A stretch of DNA of 64,000 nt from Thomasclavelia ramosa DSM 1402 (GTDB lineage: Bacteria > Bacillota_I > Bacilli_A > Erysipelotrichales > Coprobacillaceae), in assembly GCF_014131695.1 (NCBI RefSeq), contig NZ_CP036346.1, positions 62,001-126,000 of the forward strand, in the 5' to 3' direction. Each line of letters opens with the position of its first letter. Within the stretch, counting starts at the first letter, position 1. The position numbers and the translations under genes were made by a program. The notes beneath the pieces are model-generated. The model was not told where the DNA came from. It did no database searches and saw only the letters and a list, made by a program, of their open reading frames with translations. This document shows positions 1-64,000 of the stretch, in pieces.

Positions 1-1226
1 GATATACGACTTTAAAGCGATATGTTATCTATGATTGGGCTAATATACAAATGATAGCAACTACTTTAGCCTTTAAAGTAGGAGAAAAACTTAATGTAAA
101 TTTTAGTCGAGATGAGGAATTGATCAATTCTTTAACCCTCCATTTAGGTCCTACAGTATTTAAACTGCAAAATCAAGTACCGGTTGTTAATCCGAGTTTG
201 ACAGTTATTAAGAAAAATTATCATGAAGTTTTTATAGCATTATTAGAAACAATTGATGAATTATGCTATAAGGAATTAAAAGGAATTAAAGAGGATGATA
301 TAGCTTTTTTAACGCTTCATTTTTGTGCCGCTTTAGAGAGAAAAAATCGTTTTAAAGATGTGTATAATGTTGTAATTGTTTGTGTTCATGGTTTTGGGAC
401 GGCTTCTTTAATGAAGGAGATGATCTGCTCGAGATTTAAAAATATTATTGTGAAGAAAACAGTAACTGAAGAACGGATTTTAAATATAGATCTCAGTAAT
501 ATCGATTTTATTATTTCAAGTATTGATCTACAAATAATGCAGTGTTTGGTTGTTAAAGTCAATGTAATTTTAAAAGAGAGTGATTATCGATTGATTGAAA
601 ATGCTATGGAAAAAATTGTTCATCAAAATATTCAAGAAAGTGATACTTTTATGGATGGAATTTTAAGTATTGTTAAGAGAAACTGCGAGATTGTAAACTA
701 TCAGCAGCTTTTCGATGATTTCAGTGAATATTTTAAAGATTTAGGAATTGATGCAGGAATCAAACTGCAGCCATTATTAAATGAATATTTAACTGCTGAT
801 AAAGTTCTACTATGTGATACGGTCGATCATTGGGAGACTGCAGTCTGCTGTGCCGGACAAATGCTAGTTAAGAGTCAAGATATTGCAGAATGTTATATTA
901 AATCAATGATAGATACGGTGAAAAAATCAGGGTCATATATGGTTATTGATGAAGGAATAGCCCTTATTCATGGAGAAATTGATTATGGGGTTAATCAAAC
1001 ATCAATGAGTCTGTTAATTATTAAAAATGGTGTCAAATTTAATCATGATAAATATGATCCAGTGCATATTATTTTATGTTTAGCGGCTAAAGATAATTAT
1101 ACGCACATGAAAGCATTAAATAATTTTATCAAATTTTTAGAGAATATAAGAAATAATGGGATAGAACGTTATTTTGAACTAGACTATGTTTTAGACCAGA
1201 TTAATGAGGTAAGTAAATATGATTAA
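1..1226 (+). CDS. PTS-regulated transcriptional regulator (PRD-EIIB-EIIA), 3' part
   Basis: C-terminal part of a BglG/MtlR-type regulator. The frame is open to the window edge with no stop, so the first ATG (51) is probably internal. Visible order: a PTS regulation domain (PRD) with histidines in LTLHLGP and LTLHFCAALER, the latter typical of a second PRD; an EIIB-like domain around residues 108-200 of the ATG-51 reading with the cysteine of VIVCVHGFGTAS; and an EIIA (mannitol/fructose type) domain in the last 140 residues with the histidine of IALIHGE. In this family PTS phosphorylation of PRD, EIIB and EIIA sites gates activation of a sugar operon. It overlaps the next gene by 8 bp (ATGATTAA), so it is cotranscribed and translationally coupled. 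The N-terminal DNA- or RNA-binding part lies outside the window, so activator versus antiterminator cannot be decided. Confidence 0.85.
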   Translation, partial: YTTLKRYVIYDWANIQMIATTLAFKVGEKLNVNFSRDEELINSLTLHLGPTVFKLQNQVPVVNPSLTVIKKNYHEVFIALLETIDELCYKELKGIKEDDIAFLTLHFCAALERKNRFKDVYNVVIVCVHGFGTASLMKEMICSRFKNIIVKKTVTEERILNIDLSNIDFIISSIDLQIMQCLVVKVNVILKESDYRLIENAMEKIVHQNIQESDTFMDGILSIVKRNCEIVNYQQLFDDFSEYFKDLGIDAGIKLQPLLNEYLTADKVLLCDTVDHWETAVCCAGQMLVKSQDIAECYIKSMIDTVKKSGSYMVIDEGIALIHGEIDYGVNQTSMSLLIIKNGVKFNHDKYDPVHIILCLAAKDNYTHMKALNNFIKFLENIRNNGIERYFELDYVLDQINEVSKYD

Positions 1227-2367
1227 ATATATAAAAGAGAATTGTGTGGATTTTTATAAAGAGTGCCATGATTGGAAAGAAGCAATTGTCTATGCTGGTT
1301 ATCTATTAGAGAAAAATGGCTATATTGATCACCAGTATATAAATGATATGGTGAATATTATTGAAAAAAATGGCCCCTATATTGTAGTCATGCCAGGGGT
1401 TGCCTTGGCTCACGCAAGACCAAATGGTCATGTGTATCAAAATAGTATTAGCTTAGTAACTTTTAAAAATGGAGTGAAGTTTGGACACTCTGTTAATGAT
1501 CCAGTTCGAGTATTGTTAGCGCTTGCAGCTAAAAGTGATGAGGAGCATTTAAAGCTGTTTCAAGAAGTGGCACTATGTCTAATGGATAGAAAATATTTAC
1601 ATAAAATATTTAATGCCCGTTCTTATCAAGATATTTTAAAGGATAATAAAAATATTGATGCTATTAAAGGGGGACTGATAGTTTCTTGTTATGCTGATTC
1701 AGCAATAAATCCCTATATGGACAATTCTATTGCAATTCAATGCCTGGCTCAAAGTTGTGTTGCTGGAGGAGCTAAGGCGATAAGAACAAATTTAGAACAT
1801 GTAAAGGCAATTGCAGAAGTTGTAGATGTTCCGCTTATTGGTATTAAAAAAATCTATAAAGGAGATGATCCGCTTCATTCTAGTTTTAGAATTACACCAA
1901 CAATGGATGAAGTCGATCAGCTAGTTGCAGCTGGCGTTGATGGTATAGCCATAGATGGCACTCAAAGAGAACGTTATGATGATTTATCATTAGAAGAATT
2001 TGTTAATAAAATAAAAAATAAATATCCAGAGTTATTTGTTATTGCAGATATTTCTACAGTGGAAGAGGGAATCAGAGCATCTAAAGCGGGAGTTGATGCA
2101 GTAGGTACTACTTTATCAGGATACACGCCATATTCTAAAAATCCAATTATATTTGGAACAGTGCCATCACCAGATCCAGATTATGAAATTATTAAAGAGC
2201 TAAAAACAGCCGGAGTATCAAGAGTCATTGCCGAAGGAAGAATTAATGACGGTAGTAAGATGAAGAAATGTATAGAGGCAGGAGCTTTTGCAGTTGTTAT
2301 CGGAACATCCATAAGTGAGCCAGCTAAAATAGTAAAAACAATATTACATGATGCAAAAGAGGGATGA
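1219..2367 (+). CDS. EIIA (Ula/mannitol type)-NanE fusion: PTS phosphocarrier joined to ManNAc-6-P 2-epimerase
   Basis: Two recognisable proteins in one 382-residue frame. Residues 1-145 are a PTS EIIA domain with the phosphorylatable histidine in VALAHARP (His65). Residues about 152-382 are N-acetylmannosamine-6-phosphate 2-epimerase: GLIVSC at the start, FRITPT, AIDGTQRER, IADISTVEEG and the TTLSGYTPYS signature. NanE is normally a free protein of about 230 residues that converts ManNAc-6-P to GlcNAc-6-P. The gene sits between a PTS regulator (8-bp overlap) and EIIB/EIIC genes. I infer that import and phosphorylation deliver ManNAc-6-P or a related amino-sugar phosphate directly to the fused epimerase; the substrate is not proven. 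No internal start with a good ribosome site is obvious between the domains, arguing for a real fusion. Confidence 0.88.
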   Translation: MIKYIKENCVDFYKECHDWKEAIVYAGYLLEKNGYIDHQYINDMVNIIEKNGPYIVVMPGVALAHARPNGHVYQNSISLVTFKNGVKFGHSVNDPVRVLLALAAKSDEEHLKLFQEVALCLMDRKYLHKIFNARSYQDILKDNKNIDAIKGGLIVSCYADSAINPYMDNSIAIQCLAQSCVAGGAKAIRTNLEHVKAIAEVVDVPLIGIKKIYKGDDPLHSSFRITPTMDEVDQLVAAGVDGIAIDGTQRERYDDLSLEEFVNKIKNKYPELFVIADISTVEEGIRASKAGVDAVGTTLSGYTPYSKNPIIFGTVPSPDPDYEIIKELKTAGVSRVIAEGRINDGSKMKKCIEAGAFAVVIGTSISEPAKIVKTILHDAKEG

Positions 2368-2370
2368 AAA

Positions 2371-2667
2371 ATGAAAAGTTTTAAAGTTATCACGGTATGT
2401 GGTGCCGGAGTCGGAACAAGCACTTTGTTAAGAATGAATATTGATAAAACTTTTAAAAAATTTGCTTTACCATTAGAGGTAACAGTTGAGAATAAAGGAT
2501 TATCAATGTCTAAAGGACTAATGTGCGATGCAGTATTTACTTTTGAATCGTTTGCTGATGAATTACGTTCTTGTTATGAGGATGTTATTGTAATCAATAA
2601 TCTAATGGATATGAATGAATTAGAGGAAAAAATAAAAAAATTATTAGAAAAAAAGAATTTATTGTAG
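2371..2667 (+). CDS. PTS EIIB component, ascorbate (UlaB/SgaB) family
   Basis: 98 residues, the usual size of a stand-alone EIIB. The N-terminus carries the phosphocysteine loop VITVCGAGVGTSTLL (Cys10), as in UlaB-type and galactitol-type EIIB proteins. It starts 3 nt after the EIIA-NanE stop and ends 12 nt before EIIC, so it belongs to the same operon. It would take phosphate from the fused EIIA domain and pass it to the sugar bound by EIIC. Confidence 0.88.
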   Translation: MKSFKVITVCGAGVGTSTLLRMNIDKTFKKFALPLEVTVENKGLSMSKGLMCDAVFTFESFADELRSCYEDVIVINNLMDMNELEEKIKKLLEKKNLL

Positions 2668-2679
2668 AGGAGGGAGATT

Positions 2680-3966
2680 ATGTCAGTATTTAAAGTTATT
2701 GTAGATATTTTTCAAAATTATGTGTTTAATCAGCCGTTTATTTTCTTAAGTATTGTTGCGATGATTGGTCTTATTTTACAAAAAAAATCAATAGATAAAA
2801 TTATTTCTGGATCAGTCAAAACGGGAATCGGTTATTTAATTCTAAGTGTAGGAACAAGCACAATCGCAGGCGTAGTTACGCCGATAGCTACGCTGCTGGA
2901 AAAAATTATGGGGATTGAAACAGTTGCAACTGGAATGGGAACAAATGCATTTACTGAACAGTGGGCATCGACGATTGCAATTATTATGGTTATTGGTTTT
3001 TTTATAAATCTAATTTTAGCTAGATTTACACCATTTAAGTACGTGTTTTTAACAGCACATCAAACATATTATTTGATCTTTGTTTATTTAGCTGTAGCTG
3101 TAGAAGTGTTTGCTAATCCAAATAATACGTTAGTCATTATTATTGGTGGTCTACTAACAGGAATCTACTGTACTTTAGCTCCAGCATTGGCCCAGCCTTT
3201 CTTGAGAAAGGTTACCGGCAGTGATGATTTTGCCTATGGTCACACCACAACATTCGGAGTTATTACGGGTTCATTAGTTGGAAATTTATTTAAAAAACAT
3301 AAAAATGAATCGTCTGAAAACATTAATATTAATCCTAAATTAAACTTTTTAAAAGACATTACAGTTTCTACCGCTTTAGTTATGACAATCCTATATATCG
3401 TGGCAGTATGCTTGGCTGGTTTTGATTATGTCGAAGCGAATTTAAGTAATGGACAGCCCGCAATTTTATATGCGATTGTTTCTGGCGTTCAATTTGGAGT
3501 GGGGATTACAATTGTATTGAATGGTGTTTCAATGATGGTTTCAGAGATCACAGAAGCGTTTAAAGGTATTTCTGAAAAAATTGTACCTAATGCAGTACCA
3601 GCATTAGACTGTCCTGTCGTTTTTAACTTTGCTCCAACTGCAGTTATGCTAGGTTTTTTAAGTTGTTTAGGTACAGTTATATTGTGTACGATTATCTTTG
3701 GTGCAATTGGCTGGTATGCTCTGACACCACCGGTTATTACTACCTTTTTTGGAGGTGGACCAGCAGGTGTTTTTGGAAACTCTACAGGAGGCTGGCGTGG
3801 GGCTATTTTAGCTGGAGTCGTTGCTGGACTGTTATTGTCATTTGGACAAGCGTTAACGGTAGGCGTTTTATCAACAACAGTAGCGGACTTTGCTAGATGG
3901 TCAAATGATTTTGATTATTCTGTATTTCCAGCGTTTTTCAAATGGATACTACAGTTGTTTGCTTAA
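2680..3966 (+). CDS. PTS EIIC component, ascorbate (UlaA/SgaT) family
   Basis: 428-residue membrane permease with about ten hydrophobic segments, matching the length and layout of UlaA/SgaT transporters. Family landmarks seen are the N-terminal FNQPFIFLSIVAMIGLILQ, the FKYVFLTAHQTYY stretch, and the C-terminal glycine-rich FGGGPAGVFGNSTGGW. A strong ribosome site (GAGGAGGGAG) precedes the ATG. It is last in the four-gene operon and is followed by a terminator hairpin. The family classically imports ascorbate, but the linked NanE domain and the lack of UlaD/E/F-type genes argue for an amino sugar here (inference). Confidence 0.88.
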   Translation: MSVFKVIVDIFQNYVFNQPFIFLSIVAMIGLILQKKSIDKIISGSVKTGIGYLILSVGTSTIAGVVTPIATLLEKIMGIETVATGMGTNAFTEQWASTIAIIMVIGFFINLILARFTPFKYVFLTAHQTYYLIFVYLAVAVEVFANPNNTLVIIIGGLLTGIYCTLAPALAQPFLRKVTGSDDFAYGHTTTFGVITGSLVGNLFKKHKNESSENININPKLNFLKDITVSTALVMTILYIVAVCLAGFDYVEANLSNGQPAILYAIVSGVQFGVGITIVLNGVSMMVSEITEAFKGISEKIVPNAVPALDCPVVFNFAPTAVMLGFLSCLGTVILCTIIFGAIGWYALTPPVITTFFGGGPAGVFGNSTGGWRGAILAGVVAGLLLSFGQALTVGVLSTTVADFARWSNDFDYSVFPAFFKWILQLFA

Positions 3967-3972
3967 AATTAT

Positions 3973-3995
3973 AAGGGATAAAATTATCCCTTTTT
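3973..3995 (+). terminator. Rho-independent terminator after the PTS operon
   Basis: AAGGGATA / TATCCCTT stem with a very short AT loop followed by five T residues, 7 nt after the EIIC stop codon. Confidence 0.8.
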
Positions 3996-4165
3996 AAGTT
4001 TATTAAGATTGTCAAGAAAAGAAAAAGAAACTGACTGTCTTTTATATTTGTGTATTTAGCTCCTTAAAATTAACTTAATTAAAAAACTTTGACTATCTAA
4101 ATAATTGCAATTCTGATGAAAATAGGATATTTTAAAGAAAGGGATAATTTAAGGGGATAAAGAAA

Positions 4166-4708
4166 ATGATAACAGTTGCTAATAGTGCCGAGTATTTTAT
4201 TAACGAATTTACTCAAGAAATATATGATCAAGTGTTAGATCATGTTGATTTTAAAAGCCTGGAGTGTAGTTGTGGGGCCAAAGGGAGTTTTGTTAAGATT
4301 GGATGTTATCCAAGATTTTATAAAACTGCAACTAATAAAATTTGTATTCGAATCCAGCGTGTGATGTGTAAACACTGTGGAAAAACACATGCAGTTTTTG
4401 TTGAGTGCATGGTACCTTCATCAATGCTTTTGCTGACTACACAAATTGAGATGCTAAGATCTTACTATAATCACCGGTTAGAAGAATTTTTAAGTAGTTA
4501 TCCAACTATTGATCGTCCAAATGCTATTTATGTTATTAAAAATTATGAACGGAAGTGGGTAAATTATCTAAAAAAATCTGGATTTACCCTAAAAAGTAAA
4601 GAAAGAGAGATTCAGAGATATTTCTTTGAAAAATATCAAGTACAATTTTTACAGATGAAATGTTTCTCAAATTCATCCTCGTCACGCCTACTGAACCATT
4701 TGGTTTAG
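4166..4708 (+). CDS. zinc-ribbon protein resembling DUF6431
   Basis: 180 residues with a predicted zinc ribbon: CSC at residues 34-36, Cys47, Cys60 and CKHC at 68-71, embedded in an N-terminal region that I recognise as resembling the DUF6431 family. The C-terminal half is basic and rich in helices, with no catalytic motif. The cysteine arrangement recalls the N-terminal zinc finger of ISL3-type transposases, so a domesticated or truncated transposase fragment is an alternative. Preceded by AAGGGG 9 nt before the ATG. It lies alone between the PTS terminator and the Spo0A region. Function unknown. Confidence 0.55.
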   Translation: MITVANSAEYFINEFTQEIYDQVLDHVDFKSLECSCGAKGSFVKIGCYPRFYKTATNKICIRIQRVMCKHCGKTHAVFVECMVPSSMLLLTTQIEMLRSYYNHRLEEFLSSYPTIDRPNAIYVIKNYERKWVNYLKKSGFTLKSKEREIQRYFFEKYQVQFLQMKCFSNSSSSRLLNHLV

Positions 4709-4756
4709 CTAATTTGCTATATACACATAAGTTTTATGTTCGAAATTGGAAAAATT

Positions 4757-4879
4757 TGTTATACTAGCACTCGGGATAAGTTAGGGGGGAGTGTATAAAT
4801 GAGTTCTTTGAACATGAAATTAATATTAAATCACAAGTTCTTGGCAAATTATGAAACAGGCTCGGATATGATGTTTTAG
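4757..4879 (+). other. extended -10 promoter and possible 26-residue leader ORF
   Basis: An extended -10 (TGTTATACT, 4757-4765) without a clear -35 is followed by a strong ribosome site (AGGGGGGAG, 4782-4790) and a short ORF, ATG 4799 to TAG 4877-4879, encoding MSSLNMKLILNHKFLANYET plus six residues. The codons read in the +2 frame (E-F-F-E-H-E-I-N-I-K and on) also look protein-like, so this may instead be the relic of a frameshifted gene. It sits 80 bp before the diverged spo0A-like gene and could be its leader. Confidence 0.3.
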
Positions 4880-4959
4880 TGCGCTTAAAAATAGGTTTTT
4901 AGACATGGGATAAAGGAAAAAAGTGAGGAGAAGTGTATTAGGCACAGAGTTATTTAAAA

Positions 4960-5721
4960 ATGAATAATAAGGCAGGTATTGTGATTTTAACAGAAAATCA
5001 TTTGTTGAAAGAGGAACTGGTCAATAAGATTAGAAGTAATGATCATTATGAAATTATTGCAACTTTTAATGATGGTGGTATATGTGAAGACTATTTAGCT
5101 ACGCATACATGTGATTTACTTGTAATTGATTTAATTTTGACTAATATAGATGGTGCTGGAGTGATTGGGAATATAAGATCTAACAATCCAAAAGCCTTAA
5201 AACATGTTATTTGTATTAGTGATTTTACTAACTCACTAGTATTTGAAATGTTAGAAGGCTTAGCAGTAGATTACTGTTTAAAGAAACCGGTTGATTTAAA
5301 CTATTTTATGGAAATCATTGATCGTATCTTAAAAATTAGATTAAAACATAATTTAGGTATTGACGATTATCATCAAACAGTTCTAAAAAAGGAAATTCAT
5401 GATACGTTTATGAAAGTGGGAATGCCACGACATTTAAAAGGCTATAATTATCTAGTTACAGCAATTGTTTTAGTTTGTGGAAATATTAATCTTTTAGGAG
5501 AAATTACTAAAGAATTATATCCGCGTATTGCTAGAACTTATGGAACAACGGCATCACGAGTTGAACAGTCGATTCGTCATGTTTTAAAATGTACTTGGGA
5601 AAGTGGTTGTCAAGATGAGCTAGAGCAGCTATTTGGATTTCGGGCAAAACGTAAAACATGTAATTCTGAATTTATTTCAACAATTGTAGATGAGTTATTA
5701 TCAAAGTATAAAGGAAGTTAA
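4960..5721 (+). CDS. diverged Spo0A-like response regulator
   Basis: 253 residues with receiver domain (about 5-120) and Spo0A C-terminal DNA-binding domain (about 145-250). The phosphoacceptor is Asp57 (LLVIDLILTN) and the conserved lysine is in CLKKPVD. The acidic pocket that reads D-D in B. subtilis Spo0A and E-E in the neighbouring gene reads Thr11-Glu12 here, so one acidic ligand is lost. The effector domain keeps HLKGYNYL, GTTASRVEQSIRH and CNSEF, but the recognition-helix area differs (VEQSIRHVLKCTW against [13 protein letters not shown]). The only frame-compatible start is ATG 4960 (stop at 4939), which has a poor ribosome site, suggesting low expression. It faces the canonical spo0A tail to tail. 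Confidence 0.85.
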   Translation: MNNKAGIVILTENHLLKEELVNKIRSNDHYEIIATFNDGGICEDYLATHTCDLLVIDLILTNIDGAGVIGNIRSNNPKALKHVICISDFTNSLVFEMLEGLAVDYCLKKPVDLNYFMEIIDRILKIRLKHNLGIDDYHQTVLKKEIHDTFMKVGMPRHLKGYNYLVTAIVLVCGNINLLGEITKELYPRIARTYGTTASRVEQSIRHVLKCTWESGCQDELEQLFGFRAKRKTCNSEFISTIVDELLSKYKGS

Positions 5722-5727
5722 CGATCC

Positions 5728-5748
5728 GAGGATTTAATTCCTCTTTTT
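5728..5748 (+). terminator. Rho-independent terminator of the spo0A-like gene
   Basis: GAGGA / TCCTC stem, loop TTTAAT, then five T residues, 7 nt after the stop codon. Confidence 0.75.
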
Positions 5749-5812
5749 ATGTCAGTTATGGAGATCTCCATGATTGATATAAGAAAAAGATTAGTTTTTC
5801 TAAAATTAGGTA

Positions 5813-5834
5813 GAAAAAAAGAGCTTACGCTCTT
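5813..5834 (-). terminator. Rho-independent terminator of spo0A
   Basis: Read on the minus strand: AAGAGC GTAA GCTCTT followed by a run of seven T. The stem begins inside the spo0A stop codon. Confidence 0.75.
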
Positions 5835-6648
5835 ATAAGTAACTATGACGGCTTGCCGCTTTTGTTTGATGTTCTAGACGAAGTTTATCAGCAATCATTG
5901 CAATAAATTCAGAATTGGTAGGTTTTGATTTAGTTGCACTGACTGTATAACCAAAGATATCATCAATTGCATCAGTATTACCGCGGTTCCAAGCAACTTC
6001 AATAGCATGACGAATGGCACGTTCTACTCTTGAAGCGGTAGTACTGTATTGGCGGGCAATATCTGGATAAAGGACTTTAGTTACTTGACCTAATAATTCG
6101 ATATTATAGTAAGTAGATAGAATTGCAGTTCTTAGGTACATATATCCTTTGATGTGGGCTGGAATCCCAACTTCATGAAGGATATCTGTAATTTCATTTT
6201 CTAACTTAATTTTTTGATATTTTTCAGATTCGTTTTGTGACATACCTTTAATATCTTCTAATGTAACTTTCATTACAGAATTTAAGGTTGTCGCAAAATA
6301 ATTGATATCGAATGGTTGTTTAAAACAATAACTTACATTTAATTTTTCTAATGTTTCACAAATTAATGGATTAGTAAAGCTAGTAATACAAACTACTTTA
6401 TTATAGGCACGACTATTTACTTCCTTAAGTTTATTTAGAACACCGATTCCATCAATGTTGGTAAGCATTAAATCAATAATTAATAAATCACAATTATTAT
6501 TAGATAAATAGTTTAAACAGCTTGTTGCATTATCGCTAGTACCAATAACGGTAAAGTTATTTGTCGCAATTAAACTGTCCTTAATATTATTCAATAAATC
6601 CTTGTTTTCTTCTAAAATGTATACTGTATACTTTTTAACGTCTGTCAT
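5833..6648 (-). CDS. spo0A: sporulation master regulator Spo0A
   Basis: 271 residues counted from ATG 6648, which has AAGGGG 9 nt upstream; a TTG further upstream in frame (6678) lacks such a site. Receiver domain with acidic pocket Glu13-Glu14 and phosphoacceptor Asp59 ([10 protein letters not shown]). The effector domain is close to B. subtilis Spo0[69 protein letters not shown]. In the family, phospho-Spo0A dimers bind TGTCGAA boxes to start sporulation. The classical spoIVB neighbour is absent; the upstream gene is a transglutaminase-like lipoprotein. The intergenic region holds a TGTCGAA box and repeats that may give autoregulation. Confidence 0.96.
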
Positions 6649-6779
6649 CTCTATATTCCCCTTTCGTTTTAGTGACAAAATTTATTATATTTATACAGTA
6701 TAAAAGAGAAAAGGGTTTATTTATAGATAATTAGGGATTTAGTAAAGTAAGGAATTAAGTTCCCTATAACAAGAAAGTT

Positions 6780-6838
6780 TTCGTGAAAATTCGTGAAGAA
6801 TTCTCGAATTTTCAAGGATAATAACGAGTCGTGTCGAA
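6780..6838. promoter_or_regulatory. phased repeats and 0A-box candidate upstream of spo0A
   Basis: TTCGTGAA occurs at 6780-6787 and 6790-6797, followed by TTCTCGAA at 6801-6808; start-to-start spacings are 10 and 11 bp, one helical turn each. A perfect 0A box, TGTCGAA, lies at 6832-6838. All lie in the 197-bp gap between the transglutaminase gene and the spo0A start, about 130-190 bp upstream of spo0A. No clear sigma-A promoter was identified. Binding is inferred from motif match only. Confidence 0.45.
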
Positions 6839-6845
6839 CGGCTGA

Positions 6846-7949
6846 TTATTCGATTTTTTGATTAAAAATTAAAACATTTAAATTATCATAATAAAAATAT
6901 TGAACAGTATATTGCTTACTTGTATAGGGATTGAAAAGGTCAAACATTTCCTCTTGATCAATCAATCTTTTTTTTGCTTCCTGATAACAACTGTCACTAA
7001 ATTTAAATTCCATCCAGGCAATATTATCATGTTTATACTGTTTTACCATTTTATTTAATGCTGCTTTATTGTAATTTTCGTTATAAAGATTCTCATATTT
7101 GAAATACGTATAATTTCCTTGTTTCGTTATTTCATATTGATCAAGAGGTTCATATAATTTCAACATATCATCAGAATCAAACATAAAATAGTTCATCATT
7201 GCAAAAATATTGCCTTCGCTATCATAATCACCCCAAGTAGCATCAAGATAGTAATAGTCATCATCTAGATAAATTAAATTCCAGGCATGATAAGCTTCAT
7301 CGTCACTAGCACCAATTTCTTTACCCACGATATAGGCGCTTTTTATCCCAACTGCTTCAGCAAGATACTGAATAGCCTTTACATAGCCGCTGCAAACTGT
7401 TTCACCATAAATTAACGAGCTAGTAATATATTGATTATCTTTAGCATTATCAACATATCGACACTTCTCAATTACAAATTGATAAATTTTTTTTAATTTA
7501 TCATAATCACTACTTTCACTTGAAATCGAATTTACTAATTCATCACGGACAGATTCTAATTGAGCTGTTAAAGTGTCACGTTCACTTTTAGAATATGAAT
7601 AACTGGGAATATAATTACATATATCAACTTGATTTTGTAGCTCAAAATAATCTAGATAATAGATTTCGGGATGATCATATAAAACATAATCATTTATTTT
7701 TTGAACTAATTCATAATCATTACTGCTGATTGTGACCTTTTTTGCATTATCAAGAATGCAATTATAAATATTTTCATAAATTTCTTTTTCTTTAGATGAT
7801 AAAGACTGATAATAGTATAAATAACTCGCATCGCCGCTTAAGTAGTCAGTATCAATAGTTATTGCTGGTCGAGAATTAGACTTTTCACGAAAACTAAAAC
7901 ACCCGGTTAATAAAAATAGTGATAATATCGTCAGTAATATCTTTTTCAT
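6846..7949 (-). CDS. transglutaminase-like (papain-fold) lipoprotein
   Basis: 367 residues from ATG 7949, preceded by AGGAGG; the frame extends further upstream but without a better start. The signal peptide ends in the lipobox LLTGC (Cys17), so it is a membrane-anchored lipoprotein. The core carries the transglutaminase-like catalytic triad: Cys186 in TVCSGY, His221 in YHAWN and Asp236 in YLDATWGD. Such bacterial extracytoplasmic proteins act as transglutaminases or cysteine proteases, often on the cell surface; the substrate is unknown. It lies on the same strand as spo0A and ends 197 bp before its start. Confidence 0.82.
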   Translation of the reverse strand: MKKILLTILSLFLLTGCFSFREKSNSRPAITIDTDYLSGDASYLYYYQSLSSKEKEIYENIYNCILDNAKKVTISSNDYELVQKINDYVLYDHPEIYYLDYFELQNQVDICNYIPSYSYSKSERDTLTAQLESVRDELVNSISSESSDYDKLKKIYQFVIEKCRYVDNAKDNQYITSSLIYGETVCSGYVKAIQYLAEAVGIKSAYIVGKEIGASDDEAYHAWNLIYLDDDYYYLDATWGDYDSEGNIFAMMNYFMFDSDDMLKLYEPLDQYEITKQGNYTYFKYENLYNENYNKAALNKMVKQYKHDNIAWMEFKFSDSCYQEAKKRLIDQEEMFDLFNPYTSKQYTVQYFYYDNLNVLIFNQKIE

Positions 7950-8192
7950 TTTTGGATTCCTCCTATTTTTAGTATAACATGGATTATTCATGAGAAAGAA
8001 GGATTATGATAAAAGTGGCTAAAATTATCACATAAAGACCATAATATAACATGTTTATTAATAAACATAGATGAATGATTAATATTTCTTACAAAATTCT
8101 TAAAATTTCTATTTATTTCGACATAAATTTGTATTATAAAACAGATTATGATATTATTTAACGGTAAAAAAGTGCGAATATAGGAGGCTTAT

Positions 8193-9692
8193 ATGAAAGA
8201 CAATAAGTTTATTAAATTTATTACTTCTAAGTATTTGATTTTGGCAGTGCAGTTATTCGCAACCGCATTGTTTACATATTTAATCTTTCAATTGGATCTA
8301 GTACCATTAAAATACTTGATTCCAGCGACAGGGGCATTAGGTTTATTAATTATAATTTTCTTCTTTATCATGAGGAGCGGGCAAAAGAAAATTAATCAAG
8401 GTTTAAAAAGCAAGCGTTCAATCGTTACAAAAATTATTAGCTTATTAATGAGTATTTTATTAATGTTCGCATCAAGTTATGTTGTTAGGGGAAATGATTT
8501 TTTTAATACCGTTACTAAAGCAACAACACAAAAATATTTAGTTTCAGTGATTACAATGAAAAATAATAGTGCAACTAAATTAAGTGATCTTGATGGAAAG
8601 AAATTTGGTGTATCTTATCAACATGATACAACGACGATTACTAAAGCAATTGCTGATATGGAAAATGATCTTGGGGAACAAGAAGATATGGTTAAATATG
8701 ATGACTATAGCGGATTGGCCGATGCTCTGTATAAAGGTGAAGTAGATGCTATTATTGTTGGACAAGAATATAAGTCGATGTTGGAAGCAAATCATGATAG
8801 TTTTGATGACGAAACAAAAATTATTAAATCATATGAATATGAATCTAAGTTAAGTGTTACAACTAAACAAACAAATGTAACAGAAAACCCATTTACAATT
8901 TATGTTACTGGAATTGATACATATGGTAGTGTTAGTACCGTAGCTCGAAGTGATGTAAACTTGATTGTTACTGTTAATCCTAAAACAAAACAAATTTTGA
9001 TGACCAGTATTCCGCGTGATTGTGAAATTCAATTGCATAAGAATGGTAAAATGGATAAATTAACTCATACCGGAATCTATGGAACAAGTGAAACAATTAG
9101 TACGATTGAAGATTTCTTAGATGTTGAAATTAATTATTTTGCGAGAACTAATTTTAGTGGAATGACAAATATTGTAGATGCTCTTGGTGGGGTAACAATC
9201 GATTCTGATTATAAATTCACAACATTACATGGTAATTACAACATTGTTAAAGGCGAAAACCAAATGGATGGGGATAAAGCATTATGCTTTGTTCGGGAAA
9301 GATATTCTTTACCAAATGGAGATTTTGACCGTGGTAAAAATCAACAAAAATTATTAAAAGCAATGTTAGAAAAAGCAATGTCACCAAAGATAATCACTAA
9401 TTTTAATAATATTTTGACTGCGATTGAAGGAAGTTTTGAAACTGATATGTCAAGTAAAGAAATTAAGTCGTTATTGAATATGCAGTTAAACGATATGTCG
9501 GATTGGACTGTTTATAATGTTCAAGTAGAAGGTGAAGGTTATAAAACTTCGAAAACTGCATCAATGTATGGGACAGAGGTCTATGTAATGAAACCTTATC
9601 AAAAACAAGTTAAAAAAATTAAGAAGATCATTGATACGGTAGAACAAGGTGGAACTATTTCTGAAGAGGATTTAAAAGGGCTAGGAAACTAA
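8193..9692 (+). CDS. LytR-CpsA-Psr (LCP) family glycopolymer ligase, copy 1
   Basis: 499 residues. Three N-terminal membrane segments (about 12-31, 38-58, 79-97) precede an extracellular accessory domain of about 110 residues (LSDLDGKKFGVSYQHD and DALYKGEVDAIIVGQEYKSM), related in look to solute-binding folds, and then the LCP catalytic domain from about 230. LCP landmarks: SIPRDCEIQLH, NFSGMTNIVDALGGV, CFVRERYSLPNGDFDRGKNQQ, with the arginines and aspartate that bind polyprenyl-pyrophosphate. LCP enzymes transfer teichoic acids or capsular polymers to peptidoglycan; the natural client is the polysaccharide locus in this window. Ribosome site AGGAGG. Closely related to the next gene. Confidence 0.93.
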   Translation: MKDNKFIKFITSKYLILAVQLFATALFTYLIFQLDLVPLKYLIPATGALGLLIIIFFFIMRSGQKKINQGLKSKRSIVTKIISLLMSILLMFASSYVVRGNDFFNTVTKATTQKYLVSVITMKNNSATKLSDLDGKKFGVSYQHDTTTITKAIADMENDLGEQEDMVKYDDYSGLADALYKGEVDAIIVGQEYKSMLEANHDSFDDETKIIKSYEYESKLSVTTKQTNVTENPFTIYVTGIDTYGSVSTVARSDVNLIVTVNPKTKQILMTSIPRDCEIQLHKNGKMDKLTHTGIYGTSETISTIEDFLDVEINYFARTNFSGMTNIVDALGGVTIDSDYKFTTLHGNYNIVKGENQMDGDKALCFVRERYSLPNGDFDRGKNQQKLLKAMLEKAMSPKIITNFNNILTAIEGSFETDMSSKEIKSLLNMQLNDMSDWTVYNVQVEGEGYKTSKTASMYGTEVYVMKPYQKQVKKIKKIIDTVEQGGTISEEDLKGLGN

Positions 9693-9715
9693 AGAGCTTC
9701 ATTATGAAGCTCTTT
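9691..9715 (+). terminator. terminator between the two LCP genes
   Basis: AAAGAGCTTC / GAAGCTCTTT, 10-bp perfect stem with a five-base loop; its first A is the last base of the stop codon region. The following T run is short and interrupted, so read-through into copy 2 is possible. Confidence 0.7.
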
Positions 9716-9790
9716 CTATTTAACAACAAAATAACCTATGCTACGACAAATCAATATGATATTATAAAAGGTGTTCGGTGAGGTGAGAGA

Positions 9791-11299
9791 ATGGCAAAGA
9801 AGAAAAAGAAAAAAGGAATGTTTTCTAAACTTACATCTAAAGGAATTATTTTAACGATACAGTTAATTGCTTCAGCCGTATTCTTAGGATATATTTATGT
9901 ATTGAAAATGTTACCAACTAGGTATTATGCAATTTTAATAATTGTTTTAATAGCATTATTATTGCTTGAAATGATTTGGATTACATCCGGAGCACGAAGA
10001 AAAAGAAGAACAGGAAAAGGCTTTAGAATTTTTATTAGTAAGTTCGTAAGTGTTGCTTTATCTGCTCTATTGATCGTAGGAAGCGTGTATGCTTCACAGG
10101 GTAATAGTTTTTTAAGTAATATTACAAGTGCATTTACACAAACTAGAGTTATTGCAGTATATGCAATGAAGCAAGGAAAAATTAATAAAGTTGAAGATTT
10201 GAAAGGAAAAACAATCGGAGTAGAAAATAAAACTAGTGTATCTAGTATTACCGATGCTTTAGCACAAGTACAAGAAAAAATCGGTAAAGAACCTGAAAAG
10301 AAAAATTATAGTGATTATGCTGATTTAGCAGATGCTCTGTATAAAGGTGAAGTAGATTGTATTGTTGCTGATCAGTCATATTTAGGTGTGTTGGAAACTA
10401 ATCACGAAAGTTTTGAAGATGAAACTAAAGTGGTTTATAAAATGGAAGTTCAAGAAAAATTAGAAGCAGTAACAACAAAGACAGATGTTACTGAAAATCC
10501 TTTTATTGTCTATATAACTGGTATTGATACATATGGTTCAGTTAACACTATCTCTCGTGCGGATGTAAATCTTGTTGTTTGTGTCAATCCATTGGAAAAA
10601 CAAGTATTGATGGTTAGTGTTCCTAGAGATACTCAAGTCAATCTGCATAAAAATGGTAAGATGGATAAAATTACCCATTCAGCAATGTATGGAATTAATG
10701 AGACGATTCAGACACTAGAAGACTTTTTAGATCTAAAAGTCAATTATTATGCAAAAACTAATTTTAGTGGAATTACAAACATTATTGATGCCTTGGGGGG
10801 AGTGGAAGTAGATTCACCGTATGAATTTACAACATTACATGGTAATTATAAGATAAAAAAAGGTGTCAATGAATTAAATGGTGATCAAGCATTATGTTTT
10901 GTTCGGGAACGTTATGCTCTACCATCGGGAGACTTTGATCGTGGTAAAAATCAGCAGCGGTTATTAAAAGCAATGTTGAAAAAAGCAATGTCACCGAAAA
11001 TTATTACTAACTATAGCAATATTTTAGCAGCTGTTGAGGGAAGTTTTGAAACTGATATGTCAAGTGATGATATCAAGTCATTAGTTAATATGCAGTTAGA
11101 TGATATGGCCAATTGGGAAATGTTCAATGTTCAAGTAACTGGTGATGGGGCTATTTCATATGATACATATTCGCAAAAAGGGAAGAAAACATATATTACA
11201 ATCCCTTATAAAAAATCAATTCAAAATATTCGTAAAGTAATTGATAAAATTGAAGCTGGTAAAAAACTTACTGAAGCTGATGTAAAAGGATTAAGTTAG
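9791..11299 (+). CDS. LytR-CpsA-Psr (LCP) family glycopolymer ligase, copy 2
   Basis: 502 residues with the same architecture as copy 1: lysine-rich cytoplasmic start, three membrane segments, accessory domain (VEDLKGKTIGVENKTS, YKGEVDCIVADQSYLG) and LCP domain (VSVPRDTQVNLHKNGKMDK, NFSGITNIIDALGGVEVD, CFVRERYALPSGDFDRGKNQQ). Catalytic residues are kept in both, so neither is a pseudogene. The ribosome site is GGTGAGGTGAGAG. Tandem duplication followed by divergence is evident, and different polymer substrates or growth phases are plausible. A strong terminator starts inside its stop codon. Confidence 0.93.
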   Translation: MAKKKKKKGMFSKLTSKGIILTIQLIASAVFLGYIYVLKMLPTRYYAILIIVLIALLLLEMIWITSGARRKRRTGKGFRIFISKFVSVALSALLIVGSVYASQGNSFLSNITSAFTQTRVIAVYAMKQGKINKVEDLKGKTIGVENKTSVSSITDALAQVQEKIGKEPEKKNYSDYADLADALYKGEVDCIVADQSYLGVLETNHESFEDETKVVYKMEVQEKLEAVTTKTDVTENPFIVYITGIDTYGSVNTISRADVNLVVCVNPLEKQVLMVSVPRDTQVNLHKNGKMDKITHSAMYGINETIQTLEDFLDLKVNYYAKTNFSGITNIIDALGGVEVDSPYEFTTLHGNYKIKKGVNELNGDQALCFVRERYALPSGDFDRGKNQQRLLKAMLKKAMSPKIITNYSNILAAVEGSFETDMSSDDIKSLVNMQLDDMANWEMFNVQVTGDGAISYDTYSQKGKKTYITIPYKKSIQNIRKVIDKIEAGKKLTEADVKGLS

Positions 11300-11322
11300 C
11301 CGACGATTATAGTCGGCTTTTT
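11298..11322 (+). terminator. Rho-independent terminator after LCP copy 2
   Basis: AGCCGAC / GTCGGCT stem with loop GATTATA and a T run; it begins in the TAG stop codon. Confidence 0.85.
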
Positions 11323-11382
11323 ATGTTAAATTTGTTAAATTTATTTAAGATTGTTGATTTTTTTGTTAATTAAGCGAATTGA

Positions 11383-11410
11383 TTGAAACCGATATTATTT
11401 GTGCTATAAT
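11383..11410 (+). promoter_or_regulatory. sigma-A promoter of the L,D-transpeptidase gene
   Basis: TTGAAA (11383-11388), 16-bp spacer, perfect TATAAT (11405-11410). The expected transcription start near 11417 lies before the TTG start codon at 11453 and rules out translation starting further upstream. Confidence 0.8.
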
Positions 11411-11452
11411 GAGATAAAATTTAAGGTTTGTTGTTGTAAGGAGAGAAGTAGA

Positions 11453-12964
11453 TTGGCGTTTATTAAGAAGATAAAAAAATTAAAAAAGAGTGTTAAAATT
11501 ACTGGTGGAGTAATTATAGGAGTTATTGTTGTCTTTGCTATTTTTTCATTTTATTATCGTGATAAGTGGTATCCTAATACATCTATTAATGGAATCGATG
11601 TATCAAGCATGACTTATGAAGAAAGTAAAAATGTATTAAAGAACCAGATTGAAAGTTATGCTTTGGAAATAGGGGCAGAGGGAAATCAAAAGCTTACGAT
11701 TGCAGGGAAAGATATTAATTTAAGTGCAGATTTTGAAAAAAATCTAGAAAGTGACTATAAAAATCATCGCAGTCAACGTAGTATTTTTGGGATTTTTAGT
11801 GGTTACAACCATGATATTGATTTAAAAATATCTTATGATCAAAATAAATTAAGTGAAATAGTTAATGGTTCAGTGCTTATCAATGGGAATGAAGAATATC
11901 AAATTGTGCAGTCAACAAATGCTCATATTGAATACGATGAAACAACGAAGAGTGGAAAAATGGTTAAAGCAACAATTGGAAATGAACTAAATCTCGAAAA
12001 ATTTAGTAACTTAATTACAACGTCAATAAGTAAATTAACTACAAAGATTGATTTAACTGATCAAGATAAATATGCAGAAGTTTATCAACAGCCAGTTAGT
12101 GATATTAGTGATAAGCATTTAGAAGAGATGTTGAATACGTATAATAATTATCTATTAAATTGGATCAACTGGGATATGGGAGAAGGCAAAGTTGAGACGA
12201 TGACACCAGATGATATTAAAAACTGGTTAAGCTGTAATGATAAAGGTGAAGTTGTCCTTGATAAAGAAGCAATGAGTGAGTGGATTGAAGAATTTTGTTT
12301 GCGCTATAAGACAGTTGGAAAGAAACGTAATTTTACGACTCATAATGGAAACGTGATTCAGATTTCAGGTGGTGACTATGGCTGGCGCCTTGATTATGAA
12401 AAGATCGTTAAACAAGTAGAAGCAGCGATTACTGAAAAAACGGACAGTAAATTAATTGAGGCCTACCTCAGTGAGCAAAGTAAAAAGAATCAAAAAGCTT
12501 TAACAACGGAATTAGAACCAACTTATTCTAATAAGGCGTATCAAAAAGATTATGAAAACTTTGAAAATGATTGGGATACTCAAAATTATAGTGAAATTGA
12601 TTTAACTGAACAAAGAGTATACGTGTATCGCGATGGTCAATTAGCTTATTCTTGTATTTGTGTAAGTGGATTACCAACTGAGAAAAATGATCGTATCACA
12701 CGTACAGGGGTATGGTATATCAAAGAGAAAAAACCAGAGAAAGTTTTAGTTGGCGAAGATTATGAGACTCCGGTTAAATATTGGATTAGAATTATGTGGA
12801 CAGGAACTGGATATCATGCTTTGGATCGAAGCGACTGGGCAAATTGGACTCCAGATCTGTATAAAGTAAAAGGATCACATGGATGTTTGAATCTTCAAGA
12901 AGAGGATGCCAAAAAATTATATGAGCTGATTAGAATGAATGATCCAGTTTTTATTCATTATTAA
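11453..12964 (+). CDS. L,D-transpeptidase (YkuD) with peptidoglycan-binding-like domain
   Basis: 503 residues from TTG 11453, which has TAAGGAGAG 7 nt upstream; the reading frame extends 5' but runs through the promoter. A single membrane segment (about 14-35) anchors it, followed by a long extracellular region with two related PG_binding_4-like segments and a C-terminal YkuD domain. The active-site motif is SHGCLNL with catalytic Cys478, preceded by the histidine of GYHALDRSDW. Such enzymes form 3-3 cross-links or anchor proteins to peptidoglycan. It follows two LCP genes but has its own promoter, so it is a separate unit in a cell-wall neighbourhood. Confidence 0.92.
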   Translation: MAFIKKIKKLKKSVKITGGVIIGVIVVFAIFSFYYRDKWYPNTSINGIDVSSMTYEESKNVLKNQIESYALEIGAEGNQKLTIAGKDINLSADFEKNLESDYKNHRSQRSIFGIFSGYNHDIDLKISYDQNKLSEIVNGSVLINGNEEYQIVQSTNAHIEYDETTKSGKMVKATIGNELNLEKFSNLITTSISKLTTKIDLTDQDKYAEVYQQPVSDISDKHLEEMLNTYNNYLLNWINWDMGEGKVETMTPDDIKNWLSCNDKGEVVLDKEAMSEWIEEFCLRYKTVGKKRNFTTHNGNVIQISGGDYGWRLDYEKIVKQVEAAITEKTDSKLIEAYLSEQSKKNQKALTTELEPTYSNKAYQKDYENFENDWDTQNYSEIDLTEQRVYVYRDGQLAYSCICVSGLPTEKNDRITRTGVWYIKEKKPEKVLVGEDYETPVKYWIRIMWTGTGYHALDRSDWANWTPDLYKVKGSHGCLNLQEEDAKKLYELIRMNDPVFIHY

Positions 12965-12971
12965 AATTATT

Positions 12972-13011
12972 AAAAAGCATTTTCTTAGTTAAACTAAAGG
13001 AATGCTTTTTT
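12972..13011 (+). terminator. Rho-independent terminator after the L,D-transpeptidase gene
   Basis: AAAAAGCATT / AATGCTTTTTT stem with an inner TAGTT/AACTA pairing and a T tail. Confidence 0.8.
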
Positions 13012-13166
13012 AATTTTAATTATTTTAAATTATTTATTATAAATGCTGGTAAGAGAGATTAAAGAATAAAATTATAACTAATATAATGATTTAACTAAGT
13101 TTATAATGATTAGATTGTACTAATGAGTTGAGGGGAGTAAAATATATATTATAAGGAGGAGCTGGT

Positions 13167-13559
13167 ATGAATGAAGTTTATGAATTCTTGAAGAAATGTG
13201 GAACTTATTATTTAGCTACTGTTGAGGGTTATAAACCGCGGGTTAGGCCATTTGGGACAATTGATTTGTATAATAATAGATTGTATATCCAAACTGGTAA
13301 AGTTAAAGCTGTTTCGCGACAAATTAAAGAGAATCCTCAAATAGAGATTTGTGCTATGGATGATGGAAAATGGATTAGAATTGAAGCAACTGCTTATCTT
13401 GATAATAATATTGATGCACAAAAACATATGTTAGCAGCCTATCCATCATTGCAAAAAATGTATCAGCCTGGAGATGGAAATACAGAAGTATTTTATCTTC
13501 GTAATGTAACTGCAAAAATCTGTTCTTTTACAGAAGAACCAAAAATCTTCAAATTTTAA
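13167..13559 (+). CDS. pyridoxamine 5'-phosphate oxidase-fold (flavin-binding) protein
   Basis: 130 residues with the split-barrel FMN-binding fold of PNPOx-like or NimA-like proteins: N-terminal CGTYYLATVEGYKPRVRPFG, then LYIQTGKVKAVSRQI and IEICAMDDGKWIRIEATA. Family members reduce or bind flavin-linked small molecules; the exact substrate cannot be told from sequence. An excellent AAGGAGGAG ribosome site precedes the ATG. It stands alone and shares a bidirectional terminator with rmlB. Confidence 0.82.
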   Translation: MNEVYEFLKKCGTYYLATVEGYKPRVRPFGTIDLYNNRLYIQTGKVKAVSRQIKENPQIEICAMDDGKWIRIEATAYLDNNIDAQKHMLAAYPSLQKMYQPGDGNTEVFYLRNVTAKICSFTEEPKIFKF

Positions 13560-13574
13560 TTAATTTGATAATAA

Positions 13575-13610
13575 AAAAATTGTTGAACTCATTTATGTTC
13601 AACAATTTTT
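13575..13610. terminator. bidirectional terminator between the PNPOx-like gene and rmlB
   Basis: 14-bp perfect stem AAAAATTGTTGAAC / GTTCAACAATTTTT with an 8-base loop; A and T runs on both flanks allow function in both directions. Confidence 0.85.
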
Positions 13611-13624
13611 AATTTAAATAATAA

Positions 13625-14650
13625 TTATTTTACTTTTCCAGCGTACATTTTCTCAAAATAGTTTTGATATTCACCAGAAAGAATATTTTGCCACCATTCT
13701 TTATTATCTAAATACCATTGAATGGTTTGTTGGATACCAGTATCAAAGTTATATTTTGGTTTCCATCCAAGTTCTGTTTCTAATTTAGTTGGATCAATAG
13801 CATAACGACGATCATGCCCCTTACGATCTTCAACATATTTGATTAAAGATTCAGGTTTATTTAAAGCTTTTAAAATAGTTTGAACAACTTCTAAATTAGT
13901 TCTTTCATTATGACCACCAACATTATAAACTTCACCAACACGACCTTTTCTAATAATTAAGTCAATTGCAACACAGTGATCGTATACATGTAACCAGTCA
14001 CGAACATTATCACCTTTACCATATACTGGTAATTCTTCATCAGCTAAAGCTCTTGAAATCATTAATGGAATTAACTTTTCAGGGAAATGATATGGACCAT
14101 AGTTATTTGAACATCTAGAAATAGTTACTGGTAATCCAAAAGTACGATGATAAGCTAAAACAAATAAATCTGCAGAAGCTTTTGATGAACTATAAGGACT
14201 AGATGTGTGTAATGGTGTTGTTTCAGTAAAGAACAAATCAGGTCGATCTAAAGGTAGGTCACCATATACTTCATCAGTAGATACTTGATGATATCTTTTT
14301 ACTCCAAATTCTTTAGCTGCATCTAATAAAGTAGTTGTTCCCATAACATTTGTTTTAACGAAGATTTCAGGATCAGTAATACTTCTATCAACATGTGATT
14401 CTGCTGCGAAGTTAACAACAACATCAAATTTTTCTTCTTCAAATAACTTAAAGATGAATTCACGGTCAGCAATATCACCTTTAACAAATTTATAATTCGG
14501 TTTACCTTCAACTGGTTTACAAGTCTCTAAGTTTCCAGCATAAGTTAATAAATCTAAGTTAACGATCATATCTTCTGGATAAGTTTCAACCATATAGTGA
14601 ACAAAGTTTCCACCGATGAAACCTGCTCCACCTGTTACTAAAATTTTCAT
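13625..14650 (-). CDS. rmlB: dTDP-glucose 4,6-dehydratase
   Basis: 341 residues, normal length. Rossmann NAD site GGAGFIGGNF at residues 7-16, FAAESHVDRSI, VSTDEVYGDL and the catalytic YSSSKAS (Tyr-x3-Lys near residue 159). It dehydrates dTDP-glucose to dTDP-4-keto-6-deoxyglucose, step two of dTDP-L-rhamnose synthesis. Last in an rmlA-rmlC-rmlB operon; it starts on the base after the rmlC stop codon. The fourth enzyme, RmlD, is encoded 37 kb away inside the polysaccharide locus. Confidence 0.97.
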   Translation of the reverse strand: MKILVTGGAGFIGGNFVHYMVETYPEDMIVNLDLLTYAGNLETCKPVEGKPNYKFVKGDIADREFIFKLFEEEKFDVVVNFAAESHVDRSITDPEIFVKTNVMGTTTLLDAAKEFGVKRYHQVSTDEVYGDLPLDRPDLFFTETTPLHTSSPYSSSKASADLFVLAYHRTFGLPVTISRCSNNYGPYHFPEKLIPLMISRALADEELPVYGKGDNVRDWLHVYDHCVAIDLIIRKGRVGEVYNVGGHNERTNLEVVQTILKALNKPESLIKYVEDRKGHDRRYAIDPTKLETELGWKPKYNFDTGIQQTIQWYLDNKEWWQNILSGEYQNYFEKMYAGKVK

Positions 14651-15226
14651 TTATTTATCTCCTTCAAATTTAAAATTACAATCACTTTCATCTAATGTAG
14701 GACCATTTTTATCTTTATCTGATAAGATTGGTTCAATTCCATTTAATAATCCGCCCCAATCAACATTGACCGAAGGATCATCGTAACGAATTCCCCGATC
14801 ATGTTCTTTAGAGTATAAATTATCTACTTTGTATCTAAATTCAACATTATCAGTTAATGTTAAGAAACCATGAGCAAATCCTCGAGGAATAAAGAACATC
14901 TTCTTATTTTCTTCACTCAACTCTACTGCAACCCATTGTTTATAAGTTGGAGAACCTTTACGAATATCAACAGCGACATCAATAACAGTTCCTTTAGTAC
15001 AGCTAACTAATTTAGCTTGGGCCATTGGATCATTTTGGAAATGCAAGCCTCTTAAAGTCCCTTTTTTTGCTGTAAAAGACATGTTGTCTTGAACAAAGAC
15101 ATTATCAATTCCTAATTCATGAAAATTACTTGTTGAATATGTTTCCATGAAATAACCGCGGTGATCACCATGAATATCTGGCTCAATGATAACCACACCA
15201 GGGATTTTAGTTTCAATTTTTTTCAT
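14651..15226 (-). CDS. rmlC: dTDP-4-dehydrorhamnose 3,5-epimerase
   Basis: 191-residue cupin epimerase with the family motifs GTLRGLHFQNDPMAQAKLV (His of RGLHFQ is the catalytic base) and FFIPRGFAHGFLTL. It converts dTDP-4-keto-6-deoxyglucose to the L-lyxo epimer. It sits between rmlA (11-nt gap) and rmlB (no gap). The ribosome site (AAGGAG-type) for rmlB lies in its last codons. Confidence 0.96.
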   Translation of the reverse strand: MKKIETKIPGVVIIEPDIHGDHRGYFMETYSTSNFHELGIDNVFVQDNMSFTAKKGTLRGLHFQNDPMAQAKLVSCTKGTVIDVAVDIRKGSPTYKQWVAVELSEENKKMFFIPRGFAHGFLTLTDNVEFRYKVDNLYSKEHDRGIRYDDPSVNVDWGGLLNGIEPILSDKDKNGPTLDESDCNFKFEGDK

Positions 15227-15237
15227 TTGTCTACCTC

Positions 15238-16119
15238 TTATTGATCTATAAATTTACCGTCTAATACATCTTTTAAATATTTACCATATTGGTTTTTCTT
15301 ATACAACTCATATGATGTATTAAGCTGGTCTTTGGAAATCCACCCGTTATTATAAGCGATTTCTTCAAGACATGCAATCTTCCGGTTTTGATGAGTTTCT
15401 ACAGTTTTAACAAAGTTAGTTGCATCGACTAAACTTTCATGAGTTCCTGTATCTAACCAGGTAAATCCTTGTCCTAATAAAGTTACATCTAAAGTACCAT
15501 TATCTAGATAGATTTTATTTAAATCAGTAATTTCTAATTCGCCACGGGCACTTGGTTTAATACTTTTAGCGAATTCAACAACATTTTTATCATAGAAATA
15601 TAGCCCTGTAACAGCATAATTAGATTTAGGATTAGCTGGTTTTTCTTCTAGTGAAACAGCTTTACCATTTTCATCAAATTCAACAACCCCAAATCTCTCA
15701 GGATCATCAACATAATATCCAAATACGGTTGCTCCACTAAACTTATTAGCAGCTTCTCTTAAACGTTTACCTAAGCCATGACCATGGAAAATATTATCCC
15801 CTAAGACCATTGCACATCCTTCACCATCAATAAATTCTTCACCAAGAATAAATGCCTGAGCTAATCCATCAGGAGAGGGTTGTACTTTGTATTGAAGTGA
15901 AATCCCAAATTGGCTGCCGTCACCTAATAGTTCTTCAAAACGAGGAGTATCATCAGGTGTCGAGATGATTAGGATATCTTTGATTCCAGCTTCCATCAAA
16001 ATACTTAATGGATAATAAATCATTGGTTTGTCATAAATTGGTAATAATTGTTTACTTGTTACTTGAGTTAGAGGATATAATCTTGTTCCAGATCCTCCAG
16101 CTAATACAATACCTTTCAT
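15238..16119 (-). CDS. rmlA: glucose-1-phosphate thymidylyltransferase
   Basis: 293 residues, the usual length for RmlA. N-terminal nucleotidyltransferase signature [27 protein letters not shown]-like [29 protein letters not shown] and [11 protein letters not shown]. It makes dTDP-glucose from glucose-1-phosphate and dTTP, the entry to dTDP-rhamnose. First gene of the minus-strand rmlACB operon, preceded by AGGAGGC and an unusual promoter with a palindrome in its spacer. Confidence 0.97.
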
Positions 16120-16147
16120 ATTAAAAAGCCTCCTTTATTTCATCATA

Positions 16148-16178
16148 ATCTTAAACCATTACGTAACGTAAGGGTCAA
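16148..16178 (-). promoter_or_regulatory. rmlA promoter with a palindromic 19-bp spacer (MerR-type layout)
   Basis: On the minus strand: TTGACC (16173-16178), 19-bp spacer, TAAGAT (16148-16153). The spacer holds a perfect 13-bp palindrome, TTACGTTACGTAA (16159-16171). Long spacers with a dyad are typical of MerR-family activated promoters. The dyad centre is 2 bp off the spacer centre, and a 17-bp spacing to TTTAAG is an alternative reading. Confidence 0.5.
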
Positions 16179-16314
16179 GTGTTATTGTATAATGATATTA
16201 AAGTTTTTAGTACTAAAAAGATGTCTAAAAGAATTAATTAGTAATTGTATTGTATAAAAAACAATTATGATTTAAAATAGATAAAGTTGAAAGTAATGAT
16301 GAAAGAGTGAGAAA

Positions 16315-17169
16315 ATGAAAGATATCAGAAATATAATCGGAATATTATTAGGTAATACAATTTATGCTTTAGGAGTAACGATGTTTATTTTACCTAATAA
16401 TTTAATTACAGGTGGAACAACAGGGATGGCGTTGTTAGTAAATGCGACGACTGGATTTTCAATAACTGTCTTTGTTTCAATTTTTAATGTCAGTATGTTT
16501 TTAATTGGGTGGAAAGTATTAGGGAAAAAGTTTGCTTTAACGACTTTGATCAGTTCTTTTTACTATCCATTCATTTTAGGGATTCTTCAAGGTGTTTTTA
16601 AAAATGAAATGATGAGTAAAGATACATTATTATGCGTTATTTTAGCGGGATTAATGATTGGTACAGCAATCGGGTTAGTAATTCGTTGTGGAGCTAGTAC
16701 TGGAGGAATGGATATACCGCCATTGATCCTAAATAAAAAATTAGGTATTCCTATTTCAGTAAGTATGTATGGTTTTGATTTTATTATTTTACTAGGACAA
16801 ATGGTCATTCGTAATCGAGAAATGGTTTTTTATGGAATCTTGCTAGTGCTGATCTATACTGTTGTCTTAGATAAAGTATTGGTTATTGGAAAATCACAGA
16901 TGCAAGTCAAAATAGTTAGCGCTAAATTTAATGAGATAAATGAAAAGATTATTAGTGTTCTTGATCGGGGAACTACACTGATTCATAGTGAGACGGGTTT
17001 TAAGCATAATCAGTACCCAGTAGTTTTAACAGTTGTAAATAATCGAGAGTTGACCCAGTTAAATAATTATGTTTATGACATCGATCCTGATGCCTTTATG
17101 ATTATCAATAAGGTAAATGAGGTTAGGGGAAAAGGCTTCTCAAGTGCAAAAAAATATGAAAATAAATAA
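16315..17169 (+). CDS. YitT family membrane protein (DUF161 plus DUF2179)
   Basis: 284 residues with five or six hydrophobic segments in the first 190 residues, containing the family motifs NLITGGTTGMALL and GASTGGMDIPPLIL, followed by a soluble C-terminal DUF2179 domain (RGTTLIHSETGFKHNQYPVV, IDPDAFMIINKVNEVRGKGF). YitT-like proteins are common in Bacillota, with several paralogues per genome and no firmly established function. Monocistronic, ending in a compound bidirectional terminator. Confidence 0.88.
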   Translation: MKDIRNIIGILLGNTIYALGVTMFILPNNLITGGTTGMALLVNATTGFSITVFVSIFNVSMFLIGWKVLGKKFALTTLISSFYYPFILGILQGVFKNEMMSKDTLLCVILAGLMIGTAIGLVIRCGASTGGMDIPPLILNKKLGIPISVSMYGFDFIILLGQMVIRNREMVFYGILLVLIYTVVLDKVLVIGKSQMQVKIVSAKFNEINEKIISVLDRGTTLIHSETGFKHNQYPVVLTVVNNRELTQLNNYVYDIDPDAFMIINKVNEVRGKGFSSAKKYENK

Positions 17170-17238
17170 AACGGCTAATATGCAGCGCTCGCCTAAAGTC
17201 AGTCTAACTTTAGGCGGGACACTACAATAGGCCGTTTT
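17168..17238. terminator. compound nested-hairpin bidirectional terminator
   Basis: Outer stem AAAACGGC (17168-17175) / GCCGTTTT (17231-17238) encloses a second stem GCCTAAAGT (17191-17199) / ACTTTAGGC (17207-17215). It separates convergent genes; the plus-strand outer stem ends in TTTT. Confidence 0.65.
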
Positions 17239-17239
17239 G

Positions 17240-17968
17240 TTATAATCTTTTATAGTTATTTAAATCTAGTAATGAAGCAGCATCTTGATCACAAATAACC
17301 GTAAAGTTAGGATGCAGTTTTAAAATGGTAGCTGGTAATTCGTCAGTGATTGGTGAATCAAGCATTTGCTTTAAAATTTCTGCTTTTTCTTTACCTGTGA
17401 CAATCATTACTAGGTGTTTTACTCGCATCAAACTCTTTGGACCCATTGTTAAAGTTACCGGTTGTTGGGGTTTATCAGCATAAGCGGGATTAACCGCATT
17501 TTTAATTTTGCGTTCTAATGCATAAGTATAGCTGTCCATTGGTGTACAGCGAGGACAGTTACTACAAAAGTGACCATCAAATCCTAACCCAATCAGCATT
17601 GCATCGATTTCTCCGGCATTACGAATCTGTTCATCAAAGGTTTCCCAATTGTCCATAGTAGTGATATGAACTCGATCGGCAGGAATATTAGCTGGTTCAA
17701 AAAACACTTTTTGCATTTCTTTCCAGTTTTCACCATCTTCTTTAGCTGTTTTTCCAATATATGGGGCTTCATCGAATAAATAATATTGCACATCAGCGAA
17801 TTTTGCTTGATCTTTAACATATGGAATCATCATTTTATATAATAATTCGGGTGAACGACCAGCGGTTAGTGAAATATTTACACGCTTATCTTGCATCATT
17901 GTTCCGAGTAAAATTTGCATCGCACTTTCACTCATTTTTTCTTTTGAATCTTCAATAATTAATTTCAT
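17240..17968 (-). CDS. NagB/RpiA-superfamily sugar-phosphate isomerase-deaminase homologue
   Basis: 242 residues aligning by motif with glucosamine-6-phosphate deaminase: LTAGRSPELLY, LFDEAP (Asp66-Glu67, the NagB catalytic region), GLGFDGHF (Asp131, His133) and VTLTMGPKSLM. The NagB triad glutamate, normally in FNEPG, is replaced: the stretch reads FCSNCP with Cys138 at that place. This resembles the YieK-like subgroup rather than true NagB, so the substrate is uncertain. It is divergent from a chitobiose-family EIIC, sharing the 300-bp region with operator-like palindromes, which suggests amino-sugar metabolism. Confidence 0.75.
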   Translation of the reverse strand: MKLIIEDSKEKMSESAMQILLGTMMQDKRVNISLTAGRSPELLYKMMIPYVKDQAKFADVQYYLFDEAPYIGKTAKEDGENWKEMQKVFFEPANIPADRVHITTMDNWETFDEQIRNAGEIDAMLIGLGFDGHFCSNCPRCTPMDSYTYALERKIKNAVNPAYADKPQQPVTLTMGPKSLMRVKHLVMIVTGKEKAEILKQMLDSPITDELPATILKLHPNFTVICDQDAASLLDLNNYKRL

Positions 17969-18165
17969 AATCTTTCTCCTTGATTTTCATATTTTATGAA
18001 ACATCTTGGATAAAGAAGTAAAGCTTACACAAAGGCTATTCTAAGGCAATAAAGATATTAGGTCAAGGTAATTTTGGTAAAATAATTAATAATATTTATA
18101 TTTTTTAAAATAACTTTTTTAGCTATTTTTTCATTTTATCATAAATTCAACTAAAATAATTAGTG

Positions 18166-18237
18166 ATTTCCAAATATTGGAAATTATTTCGCAATTATGC
18201 AAAATAATTGTTTATAGACTGGTTGAGTTTATATAAT
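18166..18237 (+). promoter_or_regulatory. promoter and overlapping operators of the EIIC gene
   Basis: Promoter TTGTTT (18208-18213), 18-bp spacer, TATAAT (18232-18237). Just upstream, ATTTCCAA ATA TTGGAAAT (18166-18184) overlaps a second dyad, AATTATTTCGCA ATTA TGCAAAATAATT (18182-18209, one mismatch), which reaches into the -35. Embedded between them is GAAATTATTTC (18180-18190), like the GAAAT/ATTTC half-sites in front of murQ. An RpiR protein is encoded two genes downstream. The remaining part of 17969-18271 shows no gene. Confidence 0.6.
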
Positions 18238-18271
18238 CATGGGGAGGTTAAAAGAAGGGAGGAATTAAAAT

Positions 18272-19630
18272 ATGAATTTTATTGAAAAATTCAATGAGAT
18301 TGCCAATAAGACTTTAGTTCCAATTGCTAATAAACTTGGGAACCAGCGTCATTTGGCAGCAATTCGTGATGGTATGGTAGTGGCGATTCCATTATCGATT
18401 TTAGGTGGTTTTTGTTTAATTATTTCAACTCCACCATTTACGCCAAAGAGTTTACCGGATTGGGGAGTAATTAGTGATCTATTAATTGGCTGGTATAATT
18501 GGGCTCAGGCCAATGCAACGGCTTTGCGACTGCCGTACAATATGACAATGGCATTAATGGGGCTATTTGTTGCTATCGCGATCGCATATCATTTGGCTAA
18601 AAGATATGAAATGTCAGGATTAAATGCAGCGATTGTTTCAACCACAGTATTTTTATTGATTTGTGCACCAACAACAACTGCGGTATTGACTAGTGCAATT
18701 AGTGAGGGGGCCAACACTAATGATCTATTAGCACAGGCAGCTAGTTTTATTCCTACGACCTACCTAGATGCTAAAGGTATTTTTACTGCTATTATTGTTT
18801 CTATCGGCTGTGTTGAAATAATGAGGGTGATGTTGAAGAAAAATATTCGTTTTAAGATGCCTGAGGGAGTTCCTCCAGCAATCGCTTCATCATTTGATTC
18901 AATTTTACCACTATTTGTTTGTATGGGAGTCTTCTATGGCTTATCATTGATTATTCAAAATATTAGTGGTGAATTATTACCTAGTTTGATCATGACGATT
19001 TTAGCACCAGCAATTTCAGGATTAGATTCATTACTTGGAATTTGTTTAATTACAATTATTGCTCAAACTTTCTGGTTCTTTGGTTTACATGGTGCAAGTA
19101 TTACGCAGCCAATCAGACTGCCGTTTATGCAAATGTATTTAATGGCAAATATCACTGCTTTTTCAGCTGGTGAGCCAATTGTCAATTTCTTTACTCAACC
19201 ATTTTGGTCTTATGTAATTACACTTGGTGGCGGAGGTGCAACATTAGGTTTATGTATTCTCTTGTTACGCTCAAAATCAGTAGAGTTAAAGACATTAGGT
19301 AAATTATCAATCGGACCAGCAATTTTTAATATCAATGAGCCAATCATCTTCGGGTTACCAATGGTCTTGAATCCGTTAATGATGATACCATTTATTTTTG
19401 TACCGGTAATTAATACAATTATTGCTTATACTTGTATGGCTTTAAATATTGTTGGAAAGGGCGTAGTTGAGACTCCATGGACAACTCCGGCACCGATTGG
19501 CGCAGCCTTGGGCTGTATGGATATCAAAGCGGGAATCATGGTTATTATCTTAATTATTTTGGATATGCTACTTTATTATCCATTCTTTAAATTAATGGAA
19601 AAACAGAAATTAGCTGAAGAAAATAGCTAA
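18272..19630 (+). CDS. PTS EIIC, lactose/cellobiose/chitobiose family
   Basis: 452-residue permease with about ten membrane segments. N-terminus LVPIANKLGNQRHLAAIRDGM and the later GLHGASITQP, FNINEPIIFGLP and TPWTTPAPIGA stretches are the hallmarks of CelB/ChbC. No EIIA or EIIB gene lies next to it, so it must use components encoded elsewhere. It is followed by a terminator, then RDD and RpiR genes. A paralogue starts at 63789 in the murQ operon; both begin with the same NQRHL-AIRDG motif. Confidence 0.9.
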   Translation: MNFIEKFNEIANKTLVPIANKLGNQRHLAAIRDGMVVAIPLSILGGFCLIISTPPFTPKSLPDWGVISDLLIGWYNWAQANATALRLPYNMTMALMGLFVAIAIAYHLAKRYEMSGLNAAIVSTTVFLLICAPTTTAVLTSAISEGANTNDLLAQAASFIPTTYLDAKGIFTAIIVSIGCVEIMRVMLKKNIRFKMPEGVPPAIASSFDSILPLFVCMGVFYGLSLIIQNISGELLPSLIMTILAPAISGLDSLLGICLITIIAQTFWFFGLHGASITQPIRLPFMQMYLMANITAFSAGEPIVNFFTQPFWSYVITLGGGGATLGLCILLLRSKSVELKTLGKLSIGPAIFNINEPIIFGLPMVLNPLMMIPFIFVPVINTIIAYTCMALNIVGKGVVETPWTTPAPIGAALGCMDIKAGIMVIILIILDMLLYYPFFKLMEKQKLAEENS

Positions 19631-19677
19631 TTTATTAAAAGTTGATACAATCAAGGATAAAGATAAACTTACACACC

Positions 19678-19705
19678 AAAAAGAGATTTTAAATCTCTTT
19701 TTATT
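19678..19705 (+). terminator. Rho-independent terminator after the EIIC gene
   Basis: AAAAAGAGATTT / AAATCTCTTTTT, 12-bp arms around one base, followed by more T. AT-rich but long. Confidence 0.7.
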
Positions 19706-19729
19706 TTAAAAATTTATTGGAGAAGAAAA

Positions 19730-20311
19730 ATGAGTAAAAAAAGAGATAATAAAAGAAAAATAGAGATAAAAGGCTACGATATTGCTAAGTTGCGATTTCA
19801 GCGTTTTTTAGCAATGGTCATTGACTGGTACATTAGTAATATGATTGTCGCTATTCCTGTAACTTTTTTTCTTAGGGGTAAGGACTATATTCAACCATAT
19901 TCTTTTCAACTAGAAACATATGGCTATAAAATAGGAATGATCTATGGTCTGTTTGTTGTAGTTGTTGGGATTTGTTATTATTTTGCTGTTCCGACATATA
20001 TATGGAAAGGTCAAACTTTAGGAAAGAAAATTTGTAAACTACAAGTTGTTAAAACTGATGGACAAAAAGTGGATACAAAAACAATGTTTTTAAGAGAAAT
20101 CATTGGTGCAGTAGTAATAGAAGGTGGGATTGTCGTTTCAGCCACGTATATCCGTAAATTAATTGGCTTATTGATTACAGCCGAGATTATTCCGATTCTT
20201 AAATATGGAGCGTATGCAATAACCCTCGCTTCAATTATTTATGCGTATTTTAATCCTTTATCACAATCTTTTCATGATAAACTAGCAAGAACAGTAGTAA
20301 TTAGAAAATAA
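19730..20311 (+). CDS. RDD family membrane protein
   Basis: 193 residues: a lysine- and arginine-rich cytoplasmic start, then RFQRFLAMVIDWYISNMIVA, where the family's Arg and the two Asp of the RDD signature fall (R-F-L-A-M-V-I-D), and about four membrane segments. WKGQTLGKKICKLQVV and FHDKLARTVVI are conserved RDD-family stretches. Members are small membrane proteins, some linked to Na+/H+ exchange or stress; function here unknown. It precedes an RpiR gene that has its own promoter. Confidence 0.85.
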   Translation: MSKKRDNKRKIEIKGYDIAKLRFQRFLAMVIDWYISNMIVAIPVTFFLRGKDYIQPYSFQLETYGYKIGMIYGLFVVVVGICYYFAVPTYIWKGQTLGKKICKLQVVKTDGQKVDTKTMFLREIIGAVVIEGGIVVSATYIRKLIGLLITAEIIPILKYGAYAITLASIIYAYFNPLSQSFHDKLARTVVIRK

Positions 20312-20314
20312 AAT

Positions 20315-20342
20315 TAGACATTTTAACTGTTCATGATATACT
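20315..20342 (+). promoter_or_regulatory. promoter of the RpiR-family regulator gene
   Basis: TAGACA (20315-20320), 16-bp spacer, TATACT (20337-20342), 40 bp before the chosen start at 20382. Confidence 0.55.
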
Positions 20343-20381
20343 ATTGAATTATTAATAGATTTTATGAAGGGTGGAACTGGT

Positions 20382-21182
20382 ATGTATAATTTAACGATTA
20401 TCTTGTTATCAACGATCAATAGCGAATTAATTAATTCTAATAATTATCGAATTGCTAAATATATTTTAGAGAACATGCGGGCTCTGGAGGATATCTCCAT
20501 AACCGAATTAGCGAAAGAGTGCTATGTGTCTAATTCTAGTATTTCTAGGTTTTGCCGTGATATTGGCTTACGAGATTATAATGAGTTAAAAAGTCAAATT
20601 GCAAAGTACCAGCCAGCTCACCAGTATGCCAAAAATAAATTCTATTATCAAAGTTATCAAAAAGAGGTTCCTGGTCAATCCTTTGTTGAAGGGGTTATAG
20701 AAAATTTACAATTATTAAAGAGAACAATTAACGAAAAAGATATTTATAAATTGGTAACTGATATTGCGAATTATTCAAATGTTGCAGCCTTTGGATATAT
20801 GCAATCACAAAGTGTTGCCCAAAATTTACAATATGATCTTCAAACATGCCATAAATTTATTCATACATCAATGAAATATAGTGATCAAATTGAATATATC
20901 AATAATGCTGATAGTAGTAATTTGATTATTATTTTATCAGAATCCGGTACTTATTTTAAACGAGCTTTTGAAAGAAAGACATTATTTAGAAATACTAATG
21001 ACAAACCTAAAATATATTTAATTACTTGTAATTCGGATATTGAAATTCCCTATGTAGATTACTATATTCGCTATGAAAGTATTAATGACTATGCCAGTCA
21101 TCCATATTCATTAGCAGCCATTACGGGAATGATCTGTACATGTTATGCGGAGCGGTATCTAGAGGCTCCTGAACCAATTTAA
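20382..21182 (+). CDS. RpiR/MurR-family transcriptional regulator with a degenerate SIS domain
   Basis: 266 residues from ATG 20382, 7-9 nt after AAGGGTGG; an in-frame ATG at 20364 has no such site. The N-terminal RpiR helix-turn-helix is clear (SITELAKECYVSNSSISRFCRDIG). The C-terminal half follows the SIS sugar-phosphate-binding fold, but the usual G-x-G-x-S loop reads FGYMQSQS, so ligand binding may be altered. It probably controls the chitobiose-type EIIC at 18272 and the divergent NagB-like gene, whose shared intergenic region holds RpiR-like palindromes (inference). It shares a terminator with the MerR-methyltransferase gene. Confidence 0.85.
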   Translation: MYNLTIILLSTINSELINSNNYRIAKYILENMRALEDISITELAKECYVSNSSISRFCRDIGLRDYNELKSQIAKYQPAHQYAKNKFYYQSYQKEVPGQSFVEGVIENLQLLKRTINEKDIYKLVTDIANYSNVAAFGYMQSQSVAQNLQYDLQTCHKFIHTSMKYSDQIEYINNADSSNLIIILSESGTYFKRAFERKTLFRNTNDKPKIYLITCNSDIEIPYVDYYIRYESINDYASHPYSLAAITGMICTCYAERYLEAPEPI

Positions 21183-21185
21183 AAA

Positions 21186-21215
21186 GTAAAGCGACTCCTA
21201 AAAGAGTCGCTTTAC
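21186..21215. terminator. bidirectional terminator
   Basis: GTAAAGCGACTC / GAGTCGCTTTAC, 12-bp perfect stem with loop CTAAAA between converging genes. It overlaps the stop codon of the minus-strand gene (21212-21214). Confidence 0.8.
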
Positions 21216-22375
21216 TTCGTACAAATAAATAAACCAGAGTCCTTGGTGATCTTAATCCCCTGGGATTCTTTGATTAAATCTTCGATATATATTTTAAATT
21301 CTTTTAGTCGATTACCAAGGTATTCGTTTTGATTACCATGACAACTAAGAATATAATCGATAAGTGGTTGGGCTTCAGTTATTAACAAATAATCTTCATA
21401 TTTTTTTAATTCCACATAATTAAAATAGCTTTTTAAAATATCTTTACCATTTTCAAGACCGAAACGTTCAGGAAGAGGATCATCAGATAAAGAGATACGT
21501 GAGTCAAAGTTTTGAGCAAGTTCGCTAATTTCCTGCATATGATATTTACTGTAGGTCGTGCAATAAAAAGTACCATTATTCTTTAAGACACGAGTTATTT
21601 CAGTTAAACCTTGTTTTAAATCCTTTAAATAAAAAAGCATGTGATTAGCAACAATTGTATCAAAGTAGTTATTTTTAAAAGGAATACTTTGGCAGTCTGC
21701 AACAATATAATTATAATCATTTCCAAGTTTTTGACGAATTTCATCTATCATTCCCTCAGAATTATCTGATAAGAAGATTTCTCGATTACGAAGATTATAT
21801 GTATTGTTCTCCCATAATTTACCATTTCCACAGCCGAGCTCTAATAGACGATACACGGTGGAAAAATCAATTTGTTCAAAAATCCAGGGAAACCAGCCTT
21901 GCTGGTTTATTGAAAATTTGTCATGCAGTTTGATTCGTGTATCAAGATTTTTAGCATTCATATATTGCGTGACAAGATTATCATCAATTGTTGATAAGCG
22001 GATCAGTTCAATAATTTTGTCCCAGGCGATATTTTTTTTATTGATTAGACGCTCTGTTGCTTTTAAAGAATCTTTTAGATTGGTTAAATGTTTGATTTTC
22101 TGATCAATTAGATTGGTTTGCAGTTTAATCGACTCTTTAAAGTTATCCTGGTTATTATCTTGAATAAGAGGATAAATTTCTTCAAGTGAGAATCCTAATT
22201 CTTTTAGTGAGAGGATCTTTTGAAGGGTAATTAAATCACGATTGCAATAGCGGCGATATCCGTTATCAAGAATTTTTGTTGGTTTTAAAAGACCGATTTT
22301 ATCATAATATCTGATTGTTCTTAAGGTGACACCTGCCATTTTCGCAAATTCACCAGTTGAATATAGTTTTTCCAT
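21212..22375 (-). CDS. MerR-family regulator fused to a SAM-dependent methyltransferase
   Basis: 387 residues. Residues 1-110 are a MerR winged helix (STGEFAKMAGVTLRTIRYYD, then YRRYCNRDLITLQKILSLKE) with a dimerisation coiled coil. From about 170 comes a class I methyltransferase: LLELGCGNGKLW (motif I), VADCQSIPFKNNYFDTIVAN, and FYCTTYSKYHM. Such fusions sense or modify a small molecule, often in drug resistance, but no ligand can be named. A perfect TATAAT ends 6 nt before the ATG and there is no ribosome site, so the mRNA may be leaderless. No obvious target gene is adjacent. Confidence 0.88.
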   Translation of the reverse strand: MEKLYSTGEFAKMAGVTLRTIRYYDKIGLLKPTKILDNGYRRYCNRDLITLQKILSLKELGFSLEEIYPLIQDNNQDNFKESIKLQTNLIDQKIKHLTNLKDSLKATERLINKKNIAWDKIIELIRLSTIDDNLVTQYMNAKNLDTRIKLHDKFSINQQGWFPWIFEQIDFSTVYRLLELGCGNGKLWENNTYNLRNREIFLSDNSEGMIDEIRQKLGNDYNYIVADCQSIPFKNNYFDTIVANHMLFYLKDLKQGLTEITRVLKNNGTFYCTTYSKYHMQEISELAQNFDSRISLSDDPLPERFGLENGKDILKSYFNYVELKKYEDYLLITEAQPLIDYILSCHGNQNEYLGNRLKEFKIYIEDLIKESQGIKITKDSGLFICTK

Positions 22376-22381
22376 AGTTAT

Positions 22382-22387
22382 ATTATA
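22382..22387 (-). promoter_or_regulatory. -10 element giving a possibly leaderless transcript
   Basis: TATAAT on the minus strand at 22387-22382; transcription normally starts about seven bases further, which here is the A of the start codon at 22375. The -35 region at 17-bp spacing is only TTTAAA. Confidence 0.5.
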
Positions 22388-22513
22388 AGGTGAAGTGTTG
22401 TTTTTTTAAAGAAAAATAAATTTTTAATCTAATTTAGAAACGAATATATTATTGTGTTAGAAATTTGTTAGAAATTGTTAAAGATTATGTTAAAATTAAA
22501 TTTGGTGATAGTA

Positions 22514-24049
22514 ATGAGTAAAAGGCATAGAGCTGTATCAATAATTATATTTAGTATTTTTTTATTTTTATCGTTAATGATTTGTACTTCGGTATTGTGG
22601 TGTAATCGTACTTTTGGAAAAGTAGATATGGATCAGTTGTTGTTTACTGTATTAGCTCCGACAACAAGTACTGATCATGGTATTATTATTAGCTGGATTT
22701 TAGAATCACTTGTTTTTTCTTTGGTAATAATGGTAATTGTTTTAATTTCTTACTATTTGATAAGAAAATATTGGGCAAATAGATTTGTGAAACCAAGATT
22801 TTTATATGTGATTAATCGTCATCTATGGGTTTTAGGAGTTGTTTTATTGGCAGGTGCGTTATCTATGGCAGAAAGTAATTTTGGGGTATTTGACTATTTG
22901 CGCAAAAGTAATCAAAAAACGGAAATATATGAGCCGAAAAAGATTGCTGTAAAGAAAGAGGTTTCGGACGGAGATCCAGAACTTATTTATGCTGATCCAA
23001 CGAGTGTTGCAGTTTCTGGTGAGAATCCTAATAATTTAATATATATATATTTAGAGTCTTATGAAAATACGTTCATGGATGTTGTTAATGGCGGTATCAA
23101 AGAAATTAATTGTTTACCTGAGCTGACTCAATTAGCCAATGAGAATATTAGTTTTTCAAATACTGACAAAGCTGGAGGGGCTTTGGGGTTTACTGGAACT
23201 ACTTGGACGATAGCTTCAATGGTAGGGCAGTCATCAGGCTTGCCATTAAAATCAGAAGTAGCTAATGATATGAGTAATTATGCTAAATTTATGCCGGGAG
23301 CAAAAATGATTGGTGATATTCTTGCGGAAAATGGTTATATTCAGGAATTTTGTATTGGAGGTAATGCGACTTTCGCGGGGACTGATAAGCTGTTCGAACA
23401 ACATGGAAACTATAAGATCGTAGATTATAAAGCCCTTAAGAATGATGGACGAGTGCAACGAGGTGAAGTGTGCGAGTGGGGAATAAATGATCAGGGCTTA
23501 TTTAGAATTGCTAAGGAGGAGATAACTAACTTAGTCAATAGTGGTCAAAAATTTAATTTTACAATGGCAACAATAGATTGCCATACAACCGATGGAATTA
23601 AATGTTCACTTTGTCCGAATACCTATTCAAATAGATATGAGAATATTTATGCTTGTCAATCAAAACAAGTAAATAATTTTATCTCATGGTGTAAGGAACA
23701 GTCCTGGTTTGCAAATACAACAATTGTTTTAGTTGGTGATCATAATACTATGGCGGTTAAATATACTAAAGATATTCCTGCTGATTATGTTAGAACGACA
23801 TATAACTGTTTTATTAATTCTAAAGTATCGAGTAATAATATAAAAAACAGACAGTTCAGTCATTTAGATATGTTTCCAACTACGTTAGCAGCTATGGGAT
23901 TTAAAGTAGATGGAAATAAGTTAGCTTTAGGTACAAATCTTTTTAGTAGTTTACCTACAGCGATTGAAAAGTATGGTCAGGCTTATATTGAGGCTGAAGT
24001 TCAAAAGAGTTCAACTTTTTTAGATGAGAATATTTATAAGTTTAATTAA
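22514..24049 (+). CDS. OpgB/LTA-synthase-like phosphoglycerol transferase (alkaline phosphatase superfamily), paralogue 1
   Basis: 511 residues from ATG 22514 (GGTGAT nearby); the frame extends upstream without a better ribosome site. Three membrane segments in the first 130 residues, then an extracellular sulfatase-fold domain: LIYIYLESYENTF (metal site), FTGTTWTIASMV (nucleophile Thr), NFTMATIDCHTTDG and VLVGDHNTMA (Asp-His metal ligands). This is the phosphoglycerol-transferase group that includes OpgB and GacH and transfers sn-glycerol-1-phosphate from phosphatidylglycerol to glycans. A close paralogue at 54235 lies in the polysaccharide locus. Also has CSLCPN and NCLPEL cysteines outside the membrane. 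Confidence 0.85.
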   Translation: MSKRHRAVSIIIFSIFLFLSLMICTSVLWCNRTFGKVDMDQLLFTVLAPTTSTDHGIIISWILESLVFSLVIMVIVLISYYLIRKYWANRFVKPRFLYVINRHLWVLGVVLLAGALSMAESNFGVFDYLRKSNQKTEIYEPKKIAVKKEVSDGDPELIYADPTSVAVSGENPNNLIYIYLESYENTFMDVVNGGIKEINCLPELTQLANENISFSNTDKAGGALGFTGTTWTIASMVGQSSGLPLKSEVANDMSNYAKFMPGAKMIGDILAENGYIQEFCIGGNATFAGTDKLFEQHGNYKIVDYKALKNDGRVQRGEVCEWGINDQGLFRIAKEEITNLVNSGQKFNFTMATIDCHTTDGIKCSLCPNTYSNRYENIYACQSKQVNNFISWCKEQSWFANTTIVLVGDHNTMAVKYTKDIPADYVRTTYNCFINSKVSSNNIKNRQFSHLDMFPTTLAAMGFKVDGNKLALGTNLFSSLPTAIEKYGQAYIEAEVQKSSTFLDENIYKFN

Positions 24050-24558
24050 GTATTGCGTTGATTTTTATTATATGTTTCAGAAAGTCTAGAAAAGAGTCTA
24101 ATAAAATTATTTAAAGAATATTTTAGATAGATATGCTTTATAGTATGAAATCTTGATAATATATTTTATTTACCATGATTCAAAGATATGGGTATTTATC
24201 TGAAGATTACAATAAGTTCAAAGGATGATAATAAGATTGAAAATTATAATGGTCATAATTTTGTGAGACTTCAGCTATTGTATATGGTAAAGCTAATGGC
24301 AATAATAAAGATAAAAATGAACAAAAAAAGCTTGAGAATGCAGGTATAACTAAAAATAAATTTGTTAAGTGGGCATAAGATTATTAAAAAAACCACAAAT
24401 TTTCTAATGAGTATTTATTAATTGTAAAAGTCTATAATTTTATATTTTACTGATATTAAATAGCTATATTTACTTAAATGTAGATAAAATTTATTTTTTG
24501 TAAAGTAGTATTTATCACTACTATATTGTATAATTATATATAGCGATGGAGAGAAAAT
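24050..24558 (+). other. degenerate intergenic region
   Basis: No intact gene. A short open stretch around 24265-24380 reads S-A-I-V-Y-G-K-A-N-G-N-N-K-D-K, then KKLENAGITKNKFVKWA before a stop, which looks like the tail of a lost protein. A near-consensus promoter-like AT-rich stretch precedes the pseudogene that follows. Otherwise nothing recognisable. Confidence 0.4.
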
Positions 24559-25086
24559 CTGAAGAAGCTATTTGAAATTGTATTGGTACTATTTTTATGT
24601 ATTGGAATGGTTGGGGGCAGTAGTAAATCAGATAATTTGAGTGGCTCAAACAGCTCAGAATTAAAAACTAATTCAGAAATAAAGTAAGTTTTAGAAGCTA
24701 CCGGGTATACAACAGAATATGGAGAAAATCTTGAGGCAAGTGTTGATGCATTTGCTAGAAATAAAAAGTAGGTCAAGTATTTATTTTTTATGAAAATTAC
24801 GAAGATATGGGCTTGACATATCAATCTAATGAAACAGTGTTATTTGTTGATGAGCGATCAACATTAAATCTTTAAAATAATGGTGTATTTAAGGTTGGAG
24901 TGGATTTAGAGGCTGGAATATATAATATTAGTCTATGTGGTGATAATTCATATTATGGGACTGTGTTTCTTAATGATGATGAAAAAAATTGAAATTGGAT
25001 CAAATGATTTTGGCTTTACTGATGATATTCAAATAAAAGTCAATGATAGAGAATATTTAGTAAGTGCTGTAATTACTAAAGTTTAG
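24559..25086 (+). pseudogene. decayed lipoprotein gene
   Basis: A reading frame follows GGAGAG at the usual distance, but the start codon is CTG. It reads a lipoprotein-like signal (KKLFEIVLVLFLCIGMVGGS, lipobox cysteine not in place) and SKSDNLSGSNSSELKTNSEI, then in-frame stops at TAA after that stretch and at TAG after SVDAFARNKK. The sequence continues in the next frame (YENYEDMGLTYQSNE and, after a TAA, NGVFKVGVDLEAGIYNIS), and after a second frameshift near 24990 in a third (EIGSNDFGFTDDIQIKVN) to the stop at 25084-25086. The VFKVG-DLEAGIYN phrase is typical of small surface lipoproteins. At least three stops and two frameshifts. Confidence 0.75.
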
Positions 25087-25745
25087 TAAATATAATGTGT
25101 AAAAAATTCTGTTTAGAAGAGTAACTCTAAATATACTGTACTAAAGTCGTTAAGTTTTATAAAATTAATTAATAGTTTTTAGAATGTTGTTAAGTGAAGA
25201 AAAGTATATACCAGAAATATTAATTATAACATTTTTCTTATTAATTTTAATAGTCAATAGCTTTCTTATTGTATAACCATAAATTATTTCGTAAGCATTA
25301 TAGGAGAGAATGCTCGAAAAACTATCTGTGACATGAGTGCAAGTATAGTTTTATAAAGATAATATTGTCTTTATTTAAAATTGGATTGGAGTATTTAACT
25401 GTTTTTTGTATGTTAAATATTTTAATTGGTTATATTAGTATTCAAAATATTAATATTAGTTATATGGAAGAAGTAGGAGAGTTAAGTTTTTGGCTCTTCT
25501 ATTTTTTGATATAATATTTTATTGATTTAAAAATTATTTATTAAAATTTCTATATATTTAATAAAACTATATTTTGATAATAGAAAAGTAGGTTGTGAAA
25601 AAAGCTAAATTATGTACGGATTGGTTTAAAATATAGATTCACTTTAACAATTCTAAATAAAAATCAGGAAAGGAAAAGTATATTGAATTTTTTGTTAATG
25701 ATTTGATGATAACAGATTAGATTCTAATATACAGAGAAAAGTTTT
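25087..25745. other. AT-rich intergenic region without a recognisable gene
   Basis: About 660 bp of very AT-rich sequence with short hydrophobic-looking frames only. No tRNA, repeat or intact gene seen. The promoter of the following ChW-repeat gene should lie in the last 100 bp, but no convincing -35/-10 pair was found. Confidence 0.5.
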
Positions 25746-27101
25746 ATGAAAAAATTTTTAAAGTTATTTGTGGTAGTAATGCTTACATGCACGACGCTAG
25801 TTTTTACATTAGGCATTTTTACTTCACCCCTTTCATTAAGTGCAATGGAGTTACCAGCAATAAATTATCAAGCTCATGTTGAAGATAAAGGTTGGTTAGA
25901 TACAGTCCATGATAATGAAATTGCAGGAACTGTAAATCAAAGTAAGCGACTAGAGGCATTAATTTTAAATCTTAAAGAAAATGATAAAAGTATGGTAAGA
26001 TATCGTGCTCATATAGCTGATGTTGGGTGGCAAGCATGGGTTACATCAGGAGCTCAAGCAGGCACTACAGATAAAGCAATAGCTATACAAGCGTTTCAAG
26101 CAGAGCTTACAAATGAGTACAAAGATATGTATGATATTTATTATCGGGTACACGTGCCATATAGGGGTTGGCTAGGCTGGGCAAAGAATGGAGAGATTGC
26201 AGGATCGATAGGACTTGCACTTCGAACAGAAGCGATTCAAATTAAATTAGTTATTAAAGGAAGTCAAATTTCAACAGAGGGATTATCATCACTAACAAAA
26301 CCAACATTAACATATAGCTCTCATGTGCAAGATATGGGATGGATGAGTTATGCAGATGAAGGTAAGATGGCAGGAACTACTAATCAAAAAAAGAGAATGG
26401 AAGCTGTTAAAATTAAATTAAGTGATTTTGATGGTAATAGTGGATTAACATATCGAACTCATGTTTCTGATGTGGGTTGGCAGAACTGGGTCTCTAGCAA
26501 TGAAAGAGCGGGAACTGAAGGTCAAAATAAACCTATTGAGGCAATTGAAATTAGTTTATCAAGAACAATGTCTGATTTTTTTGATATCTATTATAGAATG
26601 CATGTTTCCAATATGGGTTGGTTAGGTTGGGCAAAGAATGGAGAAACAGCAGGTACGATAGGGGGAAGGATTCAATCAGAAGCAATTGAAATTAAACTTG
26701 TTCCTAGAAACTCCACATTTGATAGAGGTGGTGTGGCTTTTGTAGATGCTACAATTACGATACGTGACCGTATCGTTGATGCAGCGCATTCGAGATTAGG
26801 ATGCCCATATGTTTGGGGAGGAAATGGTCCCAACACATTTGATTGTTCTGGGCTTGTTAAGTGGTGCTATGCTCAAGTAGGATTTAGTATTCCTCGAACA
26901 ACAGGTGAATTAAAGAGTTATGGTACTCAAATAAGTGTATCACAAGCTTTACCAGGAGATATTTTATGGAAGTCAGGTCATGTTGGTATTTACATTGGTA
27001 ATGGTCAATATATCCATGCACCTCAAACTGGTGATGTAGTTAAGATTTCTTCAGTATCGAGTGGTAACTTTACTTTTGCTAGAAGATCTAATGAGTTATA
27101 A
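25746..27101 (+). CDS. secreted ChW-repeat NlpC/P60 peptidoglycan hydrolase
   Basis: 451 residues. A Sec signal peptide (about 1-33) is followed by six clostridial hydrophobic tryptophan-rich (ChW) repeats in two groups of three, each with the pattern H-V-x3-G-W-x-W then AGT and a terminal EAI-I-L (for example YSSHVQDMGWMSYADEGKMA). The C-terminal NlpC/P60 domain has Cys367 in FDCSGLVKW, His412 in GHVGIYIG and His424 in YIHAP, the full catalytic triad. ChW repeats are thought to bind the cell surface; NlpC/P60 enzymes cut peptide stems of peptidoglycan. No neighbour shares its operon; a terminator follows. Confidence 0.93.
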   Translation: MKKFLKLFVVVMLTCTTLVFTLGIFTSPLSLSAMELPAINYQAHVEDKGWLDTVHDNEIAGTVNQSKRLEALILNLKENDKSMVRYRAHIADVGWQAWVTSGAQAGTTDKAIAIQAFQAELTNEYKDMYDIYYRVHVPYRGWLGWAKNGEIAGSIGLALRTEAIQIKLVIKGSQISTEGLSSLTKPTLTYSSHVQDMGWMSYADEGKMAGTTNQKKRMEAVKIKLSDFDGNSGLTYRTHVSDVGWQNWVSSNERAGTEGQNKPIEAIEISLSRTMSDFFDIYYRMHVSNMGWLGWAKNGETAGTIGGRIQSEAIEIKLVPRNSTFDRGGVAFVDATITIRDRIVDAAHSRLGCPYVWGGNGPNTFDCSGLVKWCYAQVGFSIPRTTGELKSYGTQISVSQALPGDILWKSGHVGIYIGNGQYIHAPQTGDVVKISSVSSGNFTFARRSNEL

Positions 27102-27111
27102 AGAATATATT

Positions 27112-27149
27112 AAAGACTCGTACTTTTGAAGTGAAGTCGAGTCTTTTTC
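27112..27149 (+). terminator. Rho-independent terminator after the ChW-NlpC/P60 gene
   Basis: AAAGACTCG / CGAGTCTTT arms with a loop containing a small ACTTTTGAAGT pairing, followed by T residues. Confidence 0.75.
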
Positions 27150-27368
27150 TAAATTATTTAGTTAAATGTTTAATATCAAAATTATCTACCTTTTATACTC
27201 ATCACTATTTTTAATTTTAGTTTTGAACCTTGGAAAATAGATATATTGTTTTCTAATTCTTAATTACATGTTGGATATTTTACTATTACTATATGCATCC
27301 TTTAATCCCACCCAGTATTATTTAATAAAAATCACAAGAATATTTTTTATCTTGTGATTAAAAAGTTA

Positions 27369-27845
27369 TTAAATTAAATTAACTATAAAAGCAATAGCAA
27401 TACTTGCAAGAATATCAGTTAAGTAGTGAACACCTGATAAAAGTCTACATAATGAGATAGCTATTGCAAGGGTACTTAATAGCAATCCCATATTAGGACC
27501 AAAGTGTAAAACAGCTAAAGCAATTGATATTGACATAGCAACATGAATACTTGGAAATGAATGACCCGTTTTTTTACTGCCGTCAATTGGTGTCAAATCA
27601 TATTTTTCAGAGGGGCGTTTTCTATCAATTACAATTCTTAAAATAGCGGTAATTGCAAATACTGCTATTGGTTCTGCCGCTAAACCTAATAGGTTGTGTG
27701 GTCGATCTAAATATATTTTTAATAAAAAGAGCATATAAAAAATAGCAACCATGTATGGACAAAATCTTGAAGTAAAATGAGTACAAGATTTGATAAATGG
27801 GTGATTCCACATAAATTTATTTAATCCCGTATAAAAGAATTTCAT
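27369..27845 (-). CDS. PAP2-superfamily membrane phosphatase
   Basis: 158 residues from ATG 27845, which has AGGAGG six bases upstream. About five membrane segments. The three phosphatase motifs are present in order: KRPSEKYD, GHSFPSIHVA and CRLLSGVHYLTDI (PAP2 K-x6-RP, PSGH-like, SR-x5-H-x3-D forms; the third begins Cys-Arg rather than Ser-Arg). Family members dephosphorylate undecaprenyl pyrophosphate or phosphatidic derivatives. Divergent from the priming glycosyltransferase, with shared mirrored promoter elements, so a role in recycling the undecaprenyl carrier for polysaccharide synthesis is a reasonable inference. Confidence 0.85.
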   Translation of the reverse strand: MKFFYTGLNKFMWNHPFIKSCTHFTSRFCPYMVAIFYMLFLLKIYLDRPHNLLGLAAEPIAVFAITAILRIVIDRKRPSEKYDLTPIDGSKKTGHSFPSIHVAMSISIALAVLHFGPNMGLLLSTLAIAISLCRLLSGVHYLTDILASIAIAFIVNLI

Positions 27846-27872
27846 GGACAACCTCCTATAAAGTATATAATT

Positions 27873-27958
27873 ATTATACAATATTTATCAGTTTAAACAA
27901 TCTTATTAGTTGTTTAAACTGATAAAAGATAGAAATAATAGTTGTATTAAGGTATAAT
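27873..27958. promoter_or_regulatory. mirrored divergent promoter with a 17-bp inverted repeat
   Basis: A perfect 17-bp inverted repeat (27884-27900 and 27910-27926, outer arm TTTATCAGTTTAAACAA, 9-bp centre) carries TTGTTT at the inner end of each arm, pointing outwards. Minus strand: TTGTTT (27895-27900), 16 bp, TATAAT (27873-27878), toward the PAP2 gene. Plus strand: TTGTTT (27910-27915), 18 bp, AATAAT (27934-27939), and a further TATAAT at 27953-27958 with a weak TAGAAA -35, toward the priming transferase. Confidence 0.6.
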
Positions 27959-27984
27959 TGTTCTATGAATGTCGAGGTGGAATT

Positions 27985-29349
27985 ATGAATAGAAAAATAA
28001 TGCCAATCATGTTATTTATGATTGAGGTTGTGATGTATTATTTTATATGCTTATATTTTCATATGGATATTGATTTAATAGTGGGATCAGGAACGCTATA
28101 TTTTTTATTTTTATTTATTTACGGACATTATTCATTAAATACTTGTTTAATATGGAATGAAATTCAACAGCTTGTCAAATCAAGTTTTTGTTTTTACATA
28201 GCTTTATTAGTTTTAGTACCCCAATCTACAGGTTACGAAAGAAAAATGCATTTAACGCTTATGGCGATATCAATGTTTTTGATTAGTTTATTAGCATCTA
28301 GATTTCTTAGAATTGCGTTTAGAGAACAATTTGCGAGGAAAACATTAGTTATTGGTACCGGATACGAGGCAGCAAGATTAGGAAAAATATCAAATAATAA
28401 TAGATTTGCTTTAACTAATATAATGGGATATGTTGATGTAAATAAAACAAATGAATTATTTAGATTTGAACAAGAAAATATTATTAAGCATAGTCCTATA
28501 TATGAATATGATAAAATTGATGAAGCAATAGAAAACCTAGGTATTGAACAAATCATTATTGCAATACCAGAAGCTGATCAGCAAGTAATTGATAAGGTAA
28601 TGAGCGATATATATGGTAAAGTTGATTCAGTTAAGTATTTACCAGATGTGAATGGAACAATGACGTTTTCTTCAGAAGTTCAAGATTTTGATGGACAGCT
28701 ACTAATCGCAACTTCAAATGATGAAATTGGATTATTAGATAAGTTTATTAAGAGACTTATTGATATATTAGCTGGTATAGCAGGGGTGATGACTTTACTG
28801 CCATTAATGGCTTATGTGAAATATAAATATGTTAAGAGCGGTGACCATGACAATATCATGTTTTCACAAGAGCGGATTGGGAAAAATGGAAAGTTGATTA
28901 AAATATATAAATTTAGATCAATGATACCTAATGCCGAAGCTGAGCTTGAAAGAATGATGGAAGAGGATCCTAAAATAAAAGAAGAGTATTTAACTAACAA
29001 AAAATTAAAAGATGATCCTCGGATTACTCCTGTTGGACATTTTTTAAGGAAAACATCGTTAGACGAGTGGCCACAATTTGTAAATGTATTAAAGGGTGAA
29101 ATGAGTTTTATAGGGCCAAGACCATACTTACCACGTGAAAAAGAGGATATGGGTCAATATTATGATTCAATTATTAAATTAAAACCTGGTGTTACAGGGA
29201 TGTGGCAAGCTAATGGTCGAAGTGATGTGGAGTTTAGTTATCGGTGTAAATTAGATGACTATTATTATCATAATTGGTCAATATGGTTAGATTTTACAAT
29301 TATGTATAAAACTGTTAAAAGTGTTGTTTATGGAAAAGGTTCGTTATAG
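27985..29349 (+). CDS. polyprenyl-phosphate sugar phosphotransferase (priming glycosyltransferase)
   Basis: 454 residues from ATG 27985 (GAGGTGG upstream); a TTG at 27958 is less likely as it overlaps the -10. Layout of the WbaP/CpsE class: four N-terminal membrane segments, a cytoplasmic Rossmann-like region (LVIGTGYEAARLGKI), a fifth hydrophobic hairpin (LIDILAGIAGVMTLLPLMAY) and the C-terminal catalytic domain: FSQERIGKNGKLIKIYKFRS, LRKTSLDEWPQFVNVLKGEM, SFIGPRPYLPREKEDM, LKPGVTGMWQANGRSD. It loads a sugar-1-phosphate on undecaprenyl phosphate, the first step of surface glycan assembly; the sugar is not evident. It heads the polysaccharide region but is separated from it by the autolysin and IS relics. 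Confidence 0.93.
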   Translation: MNRKIMPIMLFMIEVVMYYFICLYFHMDIDLIVGSGTLYFLFLFIYGHYSLNTCLIWNEIQQLVKSSFCFYIALLVLVPQSTGYERKMHLTLMAISMFLISLLASRFLRIAFREQFARKTLVIGTGYEAARLGKISNNNRFALTNIMGYVDVNKTNELFRFEQENIIKHSPIYEYDKIDEAIENLGIEQIIIAIPEADQQVIDKVMSDIYGKVDSVKYLPDVNGTMTFSSEVQDFDGQLLIATSNDEIGLLDKFIKRLIDILAGIAGVMTLLPLMAYVKYKYVKSGDHDNIMFSQERIGKNGKLIKIYKFRSMIPNAEAELERMMEEDPKIKEEYLTNKKLKDDPRITPVGHFLRKTSLDEWPQFVNVLKGEMSFIGPRPYLPREKEDMGQYYDSIIKLKPGVTGMWQANGRSDVEFSYRCKLDDYYYHNWSIWLDFTIMYKTVKSVVYGKGSL

Positions 29350-29442
29350 ATATATAGTTTTAGATATTTAAACAAATAAAATAAGAAAGTGTATATAATT
29401 ATATTTAATTATAAATAAATGTGTGAATTAATGATTGAATGA

Positions 29443-29471
29443 TTGTTATATTAGCACATTTTTTGTATACT
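29443..29471 (+). promoter_or_regulatory. promoter of the large autolysin gene
   Basis: TTGTTA (29443-29448), 17-bp spacer, TATACT (29466-29471); expected start near 29478, with AGGAGAG and ATG 29503 following. Confidence 0.7.
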
Positions 29472-29502
29472 TATACTGATTAATAGAGTCAGGAGAGTGT
29501 GT

Positions 29503-32500
29503 ATGAAGAAAAAAATAGCAAAAGTTAGTGCTGCATCGTTGATTACATTAAGTATGACAGTGGGAAATGTTGCGGCTTTTAATAATCATGATGATTTATC
29601 AGTAGAAGATGAAAGTAGTAATGATAAAAATATAGATCTAAATAGTAATTCCACTACGGAATTAGAAAATAATTCTTCGATTGAAACAAAAAATGGTAAT
29701 AAGGAAGTTATTGGTCAAACTAAATTTGTTGATGAGAATGGAAACATCACAACTGTGGATGTCTATGATGGTACTACTGGAGAAGTGTATAATCCTAGAT
29801 TAAGAGTTGTGAGTACAGCCAATATGGTTAATTTTAACTGTAGTAGTGCAGGAACAACTACGGAGTTTGTAGATTATTATACTGGACAGGCGGGATATAT
29901 TTCAAAAGCAAGTGCTGCTGATGCTGCTTTTTTAGGTTATGAAAATGGAAAAGTTAAGTTTATGATTTCAGGTGTTACAGGGTTAGTAGATCCAAGTAAA
30001 GTAGAGGTTTTAACACAAGGAACTTATTATGCAAGTAACTATGAAGTAAATTCATCAGGTAATTTATATCATTATATTTCTAATAATGTTAATGCTACCG
30101 GTAATCAAGGAAATAGTAACTATGTAGGAAAAGGACCAAGCTATTTGACAAAAGGAAAAGAATATTATAGCTATGATGGACACTATTTTTATGAAAATTA
30201 TAATACTATGATTACGGATTACAAAAATAATGTAAGAACAAATTCGGTTAATCCAAGTACCCCATATTATAATTATTTTCAATACCTACCAATGCGAAGT
30301 AAAACAAACTACACTGCTCAAGAATTAACAACTTATCTTAACAATAAAGCAAACTCAAGTACATCGAAATTAAATAATACTGGTGACATGTTCATAAAAT
30401 ATCAAAATAAGTATGGTGTAAATGCATTAATGGCAGCGAGTTTTGCTGCACTTGAATCAGGTTGGGGTAAGAGTTCTATAGCTCAAAATAAAAATAATTT
30501 ATTTGGGATGAATGCAACAGATGCTAACCCTTCAGAAGATGCCAAAAAATATTCAAGTGTCGAAGCTTGTATTGAAGATTTTGCATCAAACTGGATGTCA
30601 AAGAAATATCTAAATGGGACATACACAAGTTTATTTAGGGGTGGGTACTTTGGTGATAAAGGAAGTGGAATTTTCGGTAAATACTCCTCTGACCCATACG
30701 AAGGTGAAAAATGTGCATCAATTGCTGAAAATATGGATGCGAGTATATCTGGAAAAGATAAAAATTATTATACTATTGGTGTAAAAGATGTTGCTGGAAC
30801 GTCACGGACTAATTTGAATGTACGACAATCAAGCAATATATCATCAACAGTTCTATATACAACAATAAAAAATCCTAGTTATGCTTTTATAGTAAGAAAG
30901 AAGACTCCTGAAAATGAATTCTATGAAATTCAAAGTGATTCAGTATTGAATAGTAATAGGACTGCAGTGTCAACAAGTGCGGAATATAATTATGACAGTG
31001 ATTATGCATATGTATCTTCTAATCATTTAACAATTGTAAATAATGGAAATGATATTTCATATGAGAAAAATGAAGCACCAGTAATAAGCAATGCGAAGAT
31101 AACAAACGTGAGCCGAAGCGGATATACAGTGACATGTACAGTAACAGATGACAATGCGGTAGACAGAGTACTGATGCCGACATGGAGCGAGAACAACGGG
31201 CAGGATGATCTGATCTGGTATACAGCCAACAGGAGCGGAAATACATATACAATAGAAGTAAAGACATCAAACCACAAAAATGACAGCGGAAAATATCATA
31301 CTGATATATATGCTTATGACAGCGAAGGAAAAGTAAGCAAGGTAGAGCTGACGGCGACAGTACCGGGGGCAAATGAAGCACCGGTAATAAGCAATGCGAA
31401 GATAACAAACGTGAGCCAAAGCGGATATACAGTGACATGTACAGTAACAGATGACAATGCGGTAGACAGGGTACTGATGCCGACATGGAGCGAGAACAAC
31501 GGGCAGGATGATCTGATCTGGTATACAGCCAACAGGACTGGAAATACATATACAATAGAAGTAAAGACATCAAACCACAAAAATGACAGCGGAAAATATC
31601 ATACTGATATATATGCTTATGACAGCGAAGGAAAAGTAAGCAAGGTAGAGCTGACGGCGACAGTACCGGGGGCAAATGAAGCACCGGTAATAAGCAATGC
31701 GAAGATAACAAACGTGAGCCAAAGCGGATATACAGTGACATGTACAGTAACAGATGACAATGCGGTAGACAGAGTACTGATGCCGACATGGAGCGAGAAC
31801 AACGGGCAGGATGATCTGATCTGGTATACAGCCAACAGGACTGGAAATACATATACAATAGAAGTAAAGACATCAAACCACAAAAATGACAGCGGAAAAT
31901 ATCATACTGATATATATGCTTATGACAGCGAAGGAAAAGTAAGCAAGGTAGAGCTGACGGCGACAGTACCGGGGGCAAATGAAGCACCGGTAATAAGCAA
32001 TGCGAAGATAACAAACGTGAGCCGAAGCGGATATACAGTGACATGTACAGTAACAGATGACAATGCGGTAGACAGAGTACTGATGCCGACATGGAGCGAG
32101 AACAACGGGCAGGATGATCTGATCTGGTATACAGCCAACAGGACTGAAAATACATATACAATAGAAGTAAAGACATCAAACCACAAAAATGACAGCGGAA
32201 AATACCATACTGATATATATGCTTATGACAGCGAAGGAAAAGTAAGCAAGGTAGAGCTGACGGCGACAGTACCGGGGGCAAATGAAGCACCGGTAATAAG
32301 CAATGCGAAGATAACAAACGTGAGCCGAAGCGGATATACAGTGACATGTACAGTAACAGATGACAATGCGGTGGACAGAGTACTGATGCCGACATGGAGC
32401 GAGAACAACGGGCAGGATGATCTGATCTGGTATACAGCCAACAGGACTGGAAATACATATACAATAGAAGTAAAGACATCAAACCACAAAAATGACAGCG

Positions 32501-34491
32501 GAAAATATCATACTGATATATATGCTTATGACAGCGAAGGAAAAGTAAGCAAGGTAGAGCTGACGGCGACAGTACCGGGGGCAAATGAAGCACCGGTAAT
32601 AAGCAATGCGAAGATAACAAACGTGAGCCGAAGCGGATATACAGTGACATGTACAGTAACAGATGACAATGCGGTAGACAGAGTACTGATGCCGACATGG
32701 AGCGAGAACAACGGGCAGGATGATCTGATCTGGTATACAGCCAACAGGACTGGAAATACATATACAATAGAAGTAAAGACATCAAACCACAAAAATGACA
32801 GCGGAAAATACCATACTGATATATATGCTTATGACAGCGAAGGAAAAGTAAGCAAGGTAGAGCTGACGGCGACAGTACCGGGGGCAAATGAAGCACCGGT
32901 AATAAGCAATGCGAAGATAACAAACGTGAGCCGAAGCGGATATACAGTGACATGTACAGTAACAGATGACAATGCGGTAGACAGAGTACTGATGCCGACA
33001 TGGAGCGAGAACAACGGACAGGATGATCTGATCTGGTATACAGCCAACAGGACTGGAAATACATATACAATAGAAGTTGATATGATGAATCATAATTATG
33101 ATACTGGTAAGATTAATACTGATATATATGCTTACGATGATGAGGGTGAATATAGTAAACTTGAATTGGATACAAAAATTGAAGAAAATCAAGCACCTGT
33201 TATAAGTGATGTAAAAGTTATTAATGTGACATCTGATGAGTATACGGTGATTTGTAAAGTAACAGATGATTTGGAAGTTGTTAGAGTTCAAATGCCAACA
33301 TGGACAGTAAACAATGGACAGGATGATATAGTATGGCATGAAGCTGAATTGAAAAATGGTGTTGCTACGTTTACGGTAAATCGTAAAGATCATAATTTTG
33401 AGTATGGTGATTATATTACTCATATTTATGCGTATGATAGAGAAGGATTAAAAGGTTTTTCAATTTGTGGTACAGTAAATTTAAAAGAACCTGATATAAA
33501 TACAAGTACTAAACCAATAATAAAGAATGTCAAAATTTCAAATATAAATGATAGTGGGTATACTGTTACTTGCACAGTTTTAAGTAACAATAAAATTACA
33601 GAGGTATTATTTCCTACGTGGACATATAAAAATGAACAGGATGATTTAATTTGGGGAGTGGGACAAAAACTGGAAAACGAATACACTTTCAGAGTAAATA
33701 GAAGCGATCATAATTATGAATTTGGAACGTATGTCACGCATATCTATGCTTATGATGAAAAAGGTGCAGTAAACAATATAGAATTACCGTTTCATAATAT
33801 AATAAATACTACGGAAAGAATTGGATGGGCATATATTGATGGGCAAAAATACTTTTTTGATAATAAAGGAAATATAGCTGGGAATATGCCATCAAAAAAG
33901 GTAATTGATGTTAGTTCATATAATGGGAATATCGATTGGAATACTGTAAAACAGTATGGAGATGTTGATGGAGCAATTTTGAGAATTGCAGCTCATCCTA
34001 ATGGGGAATACATAGAAGATGTGCAATTTGCAAATAATTTGGCGGCATGCAGAAGATTGAAAATACCATTTGGGGTATATATATATGATTATTCTAACAG
34101 TGAAAATGATGCCTTAAATGAAGCAAAGTTTGTAATAGATATTCTTCAGAAATATAATGTTACACCAGATGAATTAGGATATCCTGTATATTTTGATTTG
34201 GAGCGCACTACTATAACAAAAGAGCAAAATATAGCGAATATGAATGCATTTATAAGTGAAATGAATGCAAAAGGTTATACAACAAATGTATATAGTTATC
34301 GAGCAATGCTTAATAGCAGTTTAAATGATAAGGCTATTTTATCCAATGTATCGTGGATGGCTGCTTATACTGATACAATTGGATGGGAAAATCCATACTA
34401 TAAAGGTAAATTCGGATGGCAATATACAAGTTCTGGAAGCATTCCTGGAATTTCGGGAAATGTAGATATTAGTTGCTGGTATACTATATAA
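29503..34491 (+). CDS. giant two-headed autolysin: GH73 glucosaminidase, nine GBS_Bsp-like repeats, GH25 lysozyme
   Basis: 1662 residues from ATG 29503 (AGGAGAG upstream). Signal peptide about 1-27, an acidic low-complexity stretch, then a LytG-like glucosaminidase domain (about 255-420) with catalytic Glu in ASFAALESGWGKS and NNLFGMNATD, and an SH3-like segment with LNVRQSS. Residues about 525-1430 are nine repeats of about 101 residues with the GBS_Bsp-like pattern (P-T-W-x2-NNGQDDLIWY, then NHK-x-D-SGKYHTDIYAYD). A single YIDGQKYFFDNKG choline-binding-like repeat precedes a GH25 muramidase (VIDVSSYNGNIDW, YFDLERTT, WQYTSSGS, DISCWY). It would cleave both glycan bonds of peptidoglycan. Repeats 1-7 have codon use unlike the rest. 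Confidence 0.93.
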   Translation: MKKKIAKVSAASLITLSMTVGNVAAFNNHDDLSVEDESSNDKNIDLNSNSTTELENNSSIETKNGNKEVIGQTKFVDENGNITTVDVYDGTTGEVYNPRLRVVSTANMVNFNCSSAGTTTEFVDYYTGQAGYISKASAADAAFLGYENGKVKFMISGVTGLVDPSKVEVLTQGTYYASNYEVNSSGNLYHYISNNVNATGNQGNSNYVGKGPSYLTKGKEYYSYDGHYFYENYNTMITDYKNNVRTNSVNPSTPYYNYFQYLPMRSKTNYTAQELTTYLNNKANSSTSKLNNTGDMFIKYQNKYGVNALMAASFAALESGWGKSSIAQNKNNLFGMNATDANPSEDAKKYSSVEACIEDFASNWMSKKYLNGTYTSLFRGGYFGDKGSGIFGKYSSDPYEGEKCASIAENMDASISGKDKNYYTIGVKDVAGTSRTNLNVRQSSNISSTVLYTTIKNPSYAFIVRKKTPENEFYEIQSDSVLNSNRTAVSTSAEYNYDSDYAYVSSNHLTIVNNGNDISYEKNEAPVISNAKITNVSRSGYTVTCTVTDDNAVDRVLMPTWSENNGQDDLIWYTANRSGNTYTIEVKTSNHKNDSGKYHTDIYAYDSEGKVSKVELTATVPGANEAPVISNAKITNVSQSGYTVTCTVTDDNAVDRVLMPTWSENNGQDDLIWYTANRTGNTYTIEVKTSNHKNDSGKYHTDIYAYDSEGKVSKVELTATVPGANEAPVISNAKITNVSQSGYTVTCTVTDDNAVDRVLMPTWSENNGQDDLIWYTANRTGNTYTIEVKTSNHKNDSGKYHTDIYAYDSEGKVSKVELTATVPGANEAPVISNAKITNVSRSGYTVTCTVTDDNAVDRVLMPTWSENNGQDDLIWYTANRTENTYTIEVKTSNHKNDSGKYHTDIYAYDSEGKVSKVELTATVPGANEAPVISNAKITNVSRSGYTVTCTVTDDNAVDRVLMPTWSENNGQDDLIWYTANRTGNTYTIEVKTSNHKNDSGKYHTDIYAYDSEGKVSKVELTATVPGANEAPVISNAKITNVSRSGYTVTCTVTDDNAVDRVLMPTWSENNGQDDLIWYTANRTGNTYTIEVKTSNHKNDSGKYHTDIYAYDSEGKVSKVELTATVPGANEAPVISNAKITNVSRSGYTVTCTVTDDNAVDRVLMPTWSENNGQDDLIWYTANRTGNTYTIEVDMMNHNYDTGKINTDIYAYDDEGEYSKLELDTKIEENQAPVISDVKVINVTSDEYTVICKVTDDLEVVRVQMPTWTVNNGQDDIVWHEAELKNGVATFTVNRKDHNFEYGDYITHIYAYDREGLKGFSICGTVNLKEPDINTSTKPIIKNVKISNINDSGYTVTCTVLSNNKITEVLFPTWTYKNEQDDLIWGVGQKLENEYTFRVNRSDHNYEFGTYVTHIYAYDEKGAVNNIELPFHNIINTTERIGWAYIDGQKYFFDNKGNIAGNMPSKKVIDVSSYNGNIDWNTVKQYGDVDGAILRIAAHPNGEYIEDVQFANNLAACRRLKIPFGVYIYDYSNSENDALNEAKFVIDILQKYNVTPDELGYPVYFDLERTTITKEQNIANMNAFISEMNAKGYTTNVYSYRAMLNSSLNDKAILSNVSWMAAYTDTIGWENPYYKGKFGWQYTSSGSIPGISGNVDISCWYTI
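31072..33192 (+). repeat. seven tandem 303-bp near-identical coding repeats
   Basis: Units start at 31072, 31375, 31678, 31981, 32284, 32587 and 32890, exactly 303 bp apart, and differ at only a few bases (SRSG or SQSG, NRSG, NRTG or NRTE, TATCAT or TACCAT). The seventh unit is identical only to about 33076, where it switches abruptly to AT-rich sequence. The block is clearly richer in G and C than the flanks and than repeats 8 and 9 of the same protein. Copy number should be variable between strains or cells. Confidence 0.95.
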
Positions 34492-34595
34492 TTAAATAAA
34501 AATATTATGGTAAAAAGTCTATTGAACCAAATTGTTTGGACTAAATTTAATTAGTAGAATTAAGCGACGCTTTAAAATAATATAGGGTACTAAAC

Positions 34596-34646
34596 AAAAA
34601 GTAGGGTTAGAAGATGTATAATCTTCAATAATTATCCTACTTTTTT
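34596..34646 (+). terminator. hairpin after the autolysin gene
   Basis: AAAAAGTAGG / CCTACTTTTTT with an inner GAAGAT/ATCTTC stem and a T tail, about 105 bp after the stop codon. It could equally be the inverted end of the adjoining ISL3 relic. Confidence 0.6.
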
Positions 34647-34674
34647 ATGTCTAGATATAGTATTATTTCATTTT

Positions 34675-35607
34675 TTATTTGTTTTTGTTTTTCTTGATTT
34701 GTTTTTTATTAATAGAAATTGTATACGTATCTAAAAGATTCTGAGAATACATAATTCTATTTCTAGCTCTGTCAAAATTGGTCATTCCATTTTCATTAGA
34801 TAGAATCTTTTTTACATAATTATTTTTTCCTTCAATACATCCGTTAGATATTCTTCTTCATTATATTCATTTTCTTTAACATCATTAAATACACGATAAT
34901 CTTCTTTCAAATTATAAGCCATTTTTAATTCTTTGTTTATAGAAAGAACACATTCTAATACTCCTGCTTCACTAGTTGTATAACCTAATGTACGATCAAA
35001 AAAGTACTTTTCATCATTTATTTTATCGCCACTCTTTAAAAGCAGTTCGTATCTATATTTTAATAATTTGTATTCTTGACTATCTTTGTAACGTCTTAAT
35101 ATCCTTTTCCTAACTGAATTTAGACAGACTGTAATCTTCTTTAAAACACGGAAACTGTCAATACATATTATAGTTTTAGGAAAATATAGTCTCATTAAAG
35201 TGCGGTAATGATTATACATATCCATAGAAATGTATTTTACTTTATCACGTTCACTCTTAGGAATGGAGAAGAAATAATCATTAAGTTTCTCTTCACATCT
35301 AGATTCAACGATATCTAGGATAAGTTAGTTTTTGAATCCCATAATCATAAATGCATATTTATATTTAGAACGTCTGTCGAAATAGAAATCATCTATACAT
35401 ATGATTTCTTGTAAGTGGTGTCTTTTTAATTGAACATGATTATCAAATATTCTTACTACTGTTGAAGGGCTAACGTTATAGCATTTGGCAATAGATGAGT
35501 AAGTAGCTGTATAATGTTTAAGATCATTTAATATAGAAATTAATGTAACATTTGTAATAGAACTATAACTCTTATCAAAAGAATTTGGTTCATTAAATGT
35601 TTTCCTT
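34675..35607 (-). pseudogene. ISL3-family transposase relic
   Basis: Minus-strand sequence reads as an ISL3 transposase in pieces: SFDKSYSSITNVTLISILND, a helix-turn-helix (YSSIAKCYNVSPSTVVRIFD), IICIDDFYFDRRSKYKYAFM, an in-frame stop near 35323, LDIVESRCEEKLNDYFFSIP, VKYISMDMYNHYRTLMRLYF, IICIDSFRVLKK, then a frameshift near 34850 and ISNGCIEGKNNYVKKILSNE, RARNRIMYSQNLLDTY to a stop at 34675. The 137-residue open stretch at 34812-35225 is only one fragment. The N-terminal zinc finger is missing. Confidence 0.85.
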
Positions 35608-35672
35608 CAGTATTTTGTGATACAATTATATTTGATATTGCTATACTTAATCAAAATGATATATTAATCTAG

Positions 35673-36450
35673 TTAAATCAACATACTTTTTAAATATTTT
35701 ACTAACATATCTTCTGCTTGTTCAAAGTTTGTATCGATATATTAAATAATACCATTTCGTGATTATATAAATTTATAACAGAGTATTGATACAGTTTACT
35801 ATCAACTATATGAACTTCTAATAAATCTGTGGGTCATACCTCAGTACATTTGGCTATATTAAAGTTTTTTACATAATAGATTTTATAATTTTCTTCATCG
35901 ACTATAGTAAAAATTTATAACTGTTCTAATCATATCTCCTCTATATGAATTTATATTTAGCTTTCATTGTAATAGTGTGACATCAACCTTTTAACTTTTT
36001 ATGATTAGCCTTAAATTCTATGTTAGACAAATCTAAAGAAGATCTATGGTATCCATAATTTTGGTATTCTGAGAACCATTATTCATTTTATAGTAGTGTA
36101 TTGATTCTTAACACTGGAAATATTTAGAATAATCTTTGATGGGTAATAACAATACGATTTATTTACAATTTTTACCTTTTTCTTTGGTTGTCGTGTTTTC
36201 ATGTATGAACTACAGTATGTAATTTTCTTATGTACTCATTCTTTGTCTTAAGACTTAATATTTCTTCATTTTTTTGTTAGATAATTGAACTTTTGTTATT
36301 TGGATATACAGCTTTCATTTCTTTTTTTCGGTAGCTGATTTCCTTTTTTTCTACTATATTATAGCTTTTTTATAAGAGTTTATCCAAGAATGCAACAATC
36401 GATCATATTTAATGGTAGTACTCGTGACTATATTAGTAATTTACGCTTAG
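35673..36450 (-). pseudogene. IS3-family (IS150-like) orfA/orfB relic
   Basis: Minus-strand fragments in changing frames: an orfA-like tail (YDRLLHSWINSYKK, NEEILSLKTKNEYIRKLHTV), orfB YQNYGYHRSSLDLSNIEFKA then NHKKLKG, and the integrase core TIVDEENYKIYYVKNFNIAK then KCTEV, stop, PTDLLEVHIVDSKLYQYSVI, NLYNHEMVLFNIS, frameshift, NFEQAEDMLVKYLKSM, stop at 35673. The first DDE aspartate is kept in PTDLLEV; the second is Asn in VINLYN, and the C-terminus with the Glu is gone. The element is dead. Confidence 0.75.
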
Positions 36451-36861
36451 ATGTGACCAATACTAATTTTTAATACGTTTTTACAATAAAAAATAGCTAT
36501 AACATCTAAACAATTTCAATTAATATAATGCTAAAAAGGTTGATTTTTTCTAATTGAATAGGAGTTATTATCTTTATTTTTGCCCTCCCATATCATCGCA
36601 TATGCTATTTTCTATAATGAAAAAGTGGCTTACTTGTTTAGGTGGGTAAACTTTGCACTCACTTTAGAGCTCCCTTTTTTACAACTTTTAGAAATAAAAT
36701 AAATAAGTTAGTGTTTAGTGTAGGTTTATGGTATTATAATCAATGAAGTAATTTATAAATTGGATTTTTATGGTAATAATTTAATTAAATTATCATTAAA
36801 AATCTTTGCTTATAAATAATTTAGCAAAAAATATGAAAGGCTGTATATATAGAGGGTATGC
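36451..36861. other. intergenic region before the polysaccharide export operon
   Basis: About 400 bp with no recognisable gene. Contains scattered stop-rich AT sequence that may still belong to decayed mobile DNA. No repeat, tRNA or riboswitch pattern seen. Confidence 0.5.
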
Positions 36862-36890
36862 TTGCAAAAATTAAAAAAATGCAGTAAAAT
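36862..36890 (+). promoter_or_regulatory. promoter of the polysaccharide export operon
   Basis: TTGCAA (36862-36867), 17-bp spacer, TAAAAT (36885-36890), about 60 bp before the ATG at 36951. It is the only good promoter-like sequence before the first 8 kb of closely packed genes. Confidence 0.6.
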
Positions 36891-36950
36891 GCAGTGAATT
36901 ATGAAGAGTCTAACTAAAACTATAAAAGTATATTTATAAAGGTGGATTTT

Positions 36951-38078
36951 ATGGAAAATATAGAAAATGCAATAGAAATAAGAGATATGAGTAAAGATTT
37001 CAAGCTTATTTATGACAAACCAACAACTTTAAAGGAACGGTTAGTTTTTTGGAATAGATCAAAGCCTGAATGGCATCATGTTCTGAAAAATATAAATCTA
37101 GATATTAAGAAAGGTGATACTGTTGCTTTAGTGGGGACAAATGGAAGTGGAAAATCTACACTTTTAAAATTAATGACAAGAATATTATATCCTACAAAAG
37201 GAAAATTAGAAACTGCCGGGAAATTAACTTCGCTATTAGAACTTGGAGCGGGTTTTCATCCTGATTTTACAGGTAGAGAAAATATATATTTTAATGCATC
37301 TATTTTTGGATTGACTAAATTTGAAATAGAAAAACGAATTGATGAAATAATAGAGTTTTCTGAATTAGGAAGTTTTATTGATAATCCAGTTAGGACTTAT
37401 TCGTCAGGAATGTACATGCGTTTAGCTTTTTCAGTAGCAATAAATGTTGATGCTGAAATATTATTAATAGATGAGATTTTGGCAGTTGGAGATCAACACT
37501 TTCAAGATAAGTGTTTTTCGAAGTTGAAAGAGTTGAGAGATAGTGATAAAACAATTGTTATTGTTTCTCATAGCTTAGATATGATTAAAAAATTATGTAC
37601 AAGAGCGGTTTGGATTTATAACGGTGAAGTAAAGGCGGATGGAAATCCAAATATTGTAATTGATAAATATCTTGATCAAGTAGTTAAGGATCATGCCAAT
37701 CAAGTTAAAGATTATGTACCAGAAACAATTAACTGTATCTTAACAATTGAAACACCAACGGAGTTTGAAGAAAAAGATAATAGCAGTAATATTGTAGTAT
37801 CAGGTTGGGAAGTAAGTAATACTTTTACAACTAATGTAGATGTTTATATGGATAATAAATATATTGGTCGTGCAAGTAGGCATAAAAGAAATGATGTTCT
37901 TATGCATTATCAAGAAGCTAATGGCGGAGCAAGCATGAATGCTCAAGCAGGATGGGAAATTAATGTGCCTGTAAAGGGATTAGAGGGAAATCATATCATT
38001 TATGTAAAAGTTAGTGATGGAGATAATATAATTGCAAATAAACAAGTACAAGTAATTCTTAAGGATAAAAGTAGGTAA
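36951..38078 (+). CDS. polysaccharide/teichoic acid ABC exporter, ATP-binding subunit (Wzt/TagH/RgpD type)
   Basis: 375 residues from ATG 36951 (AAGGTGG upstream). Walker A VGTNGSGKSTLLK, the family's LLELGAGFHPDFTGRENIY, ABC signature YSSGMYMRLAFSVAI and Walker B ILLIDEILAVGD, with DQHFQDKC after it. After residue 245 comes an extra C-terminal domain of about 125 residues (IVVSGWEVSNTFTTNVDVYM, GRASRHKRNDV) that resembles beta-sandwich domains of surface hydrolases and could recognise the polymer as in Wzt. It powers export of an undecaprenyl-linked polymer with the permease that follows 4 nt later. Confidence 0.93.
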   Translation: MENIENAIEIRDMSKDFKLIYDKPTTLKERLVFWNRSKPEWHHVLKNINLDIKKGDTVALVGTNGSGKSTLLKLMTRILYPTKGKLETAGKLTSLLELGAGFHPDFTGRENIYFNASIFGLTKFEIEKRIDEIIEFSELGSFIDNPVRTYSSGMYMRLAFSVAINVDAEILLIDEILAVGDQHFQDKCFSKLKELRDSDKTIVIVSHSLDMIKKLCTRAVWIYNGEVKADGNPNIVIDKYLDQVVKDHANQVKDYVPETINCILTIETPTEFEEKDNSSNIVVSGWEVSNTFTTNVDVYMDNKYIGRASRHKRNDVLMHYQEANGGASMNAQAGWEINVPVKGLEGNHIIYVKVSDGDNIIANKQVQVILKDKSR

Positions 38079-38082
38079 AATT

Positions 38083-38865
38083 ATGAAATTAATTGAAAAT
38101 TTATATCAATATAGGGAATTGTTAAAATCAAATATTAAAAAAGAAATTCGTGGTAAGTACAAAGGTTCTGTTTTAGGAGTTTTGTGGTCATTTTTAAACC
38201 CTTTGTTAATGGTAATGGTTTATTTTTTAGTCTTTCCTTTTTTGTTTAGAAATACTGTTGATAATTATTTGATATATCTTGTTATTGGGGTGATTCCTTG
38301 GAATTTTTTTACGACAACTATGAATCAAGGTATTATGACTATTAGAGTGAATGAGGGAATTATAAAAAAAGTGTACTTTCCAAGAGAAATTCTGCCTATT
38401 TCTGTTGCAACAAGTGGGCTTGTTAACTTTTTCATATCGTCAATAATAATGTTATTATTTTGTATATTTGGTGGGGTAGGTATTTCATGGCATCTAATCC
38501 TATTTCCAGTATTTGCATTAATTCAATACTTTATAACTATGGGATTGATTTTAGGTTTGAGTGCAATTAATGTGTATATTAAGGATACAGAATATATAGT
38601 ACAGTTTTTTATTAATATGTTATTTTATGGAACGCCAATTTTATATGATTTGAGTACATTTAAAGACTTTCCGTCAATTTTAATGAAAATTATTAATTTA
38701 AATCCTTTTAAACATCTAATGGTTATTTACCGAGATATCTTTATGTATCACAATGTACCAAATTTAGGAGCTACAGTTTATATTGTTATATTTGCGGCTA
38801 TCTGTTTTTTTGGAGGGTTAGCAATATTTAGAAAACTAGAAAAAGGGTTTGCTGAGGAGGTATAA
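38083..38865 (+). CDS. polysaccharide/teichoic acid ABC exporter, permease subunit (Wzm/TagG/RgpC type)
   Basis: 260 residues with six membrane segments. ABC-2 family motifs: KKEIRGKYKGSVLGVLWSFL followed by NPLLMVMVYFLVF, VIGVIPWNFFTTTMNQG and the C-terminal NPFKHLMVIYRDIFMYHN. Pairs with the ATPase just upstream. In rhamnan-polysaccharide clusters of streptococci the same pair (RgpC/D, GacD/E) exports the backbone. Confidence 0.93.
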   Translation: MKLIENLYQYRELLKSNIKKEIRGKYKGSVLGVLWSFLNPLLMVMVYFLVFPFLFRNTVDNYLIYLVIGVIPWNFFTTTMNQGIMTIRVNEGIIKKVYFPREILPISVATSGLVNFFISSIIMLLFCIFGGVGISWHLILFPVFALIQYFITMGLILGLSAINVYIKDTEYIVQFFINMLFYGTPILYDLSTFKDFPSILMKIINLNPFKHLMVIYRDIFMYHNVPNLGATVYIVIFAAICFFGGLAIFRKLEKGFAEEV

Positions 38866-38866
38866 A

Positions 38867-41023
38867 ATGGGAGTTACAAACTTTGTTGACTCAACTAAAA
38901 AAACACCGACTTTTATTAATGATGAAATCACGGGTATAAAGGTTCAATATTTAAAAATTATACTAGCTAATTTAAAAGAAAATAATGAACTCTTTGTTTA
39001 TAGTAATGATATAGAAATTGCTTATAATAAAAAAATGATATCAGATGATGGGGATATTCAAATTGAATTAGAAATTCCTAAAGATTGTAAAGAGATAAGA
39101 GTTTGTTGTTTAAGCGGTAAATGTCTAATAGATGTTTATAGATTAAAAATTTCTTATGCTTTTAAAATTAGAAGTTTATTTAAAAAGATTTTTTCTATAA
39201 TAAATAGATCAATTATTGTATTTGGGCGAGGTATGAGATTTTTATGGCGTGAACATAGGATGATGATTCCTCCAACATTATGGAGAAAATATTTTATTCG
39301 TTTTTTTAGTCGAGTGAAGGAACGAGGTGAGATATTATGGAATCCGTTTATTCAAGATGATTATCATAAATGGATTCAGAAATTTGAGAAAAATAATATT
39401 GATAAAGAACAGGAATATAATCCCTTAATATCAATCCTTATACCAGTTTATAATGTTGAGAGAAAATTTTTATCAGAGTGTTTAGATTCGATTTTAAATC
39501 AAACATATCAAAATTATGAAGTATGTATAGTTGATGATTGTTCAACAAATCTGGAAACGATTAACACGTTAAAAGAATATGAAAATAAAGATACCCGTAT
39601 AGTAGTTAAAACTAGGTTAATTAACGGACATATTTCAAAGGCTTCAAATGATGCACTTGAAATTGCACGTGGTGAGTTTATTTGTTTAGTTGATAATGAT
39701 GATACGCTAGCACCAAATGCTTTATATGAAAATGTAGCTTTATTAAATAAACATAAAGATGCTGATTTCATTTATAGTGATGAAGACAAATTAGATTTGC
39801 GGGGTGAAAGATGTGAGCCGCACTTTAAGTCTGATTTTGCACCAGATACTTTATTAGGTATAAATTATATTTGTCATCTTGCAGTTTTGCGGACTTCATT
39901 AGTTAGAGAAGTTGGTGGTTTCACAGTTGGTCTAGAAGGAGTTCAGGACCATGATTTATTTTTACGAATAACTGAAAAAACAAAGAATATATATCACATC
40001 CCAAAAATCTTATATCATTGGAGAATGATTGAGGGCTCAACATCTTTATCAGTTGATAATAAAGCTTATGCAGTGAAAAAGGGAATAGAAACTATAGAGA
40101 GTACCCTAAAAAGGCGAGGCGTAAAAGCAAATGTTAAAAGTTTAGGGAATAGTACAGTTTATGGGATTGAGTATGTATTAGATACAGAACCAAGTGTATC
40201 TATTATTGTCCCAACTAGAGATTTTGCAGATGTGACAGAAAAGTGCTTAGAATCTATTTACAAATTAACAAATTATAGTAATTTTGAAGTTGTAATTGTG
40301 GATAATAGAAGCGAAAAGCAAGAAACTATGGAATTGTTTGAAAAATATCAAATGAGATATGAAAATTTTAGAGTTATTAAAGCTGATATGGAGTTTAATT
40401 ATTCTGCAATAAATAATTTAGCAGTAAATACATGCAAGTCAGATGTATTAGTACTTCTTAATAACGATACAGAAGTACTTACGCCAAACTGGTTAAAATT
40501 GATGGTATCTTATGCAATACAGAAACATATCGGAGCAGTTGGAGCAAAATTATTATATCCAGATATGACGATTCAACATGGTGGAGTTTTGCTCGGAGTA
40601 GGGAATGCGGTGGCTGCTCATGCTTTTATTAGTCATCCTAGGGATGATGAGGGAGTATATGGGCGTTTAAAAATACCTTATAATTATTCAGCTGTAACGG
40701 CAGCTTGTTTAGCAGTAGAACGAAAAAAATATATACAAGTTGGGGGACTAGATGAGACTTTAAAGGTTGCATATAATGATGTTGATTTTAATTTAAAATT
40801 ACTAGATGCAGGATATTATAATTTATTTATTCCGCAAGTTGAATTAATTCATTATGAGTCAAAAAGCAGAGGACTTGATTCAACTAGTGAAAAGTATAAA
40901 CAATTCTTGGCAGAGAATAATTATATGCATAAGAAGTGGGCTAAGTATATTGAATGTGATCCATATTACAATAAAAATTTAAGTAAGTTAGGTTTGTATA
41001 TGTTAAATAGGAACATTGATTAG
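38867..41023 (+). CDS. double-domain family 2 glycosyltransferase (rhamnosyltransferase-like)
   Basis: 718 residues from ATG 38867 (GAGGAGGT upstream), 1 nt after the permease stop. An N-terminal 180-residue region lacks motifs. GT2 domain 1 (about 190-400): ISILIPVYNVERKFLSECLD, VDDCSTN, DNDDTLAPN, HWRMIEGSTS. GT2 domain 2 (about 440-690): VSIIVPTRDFADVTEKCLES, VDNRSE, LLNNDTEVL, VGGLDETLKVAYNDVDFNL, HYESKSRGLD. Both have intact DxD-like motifs, so it should add two linkages, as RgpF/GacG-type enzymes do. Acceptor and sugar are inferred to be a rhamnose-containing chain. Confidence 0.88.
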   Translation: MGVTNFVDSTKKTPTFINDEITGIKVQYLKIILANLKENNELFVYSNDIEIAYNKKMISDDGDIQIELEIPKDCKEIRVCCLSGKCLIDVYRLKISYAFKIRSLFKKIFSIINRSIIVFGRGMRFLWREHRMMIPPTLWRKYFIRFFSRVKERGEILWNPFIQDDYHKWIQKFEKNNIDKEQEYNPLISILIPVYNVERKFLSECLDSILNQTYQNYEVCIVDDCSTNLETINTLKEYENKDTRIVVKTRLINGHISKASNDALEIARGEFICLVDNDDTLAPNALYENVALLNKHKDADFIYSDEDKLDLRGERCEPHFKSDFAPDTLLGINYICHLAVLRTSLVREVGGFTVGLEGVQDHDLFLRITEKTKNIYHIPKILYHWRMIEGSTSLSVDNKAYAVKKGIETIESTLKRRGVKANVKSLGNSTVYGIEYVLDTEPSVSIIVPTRDFADVTEKCLESIYKLTNYSNFEVVIVDNRSEKQETMELFEKYQMRYENFRVIKADMEFNYSAINNLAVNTCKSDVLVLLNNDTEVLTPNWLKLMVSYAIQKHIGAVGAKLLYPDMTIQHGGVLLGVGNAVAAHAFISHPRDDEGVYGRLKIPYNYSAVTAACLAVERKKYIQVGGLDETLKVAYNDVDFNLKLLDAGYYNLFIPQVELIHYESKSRGLDSTSEKYKQFLAENNYMHKKWAKYIECDPYYNKNLSKLGLYMLNRNID

Positions 41024-41039
41024 GTGGTGAGTCATAGTA

Positions 41040-43022
41040 ATGAAGTATAGAATAGAAGAATGTGAAGTATGTGGTATTATGAATCCAACATTAGTTATAC
41101 GAGGTTGGGCGGATTCAACAATTAACCATATTAAAATTAAATCACCTGATGAAATTTTAGTGAAAGAAATAAAAAAAATTAGATCTAGAATAGTATCATT
41201 TGATTATAAAATACCTTTAAAAAAACATACAGTATATAAAGTATACTTATGTAATGATGAATTAGATATTAAAGTTAAAGTTGTTCGTTCTAATTTTATA
41301 AAAAGAGTATGGCAAAAATATAAACCTAGAGGTATATTTATTAATAAGGTCTTTGGAATTATATATGATCCATTAAAGAGGGAAATAATAAAATTCAATA
41401 AGGGAACGTTAAATATGCAAAATGAGAATGAATATAATGAGTGGCTAAAAAATAACGATAGATTTGTTGAAGTGAAAAATTTTAATTATCAGCCTAAAAT
41501 ATCTATAGTTATGCCAGTTTATAATGTTCCTGGAAAGTACTTGAGTTATTGTATAGAATCCATTTTGAAACAAACATATCAAAATTTTGAAATTTGTATT
41601 GCTGATGACTGTTCAACTAATATTGATACAATTGAAACACTAAAAGCTTATAAAAATAAAGATAATAGGATAAAAGTTATTTTTAGAGAAGAAAATGGGC
41701 ATATTTCTAGAGCAACAAATTCTGCTTTATCTTTAGCAAGTGGTGAATTTATAGGATTGATGGATAATGATGATACGTTAGATCCGCATGCATTAAATGA
41801 AGTAGTTAATATATTAAATGAGGATAAAAATATAGATTTTATATATACCGATGAAGATAAAATAGACATGGGTGGAAAAAGAAGTGATCCACATTTTAAA
41901 CCTGATTTTTCGTTAGATACATTGTATGGTGGGAATTATATCTGTCACTTTAGTGTTATTAGAAAAAATATAATTGAAAAAATCGGCGGTTTTCGAGTTG
42001 GGTATGAAGGTGCACAAGATTTTGATTTATTTTTGAGAGTATCAAATGAAACTGATAAAATTTATCATATACCTAAAATTCTATATCATTGGAGAATGAT
42101 TCCAGGTTCAACAGCTGTAGGTGGGGATGGTGCTAAAAACTATGCTGGGGAAGCAGGAAAACGTGCATTAGAGGATTATTTTAAACAAAAAGCTATTTCG
42201 GTTAAGATAGATAATATTATTAGTACACAATACTTTGTTGAATATATTTTCGAAAATGAACCAAAAGTAGATATTCTTGTTGTTTTTGAAGGTAATAACA
42301 CATCATTAAATAATTTTTTAAGATCAGTATATACTGATAATGCTTATAAAAATTTTGTTGTAAATATTATAAATAAAGATAACAAACCATTGAAAATAGA
42401 TACAAATTTTAATCACAGTGTTAAGCTTTTTATTAATGAGAAAAATGTTATTGAGACAGTAAATAATATTATTCAAGCAAGTGATGGTGAATACATAATA
42501 TTTGCAAATGAGTATTGTAATTTTGAGACATATGATTGGATTAACTTGATGGTTGGCTATGCAAAACAAAATGAAATAGGTGCTGTTGGTTGTAAAGTTA
42601 TGGATAAAAATAAGATTGTAAGAAATGCTGGAGTTATATTAAGCGAGCAATCTTTATTTATAAATGCTTATGAATGTACTAGTAGAAATGATTATGGGAA
42701 TTATGGTAGGCTATTAGTACCATATAATTATTCTATAGTAAGTAGTCATTTAATGTGTGTTTCAAAAGAAAAAATACATAATTTAGATACCGATTTTAAT
42801 TTAGATTTTTCGCTATATGATTTATGTTTGAGATTGTTAGAGGATGGTTTGAGAAATGTTGTTTTACCACAAGTAGAAGTTATTAATACAGCATACAAAA
42901 GAAGTTCAGATATTGAGCAAGAGAAAATTTTTCAAAGAAAGAATAAAATGCATATAGGGAATGATAGATATTATAATGTAAACCTTTCAAAAGAAAAAGC
43001 GTTTAGATTAAAAAAAATATAA
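41040..43022 (+). CDS. double-domain GT2 paralogue with a degenerate second domain
   Basis: 660 residues; same layout as the previous gene. Domain 1 (about 150-370) is intact: ISIVMPVYNVPGKYLSYCIE, ADDCSTN, DNDDTLDPH, HWRMIPGSTAV. Domain 2 (about 410-640) keeps the fold's frame (GYAKQNEIGAVGCKVMD, YGRLLVPYNYS) but its catalytic motifs are gone: FANEYCN replaces LLNNDTE, NLDFSLYDLCL replaces LKVAYNDVDF, and the HYES motif is absent. It is probably monofunctional, with a pseudo-glycosyltransferase domain serving in binding. Starts 16 nt after the upstream stop, with GGTGGTGAG as ribosome site. Confidence 0.85.
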   Translation: MKYRIEECEVCGIMNPTLVIRGWADSTINHIKIKSPDEILVKEIKKIRSRIVSFDYKIPLKKHTVYKVYLCNDELDIKVKVVRSNFIKRVWQKYKPRGIFINKVFGIIYDPLKREIIKFNKGTLNMQNENEYNEWLKNNDRFVEVKNFNYQPKISIVMPVYNVPGKYLSYCIESILKQTYQNFEICIADDCSTNIDTIETLKAYKNKDNRIKVIFREENGHISRATNSALSLASGEFIGLMDNDDTLDPHALNEVVNILNEDKNIDFIYTDEDKIDMGGKRSDPHFKPDFSLDTLYGGNYICHFSVIRKNIIEKIGGFRVGYEGAQDFDLFLRVSNETDKIYHIPKILYHWRMIPGSTAVGGDGAKNYAGEAGKRALEDYFKQKAISVKIDNIISTQYFVEYIFENEPKVDILVVFEGNNTSLNNFLRSVYTDNAYKNFVVNIINKDNKPLKIDTNFNHSVKLFINEKNVIETVNNIIQASDGEYIIFANEYCNFETYDWINLMVGYAKQNEIGAVGCKVMDKNKIVRNAGVILSEQSLFINAYECTSRNDYGNYGRLLVPYNYSIVSSHLMCVSKEKIHNLDTDFNLDFSLYDLCLRLLEDGLRNVVLPQVEVINTAYKRSSDIEQEKIFQRKNKMHIGNDRYYNVNLSKEKAFRLKKI

Positions 43023-43032
43023 GGAGTTAGGG

Positions 43033-45018
43033 ATGAAGTTTAAAAATATTTTGTCGCAAATATTTAATGGTTTAAAAAAAATAAGTTATCAATGGCAAAT
43101 ATATAGGGATAAATCTTTTGCAAGTAGTATTTTAAAATTTTTTCCTAAAAACTTTTTGCTTGTTATATTTTTAATCTGTTCATTTATAATTATATTTAAT
43201 GAGTATGCAGCAAATAATAATAGTGTTATATATAGAAATAATCATTTATATTCGAGTAATGTAGGGGCTATATATAAAGAACCAATAGAATTTAGCCTAG
43301 ATAGAAAAAATGTTGATCAAGATTTTGATATCTTAAGTATTAAATTTGCAACATATGATAGAATAAATGATTCAGATTATACTTTATCGGTAATGGACAA
43401 AAATAATGTAGTATATGAAACAAATTTCAATACAAAAAAATTTGGTGATAATGAGTATGAGGATTTTTATCTCAATGATACAATAGATAGTAAGCGTCTA
43501 AAAGATTATACCGTGAAAATATCACCAATTAAAACAGATACTAGTAATAATATAACTGTTTTGTGTAATGAGGAAAATGGGGATATAGCGGTAGCGTATA
43601 AGGTAAGCAAAAGTCCTTTGAACATAAGCACTTTTATAATCATTGGAATGATTATATTGTTTTTTATTTTGATGAAGATTGTTAATGAAAGAAAAATAAT
43701 ACATGAAAAGTTTTTGATATTAGCTTTAATTTTTATTGCGTTTGCAACTATATTAACGCCACCATATCAAGTTCCCGACGAGAGATTGCATTATTTAAGG
43801 ACTCTACAATTATCTCAATATAATTTTTCAAAAACACCATCAGAAAATTTGGGAAGCAGAGAGATAATTGTACCAGACAACTTAGATGATGTTAATTATA
43901 GTAGAGCAGAAGCAACTGATGCAGTCACGGATGTTGGATTGATAGGTGATAGCATGGTAGAGGGGCGAAATATTGAAAAAAGATATAATTCAAGTATAGG
44001 TGGAAGTGCTGTAATGGTCGCTTATTTATTACCTTCTATTATTTTAAGGTTAGTTGACTGTTTTACGAACTCACCATTAGTTTTATTTTACACAGGCAGA
44101 TTAGTCTGCTTAGGAATAAATTTTCTTCTCACCTACTATGCAATTAAATTAACTCCTAAGTTCAAAAATACGATGCTTATAGTTGCATTGATGCCGATGT
44201 CTATTCAATCAATGATTTCATATTCGTACGATGGATTATTAAATGCATGTATATTGCTATTTATAGCAACATGTCTAAAAATGATATATGATAAAGAAAA
44301 TAAGATAAATAAAAGATATTTGTCTATTTCAGTGATAATGCTATTTATGATAATTAGTATAAAATTACCATATGCATTATTAGGAGTTTTATACTTCTTT
44401 ATACCATCTTATAAGTTTAATAATAGTGTAAAAAAGACAGCAAGTATTTTTATTGTTTTATTTGCTACATATCTATCGACGTTGTTATTATCAAAGGTTA
44501 TGAGTATAGGGGCGTTGACCACTTCTGTAGTTTCAAATAGTGGAAATGAACAATCAAATTTTACGTATATATTAAATAATCCATTAGAAATATTTTCAAT
44601 TGCAAAAAATACTTTTAAAGAAAAAATCGTCTTTTATATCGATTCGTTAGTTGGTTATTTTGGATACTTTTCTATAAAAATGCATACAATATTTCAATAT
44701 GCCTATTTAATCATGGCAGGTGGGCTAATACTGACGGAAGAAAGTAATTTTAAGAAAAAAGAAAGAATATTTTATTTTTTAATAGTGTTAACAGTTATTG
44801 CGGGAATTTTTGGTGCTCTATATTTTGCATGGTCAGGATATCAATTGTCATACGTAGAAGGAGTACAAGGAAGGTATTTTATACCATTAATTTTACCAAC
44901 AATAATGATATTTTCATTTAGGAAAAAAATATTGACTATTAAGAATTCAACAATATTTTCTTTTATCGACATAATTTTACTTAATTATATAATTTTATTA
45001 CTGGTTTATAATTTTTAA
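43033..45018 (+). CDS. DUF2142 polytopic membrane protein (GT-C-like), copy 1
   Basis: 661 residues. One N-terminal membrane segment, an extracellular beta-rich region (about 60-190), then some ten more membrane segments. The first external loop after the second segment has the DUF2142 signature LTPPYQVPDERLHYLRTLQL, and the end has YVEGVQGRYFIPLILPT, as in copy 2. DUF2142 proteins resemble GT-C glycosyltransferases that use polyprenyl-phosphate sugars. Next to a DPM1-like enzyme and DUF2304, a role in extracellular side-chain addition is likely (inference). Ribosome site AAGGAG. Last gene before an internal promoter. Confidence 0.82.
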   Translation: MKFKNILSQIFNGLKKISYQWQIYRDKSFASSILKFFPKNFLLVIFLICSFIIIFNEYAANNNSVIYRNNHLYSSNVGAIYKEPIEFSLDRKNVDQDFDILSIKFATYDRINDSDYTLSVMDKNNVVYETNFNTKKFGDNEYEDFYLNDTIDSKRLKDYTVKISPIKTDTSNNITVLCNEENGDIAVAYKVSKSPLNISTFIIIGMIILFFILMKIVNERKIIHEKFLILALIFIAFATILTPPYQVPDERLHYLRTLQLSQYNFSKTPSENLGSREIIVPDNLDDVNYSRAEATDAVTDVGLIGDSMVEGRNIEKRYNSSIGGSAVMVAYLLPSIILRLVDCFTNSPLVLFYTGRLVCLGINFLLTYYAIKLTPKFKNTMLIVALMPMSIQSMISYSYDGLLNACILLFIATCLKMIYDKENKINKRYLSISVIMLFMIISIKLPYALLGVLYFFIPSYKFNNSVKKTASIFIVLFATYLSTLLLSKVMSIGALTTSVVSNSGNEQSNFTYILNNPLEIFSIAKNTFKEKIVFYIDSLVGYFGYFSIKMHTIFQYAYLIMAGGLILTEESNFKKKERIFYFLIVLTVIAGIFGALYFAWSGYQLSYVEGVQGRYFIPLILPTIMIFSFRKKILTIKNSTIFSFIDIILLNYIILLLVYNF

Positions 45019-45103
45019 TTACAATGCATTTATTGTTGATTTTACGGGTTAGTTTGTTACTTTCCCGTTTTTAATATAGATTGGGTTTATAATCAAGGTT
45101 TCA

Positions 45104-45132
45104 TTTACACATTTATTTAGATTTGTTATAAT
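45104..45132 (+). promoter_or_regulatory. internal promoter of the side-chain module
   Basis: TTTACA (45104-45109), 17-bp spacer, perfect TATAAT (45127-45132). A weak hairpin with a T tail (ACGGG 45044-45048 / CCCGT 45064-45068) precedes it, so transcription of 45166 onward may be partly independent of the exporter operon. Confidence 0.7.
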
Positions 45133-45165
45133 GCAAAGAGATTATCACATATGAGGAGAATAATG

Positions 45166-45885
45166 ATGGAGCAAAAAATTCTTATAATAATACCTGCCTA
45201 TAATGAAGAGAAAAGCATTGCAGAGGTTTATCTGAATATTTGTAATTACAATAATGAGTTTGGAACTAATTATGATGTAATTGTGATTAATGATGGATCA
45301 ACAGATGATACTAAGCATATTTGTGAAATAAATAATATACCTGTAGTTAATTTGATCCATAATCTTGGTATAGGTGGAGCAGTACAGACTGGGTATAAAT
45401 ATGCGCGAGATAACGGATATGATTTCGCTATTCAATTCGATGGTGATGGGCAACATGAAGTTTCGTGTATTAAGGATATTTTAGAACCATTGTATAATGA
45501 TTCAGCAGATTTTGTAATTGGGTCAAGATTTATTGATAAAAGCTCTAGTGAGTTTAAGTCAAGTTTTGCTAGAAGGATAGGTATTAGAATAATTTCAAAT
45601 ATGATAAAGTTTATTACTGGAAAAAGAATACACGATATAACATCTGGCTTTAGAGCAGCTAATCGGCGGGTTATTTTAGACTTTGCGTTATCTTATCCGG
45701 TGGAATATCCTGAACCAATAACAAATACAGAATTACTAAAAAAGGGCGTACGAATACAAGAAATACCAGTAAAGATGCATGAGAGAGAGGCTGGAATTTC
45801 ATCAATAAATTCATGGAAAAATGTATACTTCATGGTAAATATTATACTTTCGGTTTTTGTTGTCGGAATTAGGAGGTGGAAATAA
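45166..45885 (+). CDS. DPM1-like family 2 glycosyltransferase (polyprenyl-phosphate sugar synthase)
   Basis: 239 residues from ATG 45166; two ATG codons are adjacent (45163, 45166) and the second is better spaced from GAGGAGA. Signature IIPAYNEEKSIAEVY, VINDGSTDDT, IQFDGDGQHE (catalytic D-x-D), GSRFI and TSGFRAANRRV. No C-terminal membrane domain beyond one hydrophobic end. Proteins of this kind charge undecaprenyl phosphate with a single sugar, as GacI does together with GacJ. Its stop codon overlaps the DUF2304 start (TAATG), a pairing seen in side-chain modules. Confidence 0.9.
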   Translation: MEQKILIIIPAYNEEKSIAEVYLNICNYNNEFGTNYDVIVINDGSTDDTKHICEINNIPVVNLIHNLGIGGAVQTGYKYARDNGYDFAIQFDGDGQHEVSCIKDILEPLYNDSADFVIGSRFIDKSSSEFKSSFARRIGIRIISNMIKFITGKRIHDITSGFRAANRRVILDFALSYPVEYPEPITNTELLKKGVRIQEIPVKMHEREAGISSINSWKNVYFMVNIILSVFVVGIRRWK

Positions 45886-46241
45886 TGAGTTTTGGAACAG
45901 TACTTTTAGTTCTAGGAACAGGTTTATTAATATTCTTAGTAACATTACAATTATTAAGAAGGGGAAGAATACCAGTAAAATTTTCTATTTTGTGGTTTAT
46001 TGTAGCAGTAATCTTGTTAGTTGTAGGGATTTTTCCAAATTTTATAGTGCTAATATCTACTAGAATAGGTTTTATATCTATGTCCAATATGCTGGTTGGA
46101 ATACTTATATTTTTATTATTTGCAATGTGCATAGCTTTAACTGTGATTGTATCAGGGCAAGCAACAAAAATTACGTTACTAATTCAAGAAGTTTCAATGC
46201 TAAAGAAAAAAATAGTTAATGAGGAAAAAAATAATGGATAA
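45885..46241 (+). CDS. DUF2304 small membrane protein (GacJ-like partner)
   Basis: 118 residues from ATG 45885, which shares its A with the upstream stop codon and follows AGGAGG. Three hydrophobic segments (about 4-22, 33-53, 65-88) and a charged C-terminal helix (IQEVSMLKKKIVNEEK). This is the DUF2304 pattern. In group A streptococcus the homologue GacJ stabilises and activates the polyprenyl-phosphate sugar synthase encoded beside it; the same role fits here. Confidence 0.82.
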   Translation: MSFGTVLLVLGTGLLIFLVTLQLLRRGRIPVKFSILWFIVAVILLVVGIFPNFIVLISTRIGFISMSNMLVGILIFLLFAMCIALTVIVSGQATKITLLIQEVSMLKKKIVNEEKNNG

Positions 46242-47196
46242 AAAAGTTACAATTATAATACCTGTATACAATGCAGGTGCTAATATTGAGCATTGTATAC
46301 AGAGTATTCTGAAACAAACTAGTAGAGATTTTAAAGTGCTACTAATTAATGACGGCTCAACTGACGATTCATTAATAAGAATAACTGAGTATGCTAATCG
46401 TTATCCAGATATTTTTAAAGTTTTAACTCATGAAAATATGGGAGTGGTTGAAACTAGACATCGTGGAATTAAAGAAGCTGATACTGAATACATCATGTTT
46501 ATGGATAATGATGATTTTATAGATAATGATTATGTTGAAGTTCTTTTAAATGAGATTGAAAAAACTGATAGTGATATTGTAATAACGGGGTATCGTCGAG
46601 CTAACTTTGATAAAGTTTTATTTACTATTCCTGCATATGATGATGAATGGACTAAATACCGAATTACAGCACCATGGGCAAGAATATTTAGAAGAAATTT
46701 TTTAGTAGAAAATAATGTTAGGTTTTTAAAGACCTATATTGGAGAAGATACGTATTTTAATATGAATGCATATTTATATACTAATAAAATTCATGGTCTG
46801 GATTATGTTGGTTATAATTGGTATTATAACGATGAAAGTGTATCAAACGTCAAGCAACGTGGTTTAAAACCAGAATGTGATGTCCTAGTTGTTCTAAATG
46901 AGATTGATAAGCTATATAAAGAAAAAGATGAATATTTGAATTATTTTGTAACAAGACATATCATATGGTATTTATTATTTTCTGGTGTTGATGCGACACC
47001 ACAAAGATTCATGGAAGAATATAAGCGTTTATTTGAATGGCTAAAGAATCAAGGATATAAACTTTCTATACCATTTTATTCTAAAAAGATAAAAAGCGAA
47101 CCATTTAAAAACAGATTAATTATAAGCATATTTAACTTTTTATCTAAAATTGGATTAGTAAGTATATTTACTAAAATATATTGTAAAGGTAAATAA
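46234..47196 (+). CDS. family 2 glycosyltransferase
   Basis: 320 residues from ATG 46234, overlapping the DUF2304 gene by 8 bp. GT2 GT-A fold: IIIPVYNAGANIEHCIQSIL, INDGSTDDSL, MDNDDFIDNDYVEVL (DxD), and a later ITAPWARIFRRNFL with EDTYFN, where the ED pair is the usual catalytic base region. Cytoplasmic, adds one sugar in repeat-unit or side-chain synthesis; specificity unknown. Confidence 0.87.
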   Translation: MDKKVTIIIPVYNAGANIEHCIQSILKQTSRDFKVLLINDGSTDDSLIRITEYANRYPDIFKVLTHENMGVVETRHRGIKEADTEYIMFMDNDDFIDNDYVEVLLNEIEKTDSDIVITGYRRANFDKVLFTIPAYDDEWTKYRITAPWARIFRRNFLVENNVRFLKTYIGEDTYFNMNAYLYTNKIHGLDYVGYNWYYNDESVSNVKQRGLKPECDVLVVLNEIDKLYKEKDEYLNYFVTRHIIWYLLFSGVDATPQRFMEEYKRLFEWLKNQGYKLSIPFYSKKIKSEPFKNRLIISIFNFLSKIGLVSIFTKIYCKGK

Positions 47197-47213
47197 GATG
47201 GAGGAGAACATTT

Positions 47214-48008
47214 TTGAAAGAATATAATATTAATGATTTATATGTGGTTATAGTTGTGTACAATACATCCTGTCAAGATTCCATTAGCTACAATAGAGCA
47301 AAGGATAGTAGTGTAAAAATCATTGTATGTGATAATAGTACTAGTGATTATGGCAATGAAGAAATAGTAAAGAATGATGGGAATATTTATATAAATATGG
47401 GTGGTAATAATGGCTTGAGTAAAGCATATAATGCAGCTATTCAAGTAATAAACAAGGATAACCGATATATTTGTTTGTTTGATGATGATACTGATATGGG
47501 TAAGAAATATTTTGATAAAGTTCTTTCTTATATAAATATGTCAAATGCAGATATTCTCTTACCGGTAGTTAAAACAAGTACTAGAATTTTATCGCCATGT
47601 CAATTTAAGAAAAAAAGGTGTGTAGAGGTTAAAAATTTAGAAGAGCTAATTAATAAACCTATTTCAGCAATTAATAGTGGAATGGTTATAAAGAGTGAAA
47701 TCTATAAAGATTATAAATATAATGAAAATATATTTTTAGATTATTTAGATCATGATTTTATGAGAGAAATGAATAGGGTTAAAAAGAATATACTCGTTAT
47801 GAATGATAATGTTTTAAAACAAGATTTTTCAATGGAGTCAAATAGTCTAGAAGCTTCCTATAAGAGATTATGTATACTCAATCATGATTTAAAAGAGTAT
47901 TATAAGGAAGACTATATAATGTATCTGTATCAAATATTAGCTTATAAACTGGTAATGATAAAGAAATATAAATCATTAAAATTTCTTGTACTAAAAAAAT
48001 TTAGATAA
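47214..48008 (+). CDS. family 2 glycosyltransferase (rhamnosyltransferase-like)
   Basis: 264 residues starting at TTG 47214, 7 nt after GGAGGAG. N-terminal VVIVVYNTSCQDS, CDNSTSDYGN, MGGNNGLSKAYN and LFDDDTDMGKKYFDKV (DxD), then FLDYLDHDFMREM. The NNGLSKAYN type of motif is shared with WbbL/RfbF-like rhamnosyltransferases, so dTDP-rhamnose from RmlABCD is a plausible donor. No membrane segment. Confidence 0.8.
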   Translation: MKEYNINDLYVVIVVYNTSCQDSISYNRAKDSSVKIIVCDNSTSDYGNEEIVKNDGNIYINMGGNNGLSKAYNAAIQVINKDNRYICLFDDDTDMGKKYFDKVLSYINMSNADILLPVVKTSTRILSPCQFKKKRCVEVKNLEELINKPISAINSGMVIKSEIYKDYKYNENIFLDYLDHDFMREMNRVKKNILVMNDNVLKQDFSMESNSLEASYKRLCILNHDLKEYYKEDYIMYLYQILAYKLVMIKKYKSLKFLVLKKFR

Positions 48009-48079
48009 AATAGAAGGATGTATGCCTTTAAAATATAAAAATTATATTGTATGAAAAGTACTGAAGAGTGGAGAAAGAT

Positions 48080-49144
48080 ATGAAAAAAAGAGTTTTATTT
48101 TTATCAGAACAGCAAAAAAAAGAATATTTAGGAGGGGCAAAAGCAAGAAAAGATATAGATTTGATATTAAAACAACTTGGATATAAAGAAATTATATGTC
48201 GACCATGTAGAGATTTTTCTAGTCCTAAAAATGTTATCAATAGTTTATATTCCATACAAGTAAATTGGATAAAAATCAAAAGAATAATTCGTGATAATGA
48301 TATTTTAGTAATCCAGTATCCATTCGGTAAATATGATGTTAATGATAGACAAATAGCGAAAATAAAGAAAACAAAAAAAGTGGATTTTATCGCTATTATC
48401 CATGATTTACCAAGTATTCAAGATAAAACTGCGGATAAGTTAGAAGAGATAAAGTTACTCAAAAAATTTGATATCGTTATTTGCCATAACAAGAAGATGT
48501 TGGAAGTCCTAAAAGAATTAGGTATTGATAATAATAAATTGGTGTGTTTAGAAATATTTGATTACTTATGTAATGAGGATATTAAAGCTCGGGTTTCTAA
48601 AGATGATGGAATTACAGTTGCAGGAAATTTATCCTCTAGTAAAGCAGGGTATATTTATAAATTATTAGATAAATGTAATGAGGAAAATATAATATTTAAT
48701 TTATATGGTCCGAATTTTGAAAGAGATAACGAATCTTCATATAATGGTAGTTTACCACCGGAAGAATTAATTAAAAAAATAAAAGGTTCTTATGGACTTA
48801 TTTGGGATGGGGATAGTTTGGAATTATGCAATGGAACTTTTGGTGAGTACCAAAAGATAAATAATCCCCATCGGGTCTCAATGAATTTAGCTGCAAAAAT
48901 GCCAATTTTAATTTGGAAAGAAGCTGCTTTGAAAGATTTTGTTATCGATAATAATATAGGTGTTGCAATTGATTCGTTAAAAAATATTAAAGATATATTA
49001 AATAGTATTAAAGATAGCGACTATGATATAATGAGAGATAACTTAGAGAGTGTTTCAAAGAAAATTAGAAGTGGTTATTATACAAAAAAGGCAATTAATG
49101 AGGCAATACTTAAACTAGAGGGCGAGAAAAATGGAAAAGTATGA
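48080..49144 (+). CDS. galactofuranosyltransferase-like GT-B enzyme
   Basis: 354 residues from ATG 48080 (GGAGAAAG upstream). Features typical of galactofuranosyltransferases of streptococcal capsule and WbbI type: LVIQYPFGKY, FIAIIHDLPSI, FDIVICHNKKMLEVLKELGI, LVCLEIFDYL, and GLIWDGDSLELCNG with NNPHRVSMNLAAKMPILIW in the C-terminal half. It overlaps glf by 14 bp, so donor supply and transfer are translationally coupled, which supports galactofuranose as the sugar. Confidence 0.82.
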   Translation: MKKRVLFLSEQQKKEYLGGAKARKDIDLILKQLGYKEIICRPCRDFSSPKNVINSLYSIQVNWIKIKRIIRDNDILVIQYPFGKYDVNDRQIAKIKKTKKVDFIAIIHDLPSIQDKTADKLEEIKLLKKFDIVICHNKKMLEVLKELGIDNNKLVCLEIFDYLCNEDIKARVSKDDGITVAGNLSSSKAGYIYKLLDKCNEENIIFNLYGPNFERDNESSYNGSLPPEELIKKIKGSYGLIWDGDSLELCNGTFGEYQKINNPHRVSMNLAAKMPILIWKEAALKDFVIDNNIGVAIDSLKNIKDILNSIKDSDYDIMRDNLESVSKKIRSGYYTKKAINEAILKLEGEKNGKV

Positions 49145-50237
49145 TTATTTAGTAGTTGGATCAGGATTATTTGGTTCAATATTTGCTTATGAAGCAAATA
49201 AAAAAGGAAAAAAGTGTTTAGTTATTGATAAGAGGAATCATGTAGGTGGAAATATATATACTGAAAATATAGAGGGGATTAATGTTCATAAATATGGTGC
49301 TCACATATTTCATACTTCTAATAAAGAAGTATGGGATTATATAAATCAATTTGCAATATTTAATCGTTATACAAATTCACCAGTAGCTTTTTATAAAGAT
49401 GAAGTATATAATATGCCTTTTAATATGAATACATTTTCAAGGTTATGGAATATAAAGACACCAAAAGAAGCTAAAGAAATTATTGAAAAACAAAAGAAAG
49501 AATCAGGTATTATTGAACCATGCAATCTAGAAGAACAGGCGATATCGTTAGTTGGTAAAGATATCTATGAAAAATTAGTCAAAGGTTATACACAGAAACA
49601 GTGGGGACGAGAGTGTACAGATTTACCAGCTTTTATTATTAAAAGATTACCAGTTAGATTTACTTATGATAATAATTACTTTAACGATTTATATCAAGGA
49701 ATACCTATGGGTGGATATACTAAAATTATTGAAAAGATGCTGGATGGAATTGATGTTAGACTAAATTGTGATTATTTTAAAAATAAGGAAGAATTAGATG
49801 GTTTAGCAAATAAAATTTTGTTTACAGGTATGATAGATCAGTTTTATGATTATAAATTTGGTACTTTAGAATACCGTAGTTTAAAATTTGAAACAGAAGT
49901 ACTTGATGAAGAAAATTATCAAGGTAATGCAGTGGTAAACTATACTGAATATGAAATACCATATACTAGAATTATTGAACATAAGCACTTTGAATATGGT
50001 ACACAAACTAAGACGGTTATTACAAGAGAATATCCAGCTAACTGGAGTAAAGGTGATGAGCCCTATTATCCTATGAATGACGATAAGAATAATGCTCTAT
50101 ATGGAAAGTATGAGCAGTTAGCAAAACAAGAAAGTAATATAATATTTGGAGGACGATTAGGACAATATAAATATTACGATATGCATAATGTTATAGCAGA
50201 AGCACTCAAATGTGTGGCTAAAGAACTAGGTGATTAG
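49131..50237 (+). CDS. glf: UDP-galactopyranose mutase
   Basis: 368 residues, normal length. FAD-binding VVGSGLFGSIFAYEANKKGK, then VIDKRNHVGGNIYTE and NVHKYGAHIFHTSNKEVW; further TQKQWGRECTDLPAFIIKRLPVR, TRIIEHKHF, YPMNDDKN and GGRLGQYKYYDMH are conserved Glf motifs with the active-site arginines. It converts UDP-galactopyranose to UDP-galactofuranose for the enzyme just upstream. The flippase gene begins on the next base after its stop. Confidence 0.97.
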   Translation: MEKYDYLVVGSGLFGSIFAYEANKKGKKCLVIDKRNHVGGNIYTENIEGINVHKYGAHIFHTSNKEVWDYINQFAIFNRYTNSPVAFYKDEVYNMPFNMNTFSRLWNIKTPKEAKEIIEKQKKESGIIEPCNLEEQAISLVGKDIYEKLVKGYTQKQWGRECTDLPAFIIKRLPVRFTYDNNYFNDLYQGIPMGGYTKIIEKMLDGIDVRLNCDYFKNKEELDGLANKILFTGMIDQFYDYKFGTLEYRSLKFETEVLDEENYQGNAVVNYTEYEIPYTRIIEHKHFEYGTQTKTVITREYPANWSKGDEPYYPMNDDKNNALYGKYEQLAKQESNIIFGGRLGQYKYYDMHNVIAEALKCVAKELGD

Positions 50238-51668
50238 ATGAATAAGGTTATAAAAAATTATCTTTATAATTTAAGCTATCAATTATTATTAATTGTTTTA
50301 CCTATTATTACAACACCATATGTTTCCCGGGTTTTAGGAGCAGAAGCAATTGGAACATATGCATATACCAATTCAATTACACAATATTTCATATTATTTG
50401 GATGTATTGGATTAAACTTATATGGTCAAAGAGAAATTGCATATCGTCAAAATAATATAGGAGAGAGAAATAGGGTTTTTTGTGAATTGGTTTTCCTTAG
50501 AACCGTTACAATTATAATTAGCTTGATTGTATTTTATATTACATTTGCTAGAGAAGGTCAATATGCATACATATTTATTATTCAAATAATGGATATTATC
50601 GCTTCCATTTTTGATGTGTCATGGTTTTTTCAGGGAATGGAAGACTTTAAAAAGACAGTGTTAAGAAATTTTTTAGCTAGAATAGTATGCGTTAGTTTAA
50701 TTTTCATGTTTGTAAAATCTAGTGCTGATTTACCATTATATGTATTGTTTTATTCTATTACTTTACTTTTAGGTAATATATCAATGTGGTTTTATATACC
50801 TAAATATATTAAAAGGAATGATGTGAAAAATCTGAATATTCAGAGACATATAAAGCCGGCTGTGATGTTATTTTTACCACAAATTGCGAGTTCACTATAT
50901 ACTTTATTAGATAAAACTATGATTGGGCTTATTACTGATAATAATTCAGAAGTTGCTTATTATGAGCAGTCACAAATTATTATTAAAACAGTCTTAACTT
51001 TATTAACATCTTTAAGTACTGCAATGATGCCAAGAATTGCTAATTTATTCGCAACGGATGATATGGAAACGGTAAAAAATTATATGACAATGTCTATAAA
51101 ATTTATTTTAATGTTCTCTTTTCCATTTGTACTAGGGATCATTGGAATAGCTCCTGGTTTTGTACCATGGTTTTATGGAAATGGATTCGAAAAAGTAATT
51201 CCTAATCTTATGCTAATTTCTCCAATAATAATTTTTATTGGGTTAAGTGCAGTTACTGGGACACAATATTTATTAGCATTAGGGAGGCAGAGAGAGTATA
51301 CATTTTCAATAATAGCTGCAGCAATTATTAATTTGATTTTAAATCTTATTTTGATTCCTCAGTTCAGTTCTTTAGGAGCGGCTATTGCGACAAGTTTTGC
51401 TGAACTTGTTGCATTGTTAACCCAAATATGGTTTATTAGAAAGGACTTTAATATTTTTTCTATACTAAAGCAAGGGTTTAGATACTTGGTTTTCAGTTTA
51501 ATAATGTTTGTAGTTGTTTTTGGTATTTCTAATTTTTTAAGTATGTCAATTGTGAGTACATTAATTGAAATTTTTGTGGGTGGTATCATATATTTATTAT
51601 TACTTATTATTGCTAAAGATACTATTTTTAATGGAGTTAGAGCTAAATTAGCAGAGAGGAGAAAATAA
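50238..51668 (+). CDS. Wzx-type polysaccharide flippase
   Basis: 476 residues with about 12-14 hydrophobic segments and the MATE/MOP start LIVLPIITTPYVSRVLGAEA then IGTYAYTNSI; GLNLYGQREIAY, DISWFFQGME-like DVSWFFQGMEDF and LDKTMIGLITDNNSEVAYYE are diagnostic of the RfbX/Wzx group. It moves an undecaprenyl-linked sugar or repeat unit across the membrane. In a cluster that also has an ABC exporter, the GacK-like job of flipping the undecaprenyl-phosphate sugar for side-chain addition fits well (inference). Flanked without gaps by glf and rmlD. Confidence 0.9.
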   Translation: MNKVIKNYLYNLSYQLLLIVLPIITTPYVSRVLGAEAIGTYAYTNSITQYFILFGCIGLNLYGQREIAYRQNNIGERNRVFCELVFLRTVTIIISLIVFYITFAREGQYAYIFIIQIMDIIASIFDVSWFFQGMEDFKKTVLRNFLARIVCVSLIFMFVKSSADLPLYVLFYSITLLLGNISMWFYIPKYIKRNDVKNLNIQRHIKPAVMLFLPQIASSLYTLLDKTMIGLITDNNSEVAYYEQSQIIIKTVLTLLTSLSTAMMPRIANLFATDDMETVKNYMTMSIKFILMFSFPFVLGIIGIAPGFVPWFYGNGFEKVIPNLMLISPIIIFIGLSAVTGTQYLLALGRQREYTFSIIAAAIINLILNLILIPQFSSLGAAIATSFAELVALLTQIWFIRKDFNIFSILKQGFRYLVFSLIMFVVVFGISNFLSMSIVSTLIEIFVGGIIYLLLLIIAKDTIFNGVRAKLAERRK

Positions 51669-52511
51669 ATGAAATTATTGGTTACAGGCGTTAAAGGTCA
51701 ATTAGGACATGATATTGTCAATGAATGTAATAACAGAAATATAGAAGCAGTAGGTGTCGATGTAGAGGAAATGGATATTACAGATGCTGGAAAAGTAGCA
51801 GAAGTGATCAAGTCTGGTAATTATAATGCAGTAATTCATTGTGCTGCATGGACAGCAGTAGATAAAGCTGAGGATGAAGTAGAATTATGTACTAAAGTAA
51901 ATGTTGATGGTACAAGAAACATTGCAAATATATGTAAAGAATTAGATATTCCAATGATGTATTTTTCAACTGATTATGTATTTGATGGTCAAGGTGAAAC
52001 TGAATGGAAGGAATATGATGAAAGACATCCATTAAATGTATATGGTCAAACTAAATATGAAGGCGAACTTATTGTAGAAACGTTACCTAAGCACTTTATT
52101 GTAAGGATTGCTTGGGTATTTGGTATTAATGGAAATAACTTCATTAAAACAATGTTGCGACTTGGTAAAGAACGTGGTGCTGTTTGTGTTGTTGACGATC
52201 AAATCGGTTCACCAACATATACATATGATTTATCTAAATTAGTTGTTGATATGATTCAAACTGATAAATATGGAATATACCATGCTACTAATGAAGGGTT
52301 ATGTTCTTGGTATGAATTTGCGTGTGAAATCTTTAAACAAGCAGGTATGAGTGTAGAAGTAACACCAGTTGATTCTAATGCTTTTCCTGCAAAAGCCAAG
52401 AGGCCAAATAACAGTAGAATGTCTAAGGCTATGCTAGATAAAAATGGATTTGGACGTTTACCAACATGGCAAGATGCATTGAGTAGATATTTAAAAGAAA
52501 TTGATTATTAA
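51669..52511 (+). CDS. rmlD: dTDP-4-dehydrorhamnose reductase
   Basis: 280 residues. Rossmann motif VTGVKGQLGHDIV, HCAAWTAVDKAED, YFSTDYVFDG, catalytic YGQTKYEGE (Tyr-x3-Lys), and VRIAWVFG. It carries out the last step of dTDP-L-rhamnose synthesis; the other three enzymes are encoded at 13625-16119. It starts on the base after the flippase stop and ends before a hairpin whose end touches the next gene's ribosome site. Confidence 0.96.
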   Translation: MKLLVTGVKGQLGHDIVNECNNRNIEAVGVDVEEMDITDAGKVAEVIKSGNYNAVIHCAAWTAVDKAEDEVELCTKVNVDGTRNIANICKELDIPMMYFSTDYVFDGQGETEWKEYDERHPLNVYGQTKYEGELIVETLPKHFIVRIAWVFGINGNNFIKTMLRLGKERGAVCVVDDQIGSPTYTYDLSKLVVDMIQTDKYGIYHATNEGLCSWYEFACEIFKQAGMSVEVTPVDSNAFPAKAKRPNNSRMSKAMLDKNGFGRLPTWQDALSRYLKEIDY

Positions 52512-52517
52512 TAATAT

Positions 52518-52553
52518 AAATGCTAGTATTTTAATATAATGCTAGCATTTTTA
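52518..52553 (+). terminator. hairpin terminator next to the ribosome site of the next gene
   Basis: AAATGCTAG (52518-52526) / CTAGCATTT (52542-52550), 15-base loop, then TTT and immediately the AGGAG ribosome site of the DUF2142 gene starting at 52564. No room for a promoter in between, so downstream expression depends on read-through or processing. Confidence 0.65.
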
Positions 52554-52563
52554 GGAGTAAATA

Positions 52564-54141
52564 ATGAAACACGCTAAAATCCACCGTATTAATAATATGA
52601 ATAAGAAATTAAGTGATAGTTTTATAAAGAACAATAAAACTATCACTATTACAATTATAATAATAACTGTATTTTTTTATTTTACTACGCTATGGTCAAT
52701 AGATGGCCTAATAGGGTTTAAAATTATAGTATTAGGATGTGTTATGAGTGTTCTTTTGTTAGGGGTTAAAGAAATATTACAAAAGAATAGTAGAATTGAA
52801 AAATTATTTATAATTTGTGTAATACCGATAGGCTTGATTTATACATTATTAATTCCTCCAGGGATAGTCCCAGATGAATGGGCACATATGCAAAATGAGT
52901 TTTCTTTATCTAGTCAATTGCTAGGTAAAGAAATTGATGGGAAAGTTACAATGAGAGAATCGGAATTAAATTTTCTTTCAAAACAAGTGATTAATCCAGC
53001 CAAGGGATACTATGATTTTATTTATAATAACATAATTTCAACGGATAATAGTGCGTATATTCATACAGAAATTGACTCTTTTGGAATAACTCAATTATTT
53101 GCATATTTTCCAGCTGTTTTAGGAATTACTTTTGCGAGAATATTGCATTTTGGTGTTGTGACAACCGTTTACTTTGGGAGATTATTCAATTTTATATTTT
53201 ACATACTGCTGACCTATCTATCAATAAAAAAAATACCCTTTGGGAAATTATTAATGTTCACAATCACTATGTTGCCAATGACTTGTCAACAAATGTTTAG
53301 TTTATCTTATGATACAGTAGTTAATTCATCAGCATTTATATGTATAGCGTATGGTATGTTTTTTGTATATCAAGCAAAAGAAATTCAATTTATAGATATA
53401 CTAATATATGGATTTTCTGGATTAATTCTACTAGCAAATAAAGGCTCAGCATATGCTTTTATATTAGTTATTCCTATTCTCGCAAAATACTTTAATCCTG
53501 GTGGAGATAGGATAGCCAAAAAGACAAAAATAGTTATTTTTTTAATAGTAGTGATATGCATCTTGATACTAAACTATCACTCATTTACAAATAATAATCA
53601 AGTTACTGCAATTGAATCGGTTTCTAGTGCAGGAATTGTTCCGTGGGCTGGAACGCCATCATATACGTTAAATGCAATAATTGGGGATATCCCTGCAACT
53701 TTTTCTCTATTTTTGAATACATTTCTTCAAAAAGGGATGTGGTATATCAATACTGCCATTGGAAGTGAGTTGGGTTGGCTAAATATTTTAATGCCAAATT
53801 GGATAATTAATATTTGGGGAATAATATTAATTATTAGCACATTTTCTGAAAAATCAAATAATGATGTATTTACCCACGAACATAAGATACTTTATTTTTT
53901 CATTGCTGTGACAATAATTTTAATTGTAATGCTAGCTATGGCATTAGCTTGGACACCAAATGGGTATAGTACGATTGAAGGTGTGCAAGGGAGATATTTT
54001 ATACCGATTATTTTTTTATTACTAATCTGTTTTCAAAATAGTAAACTATACATGAACGAACGTATTACTAAAGTTGTATTAATGATTATTGTTATTTTAC
54101 CTATTCTTACTATAGGAAATTTAATATTACTAGTATTGTAG
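52564..54141 (+). CDS. DUF2142 polytopic membrane protein (GT-C-like), copy 2
   Basis: 525 residues, about 12 membrane segments, without the extracellular domain found in copy 1 (43033). DUF2142 signature LLIPPGIVPDEWAHMQNEFS after the third segment and STIEGVQGRYFIPIIFLL near the end. An additional ATG at 52597 (MNKKLSDSF) is possible, but AGGAG favours 52564. Likely a GT-C-like transferase or polymerase acting outside the membrane on polyprenyl-linked sugars; the family function is not firmly known. Followed by a strong terminator. Confidence 0.8.
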   Translation: MKHAKIHRINNMNKKLSDSFIKNNKTITITIIIITVFFYFTTLWSIDGLIGFKIIVLGCVMSVLLLGVKEILQKNSRIEKLFIICVIPIGLIYTLLIPPGIVPDEWAHMQNEFSLSSQLLGKEIDGKVTMRESELNFLSKQVINPAKGYYDFIYNNIISTDNSAYIHTEIDSFGITQLFAYFPAVLGITFARILHFGVVTTVYFGRLFNFIFYILLTYLSIKKIPFGKLLMFTITMLPMTCQQMFSLSYDTVVNSSAFICIAYGMFFVYQAKEIQFIDILIYGFSGLILLANKGSAYAFILVIPILAKYFNPGGDRIAKKTKIVIFLIVVICILILNYHSFTNNNQVTAIESVSSAGIVPWAGTPSYTLNAIIGDIPATFSLFLNTFLQKGMWYINTAIGSELGWLNILMPNWIINIWGIILIISTFSEKSNNDVFTHEHKILYFFIAVTIILIVMLAMALAWTPNGYSTIEGVQGRYFIPIIFLLLICFQNSKLYMNERITKVVLMIIVILPILTIGNLILLVL

Positions 54142-54173
54142 ATTGAAATAATAGTGATTATTTCAATCTTTTT
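54141..54173 (+). terminator. Rho-independent terminator after the second DUF2142 gene
   Basis: GATTGAAATAAT / ATTATTTCAATC, 12-bp perfect stem with loop AGTG and a T run, starting right at the stop codon. Confidence 0.85.
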
Positions 54174-54234
54174 CTTTTGTTTATTATTAGAGTTAGATAT
54201 GATAAAATAGAAAGGAATTATTTATGAGGTACAT

Positions 54235-55728
54235 ATGAAAAAAATAAAAACAATAGAAAAAAAGTATATAGTAGGCGTTGTTCTAATTTTTTTAGGCTGT
54301 CTAATTGTAACATCAATAATATGGGGCAATCGTACTTTTTCAGTAAAAACATTAAATCAGATTATATTTCATTTAAAAGTTCCTATGGAAGGCACAGACA
54401 ATGGAATTTATTTAGACTGGTTCATTTGGGCGGTACCTATTAGTATTGTTGCAGGATCATTAATAGTTGCTCTTATTTTTAATATTCATAGATTATGTAA
54501 GCGAAATAATGAAAAAATATCTCAGTCAATAAAAAAACATTTTATCAAAGGAGGTATTTTATGTATAATAATTTCTTTAATCTTTGCAATTTATAATTAT
54601 GATATATATGGCTATATTAATAACGTAGTACAGGAAACAGATATATATGAAAAATATTATGTTGATCCAAGCACTGCTAAAATTAGCTTTAATAATGGCA
54701 AGCGTAATATTATTCATTTATATTTAGAATCAGTGGAGAATACATATGCCAATACTACCTTTGGTGGTGCAGAGGAAATTAACTATATACCTGAGCTGTC
54801 ACAATTAGCAAAAAATAATATTAATTTTTCTAACAATGACAACATTGGAGGAAGTAGAACTATTGATGGAACTCAATGGACTATTGCCTCTCAAGTATCG
54901 CAAAATATGGGTATTCCTTTAAAATTATCAATAAAAAGTCAAAAGTATGATAATGATACAGCTTTTTTGCCTGGTGGGTATTCATTAGGTGAAGTATTGG
55001 AAGCGAACGGATATATAAATGAATTCATGTGTGGTTCTGATGCAAACTTTGGTGGAACTTCAAATTTCTATAAACAACATGGCAATTATATAATCAGAGA
55101 CTATAATAGTTTTAAGGAAAACCAAGAAATACCAGAAGATTATTTCGTTTTTTGGGGTATTGAAGATGCTAAACTATTTGAGTTTGCTAAAAAAGATATT
55201 ACTAAGTTAGCGAGTGGAGAAAAACCATTTAATATGGAAATTACAACTATTGATACTCATACACCAGATGGCTATTTATGTGATCAATGTAAAAATACTC
55301 ACAAAAATCAATATGCCAATGTGATTGAATGCCAGTCAAAACAAATTAATGACTTTATTAATTGGTGTAAAACGCAAGAATGGTATGAAAATACAACAAT
55401 AGTGATTACTGGTGATCATAATAGCATGTCAGAAAAGTTTTTTGTGGGAATTGATACTGATTATGTTAGAACACCATATAATTGCTTTATTAACAGTGTT
55501 GTAGAACCTGTCAATAATAAGAATAGATTATTCAGCACAATTGATATGTATCCAACAATGTTAGTGGCGATGGGGGCAAGTATTGAAGGAAATAGATTGG
55601 GATTAGGAACTAATTTATTTTCTGATAAAAAAACAATAATGGAAGAGATAGGGTTTAATGAACTGAATAATGAAGTTCAAAAAACGTCTCGATTTTATGA
55701 CTACACTATATTAGGATTAGAGAAGTAG
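54235..55728 (+). CDS. OpgB/LTA-synthase-like phosphoglycerol transferase, paralogue 2 (GacH-like)
   Basis: 497 residues, three membrane segments, then a sulfatase-fold domain: IIHLYLESVENTYANTT (metal-binding Glu), SRTIDGTQWTIASQV (nucleophile Thr), NMEITTIDTHTPDG and IVITGDHNSMSE. Same architecture and clear similarity to the protein at 22514, including the start W-G-N-R-T-F-S after the first segment and the CDQCKNTHK / CSLCPNTYS cysteines. Inside a cell-wall polysaccharide locus it most resembles GacH, which adds glycerol phosphate to side-chain sugars. It probably has its own promoter after the terminator at 54141-54173. Confidence 0.87.
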   Translation: MKKIKTIEKKYIVGVVLIFLGCLIVTSIIWGNRTFSVKTLNQIIFHLKVPMEGTDNGIYLDWFIWAVPISIVAGSLIVALIFNIHRLCKRNNEKISQSIKKHFIKGGILCIIISLIFAIYNYDIYGYINNVVQETDIYEKYYVDPSTAKISFNNGKRNIIHLYLESVENTYANTTFGGAEEINYIPELSQLAKNNINFSNNDNIGGSRTIDGTQWTIASQVSQNMGIPLKLSIKSQKYDNDTAFLPGGYSLGEVLEANGYINEFMCGSDANFGGTSNFYKQHGNYIIRDYNSFKENQEIPEDYFVFWGIEDAKLFEFAKKDITKLASGEKPFNMEITTIDTHTPDGYLCDQCKNTHKNQYANVIECQSKQINDFINWCKTQEWYENTTIVITGDHNSMSEKFFVGIDTDYVRTPYNCFINSVVEPVNNKNRLFSTIDMYPTMLVAMGASIEGNRLGLGTNLFSDKKTIMEEIGFNELNNEVQKTSRFYDYTILGLEK

Positions 55729-55740
55729 GAGGGCAATCAG

Positions 55741-58203
55741 ATGAAAACAGGTATTGTTGTCTTAAACTATAACGATGCAATTGAGACAATTGATTTTGTG
55801 GAAAAAATCAGTACTTTTAATGCTGTAGATATTATTTGTGTGGTTGATAATTGCTCAACTGATGATTCAGTAAAACAACTAAAGAAATTGAAAAATATTG
55901 AATTAATTGCGTTAGATACCAATGAAGGATATGCTGCTGGTAATAATGCAGGATTAAAGTATCTTTATGAACAAGAGTGCGATAATTATATTATTTCTAA
56001 TCCTGATATTATTATTGATAAACGAAACCTAATGGATTTTATTGCACATATGAATGCAGATACTAACTATCATTTATTCGGTCCAACTATTGAAGAACAA
56101 GGGACAATAAATCGTGGTTGGAAACAAAGAACGATTGCGTATGATATTCATGATAATTATCCTATTGTAAATAGGTTGTTCAAAAATAAGATTAAATATC
56201 GAAATTCATATTATAAAGGAGCAACAACTCCTGTAGATTGTATTTCGGGATGTTTTTTTGGAATAAAAAAAGCCTTAATAGATAGAATAGGTTTCTTAGA
56301 CGAAGGAACGTTTCTTTTCTATGAAGAAGATATTTTATGTGCAAAAGCTAAGAATGCTGGATTGCATGCTTGTGTTTTAAATAATGTTAAGGTGATTCAT
56401 AATCATTCAATAACAATTGATAAAAATATTAATCATTATCGTAAGCTAAGAGTTTTAAAAGATTCTCAAATGTATTACCATAAAACATGTTTTAAACATT
56501 CTGCTCATAAGCTAAAGAGGTTGCAAAGAACCGCTAATTGGGCTTGTAGCTTTGCTCGGCTAAGGACAAAAAAAGATATTATTAGTCAACATAATGGTCC
56601 AAAACAAAAAATATCTATATTATCATTACATTTACAGGTTGGAGGAATTGAAAAGGCAATTTGCTCACTTGCTAATATGTTAGTGGATAATTATGATGTT
56701 GAAATTATAAATGTATATAAATTGTGTGAGCCATCTTTTTATATTGATGAACGTGTTAATGTTAGCTATTTATCAACAGACTTAAAACCAAATAAAGAAG
56801 AATTTAAGTATGCTCTAAAAAATAAGCGATTTATTAAAATAATCAAGGAAGGGTACAAAGCTTTCAGAATAATTTTAAAGAAACGGAGCTTAATTAGGCA
56901 ATGTGCGAAAGTAAATGATGCTGATATAATTATTTCAAGTACCCTCGCTTTTGATAAAGCATTTTCAAAACATCAGAAAAACAAATTATTAATTGCATGG
57001 GAGCATTGTCATCCAGATCGTGATCCAAAATATCCTAAAAAAGTATATCGTGCTGTTAAAAAGTTTGACTTATTTATTCCAGCCTCAAAATCAATCTATG
57101 AATTTTATAAAGAATACTTAACAGGACCTCAGTGTATTTATTTACCATTGTGTATCGATGAGATCCCAAGAAATCGTGTTTCTTTAAATACAAATCAGAT
57201 TACAGTAATGGGACGACTATCCAAAGAAAAAGCCTATGATGATATGTTGAGGGTATTTAAAAAGGTATTGGAGCAAAATCCTGATGCTAAATTGAATATT
57301 TTGGGGGATGGTGAAGAAAGAGCTTCATTAAGTATATTGGCTGATCAATTAGCTATTAGTAATTCAGTAATTTTTCATGGAAATACAGTAGGTGAAGCTA
57401 AAAATGAGATTATGAATAATACAAGTGTGTTTGTTACAACATCACATTATGAAAGTTTTGGTCTAGTCTTATTGGAGGCAATGAGTTATGGTATTCCATG
57501 TGTGTCTTTCGATAGTGCGAAAGGTTCTTTAGATATTATTGAAGATGGGAAAGATGGTTTTATTATTAGAGATCGTAATCTTGATGAGATGGCAAATAAA
57601 ATAGTTGAACTTTTAAACAAAACAACTAAAACATTGCAAAATAATGCTATAAGAAAAGCTAAACGTTTTTCTTATCAAAATGTAAAAAAGCAGTGGTTAA
57701 AAGAATTTAATAATTTCAATATTCACGATTTAAAAACTAGAGTAATTTTTACATCCTCTGCTGGTGGGCATTTTAGTGAGTTGTGTGAATTAAGTGAACT
57801 GATGGAGCGGTACAACTCATTTTTGATTACGGAAGATCATGAGATGATGAAGGAGTACAAAAAAACTAATAAATCTCGTTCTTGGTATATGCCAGCAGGA
57901 ACTAAGGAGCATTTATTTAAGTTTTTGTGTAATTTCCCCATAAATATTTTTAAAAGTTTTAAGGCTTATTTAAAAGTTAAACCAGATGTTATTATTGCAA
58001 CAGGGGCGCATACGACTGTACCAATCTGTTACATTGCGAAATTATTTGGCAAAAAAGTAATTTTTATCGAAACGTTTGCGAATATCACTACTAAAACTTT
58101 ATCTGGAAAGCTTGTTTATCCAATTGCAGATTTATTTTTGGTTCAATGGGAAGAAATGTTGGAATTATATCCAAAAGCTAAATATCGAGGAGGTCTAAAA
58201 TAA
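55741..58203 (+). CDS. triple glycosyltransferase fusion: GT2 - GT4 - Alg14/EpsE-like
   Basis: 820 residues with three enzymes in one frame. About 1-245: GT2 rhamnosyltransferase-like (IVVLNYNDAIETIDFV, VVDNCSTDD, NEGYAAGNNAGLKY, SNPDIII, FLFYEEDILCAKA). About 285-650: GT4 (LSLHLQVGGIEKAICSLANM, VMGRLSKEKAYDDMLRVFKK, LNILGDGEER, TSHYESFGLVLLEAMSYGIP with the E-x7-E motif). About 660-820: Alg14/PssD/EpsE-like membrane-associated subunit (VIFTSSAGGHFSELCELSEL, IIATGAHTTVPICYIAKLFG, FIETFANITTKTLSGKLVYP). The catalytic partner of the last domain follows with a 1-bp overlap (TAATG). No internal starts are needed and no frameshift is seen. Confidence 0.92.
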   Translation: MKTGIVVLNYNDAIETIDFVEKISTFNAVDIICVVDNCSTDDSVKQLKKLKNIELIALDTNEGYAAGNNAGLKYLYEQECDNYIISNPDIIIDKRNLMDFIAHMNADTNYHLFGPTIEEQGTINRGWKQRTIAYDIHDNYPIVNRLFKNKIKYRNSYYKGATTPVDCISGCFFGIKKALIDRIGFLDEGTFLFYEEDILCAKAKNAGLHACVLNNVKVIHNHSITIDKNINHYRKLRVLKDSQMYYHKTCFKHSAHKLKRLQRTANWACSFARLRTKKDIISQHNGPKQKISILSLHLQVGGIEKAICSLANMLVDNYDVEIINVYKLCEPSFYIDERVNVSYLSTDLKPNKEEFKYALKNKRFIKIIKEGYKAFRIILKKRSLIRQCAKVNDADIIISSTLAFDKAFSKHQKNKLLIAWEHCHPDRDPKYPKKVYRAVKKFDLFIPASKSIYEFYKEYLTGPQCIYLPLCIDEIPRNRVSLNTNQITVMGRLSKEKAYDDMLRVFKKVLEQNPDAKLNILGDGEERASLSILADQLAISNSVIFHGNTVGEAKNEIMNNTSVFVTTSHYESFGLVLLEAMSYGIPCVSFDSAKGSLDIIEDGKDGFIIRDRNLDEMANKIVELLNKTTKTLQNNAIRKAKRFSYQNVKKQWLKEFNNFNIHDLKTRVIFTSSAGGHFSELCELSELMERYNSFLITEDHEMMKEYKKTNKSRSWYMPAGTKEHLFKFLCNFPINIFKSFKAYLKVKPDVIIATGAHTTVPICYIAKLFGKKVIFIETFANITTKTLSGKLVYPIADLFLVQWEEMLELYPKAKYRGGLK

Positions 58204-58679
58204 TGAGAATATTTGTCATGTTTGGAACTCAAGATAAAAGATTTGATCGTCTCTTAAATGCAATTCTTAACTCTAACTTTGTTAATGAGAATGAAGTGCA
58301 TGTTCAGCTGGGATATACAAAAGGTGATTATTCAGGAATTAATGGCCAAGAGTACTATACTGAAGATGAATTAAATCATCAAATTGAAATTGCGGATTTA
58401 ATTATTACCCATGCTGGAGTAGGGGCGATAGTATCTGCACTTAAGCTAAAAAAAAGAGTTATTGTTGTACCTCGTCTTGGACAATATAAGGAACAAAATA
58501 ATGATCATCAAGTACAAATTATGGAGAGGTTTGATAAGCAGGGGTATATTATACCATGTACTGATTTAAGTAAGCTTGACGAAACTGTTAATAATGCTTA
58601 TAATTTCGAACCGAAAGAATATGTAGCAGATAAGCAGGGAATTATTGATGAAATAACAGATTTTATCAATACCCTTTAG
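58203..58679 (+). CDS. EpsF/PssE/Alg13-like glycosyltransferase subunit (GT28 C-terminal fold)
   Basis: 158 residues: MFGTQDKRFDRLLNAI at the start, ADLIITHAGVGAIVSALKLK and VVPRLGQYKEQNNDHQVQIM, the UDP-sugar-binding motifs of the Alg13/PssE family. Such subunits work only with an Alg14/PssD-type membrane anchor, which here is the C-terminal domain of the preceding fusion protein, with TAATG overlap of stop and start. Together they would add a UDP-sugar to a lipid-linked acceptor. Confidence 0.92.
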   Translation: MRIFVMFGTQDKRFDRLLNAILNSNFVNENEVHVQLGYTKGDYSGINGQEYYTEDELNHQIEIADLIITHAGVGAIVSALKLKKRVIVVPRLGQYKEQNNDHQVQIMERFDKQGYIIPCTDLSKLDETVNNAYNFEPKEYVADKQGIIDEITDFINTL

Positions 58680-58689
58680 GAGGTAATTT

Positions 58690-59472
58690 ATGCACACTTT
58701 TGTGGTTTTAGCTTATAAAGAATCATCATATTTAGAAGAATGTATTAAATCTGTTTTGAATCAAAAATATCCTAGTAAAGTTGTTATAGCAACTTCTACC
58801 CCTAATCAATATATTGAAAATATTGCAGATAAATATTCATTAGCTATTAAAGTTAATCCCAATCCTGGAAAAGGAATAGGCTATGATTTTGATTTTGCTG
58901 TTTCATGTGGCGAAACAGAACTGACTACTGTTGCTCATCAGGATGATATTTATGATTACGAATATTCTGATTGCATAGTAAAAGCATACCTTAAAAATCC
59001 TAATTCGTTAATTGTATTTAGTGATTACTATGAAATTAGGGATAAAGGGAACGTATATAGCAATATTAATTTGAAAATAAAACGAATTCTTTTATTGCCG
59101 ATGAGGAGTAAAAAGATATCATCCACAAAGTTCGGTAAACGATTATCATTGCGTTTCGGTAATTCAATATGCTGTCCAGCAGTAACTTTTGTTATTGATA
59201 ATATTAAATCCAAAGATATTTTTAAATGTGACTTTGTTTGTGATGTTGATTGGTTTGCATGGGAAAAGCTGTCATTAAAAGATGGTAAATTTACTTTTGT
59301 GAATAATCCGTTAATGGGACATCGTGTTCATGAAGAATCTACGACTACAGAAATCATTAATGATCGAATTAGAACAAAGGAAGATCTAGTAATGTTTCAA
59401 AAATTCTGGCCTAAGTTTATATCAAATCTAATTAATAAGTTTTATGTAAAAGCAGAAAATAGCAATAGTTAA
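58690..59472 (+). CDS. family 2 glycosyltransferase, last of the locus
   Basis: 260 residues, AGGAGG upstream, 10 nt after the EpsF-like gene. N-terminal VVLAYKESSYLEECIKSVLN is a shortened GT2 start; TVAHQDDIYDYEY holds the D-D metal site; CDVDWFAWEKLSLKDG and GHRVHEEST stand where the catalytic base and acceptor loops are expected. Resembles GT2 enzymes found at the end of capsule clusters. Donor and acceptor unknown. Confidence 0.75.
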   Translation: MHTFVVLAYKESSYLEECIKSVLNQKYPSKVVIATSTPNQYIENIADKYSLAIKVNPNPGKGIGYDFDFAVSCGETELTTVAHQDDIYDYEYSDCIVKAYLKNPNSLIVFSDYYEIRDKGNVYSNINLKIKRILLLPMRSKKISSTKFGKRLSLRFGNSICCPAVTFVIDNIKSKDIFKCDFVCDVDWFAWEKLSLKDGKFTFVNNPLMGHRVHEESTTTEIINDRIRTKEDLVMFQKFWPKFISNLINKFYVKAENSNS

Positions 59473-59569
59473 GAAAATATAAGATTTAAATTTAAAAAAT
59501 AGTAGATTAAATCGAAAAAAGTATTTATAATAAAATCTGTATATGTATAAATAAAAAAGGAGAAAGTCT

Positions 59570-60262
59570 ATGCTAAAAAAATTATTAACGGTTGGTTTAG
59601 CACTAACAATGATGTTTGCTGTAACAGCGTGTAGTTCTAAGGATTCTGATTCAGACAAACCAAATGATAATAATACTTCTGATAACACAAAACAAGAGAG
59701 ACCCTTTACGGAATCAAATGGATTAATTAAGTACTTTACTATTAATGATGAAAAGATATGTTTGCCTGAAACAGTCGGCGAGTATGTTAAATATTTAGAA
59801 AAAATTGGAACTAAAGTAGAATTGGGTGATACTGGTAAATCAGTTGATGAGGCGCCTAAGGTAGATGCTGGTGGTATTTCATCTATGGTAGCTTACTTAA
59901 AAGTTTATTTAGATGATTCTGATTGGCAATGGTTTGGAATTCGTTATAAAAATGATACAGATAAAAAGCAATCAGTTGCGGACTGTAAAGTAACGCAAAT
60001 TACTTTAGATTATGATACAATTACGGAAGAAGAGAATCATTACGGTATAAAGACAACAGTATTTATTACTAAGGATGACCAAGAAATACCAATGAATGGG
60101 AAAACAACAAGCAGTAATTTGTTAAAATGGATTGGTAGCCCGCAACAAAATACAGATGGACATTGGCATTATACAGATTACCAAGGATACAAATATGAGT
60201 TTGTTACAGAAAATCAAAAGGGTATTTTAACTAGATTAGCAATAACATATCCAACAAATTAA
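59570..60262 (+). CDS. lipoprotein of unknown function
   Basis: 230 residues with a signal peptide and lipobox AVTAC (Cys21), then a disordered S/D/N/K-rich linker (24-43). The rest is a soluble domain (ICLPETVGEYVKYLEKIGTK, and LLKWIGSPQQNTDGHWHYTD) without a family I can name. Ribosome site AAGGAG. Set between the polysaccharide locus and a second lipoprotein gene, and ended by a compound hairpin. Confidence 0.75.
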   Translation: MLKKLLTVGLALTMMFAVTACSSKDSDSDKPNDNNTSDNTKQERPFTESNGLIKYFTINDEKICLPETVGEYVKYLEKIGTKVELGDTGKSVDEAPKVDAGGISSMVAYLKVYLDDSDWQWFGIRYKNDTDKKQSVADCKVTQITLDYDTITEEENHYGIKTTVFITKDDQEIPMNGKTTSSNLLKWIGSPQQNTDGHWHYTDYQGYKYEFVTENQKGILTRLAITYPTN

Positions 60263-60271
60263 TTCTTATAT

Positions 60272-60347
60272 AAGAGACTTAACTAGAAATAAAGGTTCTT
60301 ACCCTAAGCCGGATAAGAACTGAAATAAATAGTAAGTCTCTTTTTTT
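60272..60347 (+). terminator. compound nested hairpin terminator
   Basis: Outer stem AAGAGACTTA (60272-60281) / TAAGTCTCT (60333-60341) followed by a T run; inner stem GTTCTTA (60295-60301) / TAAGAAC (60314-60320) with loop CCCTAAGCCGGA. Two-level structure like the one at 17168-17238. The remaining stretch to 60524 has no gene. Confidence 0.7.
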
Positions 60348-60524
60348 GCTTTAAATAATTATATTTCCCAAATTGATTGAACAAATATTATAACATTGTT
60401 TGTTTTACTAAATAAAGCATGCCATAATTATTATGTGATTAGTAGCAGTAAAATTTTATCGATTGGAAGTGATAGTAATAAGATTAAAATAAATTCATAA
60501 GTTAAGCAGGGAAAGGGAAAAAAT

Positions 60525-61406
60525 ATGAAAAAACTTATAAAAATTTTAATGGTATCAATGATCTGCTTGGGTTTAACAGCTTGTGGTGAAAAGAAAGCAG
60601 CTAAAGCAGAAACTACTGATGATGTTGCTAAGATTGCCGAAGATAATGATTTAAATGATGAAGGCTTTGACAATTCAGGTTTGTTTTGGAAATTTAGTTT
60701 TGCTGGAATGGAGTTTAGTGTGGCATTTAATGTTGGAGATGATCCAAAGTTCTACTATGTAACTAATACATTAACGCTTGCTAATATTGATCGTATTAAA
60801 ATAAATCCAGATAAAGATATAGGGAGTCAATGGATATATCTACGACCAGTAAATGGAGAATTTGTTGTAGATGAAGAAGATATTAAAACTTATAATGATA
60901 AGGGAAGAAAAGAAGCTTATGAAGCATATCAAAAAAAATTTGAAAAATTGGGATTAACTTCTGAGTTATTAGCTAAATGGACAATAATTCAATTTAACCA
61001 AAATACTCGAACTGATTTGATAAAAAATATACAAAAAGATGCTGATACAGTCCTCACGAAAATTAAAGAAAATGGCTATAATTATGAAAAGGATAATAAG
61101 GGAAGACAGATAATAAGTTCAACCGAAGCTTATAAGATTGTCATTTCTAATAAAAAATGTATGGTAATTGATGCTGCTTTCGATCTTGAAGCAAAAACTG
61201 GATATATGTATCTTCCAGAACAAGGAACTTGTGGTTACTCAATAAATGGGGCAACACAATTTATTTATCAGTATTCTGATAATACATTCTTAAAAGGCGA
61301 GCCGACACTTGAACAATATGCTGAAATGAAGAATATAAAAAATTGGTATGATGAATTTTTAAACCAATTCTCCACTAAGACAGAAATCTTACAATTAATT
61401 AAATAA
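60525..61406 (+). CDS. lipoprotein of unknown function
   Basis: 293 residues; lipobox GLTAC (Cys20), then KKAAKAETTDDVAKIAEDND linker and a domain of about 240 residues rich in aromatic and charged residues (SGLFWKFSFAGMEFSVAFNV, YMYLPEQGTCGYSINGATQF). No recognised family, no catalytic motif. Not obviously related to the lipoprotein before it. Monocistronic, followed by a good terminator. Confidence 0.75.
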   Translation: MKKLIKILMVSMICLGLTACGEKKAAKAETTDDVAKIAEDNDLNDEGFDNSGLFWKFSFAGMEFSVAFNVGDDPKFYYVTNTLTLANIDRIKINPDKDIGSQWIYLRPVNGEFVVDEEDIKTYNDKGRKEAYEAYQKKFEKLGLTSELLAKWTIIQFNQNTRTDLIKNIQKDADTVLTKIKENGYNYEKDNKGRQIISSTEAYKIVISNKKCMVIDAAFDLEAKTGYMYLPEQGTCGYSINGATQFIYQYSDNTFLKGEPTLEQYAEMKNIKNWYDEFLNQFSTKTEILQLIK

Positions 61407-61448
61407 CCTTTATGTGTCTAAGTTATTTAATCAAAATATTACAATTAG

Positions 61449-61478
61449 CCATCTATTTTGTTAAATAGATGGTTTTTA
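61449..61478 (+). terminator. Rho-independent terminator
   Basis: CCATCTATTT (61449-61458) / AAATAGATGG (61463-61472), 4-base loop, T run. Confidence 0.8.
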
Positions 61479-61534
61479 TTTGAATATAGTAAAATAGAAT
61501 AAATTAAAACTAAGTTATGAATACTTTGAAAAAT

Positions 61535-61564
61535 CTAGTAATTTTACTAGTGGATTGATATAAT
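61535..61564 (+). promoter_or_regulatory. promoter region and palindrome of the murR-like gene
   Basis: Perfect palindrome CTAGTAATTTTACTAG (61535-61550) lies over the -35 position of a TATAAT (61559-61564) that precedes AAAGGGG and ATG 61590. The -35 itself is weak. Suggests autoregulation or another repressor. Confidence 0.5.
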
Positions 61565-61589
61565 TAATTAGAAAGGGGCTAAGATTATT

Positions 61590-62423
61590 ATGAATAGTTA
61601 TGCTAAAATAAAAGAGGCACAAAGCAGCTATACATCAACTGAAAAGGTTATTGCTAAGTATATTTTGGAAAATGCTGCTGATGTTTTAAAGTGTTCAGCG
61701 CAATCTCTGGGGGAGAAAACGGGTACCTCTGCTGCTGCAATTATTAGATTTTCAAAAAAATTAGGTTATAACGGTTTTAGTGAATTGAAAATGAGTTTAG
61801 CGCAGTCTAAACGTGCTCCTGAAGAAAAAATAGATTTTATTATTGATGAAAATGACGATATCGTAACTTTAGCTGATAAATGTTGTCGTTTAAATATGAA
61901 TACTGTTTTAAAGACATACCAGTTGATCGATACTAATCAATTAGACAATGCAATCAAAAAATTGATTGCTGCTAATACAATATATTTATTTGGTGTCGGT
62001 GGCTCGGCGATTGTCGCACAAGATGTGGAACAAAAGTTAACAAGAATTGGAAAAAAGGTAATCTATAATAAAGACTTACATGTTCAACTAACATTTAGTG
62101 AAAGTATGAATAAAGAGGATGCAGCATTATTTATTAGTTATTCGGGTACTACAAAGGGACTTGTTGAAATTGCTAAAATGATAAAAAACAAAAATGTACC
62201 AATTATATCAATTACTCAATTTAAGCCTAATCCACTTTCGAAATTAAGTGATATTATTTTACAAGTTCCTAATGAAGAAAAGGAAATAAGAATGGGAGCT
62301 ATTTCATCAAGAATCTCATCACTAGTAATGACAGATTTATTATATTATGGTGTATTTAAAAATGATCTAACAGGAAATAAAGATAAGCTTATTGAAACAA
62401 AAAGAATTGTTTCTAAAATATAG
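61590..62423 (+). CDS. RpiR/MurR-family transcriptional regulator
   Basis: 277 residues. N-terminal RpiR helix-turn-helix (about 1-77: STEKVIAKYILENAADVLKC, TSAAAIIRFSKKLGYNGFSE) and a complete SIS domain (about 125-255) with YLFGVGGSAIVAQDVEQKL, FISYSGTTKGLVEIAKMI and IISITQFKPNPLSKLSDIIL. This fits MurR, whose ligand is MurNAc-6-phosphate. It stands 106 bp before murQ, whose promoter bears two GAAAT-type palindromes; those are the likely targets. Confidence 0.9.
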   Translation: MNSYAKIKEAQSSYTSTEKVIAKYILENAADVLKCSAQSLGEKTGTSAAAIIRFSKKLGYNGFSELKMSLAQSKRAPEEKIDFIIDENDDIVTLADKCCRLNMNTVLKTYQLIDTNQLDNAIKKLIAANTIYLFGVGGSAIVAQDVEQKLTRIGKKVIYNKDLHVQLTFSESMNKEDAALFISYSGTTKGLVEIAKMIKNKNVPIISITQFKPNPLSKLSDIILQVPNEEKEIRMGAISSRISSLVMTDLLYYGVFKNDLTGNKDKLIETKRIVSKI

Positions 62424-62443
62424 GCTTTTCTTTTTTTGTTTAT

Positions 62444-62507
62444 AGTGAAATAATATTTTAAATAATTTAACATTTATATTGAAATAATATTTCAATAGAT
62501 ATATAAT
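62444..62507 (+). promoter_or_regulatory. murQ promoter with two RpiR-type operators
   Basis: Promoter TTGAAA (62479-62484), 17-bp spacer, TATAAT (62502-62507). A perfect 19-bp palindrome, ATTGAAATAATATTTCAAT (62478-62496, centre 62487), covers the -35. An imperfect copy, AGTGAAATAATATTTTAAA, is at 62444-62462 with its centre 34 bp upstream. Bound regulator would block RNA polymerase, so this looks like repression by the neighbouring RpiR protein. Confidence 0.78.
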
Positions 62508-62529
62508 AAATATGGAAGGAGTGGAATGG

Positions 62530-63438
62530 ATGAAATTAAGTCAATTAGATACAGAACAAATTAACAGCAATTCTTTGCACATTGATGAAATGACAACAGA
62601 GGAAATTTTAACGGTTATTAATCAAGAAGATCAAAAAGTAGCAATTGCGGTAAAGGACGTCATACCACAAATTGCAAAAGCTGTTGACTGTATCTATGAA
62701 AAAATGTGTATGGGTGGTAGATTGATTTATATGGGTGCCGGAACATCAGGACGTTTAGGGGTGCTAGATGCATCGGAATGCCCGCCAACATATGGAGTTG
62801 ATCCTACTCTTGTCCAAGGTCTAATCGCTGGTGGTAAGGAAGCATTTACAACCGCAATTGAAGGTGCTGAAGATTCTAAAGAAATAGCAGTTGATGATTT
62901 AAAAAAAATAGAACTTAGTCCATTGGATGTTGTTTGTGGAATAGCTGCTTCGGGAAGAACACCATATGTTGTTGGCGCTCTAGCGTATGCGCGCAAACTA
63001 GGATGTTCAACAATATCAATATGTTGTGTTAAAAACGGAGCAATATCTCAACATGCCCATTTCCCAATCGAAGCAGTTGTTGGCCCTGAAGTTATTACAG
63101 GGTCGACGAGAATGAAGGCTGGTACAGCACAAAAACTAATCCTTAATATGTTATCAACATCTGTAATGATAAAAAAAGGAAAAGTTTATAAAAATTTGAT
63201 GGTTGATGTACAGCCAACAAATGAAAAACTAAGAATTCGAGCTATAAATATTGTTCAGCAAGCTATTAGTGTTGATGAGGGAACTGCAAAAGAATTATTA
63301 ATTGAAGCAGATAACAATGTAAAAATAGCAATTTTAAAGGGTCTAACTAATATGAGTAAAGAAGAATGCCTAAAAGCATTGAAAGATAGTGATGAAAATA
63401 TTAGTCAAACTATAAGAACGATAACTAAAGGAGAATAA
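62530..63438 (+). CDS. murQ: N-acetylmuramic acid 6-phosphate etherase
   Basis: 302 residues from ATG 62530, 8 nt after GGAAGGAG; an ATG at 62512 lies too close to the -10 to be used. SIS-domain etherase with all MurQ landmarks: YMGAGTSGRLGVLDASECPP then TYG, GIAASGRTPYVVGALAYA, GPEVITGSTRMKAGTAQKLI and LNMLST. It splits MurNAc-6-P into GlcNAc-6-P and D-lactate in peptidoglycan recycling. First gene of an operon with a small membrane protein (5-nt gap) and a PTS EIIC. Confidence 0.96.
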   Translation: MKLSQLDTEQINSNSLHIDEMTTEEILTVINQEDQKVAIAVKDVIPQIAKAVDCIYEKMCMGGRLIYMGAGTSGRLGVLDASECPPTYGVDPTLVQGLIAGGKEAFTTAIEGAEDSKEIAVDDLKKIELSPLDVVCGIAASGRTPYVVGALAYARKLGCSTISICCVKNGAISQHAHFPIEAVVGPEVITGSTRMKAGTAQKLILNMLSTSVMIKKGKVYKNLMVDVQPTNEKLRIRAINIVQQAISVDEGTAKELLIEADNNVKIAILKGLTNMSKEECLKALKDSDENISQTIRTITKGE

Positions 63439-63442
63439 GTAT

Positions 63443-63775
63443 ATGAATAAGTATGTAGTCAAAAACAATACCAAAAAAGAATATAAAAATATATTTGGCA
63501 AAACAGATTATGATATCCCAATGTTTGGATTTAAAAGTGCTTTATTCATTCTAATGACGACTATGTTGTCATTATTGATTTGTATAAACATATTAAATTA
63601 TTTAAAAATAGATTTTCGTATTCCTAATGCTTTAATTTCTGGTATTGTTTGTGGCTTTAGCGTAGCTTATTCACAATTTTTTATTGAGCGAAAAAAAGGA
63701 GTATGCAAAAACTTTTGGATTGTTGGAACTATATTTAGTTTGATTGCTTTTATGGTTATATTCATGATTAAATAG
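63443..63775 (+). CDS. small three-helix membrane protein of unknown function
   Basis: 110 residues; a charged N-terminus of about 30 residues is followed by three hydrophobic segments (about 32-50, 58-76, 86-109: ALFILMTTMLSLLICINIL, IPNALISGIVCGFSVAYSQF, WIVGTIFSLIAFMVIFMI). I know no family for it. Placed between murQ and an EIIC gene with gaps of 4 and 13 nt, it is certainly in the same operon, so a role in MurNAc uptake or in helping the permease is plausible but unproven. Confidence 0.7.
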   Translation: MNKYVVKNNTKKEYKNIFGKTDYDIPMFGFKSALFILMTTMLSLLICINILNYLKIDFRIPNALISGIVCGFSVAYSQFFIERKKGVCKNFWIVGTIFSLIAFMVIFMIK

Positions 63776-63788
63776 GAGGAAAATAAGA

Positions 63789-64000
63789 TGTTTACAAAAA
63801 TATCTAATTTGATAGAAGGAAAACTAGCAGGACCACTTGAAAAACTTTCTAATCAAAGACATTTACGGGCTATCCGTGATGGAATTATAGCAACCTTGCC
63901 ATTAATTATTGTTAGTTCATTATTAATGGTTGTAGCATTTTCATATAATCAAATGCCCGCAGATTGGGGCATTACCCAATTTATTAAAAATAACGCAGTA
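63789..64000 (+). CDS. PTS EIIC, lactose/cellobiose/chitobiose family, 5' part
   Basis: ATG 63789 with TAGGAGGAAAATAAG upstream; open to the window end (about 70 codons). KLAGPLEKLSNQRHLRAIRD followed by GIIATLPLIIVSSLLM matches the start of CelB/ChbC permeases and of the protein at 18272. In the murQ operon it is the likely importer of MurNAc or a MurNAc-containing sugar, replacing the glucose-family MurP known in E. coli. Confidence 0.85.

Follow-up and report, generated by a model that had tools for sequence, protein, structure and literature searches.

A NanE-like domain fused to EIIA in a Ula-type PTS operon of Thomasclavelia ramosa that may serve an unusual amino sugar

The window analyzed here, a 64,000-nucleotide stretch of the Thomasclavelia ramosa DSM 1402 genome (a single 3.25-Mb contig), contains a PTS operon in which an EIIA domain and a NanE-like domain are encoded as one protein (Table 1). 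The gene of the PRD-type regulator (699 aa, L024 9127-11223, where L024 10001 is window base 1) begins 874 bases before the window and overlaps the fusion gene by 8 bases; its product starts with an Mga/HTH region, continues with two PRD domains, and ends in an EIIA_2 domain. The original prediction, made from the sequence alone, had described an EIIA domain with His65 and a full NanE domain in one frame, with a PRD-type regulator before them and a UlaB-like EIIB and a UlaA-family EIIC after them, and Pfam and NCBIfam confirmed the coordinates, the domains, and the flanking genes alike. The prediction did not include the two SIS genes, since they lie outside the window.

Table 1. Features of the operon, in window positions unless L024 is given
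Feature	Position	Strand	Evidence
Two NagS/UPF0309-type SIS genes, directly upstream, outside the window	L024 7585-8331 and 8331-9074		
PRD-type PTS-dependent regulator, 3' part	3..1226	+	PF00874, PF00359, PF05043
Fused EIIA-NanE-like protein, 382 aa	1219..2367	+	Pfam, NCBIfam; full-length counterparts in two further genomes
EIIA domain (fructose/mannitol/ascorbate type), phospho-acceptor His65	1219..1641	+	PF00359, residues 4-141
NanE-like TIM barrel	1642..2364	+	PF04131; residue table; structural model
Tyr158, equivalent of SaNanE Gln11 (adjoins substrate C1)	1690..1692	+	alignment
Longer clade-specific loop after substrate-site Tyr302, KNPIIFGTVPSPDPD region	2125..2169	+	alignments A1 and A2
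Glu367, equivalent of SaNanE Arg208	2317..2319	+	alignment
EIIB (UlaB-like), P-Cys10	2371..2667	+	PF02302; NF007094
EIIC, UlaA/GAT family, changed substrate pocket	2680..3966	+	PF03611; comparison with E. coli UlaA
Terminator-like hairpin directly after EIIC, operon end	3973..3992 (L024 13973-13992)	+	

The N-terminal part of the fusion matches PTS_EIIA_2 (E = 1.3e-30) and has both marks of an EIIA, the PF00359 domain and the phospho-acceptor histidine, the latter within the signature VALAHARPN. Residues 175 to 376 match the Pfam NanE family (E = 2.3e-52; 177 bits against a cut-off of 27), and with the NCBIfam NanE model NF002231 the fusion scores 216 bits, above the cut-off of 189. Because two relatives carry the same full-length fusion (55-57% identity), it is not a local sequencing error, and the predicted domain order thus recurs in other genomes with the link between EIIA and epimerase conserved. 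An internal start yielding NanE alone, which had been named as a point on which the prediction could fail, was rejected: no in-frame ATG, GTG, or TTG lies between residues 123 and 166, which makes a separate NanE product unlikely.

Although the NanE-like domain passes the family cut-offs, it is not an ordinary NanE. In the tree, the NanE-like sequences form a clade of their own apart from NanE (support 100/97), with the common TIM barrel and a longer loop beside the substrate site. Residues Arg189, Lys211, Asp277, Tyr302, and Glu339 of the fusion correspond to Arg40, Lys63, Asp124, Tyr149, and Glu180 of the Staphylococcus aureus enzyme (SaNanE), and the equivalents of Arg40, Lys63, Asp124, and Glu180 are present in all 18 NanE-like sequences. 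In contrast, the position of SaNanE Gln11 is Tyr in 18/18 NanE-like sequences and Gln in all 25 other NanE rows, and that of Arg208 is Glu, Met, Ser, or Asn in the same 18; outside the clade, Arg is missing from 3 of the 25 rows and Gln from none. The NanE motif V-G-[SG]-A-x-T-R is absent from the fusion, which has VIGTSISEP instead. In SaNanE, Arg208 contacts the C3 and C4 hydroxyls of the substrate, and single alanine changes lower kcat/KM from 13 to 0.46 (Gln11) or 0.04 (Arg208) (PMC8482478). Given these roles, the conserved catalytic residues lead us to expect a putatively active C2 epimerase, and the replacement of both Gln11 and Arg208 a ligand different from that of NanE. The original identification as NanE thus stands as far as family and catalytic residues go, whereas specificity for ManNAc-6-P should not be assumed. 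A model of the fusion superimposes on NanE structures from S. aureus (6VVA/7MFS) and Clostridium perfringens (4UTW) with Z scores of 24.7 to 26.7. The NanE domain of this AlphaFold model is good and the EIIA domain, whose alignment is three sequences deep, is poor; pLDDT is low at residues 303 to 317, the longer loop. Alignment A2, which includes EIIA-only rows and in which the second half of EIIA is misplaced, was left out of the folding.

The operon is present in three phyla (Bacillota, Actinomycetota, and Chloroflexota) and recurs with the same components in Erysipelotrichales, Lachnospiraceae, Oscillospiraceae, Atopobiaceae, and Anaerolineaceae; the conserved set comprises SIS, PRD regulator, EIIA, NanE-like, SIS_A, EIIB, and EIIC genes. 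A scan of the genome contigs with a single sequence gave no match for the clade, and an alignment-based scan found at least 19 members, a lower bound, as only two short patterns were used. EIIA and the NanE-like protein are mostly encoded by separate neighboring genes, and a tree test rejected the fused forms as one clade (p-AU = 1.6e-51), which suggests that the fusion probably arose twice. These data bear on whether the fused barrel might serve EIIA in regulation or substrate sensing instead of acting as an enzyme. Its attachment to a PTS phosphocarrier and its two changed ligand residues would suit such a role, but five catalytic-site positions are kept in 18/18 sequences from three phyla, and most genomes encode the barrel by a gene of its own, which in four cases (L055, L057, L058, and L063) has no PTS next to it; we consider this reading scarcely credible. 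A text search, mostly outside subscription journals, found no paper describing the operon or the fusion.

The original prediction held that the permease takes up ManNAc or a related amino sugar and that the tethered domain epimerizes it, with NanK bypassed. For plain ManNAc, imported as ManNAc-6-P and acted on by an ordinary ManNAc-6-P 2-epimerase, speak the intact catalytic residues, the NanE score, and the presence of NagA; further, with regard to a sialic acid route, a lyase above the NanA cut-off was found in none of the 15 host genomes, this one included, which would leave ManNAc to come from outside, although that cut-off is so strict that only 1 of 14 controls passed it. The NanK bypass is not new in principle, since E. 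coli imports ManNAc through ManXYZ, a mannose-family permease that likewise delivers ManNAc-6-P without NanK; ManXYZ differs from the present operon in its permease family and in having no fused epimerase. Against plain ManNAc stand the clade-wide change of two substrate-contact residues at which alanine impairs SaNanE (PMC8482478), the two SIS enzymes, which would be left without a job, and a canonical NanE encoded elsewhere in the same genome. In two relatives, moreover, the NanE-like gene adjoins canonical NanE and Man-type PTS genes, and in one relative the NanE-like gene, canonical NanE, a Man-type PTS, and NagB share one operon, which argues for different substrates of the two epimerases. 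The NanE-like domain, its NagS-like partners, and NagA are all consistent with an amino-sugar-6-phosphate as substrate. Plain ManNAc is possible but less likely than another 2-(acyl)amino sugar, and as a full account of the operon it seems doubtful to us. Of the 15 host genomes, 14 encode a NagA that exceeds the cut-off, this one in two copies; as a widespread enzyme, NagA is weak evidence for an amino-sugar route.

We also asked whether the operon could be an ordinary ascorbate PTS. The EIIC belongs to the EIIC-GAT/UlaA family (PF03611, E = 2e-104; NF006919, 427 bits against a cut-off of 380), and the operon shares its EIIC family and its EIIA and EIIB types with the ascorbate system UlaA/UlaB/UlaC. 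However, no genes for the ascorbate enzymes UlaD, UlaE, UlaF, or UlaG lie between the SIS genes and the terminator, and five of the ascorbate-contact residues of E. coli UlaA (PMC6048161) are changed in 11/11 operon members (Ile136 to Gln, Gln139 to Tyr/Phe, Gln195 to Thr, Arg288 to Ser/Gly, and Met410 to Asp), in a comparison that excludes the unreliably aligned 86/87 region. The equivalents of His135, His194, Asp314, Ile358, and Phe362 are retained. We therefore rejected an ordinary ascorbate PTS; the comparison, together with the conservation of the changed residues among operon members, supports a pocket unlike that of ascorbate-specific UlaA. A new substrate class for an ascorbate-family EIIC, as originally proposed, is plausible, but it would not be special to the fusion, as UlaA-family EIICs occur in several other contexts within Erysipelotrichales.

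UlaA binds a five-ring 2-ene with a C5-C6 side chain, and chromogen I has the same kind of side chain and ring. This raises the possibility that the operon takes in chromogen I, a five-ring compound shaped like ascorbate, or another unsaturated or furanose-type amino sugar. NagS-type enzymes would hydrate its 6-phosphate while the NanE-like domain sorts the C2 epimers. NagS (SCO4393), a GlcNAc-6-P dehydratase of the UPF0309 SIS family, acts at C2/C3 of GlcNAc-6-P and ManNAc-6-P and from both makes 6P-chromogen I, a hex-2-enofuranose (PMC12680351). The operon SIS proteins are 26 to 36% identical to it; the NagS-essential His53, Arg64, Glu94, and Asp179 are present in all SIS_A and SIS_B/X rows, and Ser119 and Ser121 are also kept in SIS_A and SIS_B. 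Whereas NagS has been described as limited to Streptomycetaceae, the SIS genes here lie in PTS operons of other phyla, and NagS-like SIS genes occur in other Ula-type PTS operons without NanE, as would suit this substrate. SIS_A carries His or Ser at NagS Asn228, so its reaction may differ from that of NagS. As NagS has been reported in the dehydration direction only, a literature search found no abundant natural source of chromogen I, and the EIIC pocket differs from that of UlaA, we regard chromogen I and its like as very unlikely. A broader version, in which a PTS pathway in three phyla takes up an amino sugar of ascorbate-like shape, unsaturated or C3-modified, whose 6-phosphate is turned into GlcNAc-6-P by NagS-type SIS enzymes together with a new NanE class, tethered to EIIA in some species, seems to us improbable; if true, it would be a catabolic use of chemistry so far known only from the Streptomyces GlcNAc-toxicity pathway.

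Taken together, the gene order and the residue changes lead us to favor, with moderate confidence, the reading that the operon serves the PTS-linked catabolism of an unusual 2-(acyl)amino-2-deoxy sugar, probably one with a modification at C3/C4 or in the N-acyl group. The sugar would enter through the Ula-type EIIC and receive at its terminal (C6) hydroxyl a phosphate relayed from HPr via His65 in the fused EIIA and then Cys10 in EIIB. On the open-chain 6-phosphate, the tethered NanE-like domain would invert the C2 configuration through a Lys/Glu proton shift as in NanE, and the NagS/MurQ-type SIS enzymes would use the same acidic C2-H for elimination or addition at C3. The product, probably GlcNAc-6-P, would drain into the general NagA/NagB route, and the PRD regulator would sense the phosphorylation state of the PTS.

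Three observations count against this amino-sugar reading: the departure of SIS_A at Asn228, the widespread occurrence of NagA, for which no match above the cut-off was found in L047, the MAG that harbors the nearest full operon, and the context of L064, a distant NanE-like gene that accompanies an ABC transporter of the ribose type and a kinase of the FGGY-like family, which is not known for amino sugars. L064 would instead fit a substrate without nitrogen, as would the transketolase-like genes linked to the UlaA-family PTS of relatives; the NanE-like and SIS enzymes would then have shifted to the 6-phosphate of a plain aldose or ketose, in line with other UlaA-family systems. However, NanE chemistry depends on the acidity of the C2-H in a 2-acylamino aldehyde, none of the catalytic residues is lost, and the NanE-like gene has canonical NanE and Man-type PTS genes as neighbors in the two relatives mentioned above, making a nitrogen-free substrate unlikely.

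Annotation pipelines name these genes "ascorbate PTS" and "ManNAc-6-P epimerase," and both names are probably wrong here. The finding of an amino-sugar substrate would extend the range of compounds handled by the ascorbate/galactitol PTS superfamily, give NagS-like SIS proteins a role outside Streptomyces, and offer a natural instance in which an enzyme is attached to the phosphocarrier of the very transporter that generates its substrate. Replacement of MurQ by SIS_A as a general rule was rejected, since a MurQ gene of this genome lies inside the window and 8 of 15 hosts have one.

Domain searches bore out the architecture originally predicted for the operon: an EIIA_2 domain (residues 4 to 141, with His65) and a complete NanE barrel lie in one frame, preceded by a PRD regulator and followed by EIIB and EIIC. 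The regulator (699 aa) carries its own EIIA domain at the C terminus, and a pair of SIS genes spans 2416 to 927 bases ahead of the first base of the window.

Features of the operon and of the MurQ locus (L024 is a longer stretch around the same locus; all other positions are those of the window)
Feature	Position	Strand	Remark
SIS_A (SIS/UPF0309)	L024 7585-8331		just 5' of window
SIS_B (SIS/UPF0309)	L024 8331-9074		just 5' of window
Fused EIIA-NanE-like protein	1219-2367	+	single frame, 382 aa
EIIB	2371-2667	+	3-base gap after fused gene
UlaA-family EIIC	2680-3966	+	12-base gap after EIIB
Hairpin closing gene set	3973-3992	+	3' of EIIC
RpiR-type regulator	61590-62423		ahead of MurQ gene
MurQ (MurNAc-6-P etherase)	62512-63438

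In a tree of 43 sequences, the epimerase-type barrel of this operon and its relatives (NanE-like) split from canonical NanE with 100/97 support as a clade of their own. The predicted fold is alike (Z of 24.7-26.7 for the barrel model against NanE crystal structures; next fold, ~20), and the catalytic residues are retained in all 18 NanE-like sequences. In Staphylococcus aureus NanE, the C1 aldehyde lies against Gln11, and the hydroxyls at C3 and C4 are bound by Arg208 (PMC8482478). The same 18 sequences have Tyr in place of Gln11 and Glu, Met, Ser or Asn in place of Arg208. The loop beside the tyrosine contacting the acetamide methyl is longer.

Both SIS genes are related to NagS, which converts GlcNAc-6-P, and less well ManNAc-6-P, to 6P-chromogen I (PMC12680351). 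The NagS-essential His53, Arg64, Glu94 and Asp179 were found in all SIS partners compared, but SIS_A forms a separate clade in which Asn228 is replaced by His or Ser. The SIS and NanE reactions would begin alike, with loss of the C2 proton from an open-chain 2-acylamino sugar phosphate, and the SIS enzyme would next act at C3. The loss of the C3/C4-reading Arg208 and the presumed C3 action of the SIS partners are two lines that both hint at a substrate with an unusual C3 or C4.

The EIIC was compared with the substrate contacts of Escherichia coli UlaA (PMC6048161), in which residues 86-87 fell in a region without confident alignment. Each of the 11 operon EIICs retains His135, His194, Asp314, Ile358 and Phe362, but at five contact positions they agree with one another and not with UlaA: Gln136, Tyr/Phe139, Thr195, Ser/Gly288 and Asp410. 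Arg288, which contacts ascorbate O3 when the transporter faces inward, is present in 18/18 further UlaA-family EIICs in the comparison and missing only from those of this operon. Judged by its pocket, the operon EIIC would not be an ascorbate EIIC, and the changes appear to fit a neutral or cationic substrate. The original prediction of a PTS importing ManNAc or a related amino sugar, bypassing NanK, as a new substrate class was supported only in part: an amino sugar fits, and ManNAc itself is possible but less probable.

The SIS genes closest to SIS_B come from Ula-type PTS operons without NanE. A recurrent operon of PRD regulator, EIIA, EIIB, Ula-type EIIC and NagS-like SIS, lacking NanE, was seen at five loci (L074, L078, L082, L086 and L088); its EIIC pocket differs again (Met/Phe136, Trp139, Pro195, Gly410).

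The profile scan gave at least 19 clade members with organism names. Linkage of NanE-like to EIIB and EIIC recurred in Lachnospiraceae, Oscillospiraceae, Thermophilibacter (Atopobiaceae) and Pelolinea (Anaerolineaceae), in the order SIS, PRD regulator, EIIA, NanE-like, SIS_A, EIIB, EIIC; L054 showed no leading SIS gene, and the window and L047, the nearest full operon, differ in placing SIS_A ahead of the regulator. Four loci (L055, L057, L058 and L063) pair NanE-like with SIS_A without PTS genes, and two (L046 and L051) have canonical NanE and a mannose-family PTS close to NanE-like, with NagB also nearby in L051. Between NanE-like and NagB, in the same operon, lies a half-length ceramidase-like gene (PF04734; L034 7233-8423, equal to L051 6230-7420), which may encode an N-deacylase acting on an amino sugar phosphate. 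At L064 (2615-10203), a divergent NanE-like and a NagS-like SIS gene accompany a ribose-type ABC transporter and an FGGY-like kinase, and the enzyme pair there appears to be served by a non-PTS importer. Eight further Thomasclavelia genomes gave no comparable match, so T. ramosa probably acquired the operon by transfer.

The EIIA-NanE-like fusion was found again, at full length, in two Erysipelotrichia genomes (57% and 55% identity). In a third genome of their genus, the metagenome-assembled L062, an intact NanE-like follows a shortened EIIA remnant with stops (2830-3098), which suggests, with the caution due to such an assembly, that the EIIA half can decay. In L047, EIIA and NanE-like are separate genes overlapping by a few bases. 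Forcing the three fused rows into one group was rejected (43-sequence tree, p-AU 1.6e-51), so the fusion probably arose twice; a less simple account is one early fusion that later split several times.

NagA scored above the cut-off in 14 of 15 host genomes, with two copies in T. ramosa, so GlcNAc-6-P would be usable; no NanA lyase exceeded the cut-off, which was strict. The T. ramosa genome also has MurQ, which with its RpiR-type regulator forms a peptidoglycan-sugar recycling locus inside the window. Directly 3' of the PTS operon, a 180-aa ORF (4166-4708) with a weak DUF6431 match just under the cut-off is perhaps a transposase remnant. Beyond it lie two response-regulator paralogs, tail to tail (4960-5721, +; 5833-6678, -), with Spo0A-like-looking C-terminal regions, and tandem ~500-aa paralogs (8193-9692 and 9791-11299) of LytR-CpsA-Psr-like look with an extra solute-binding-like stretch.
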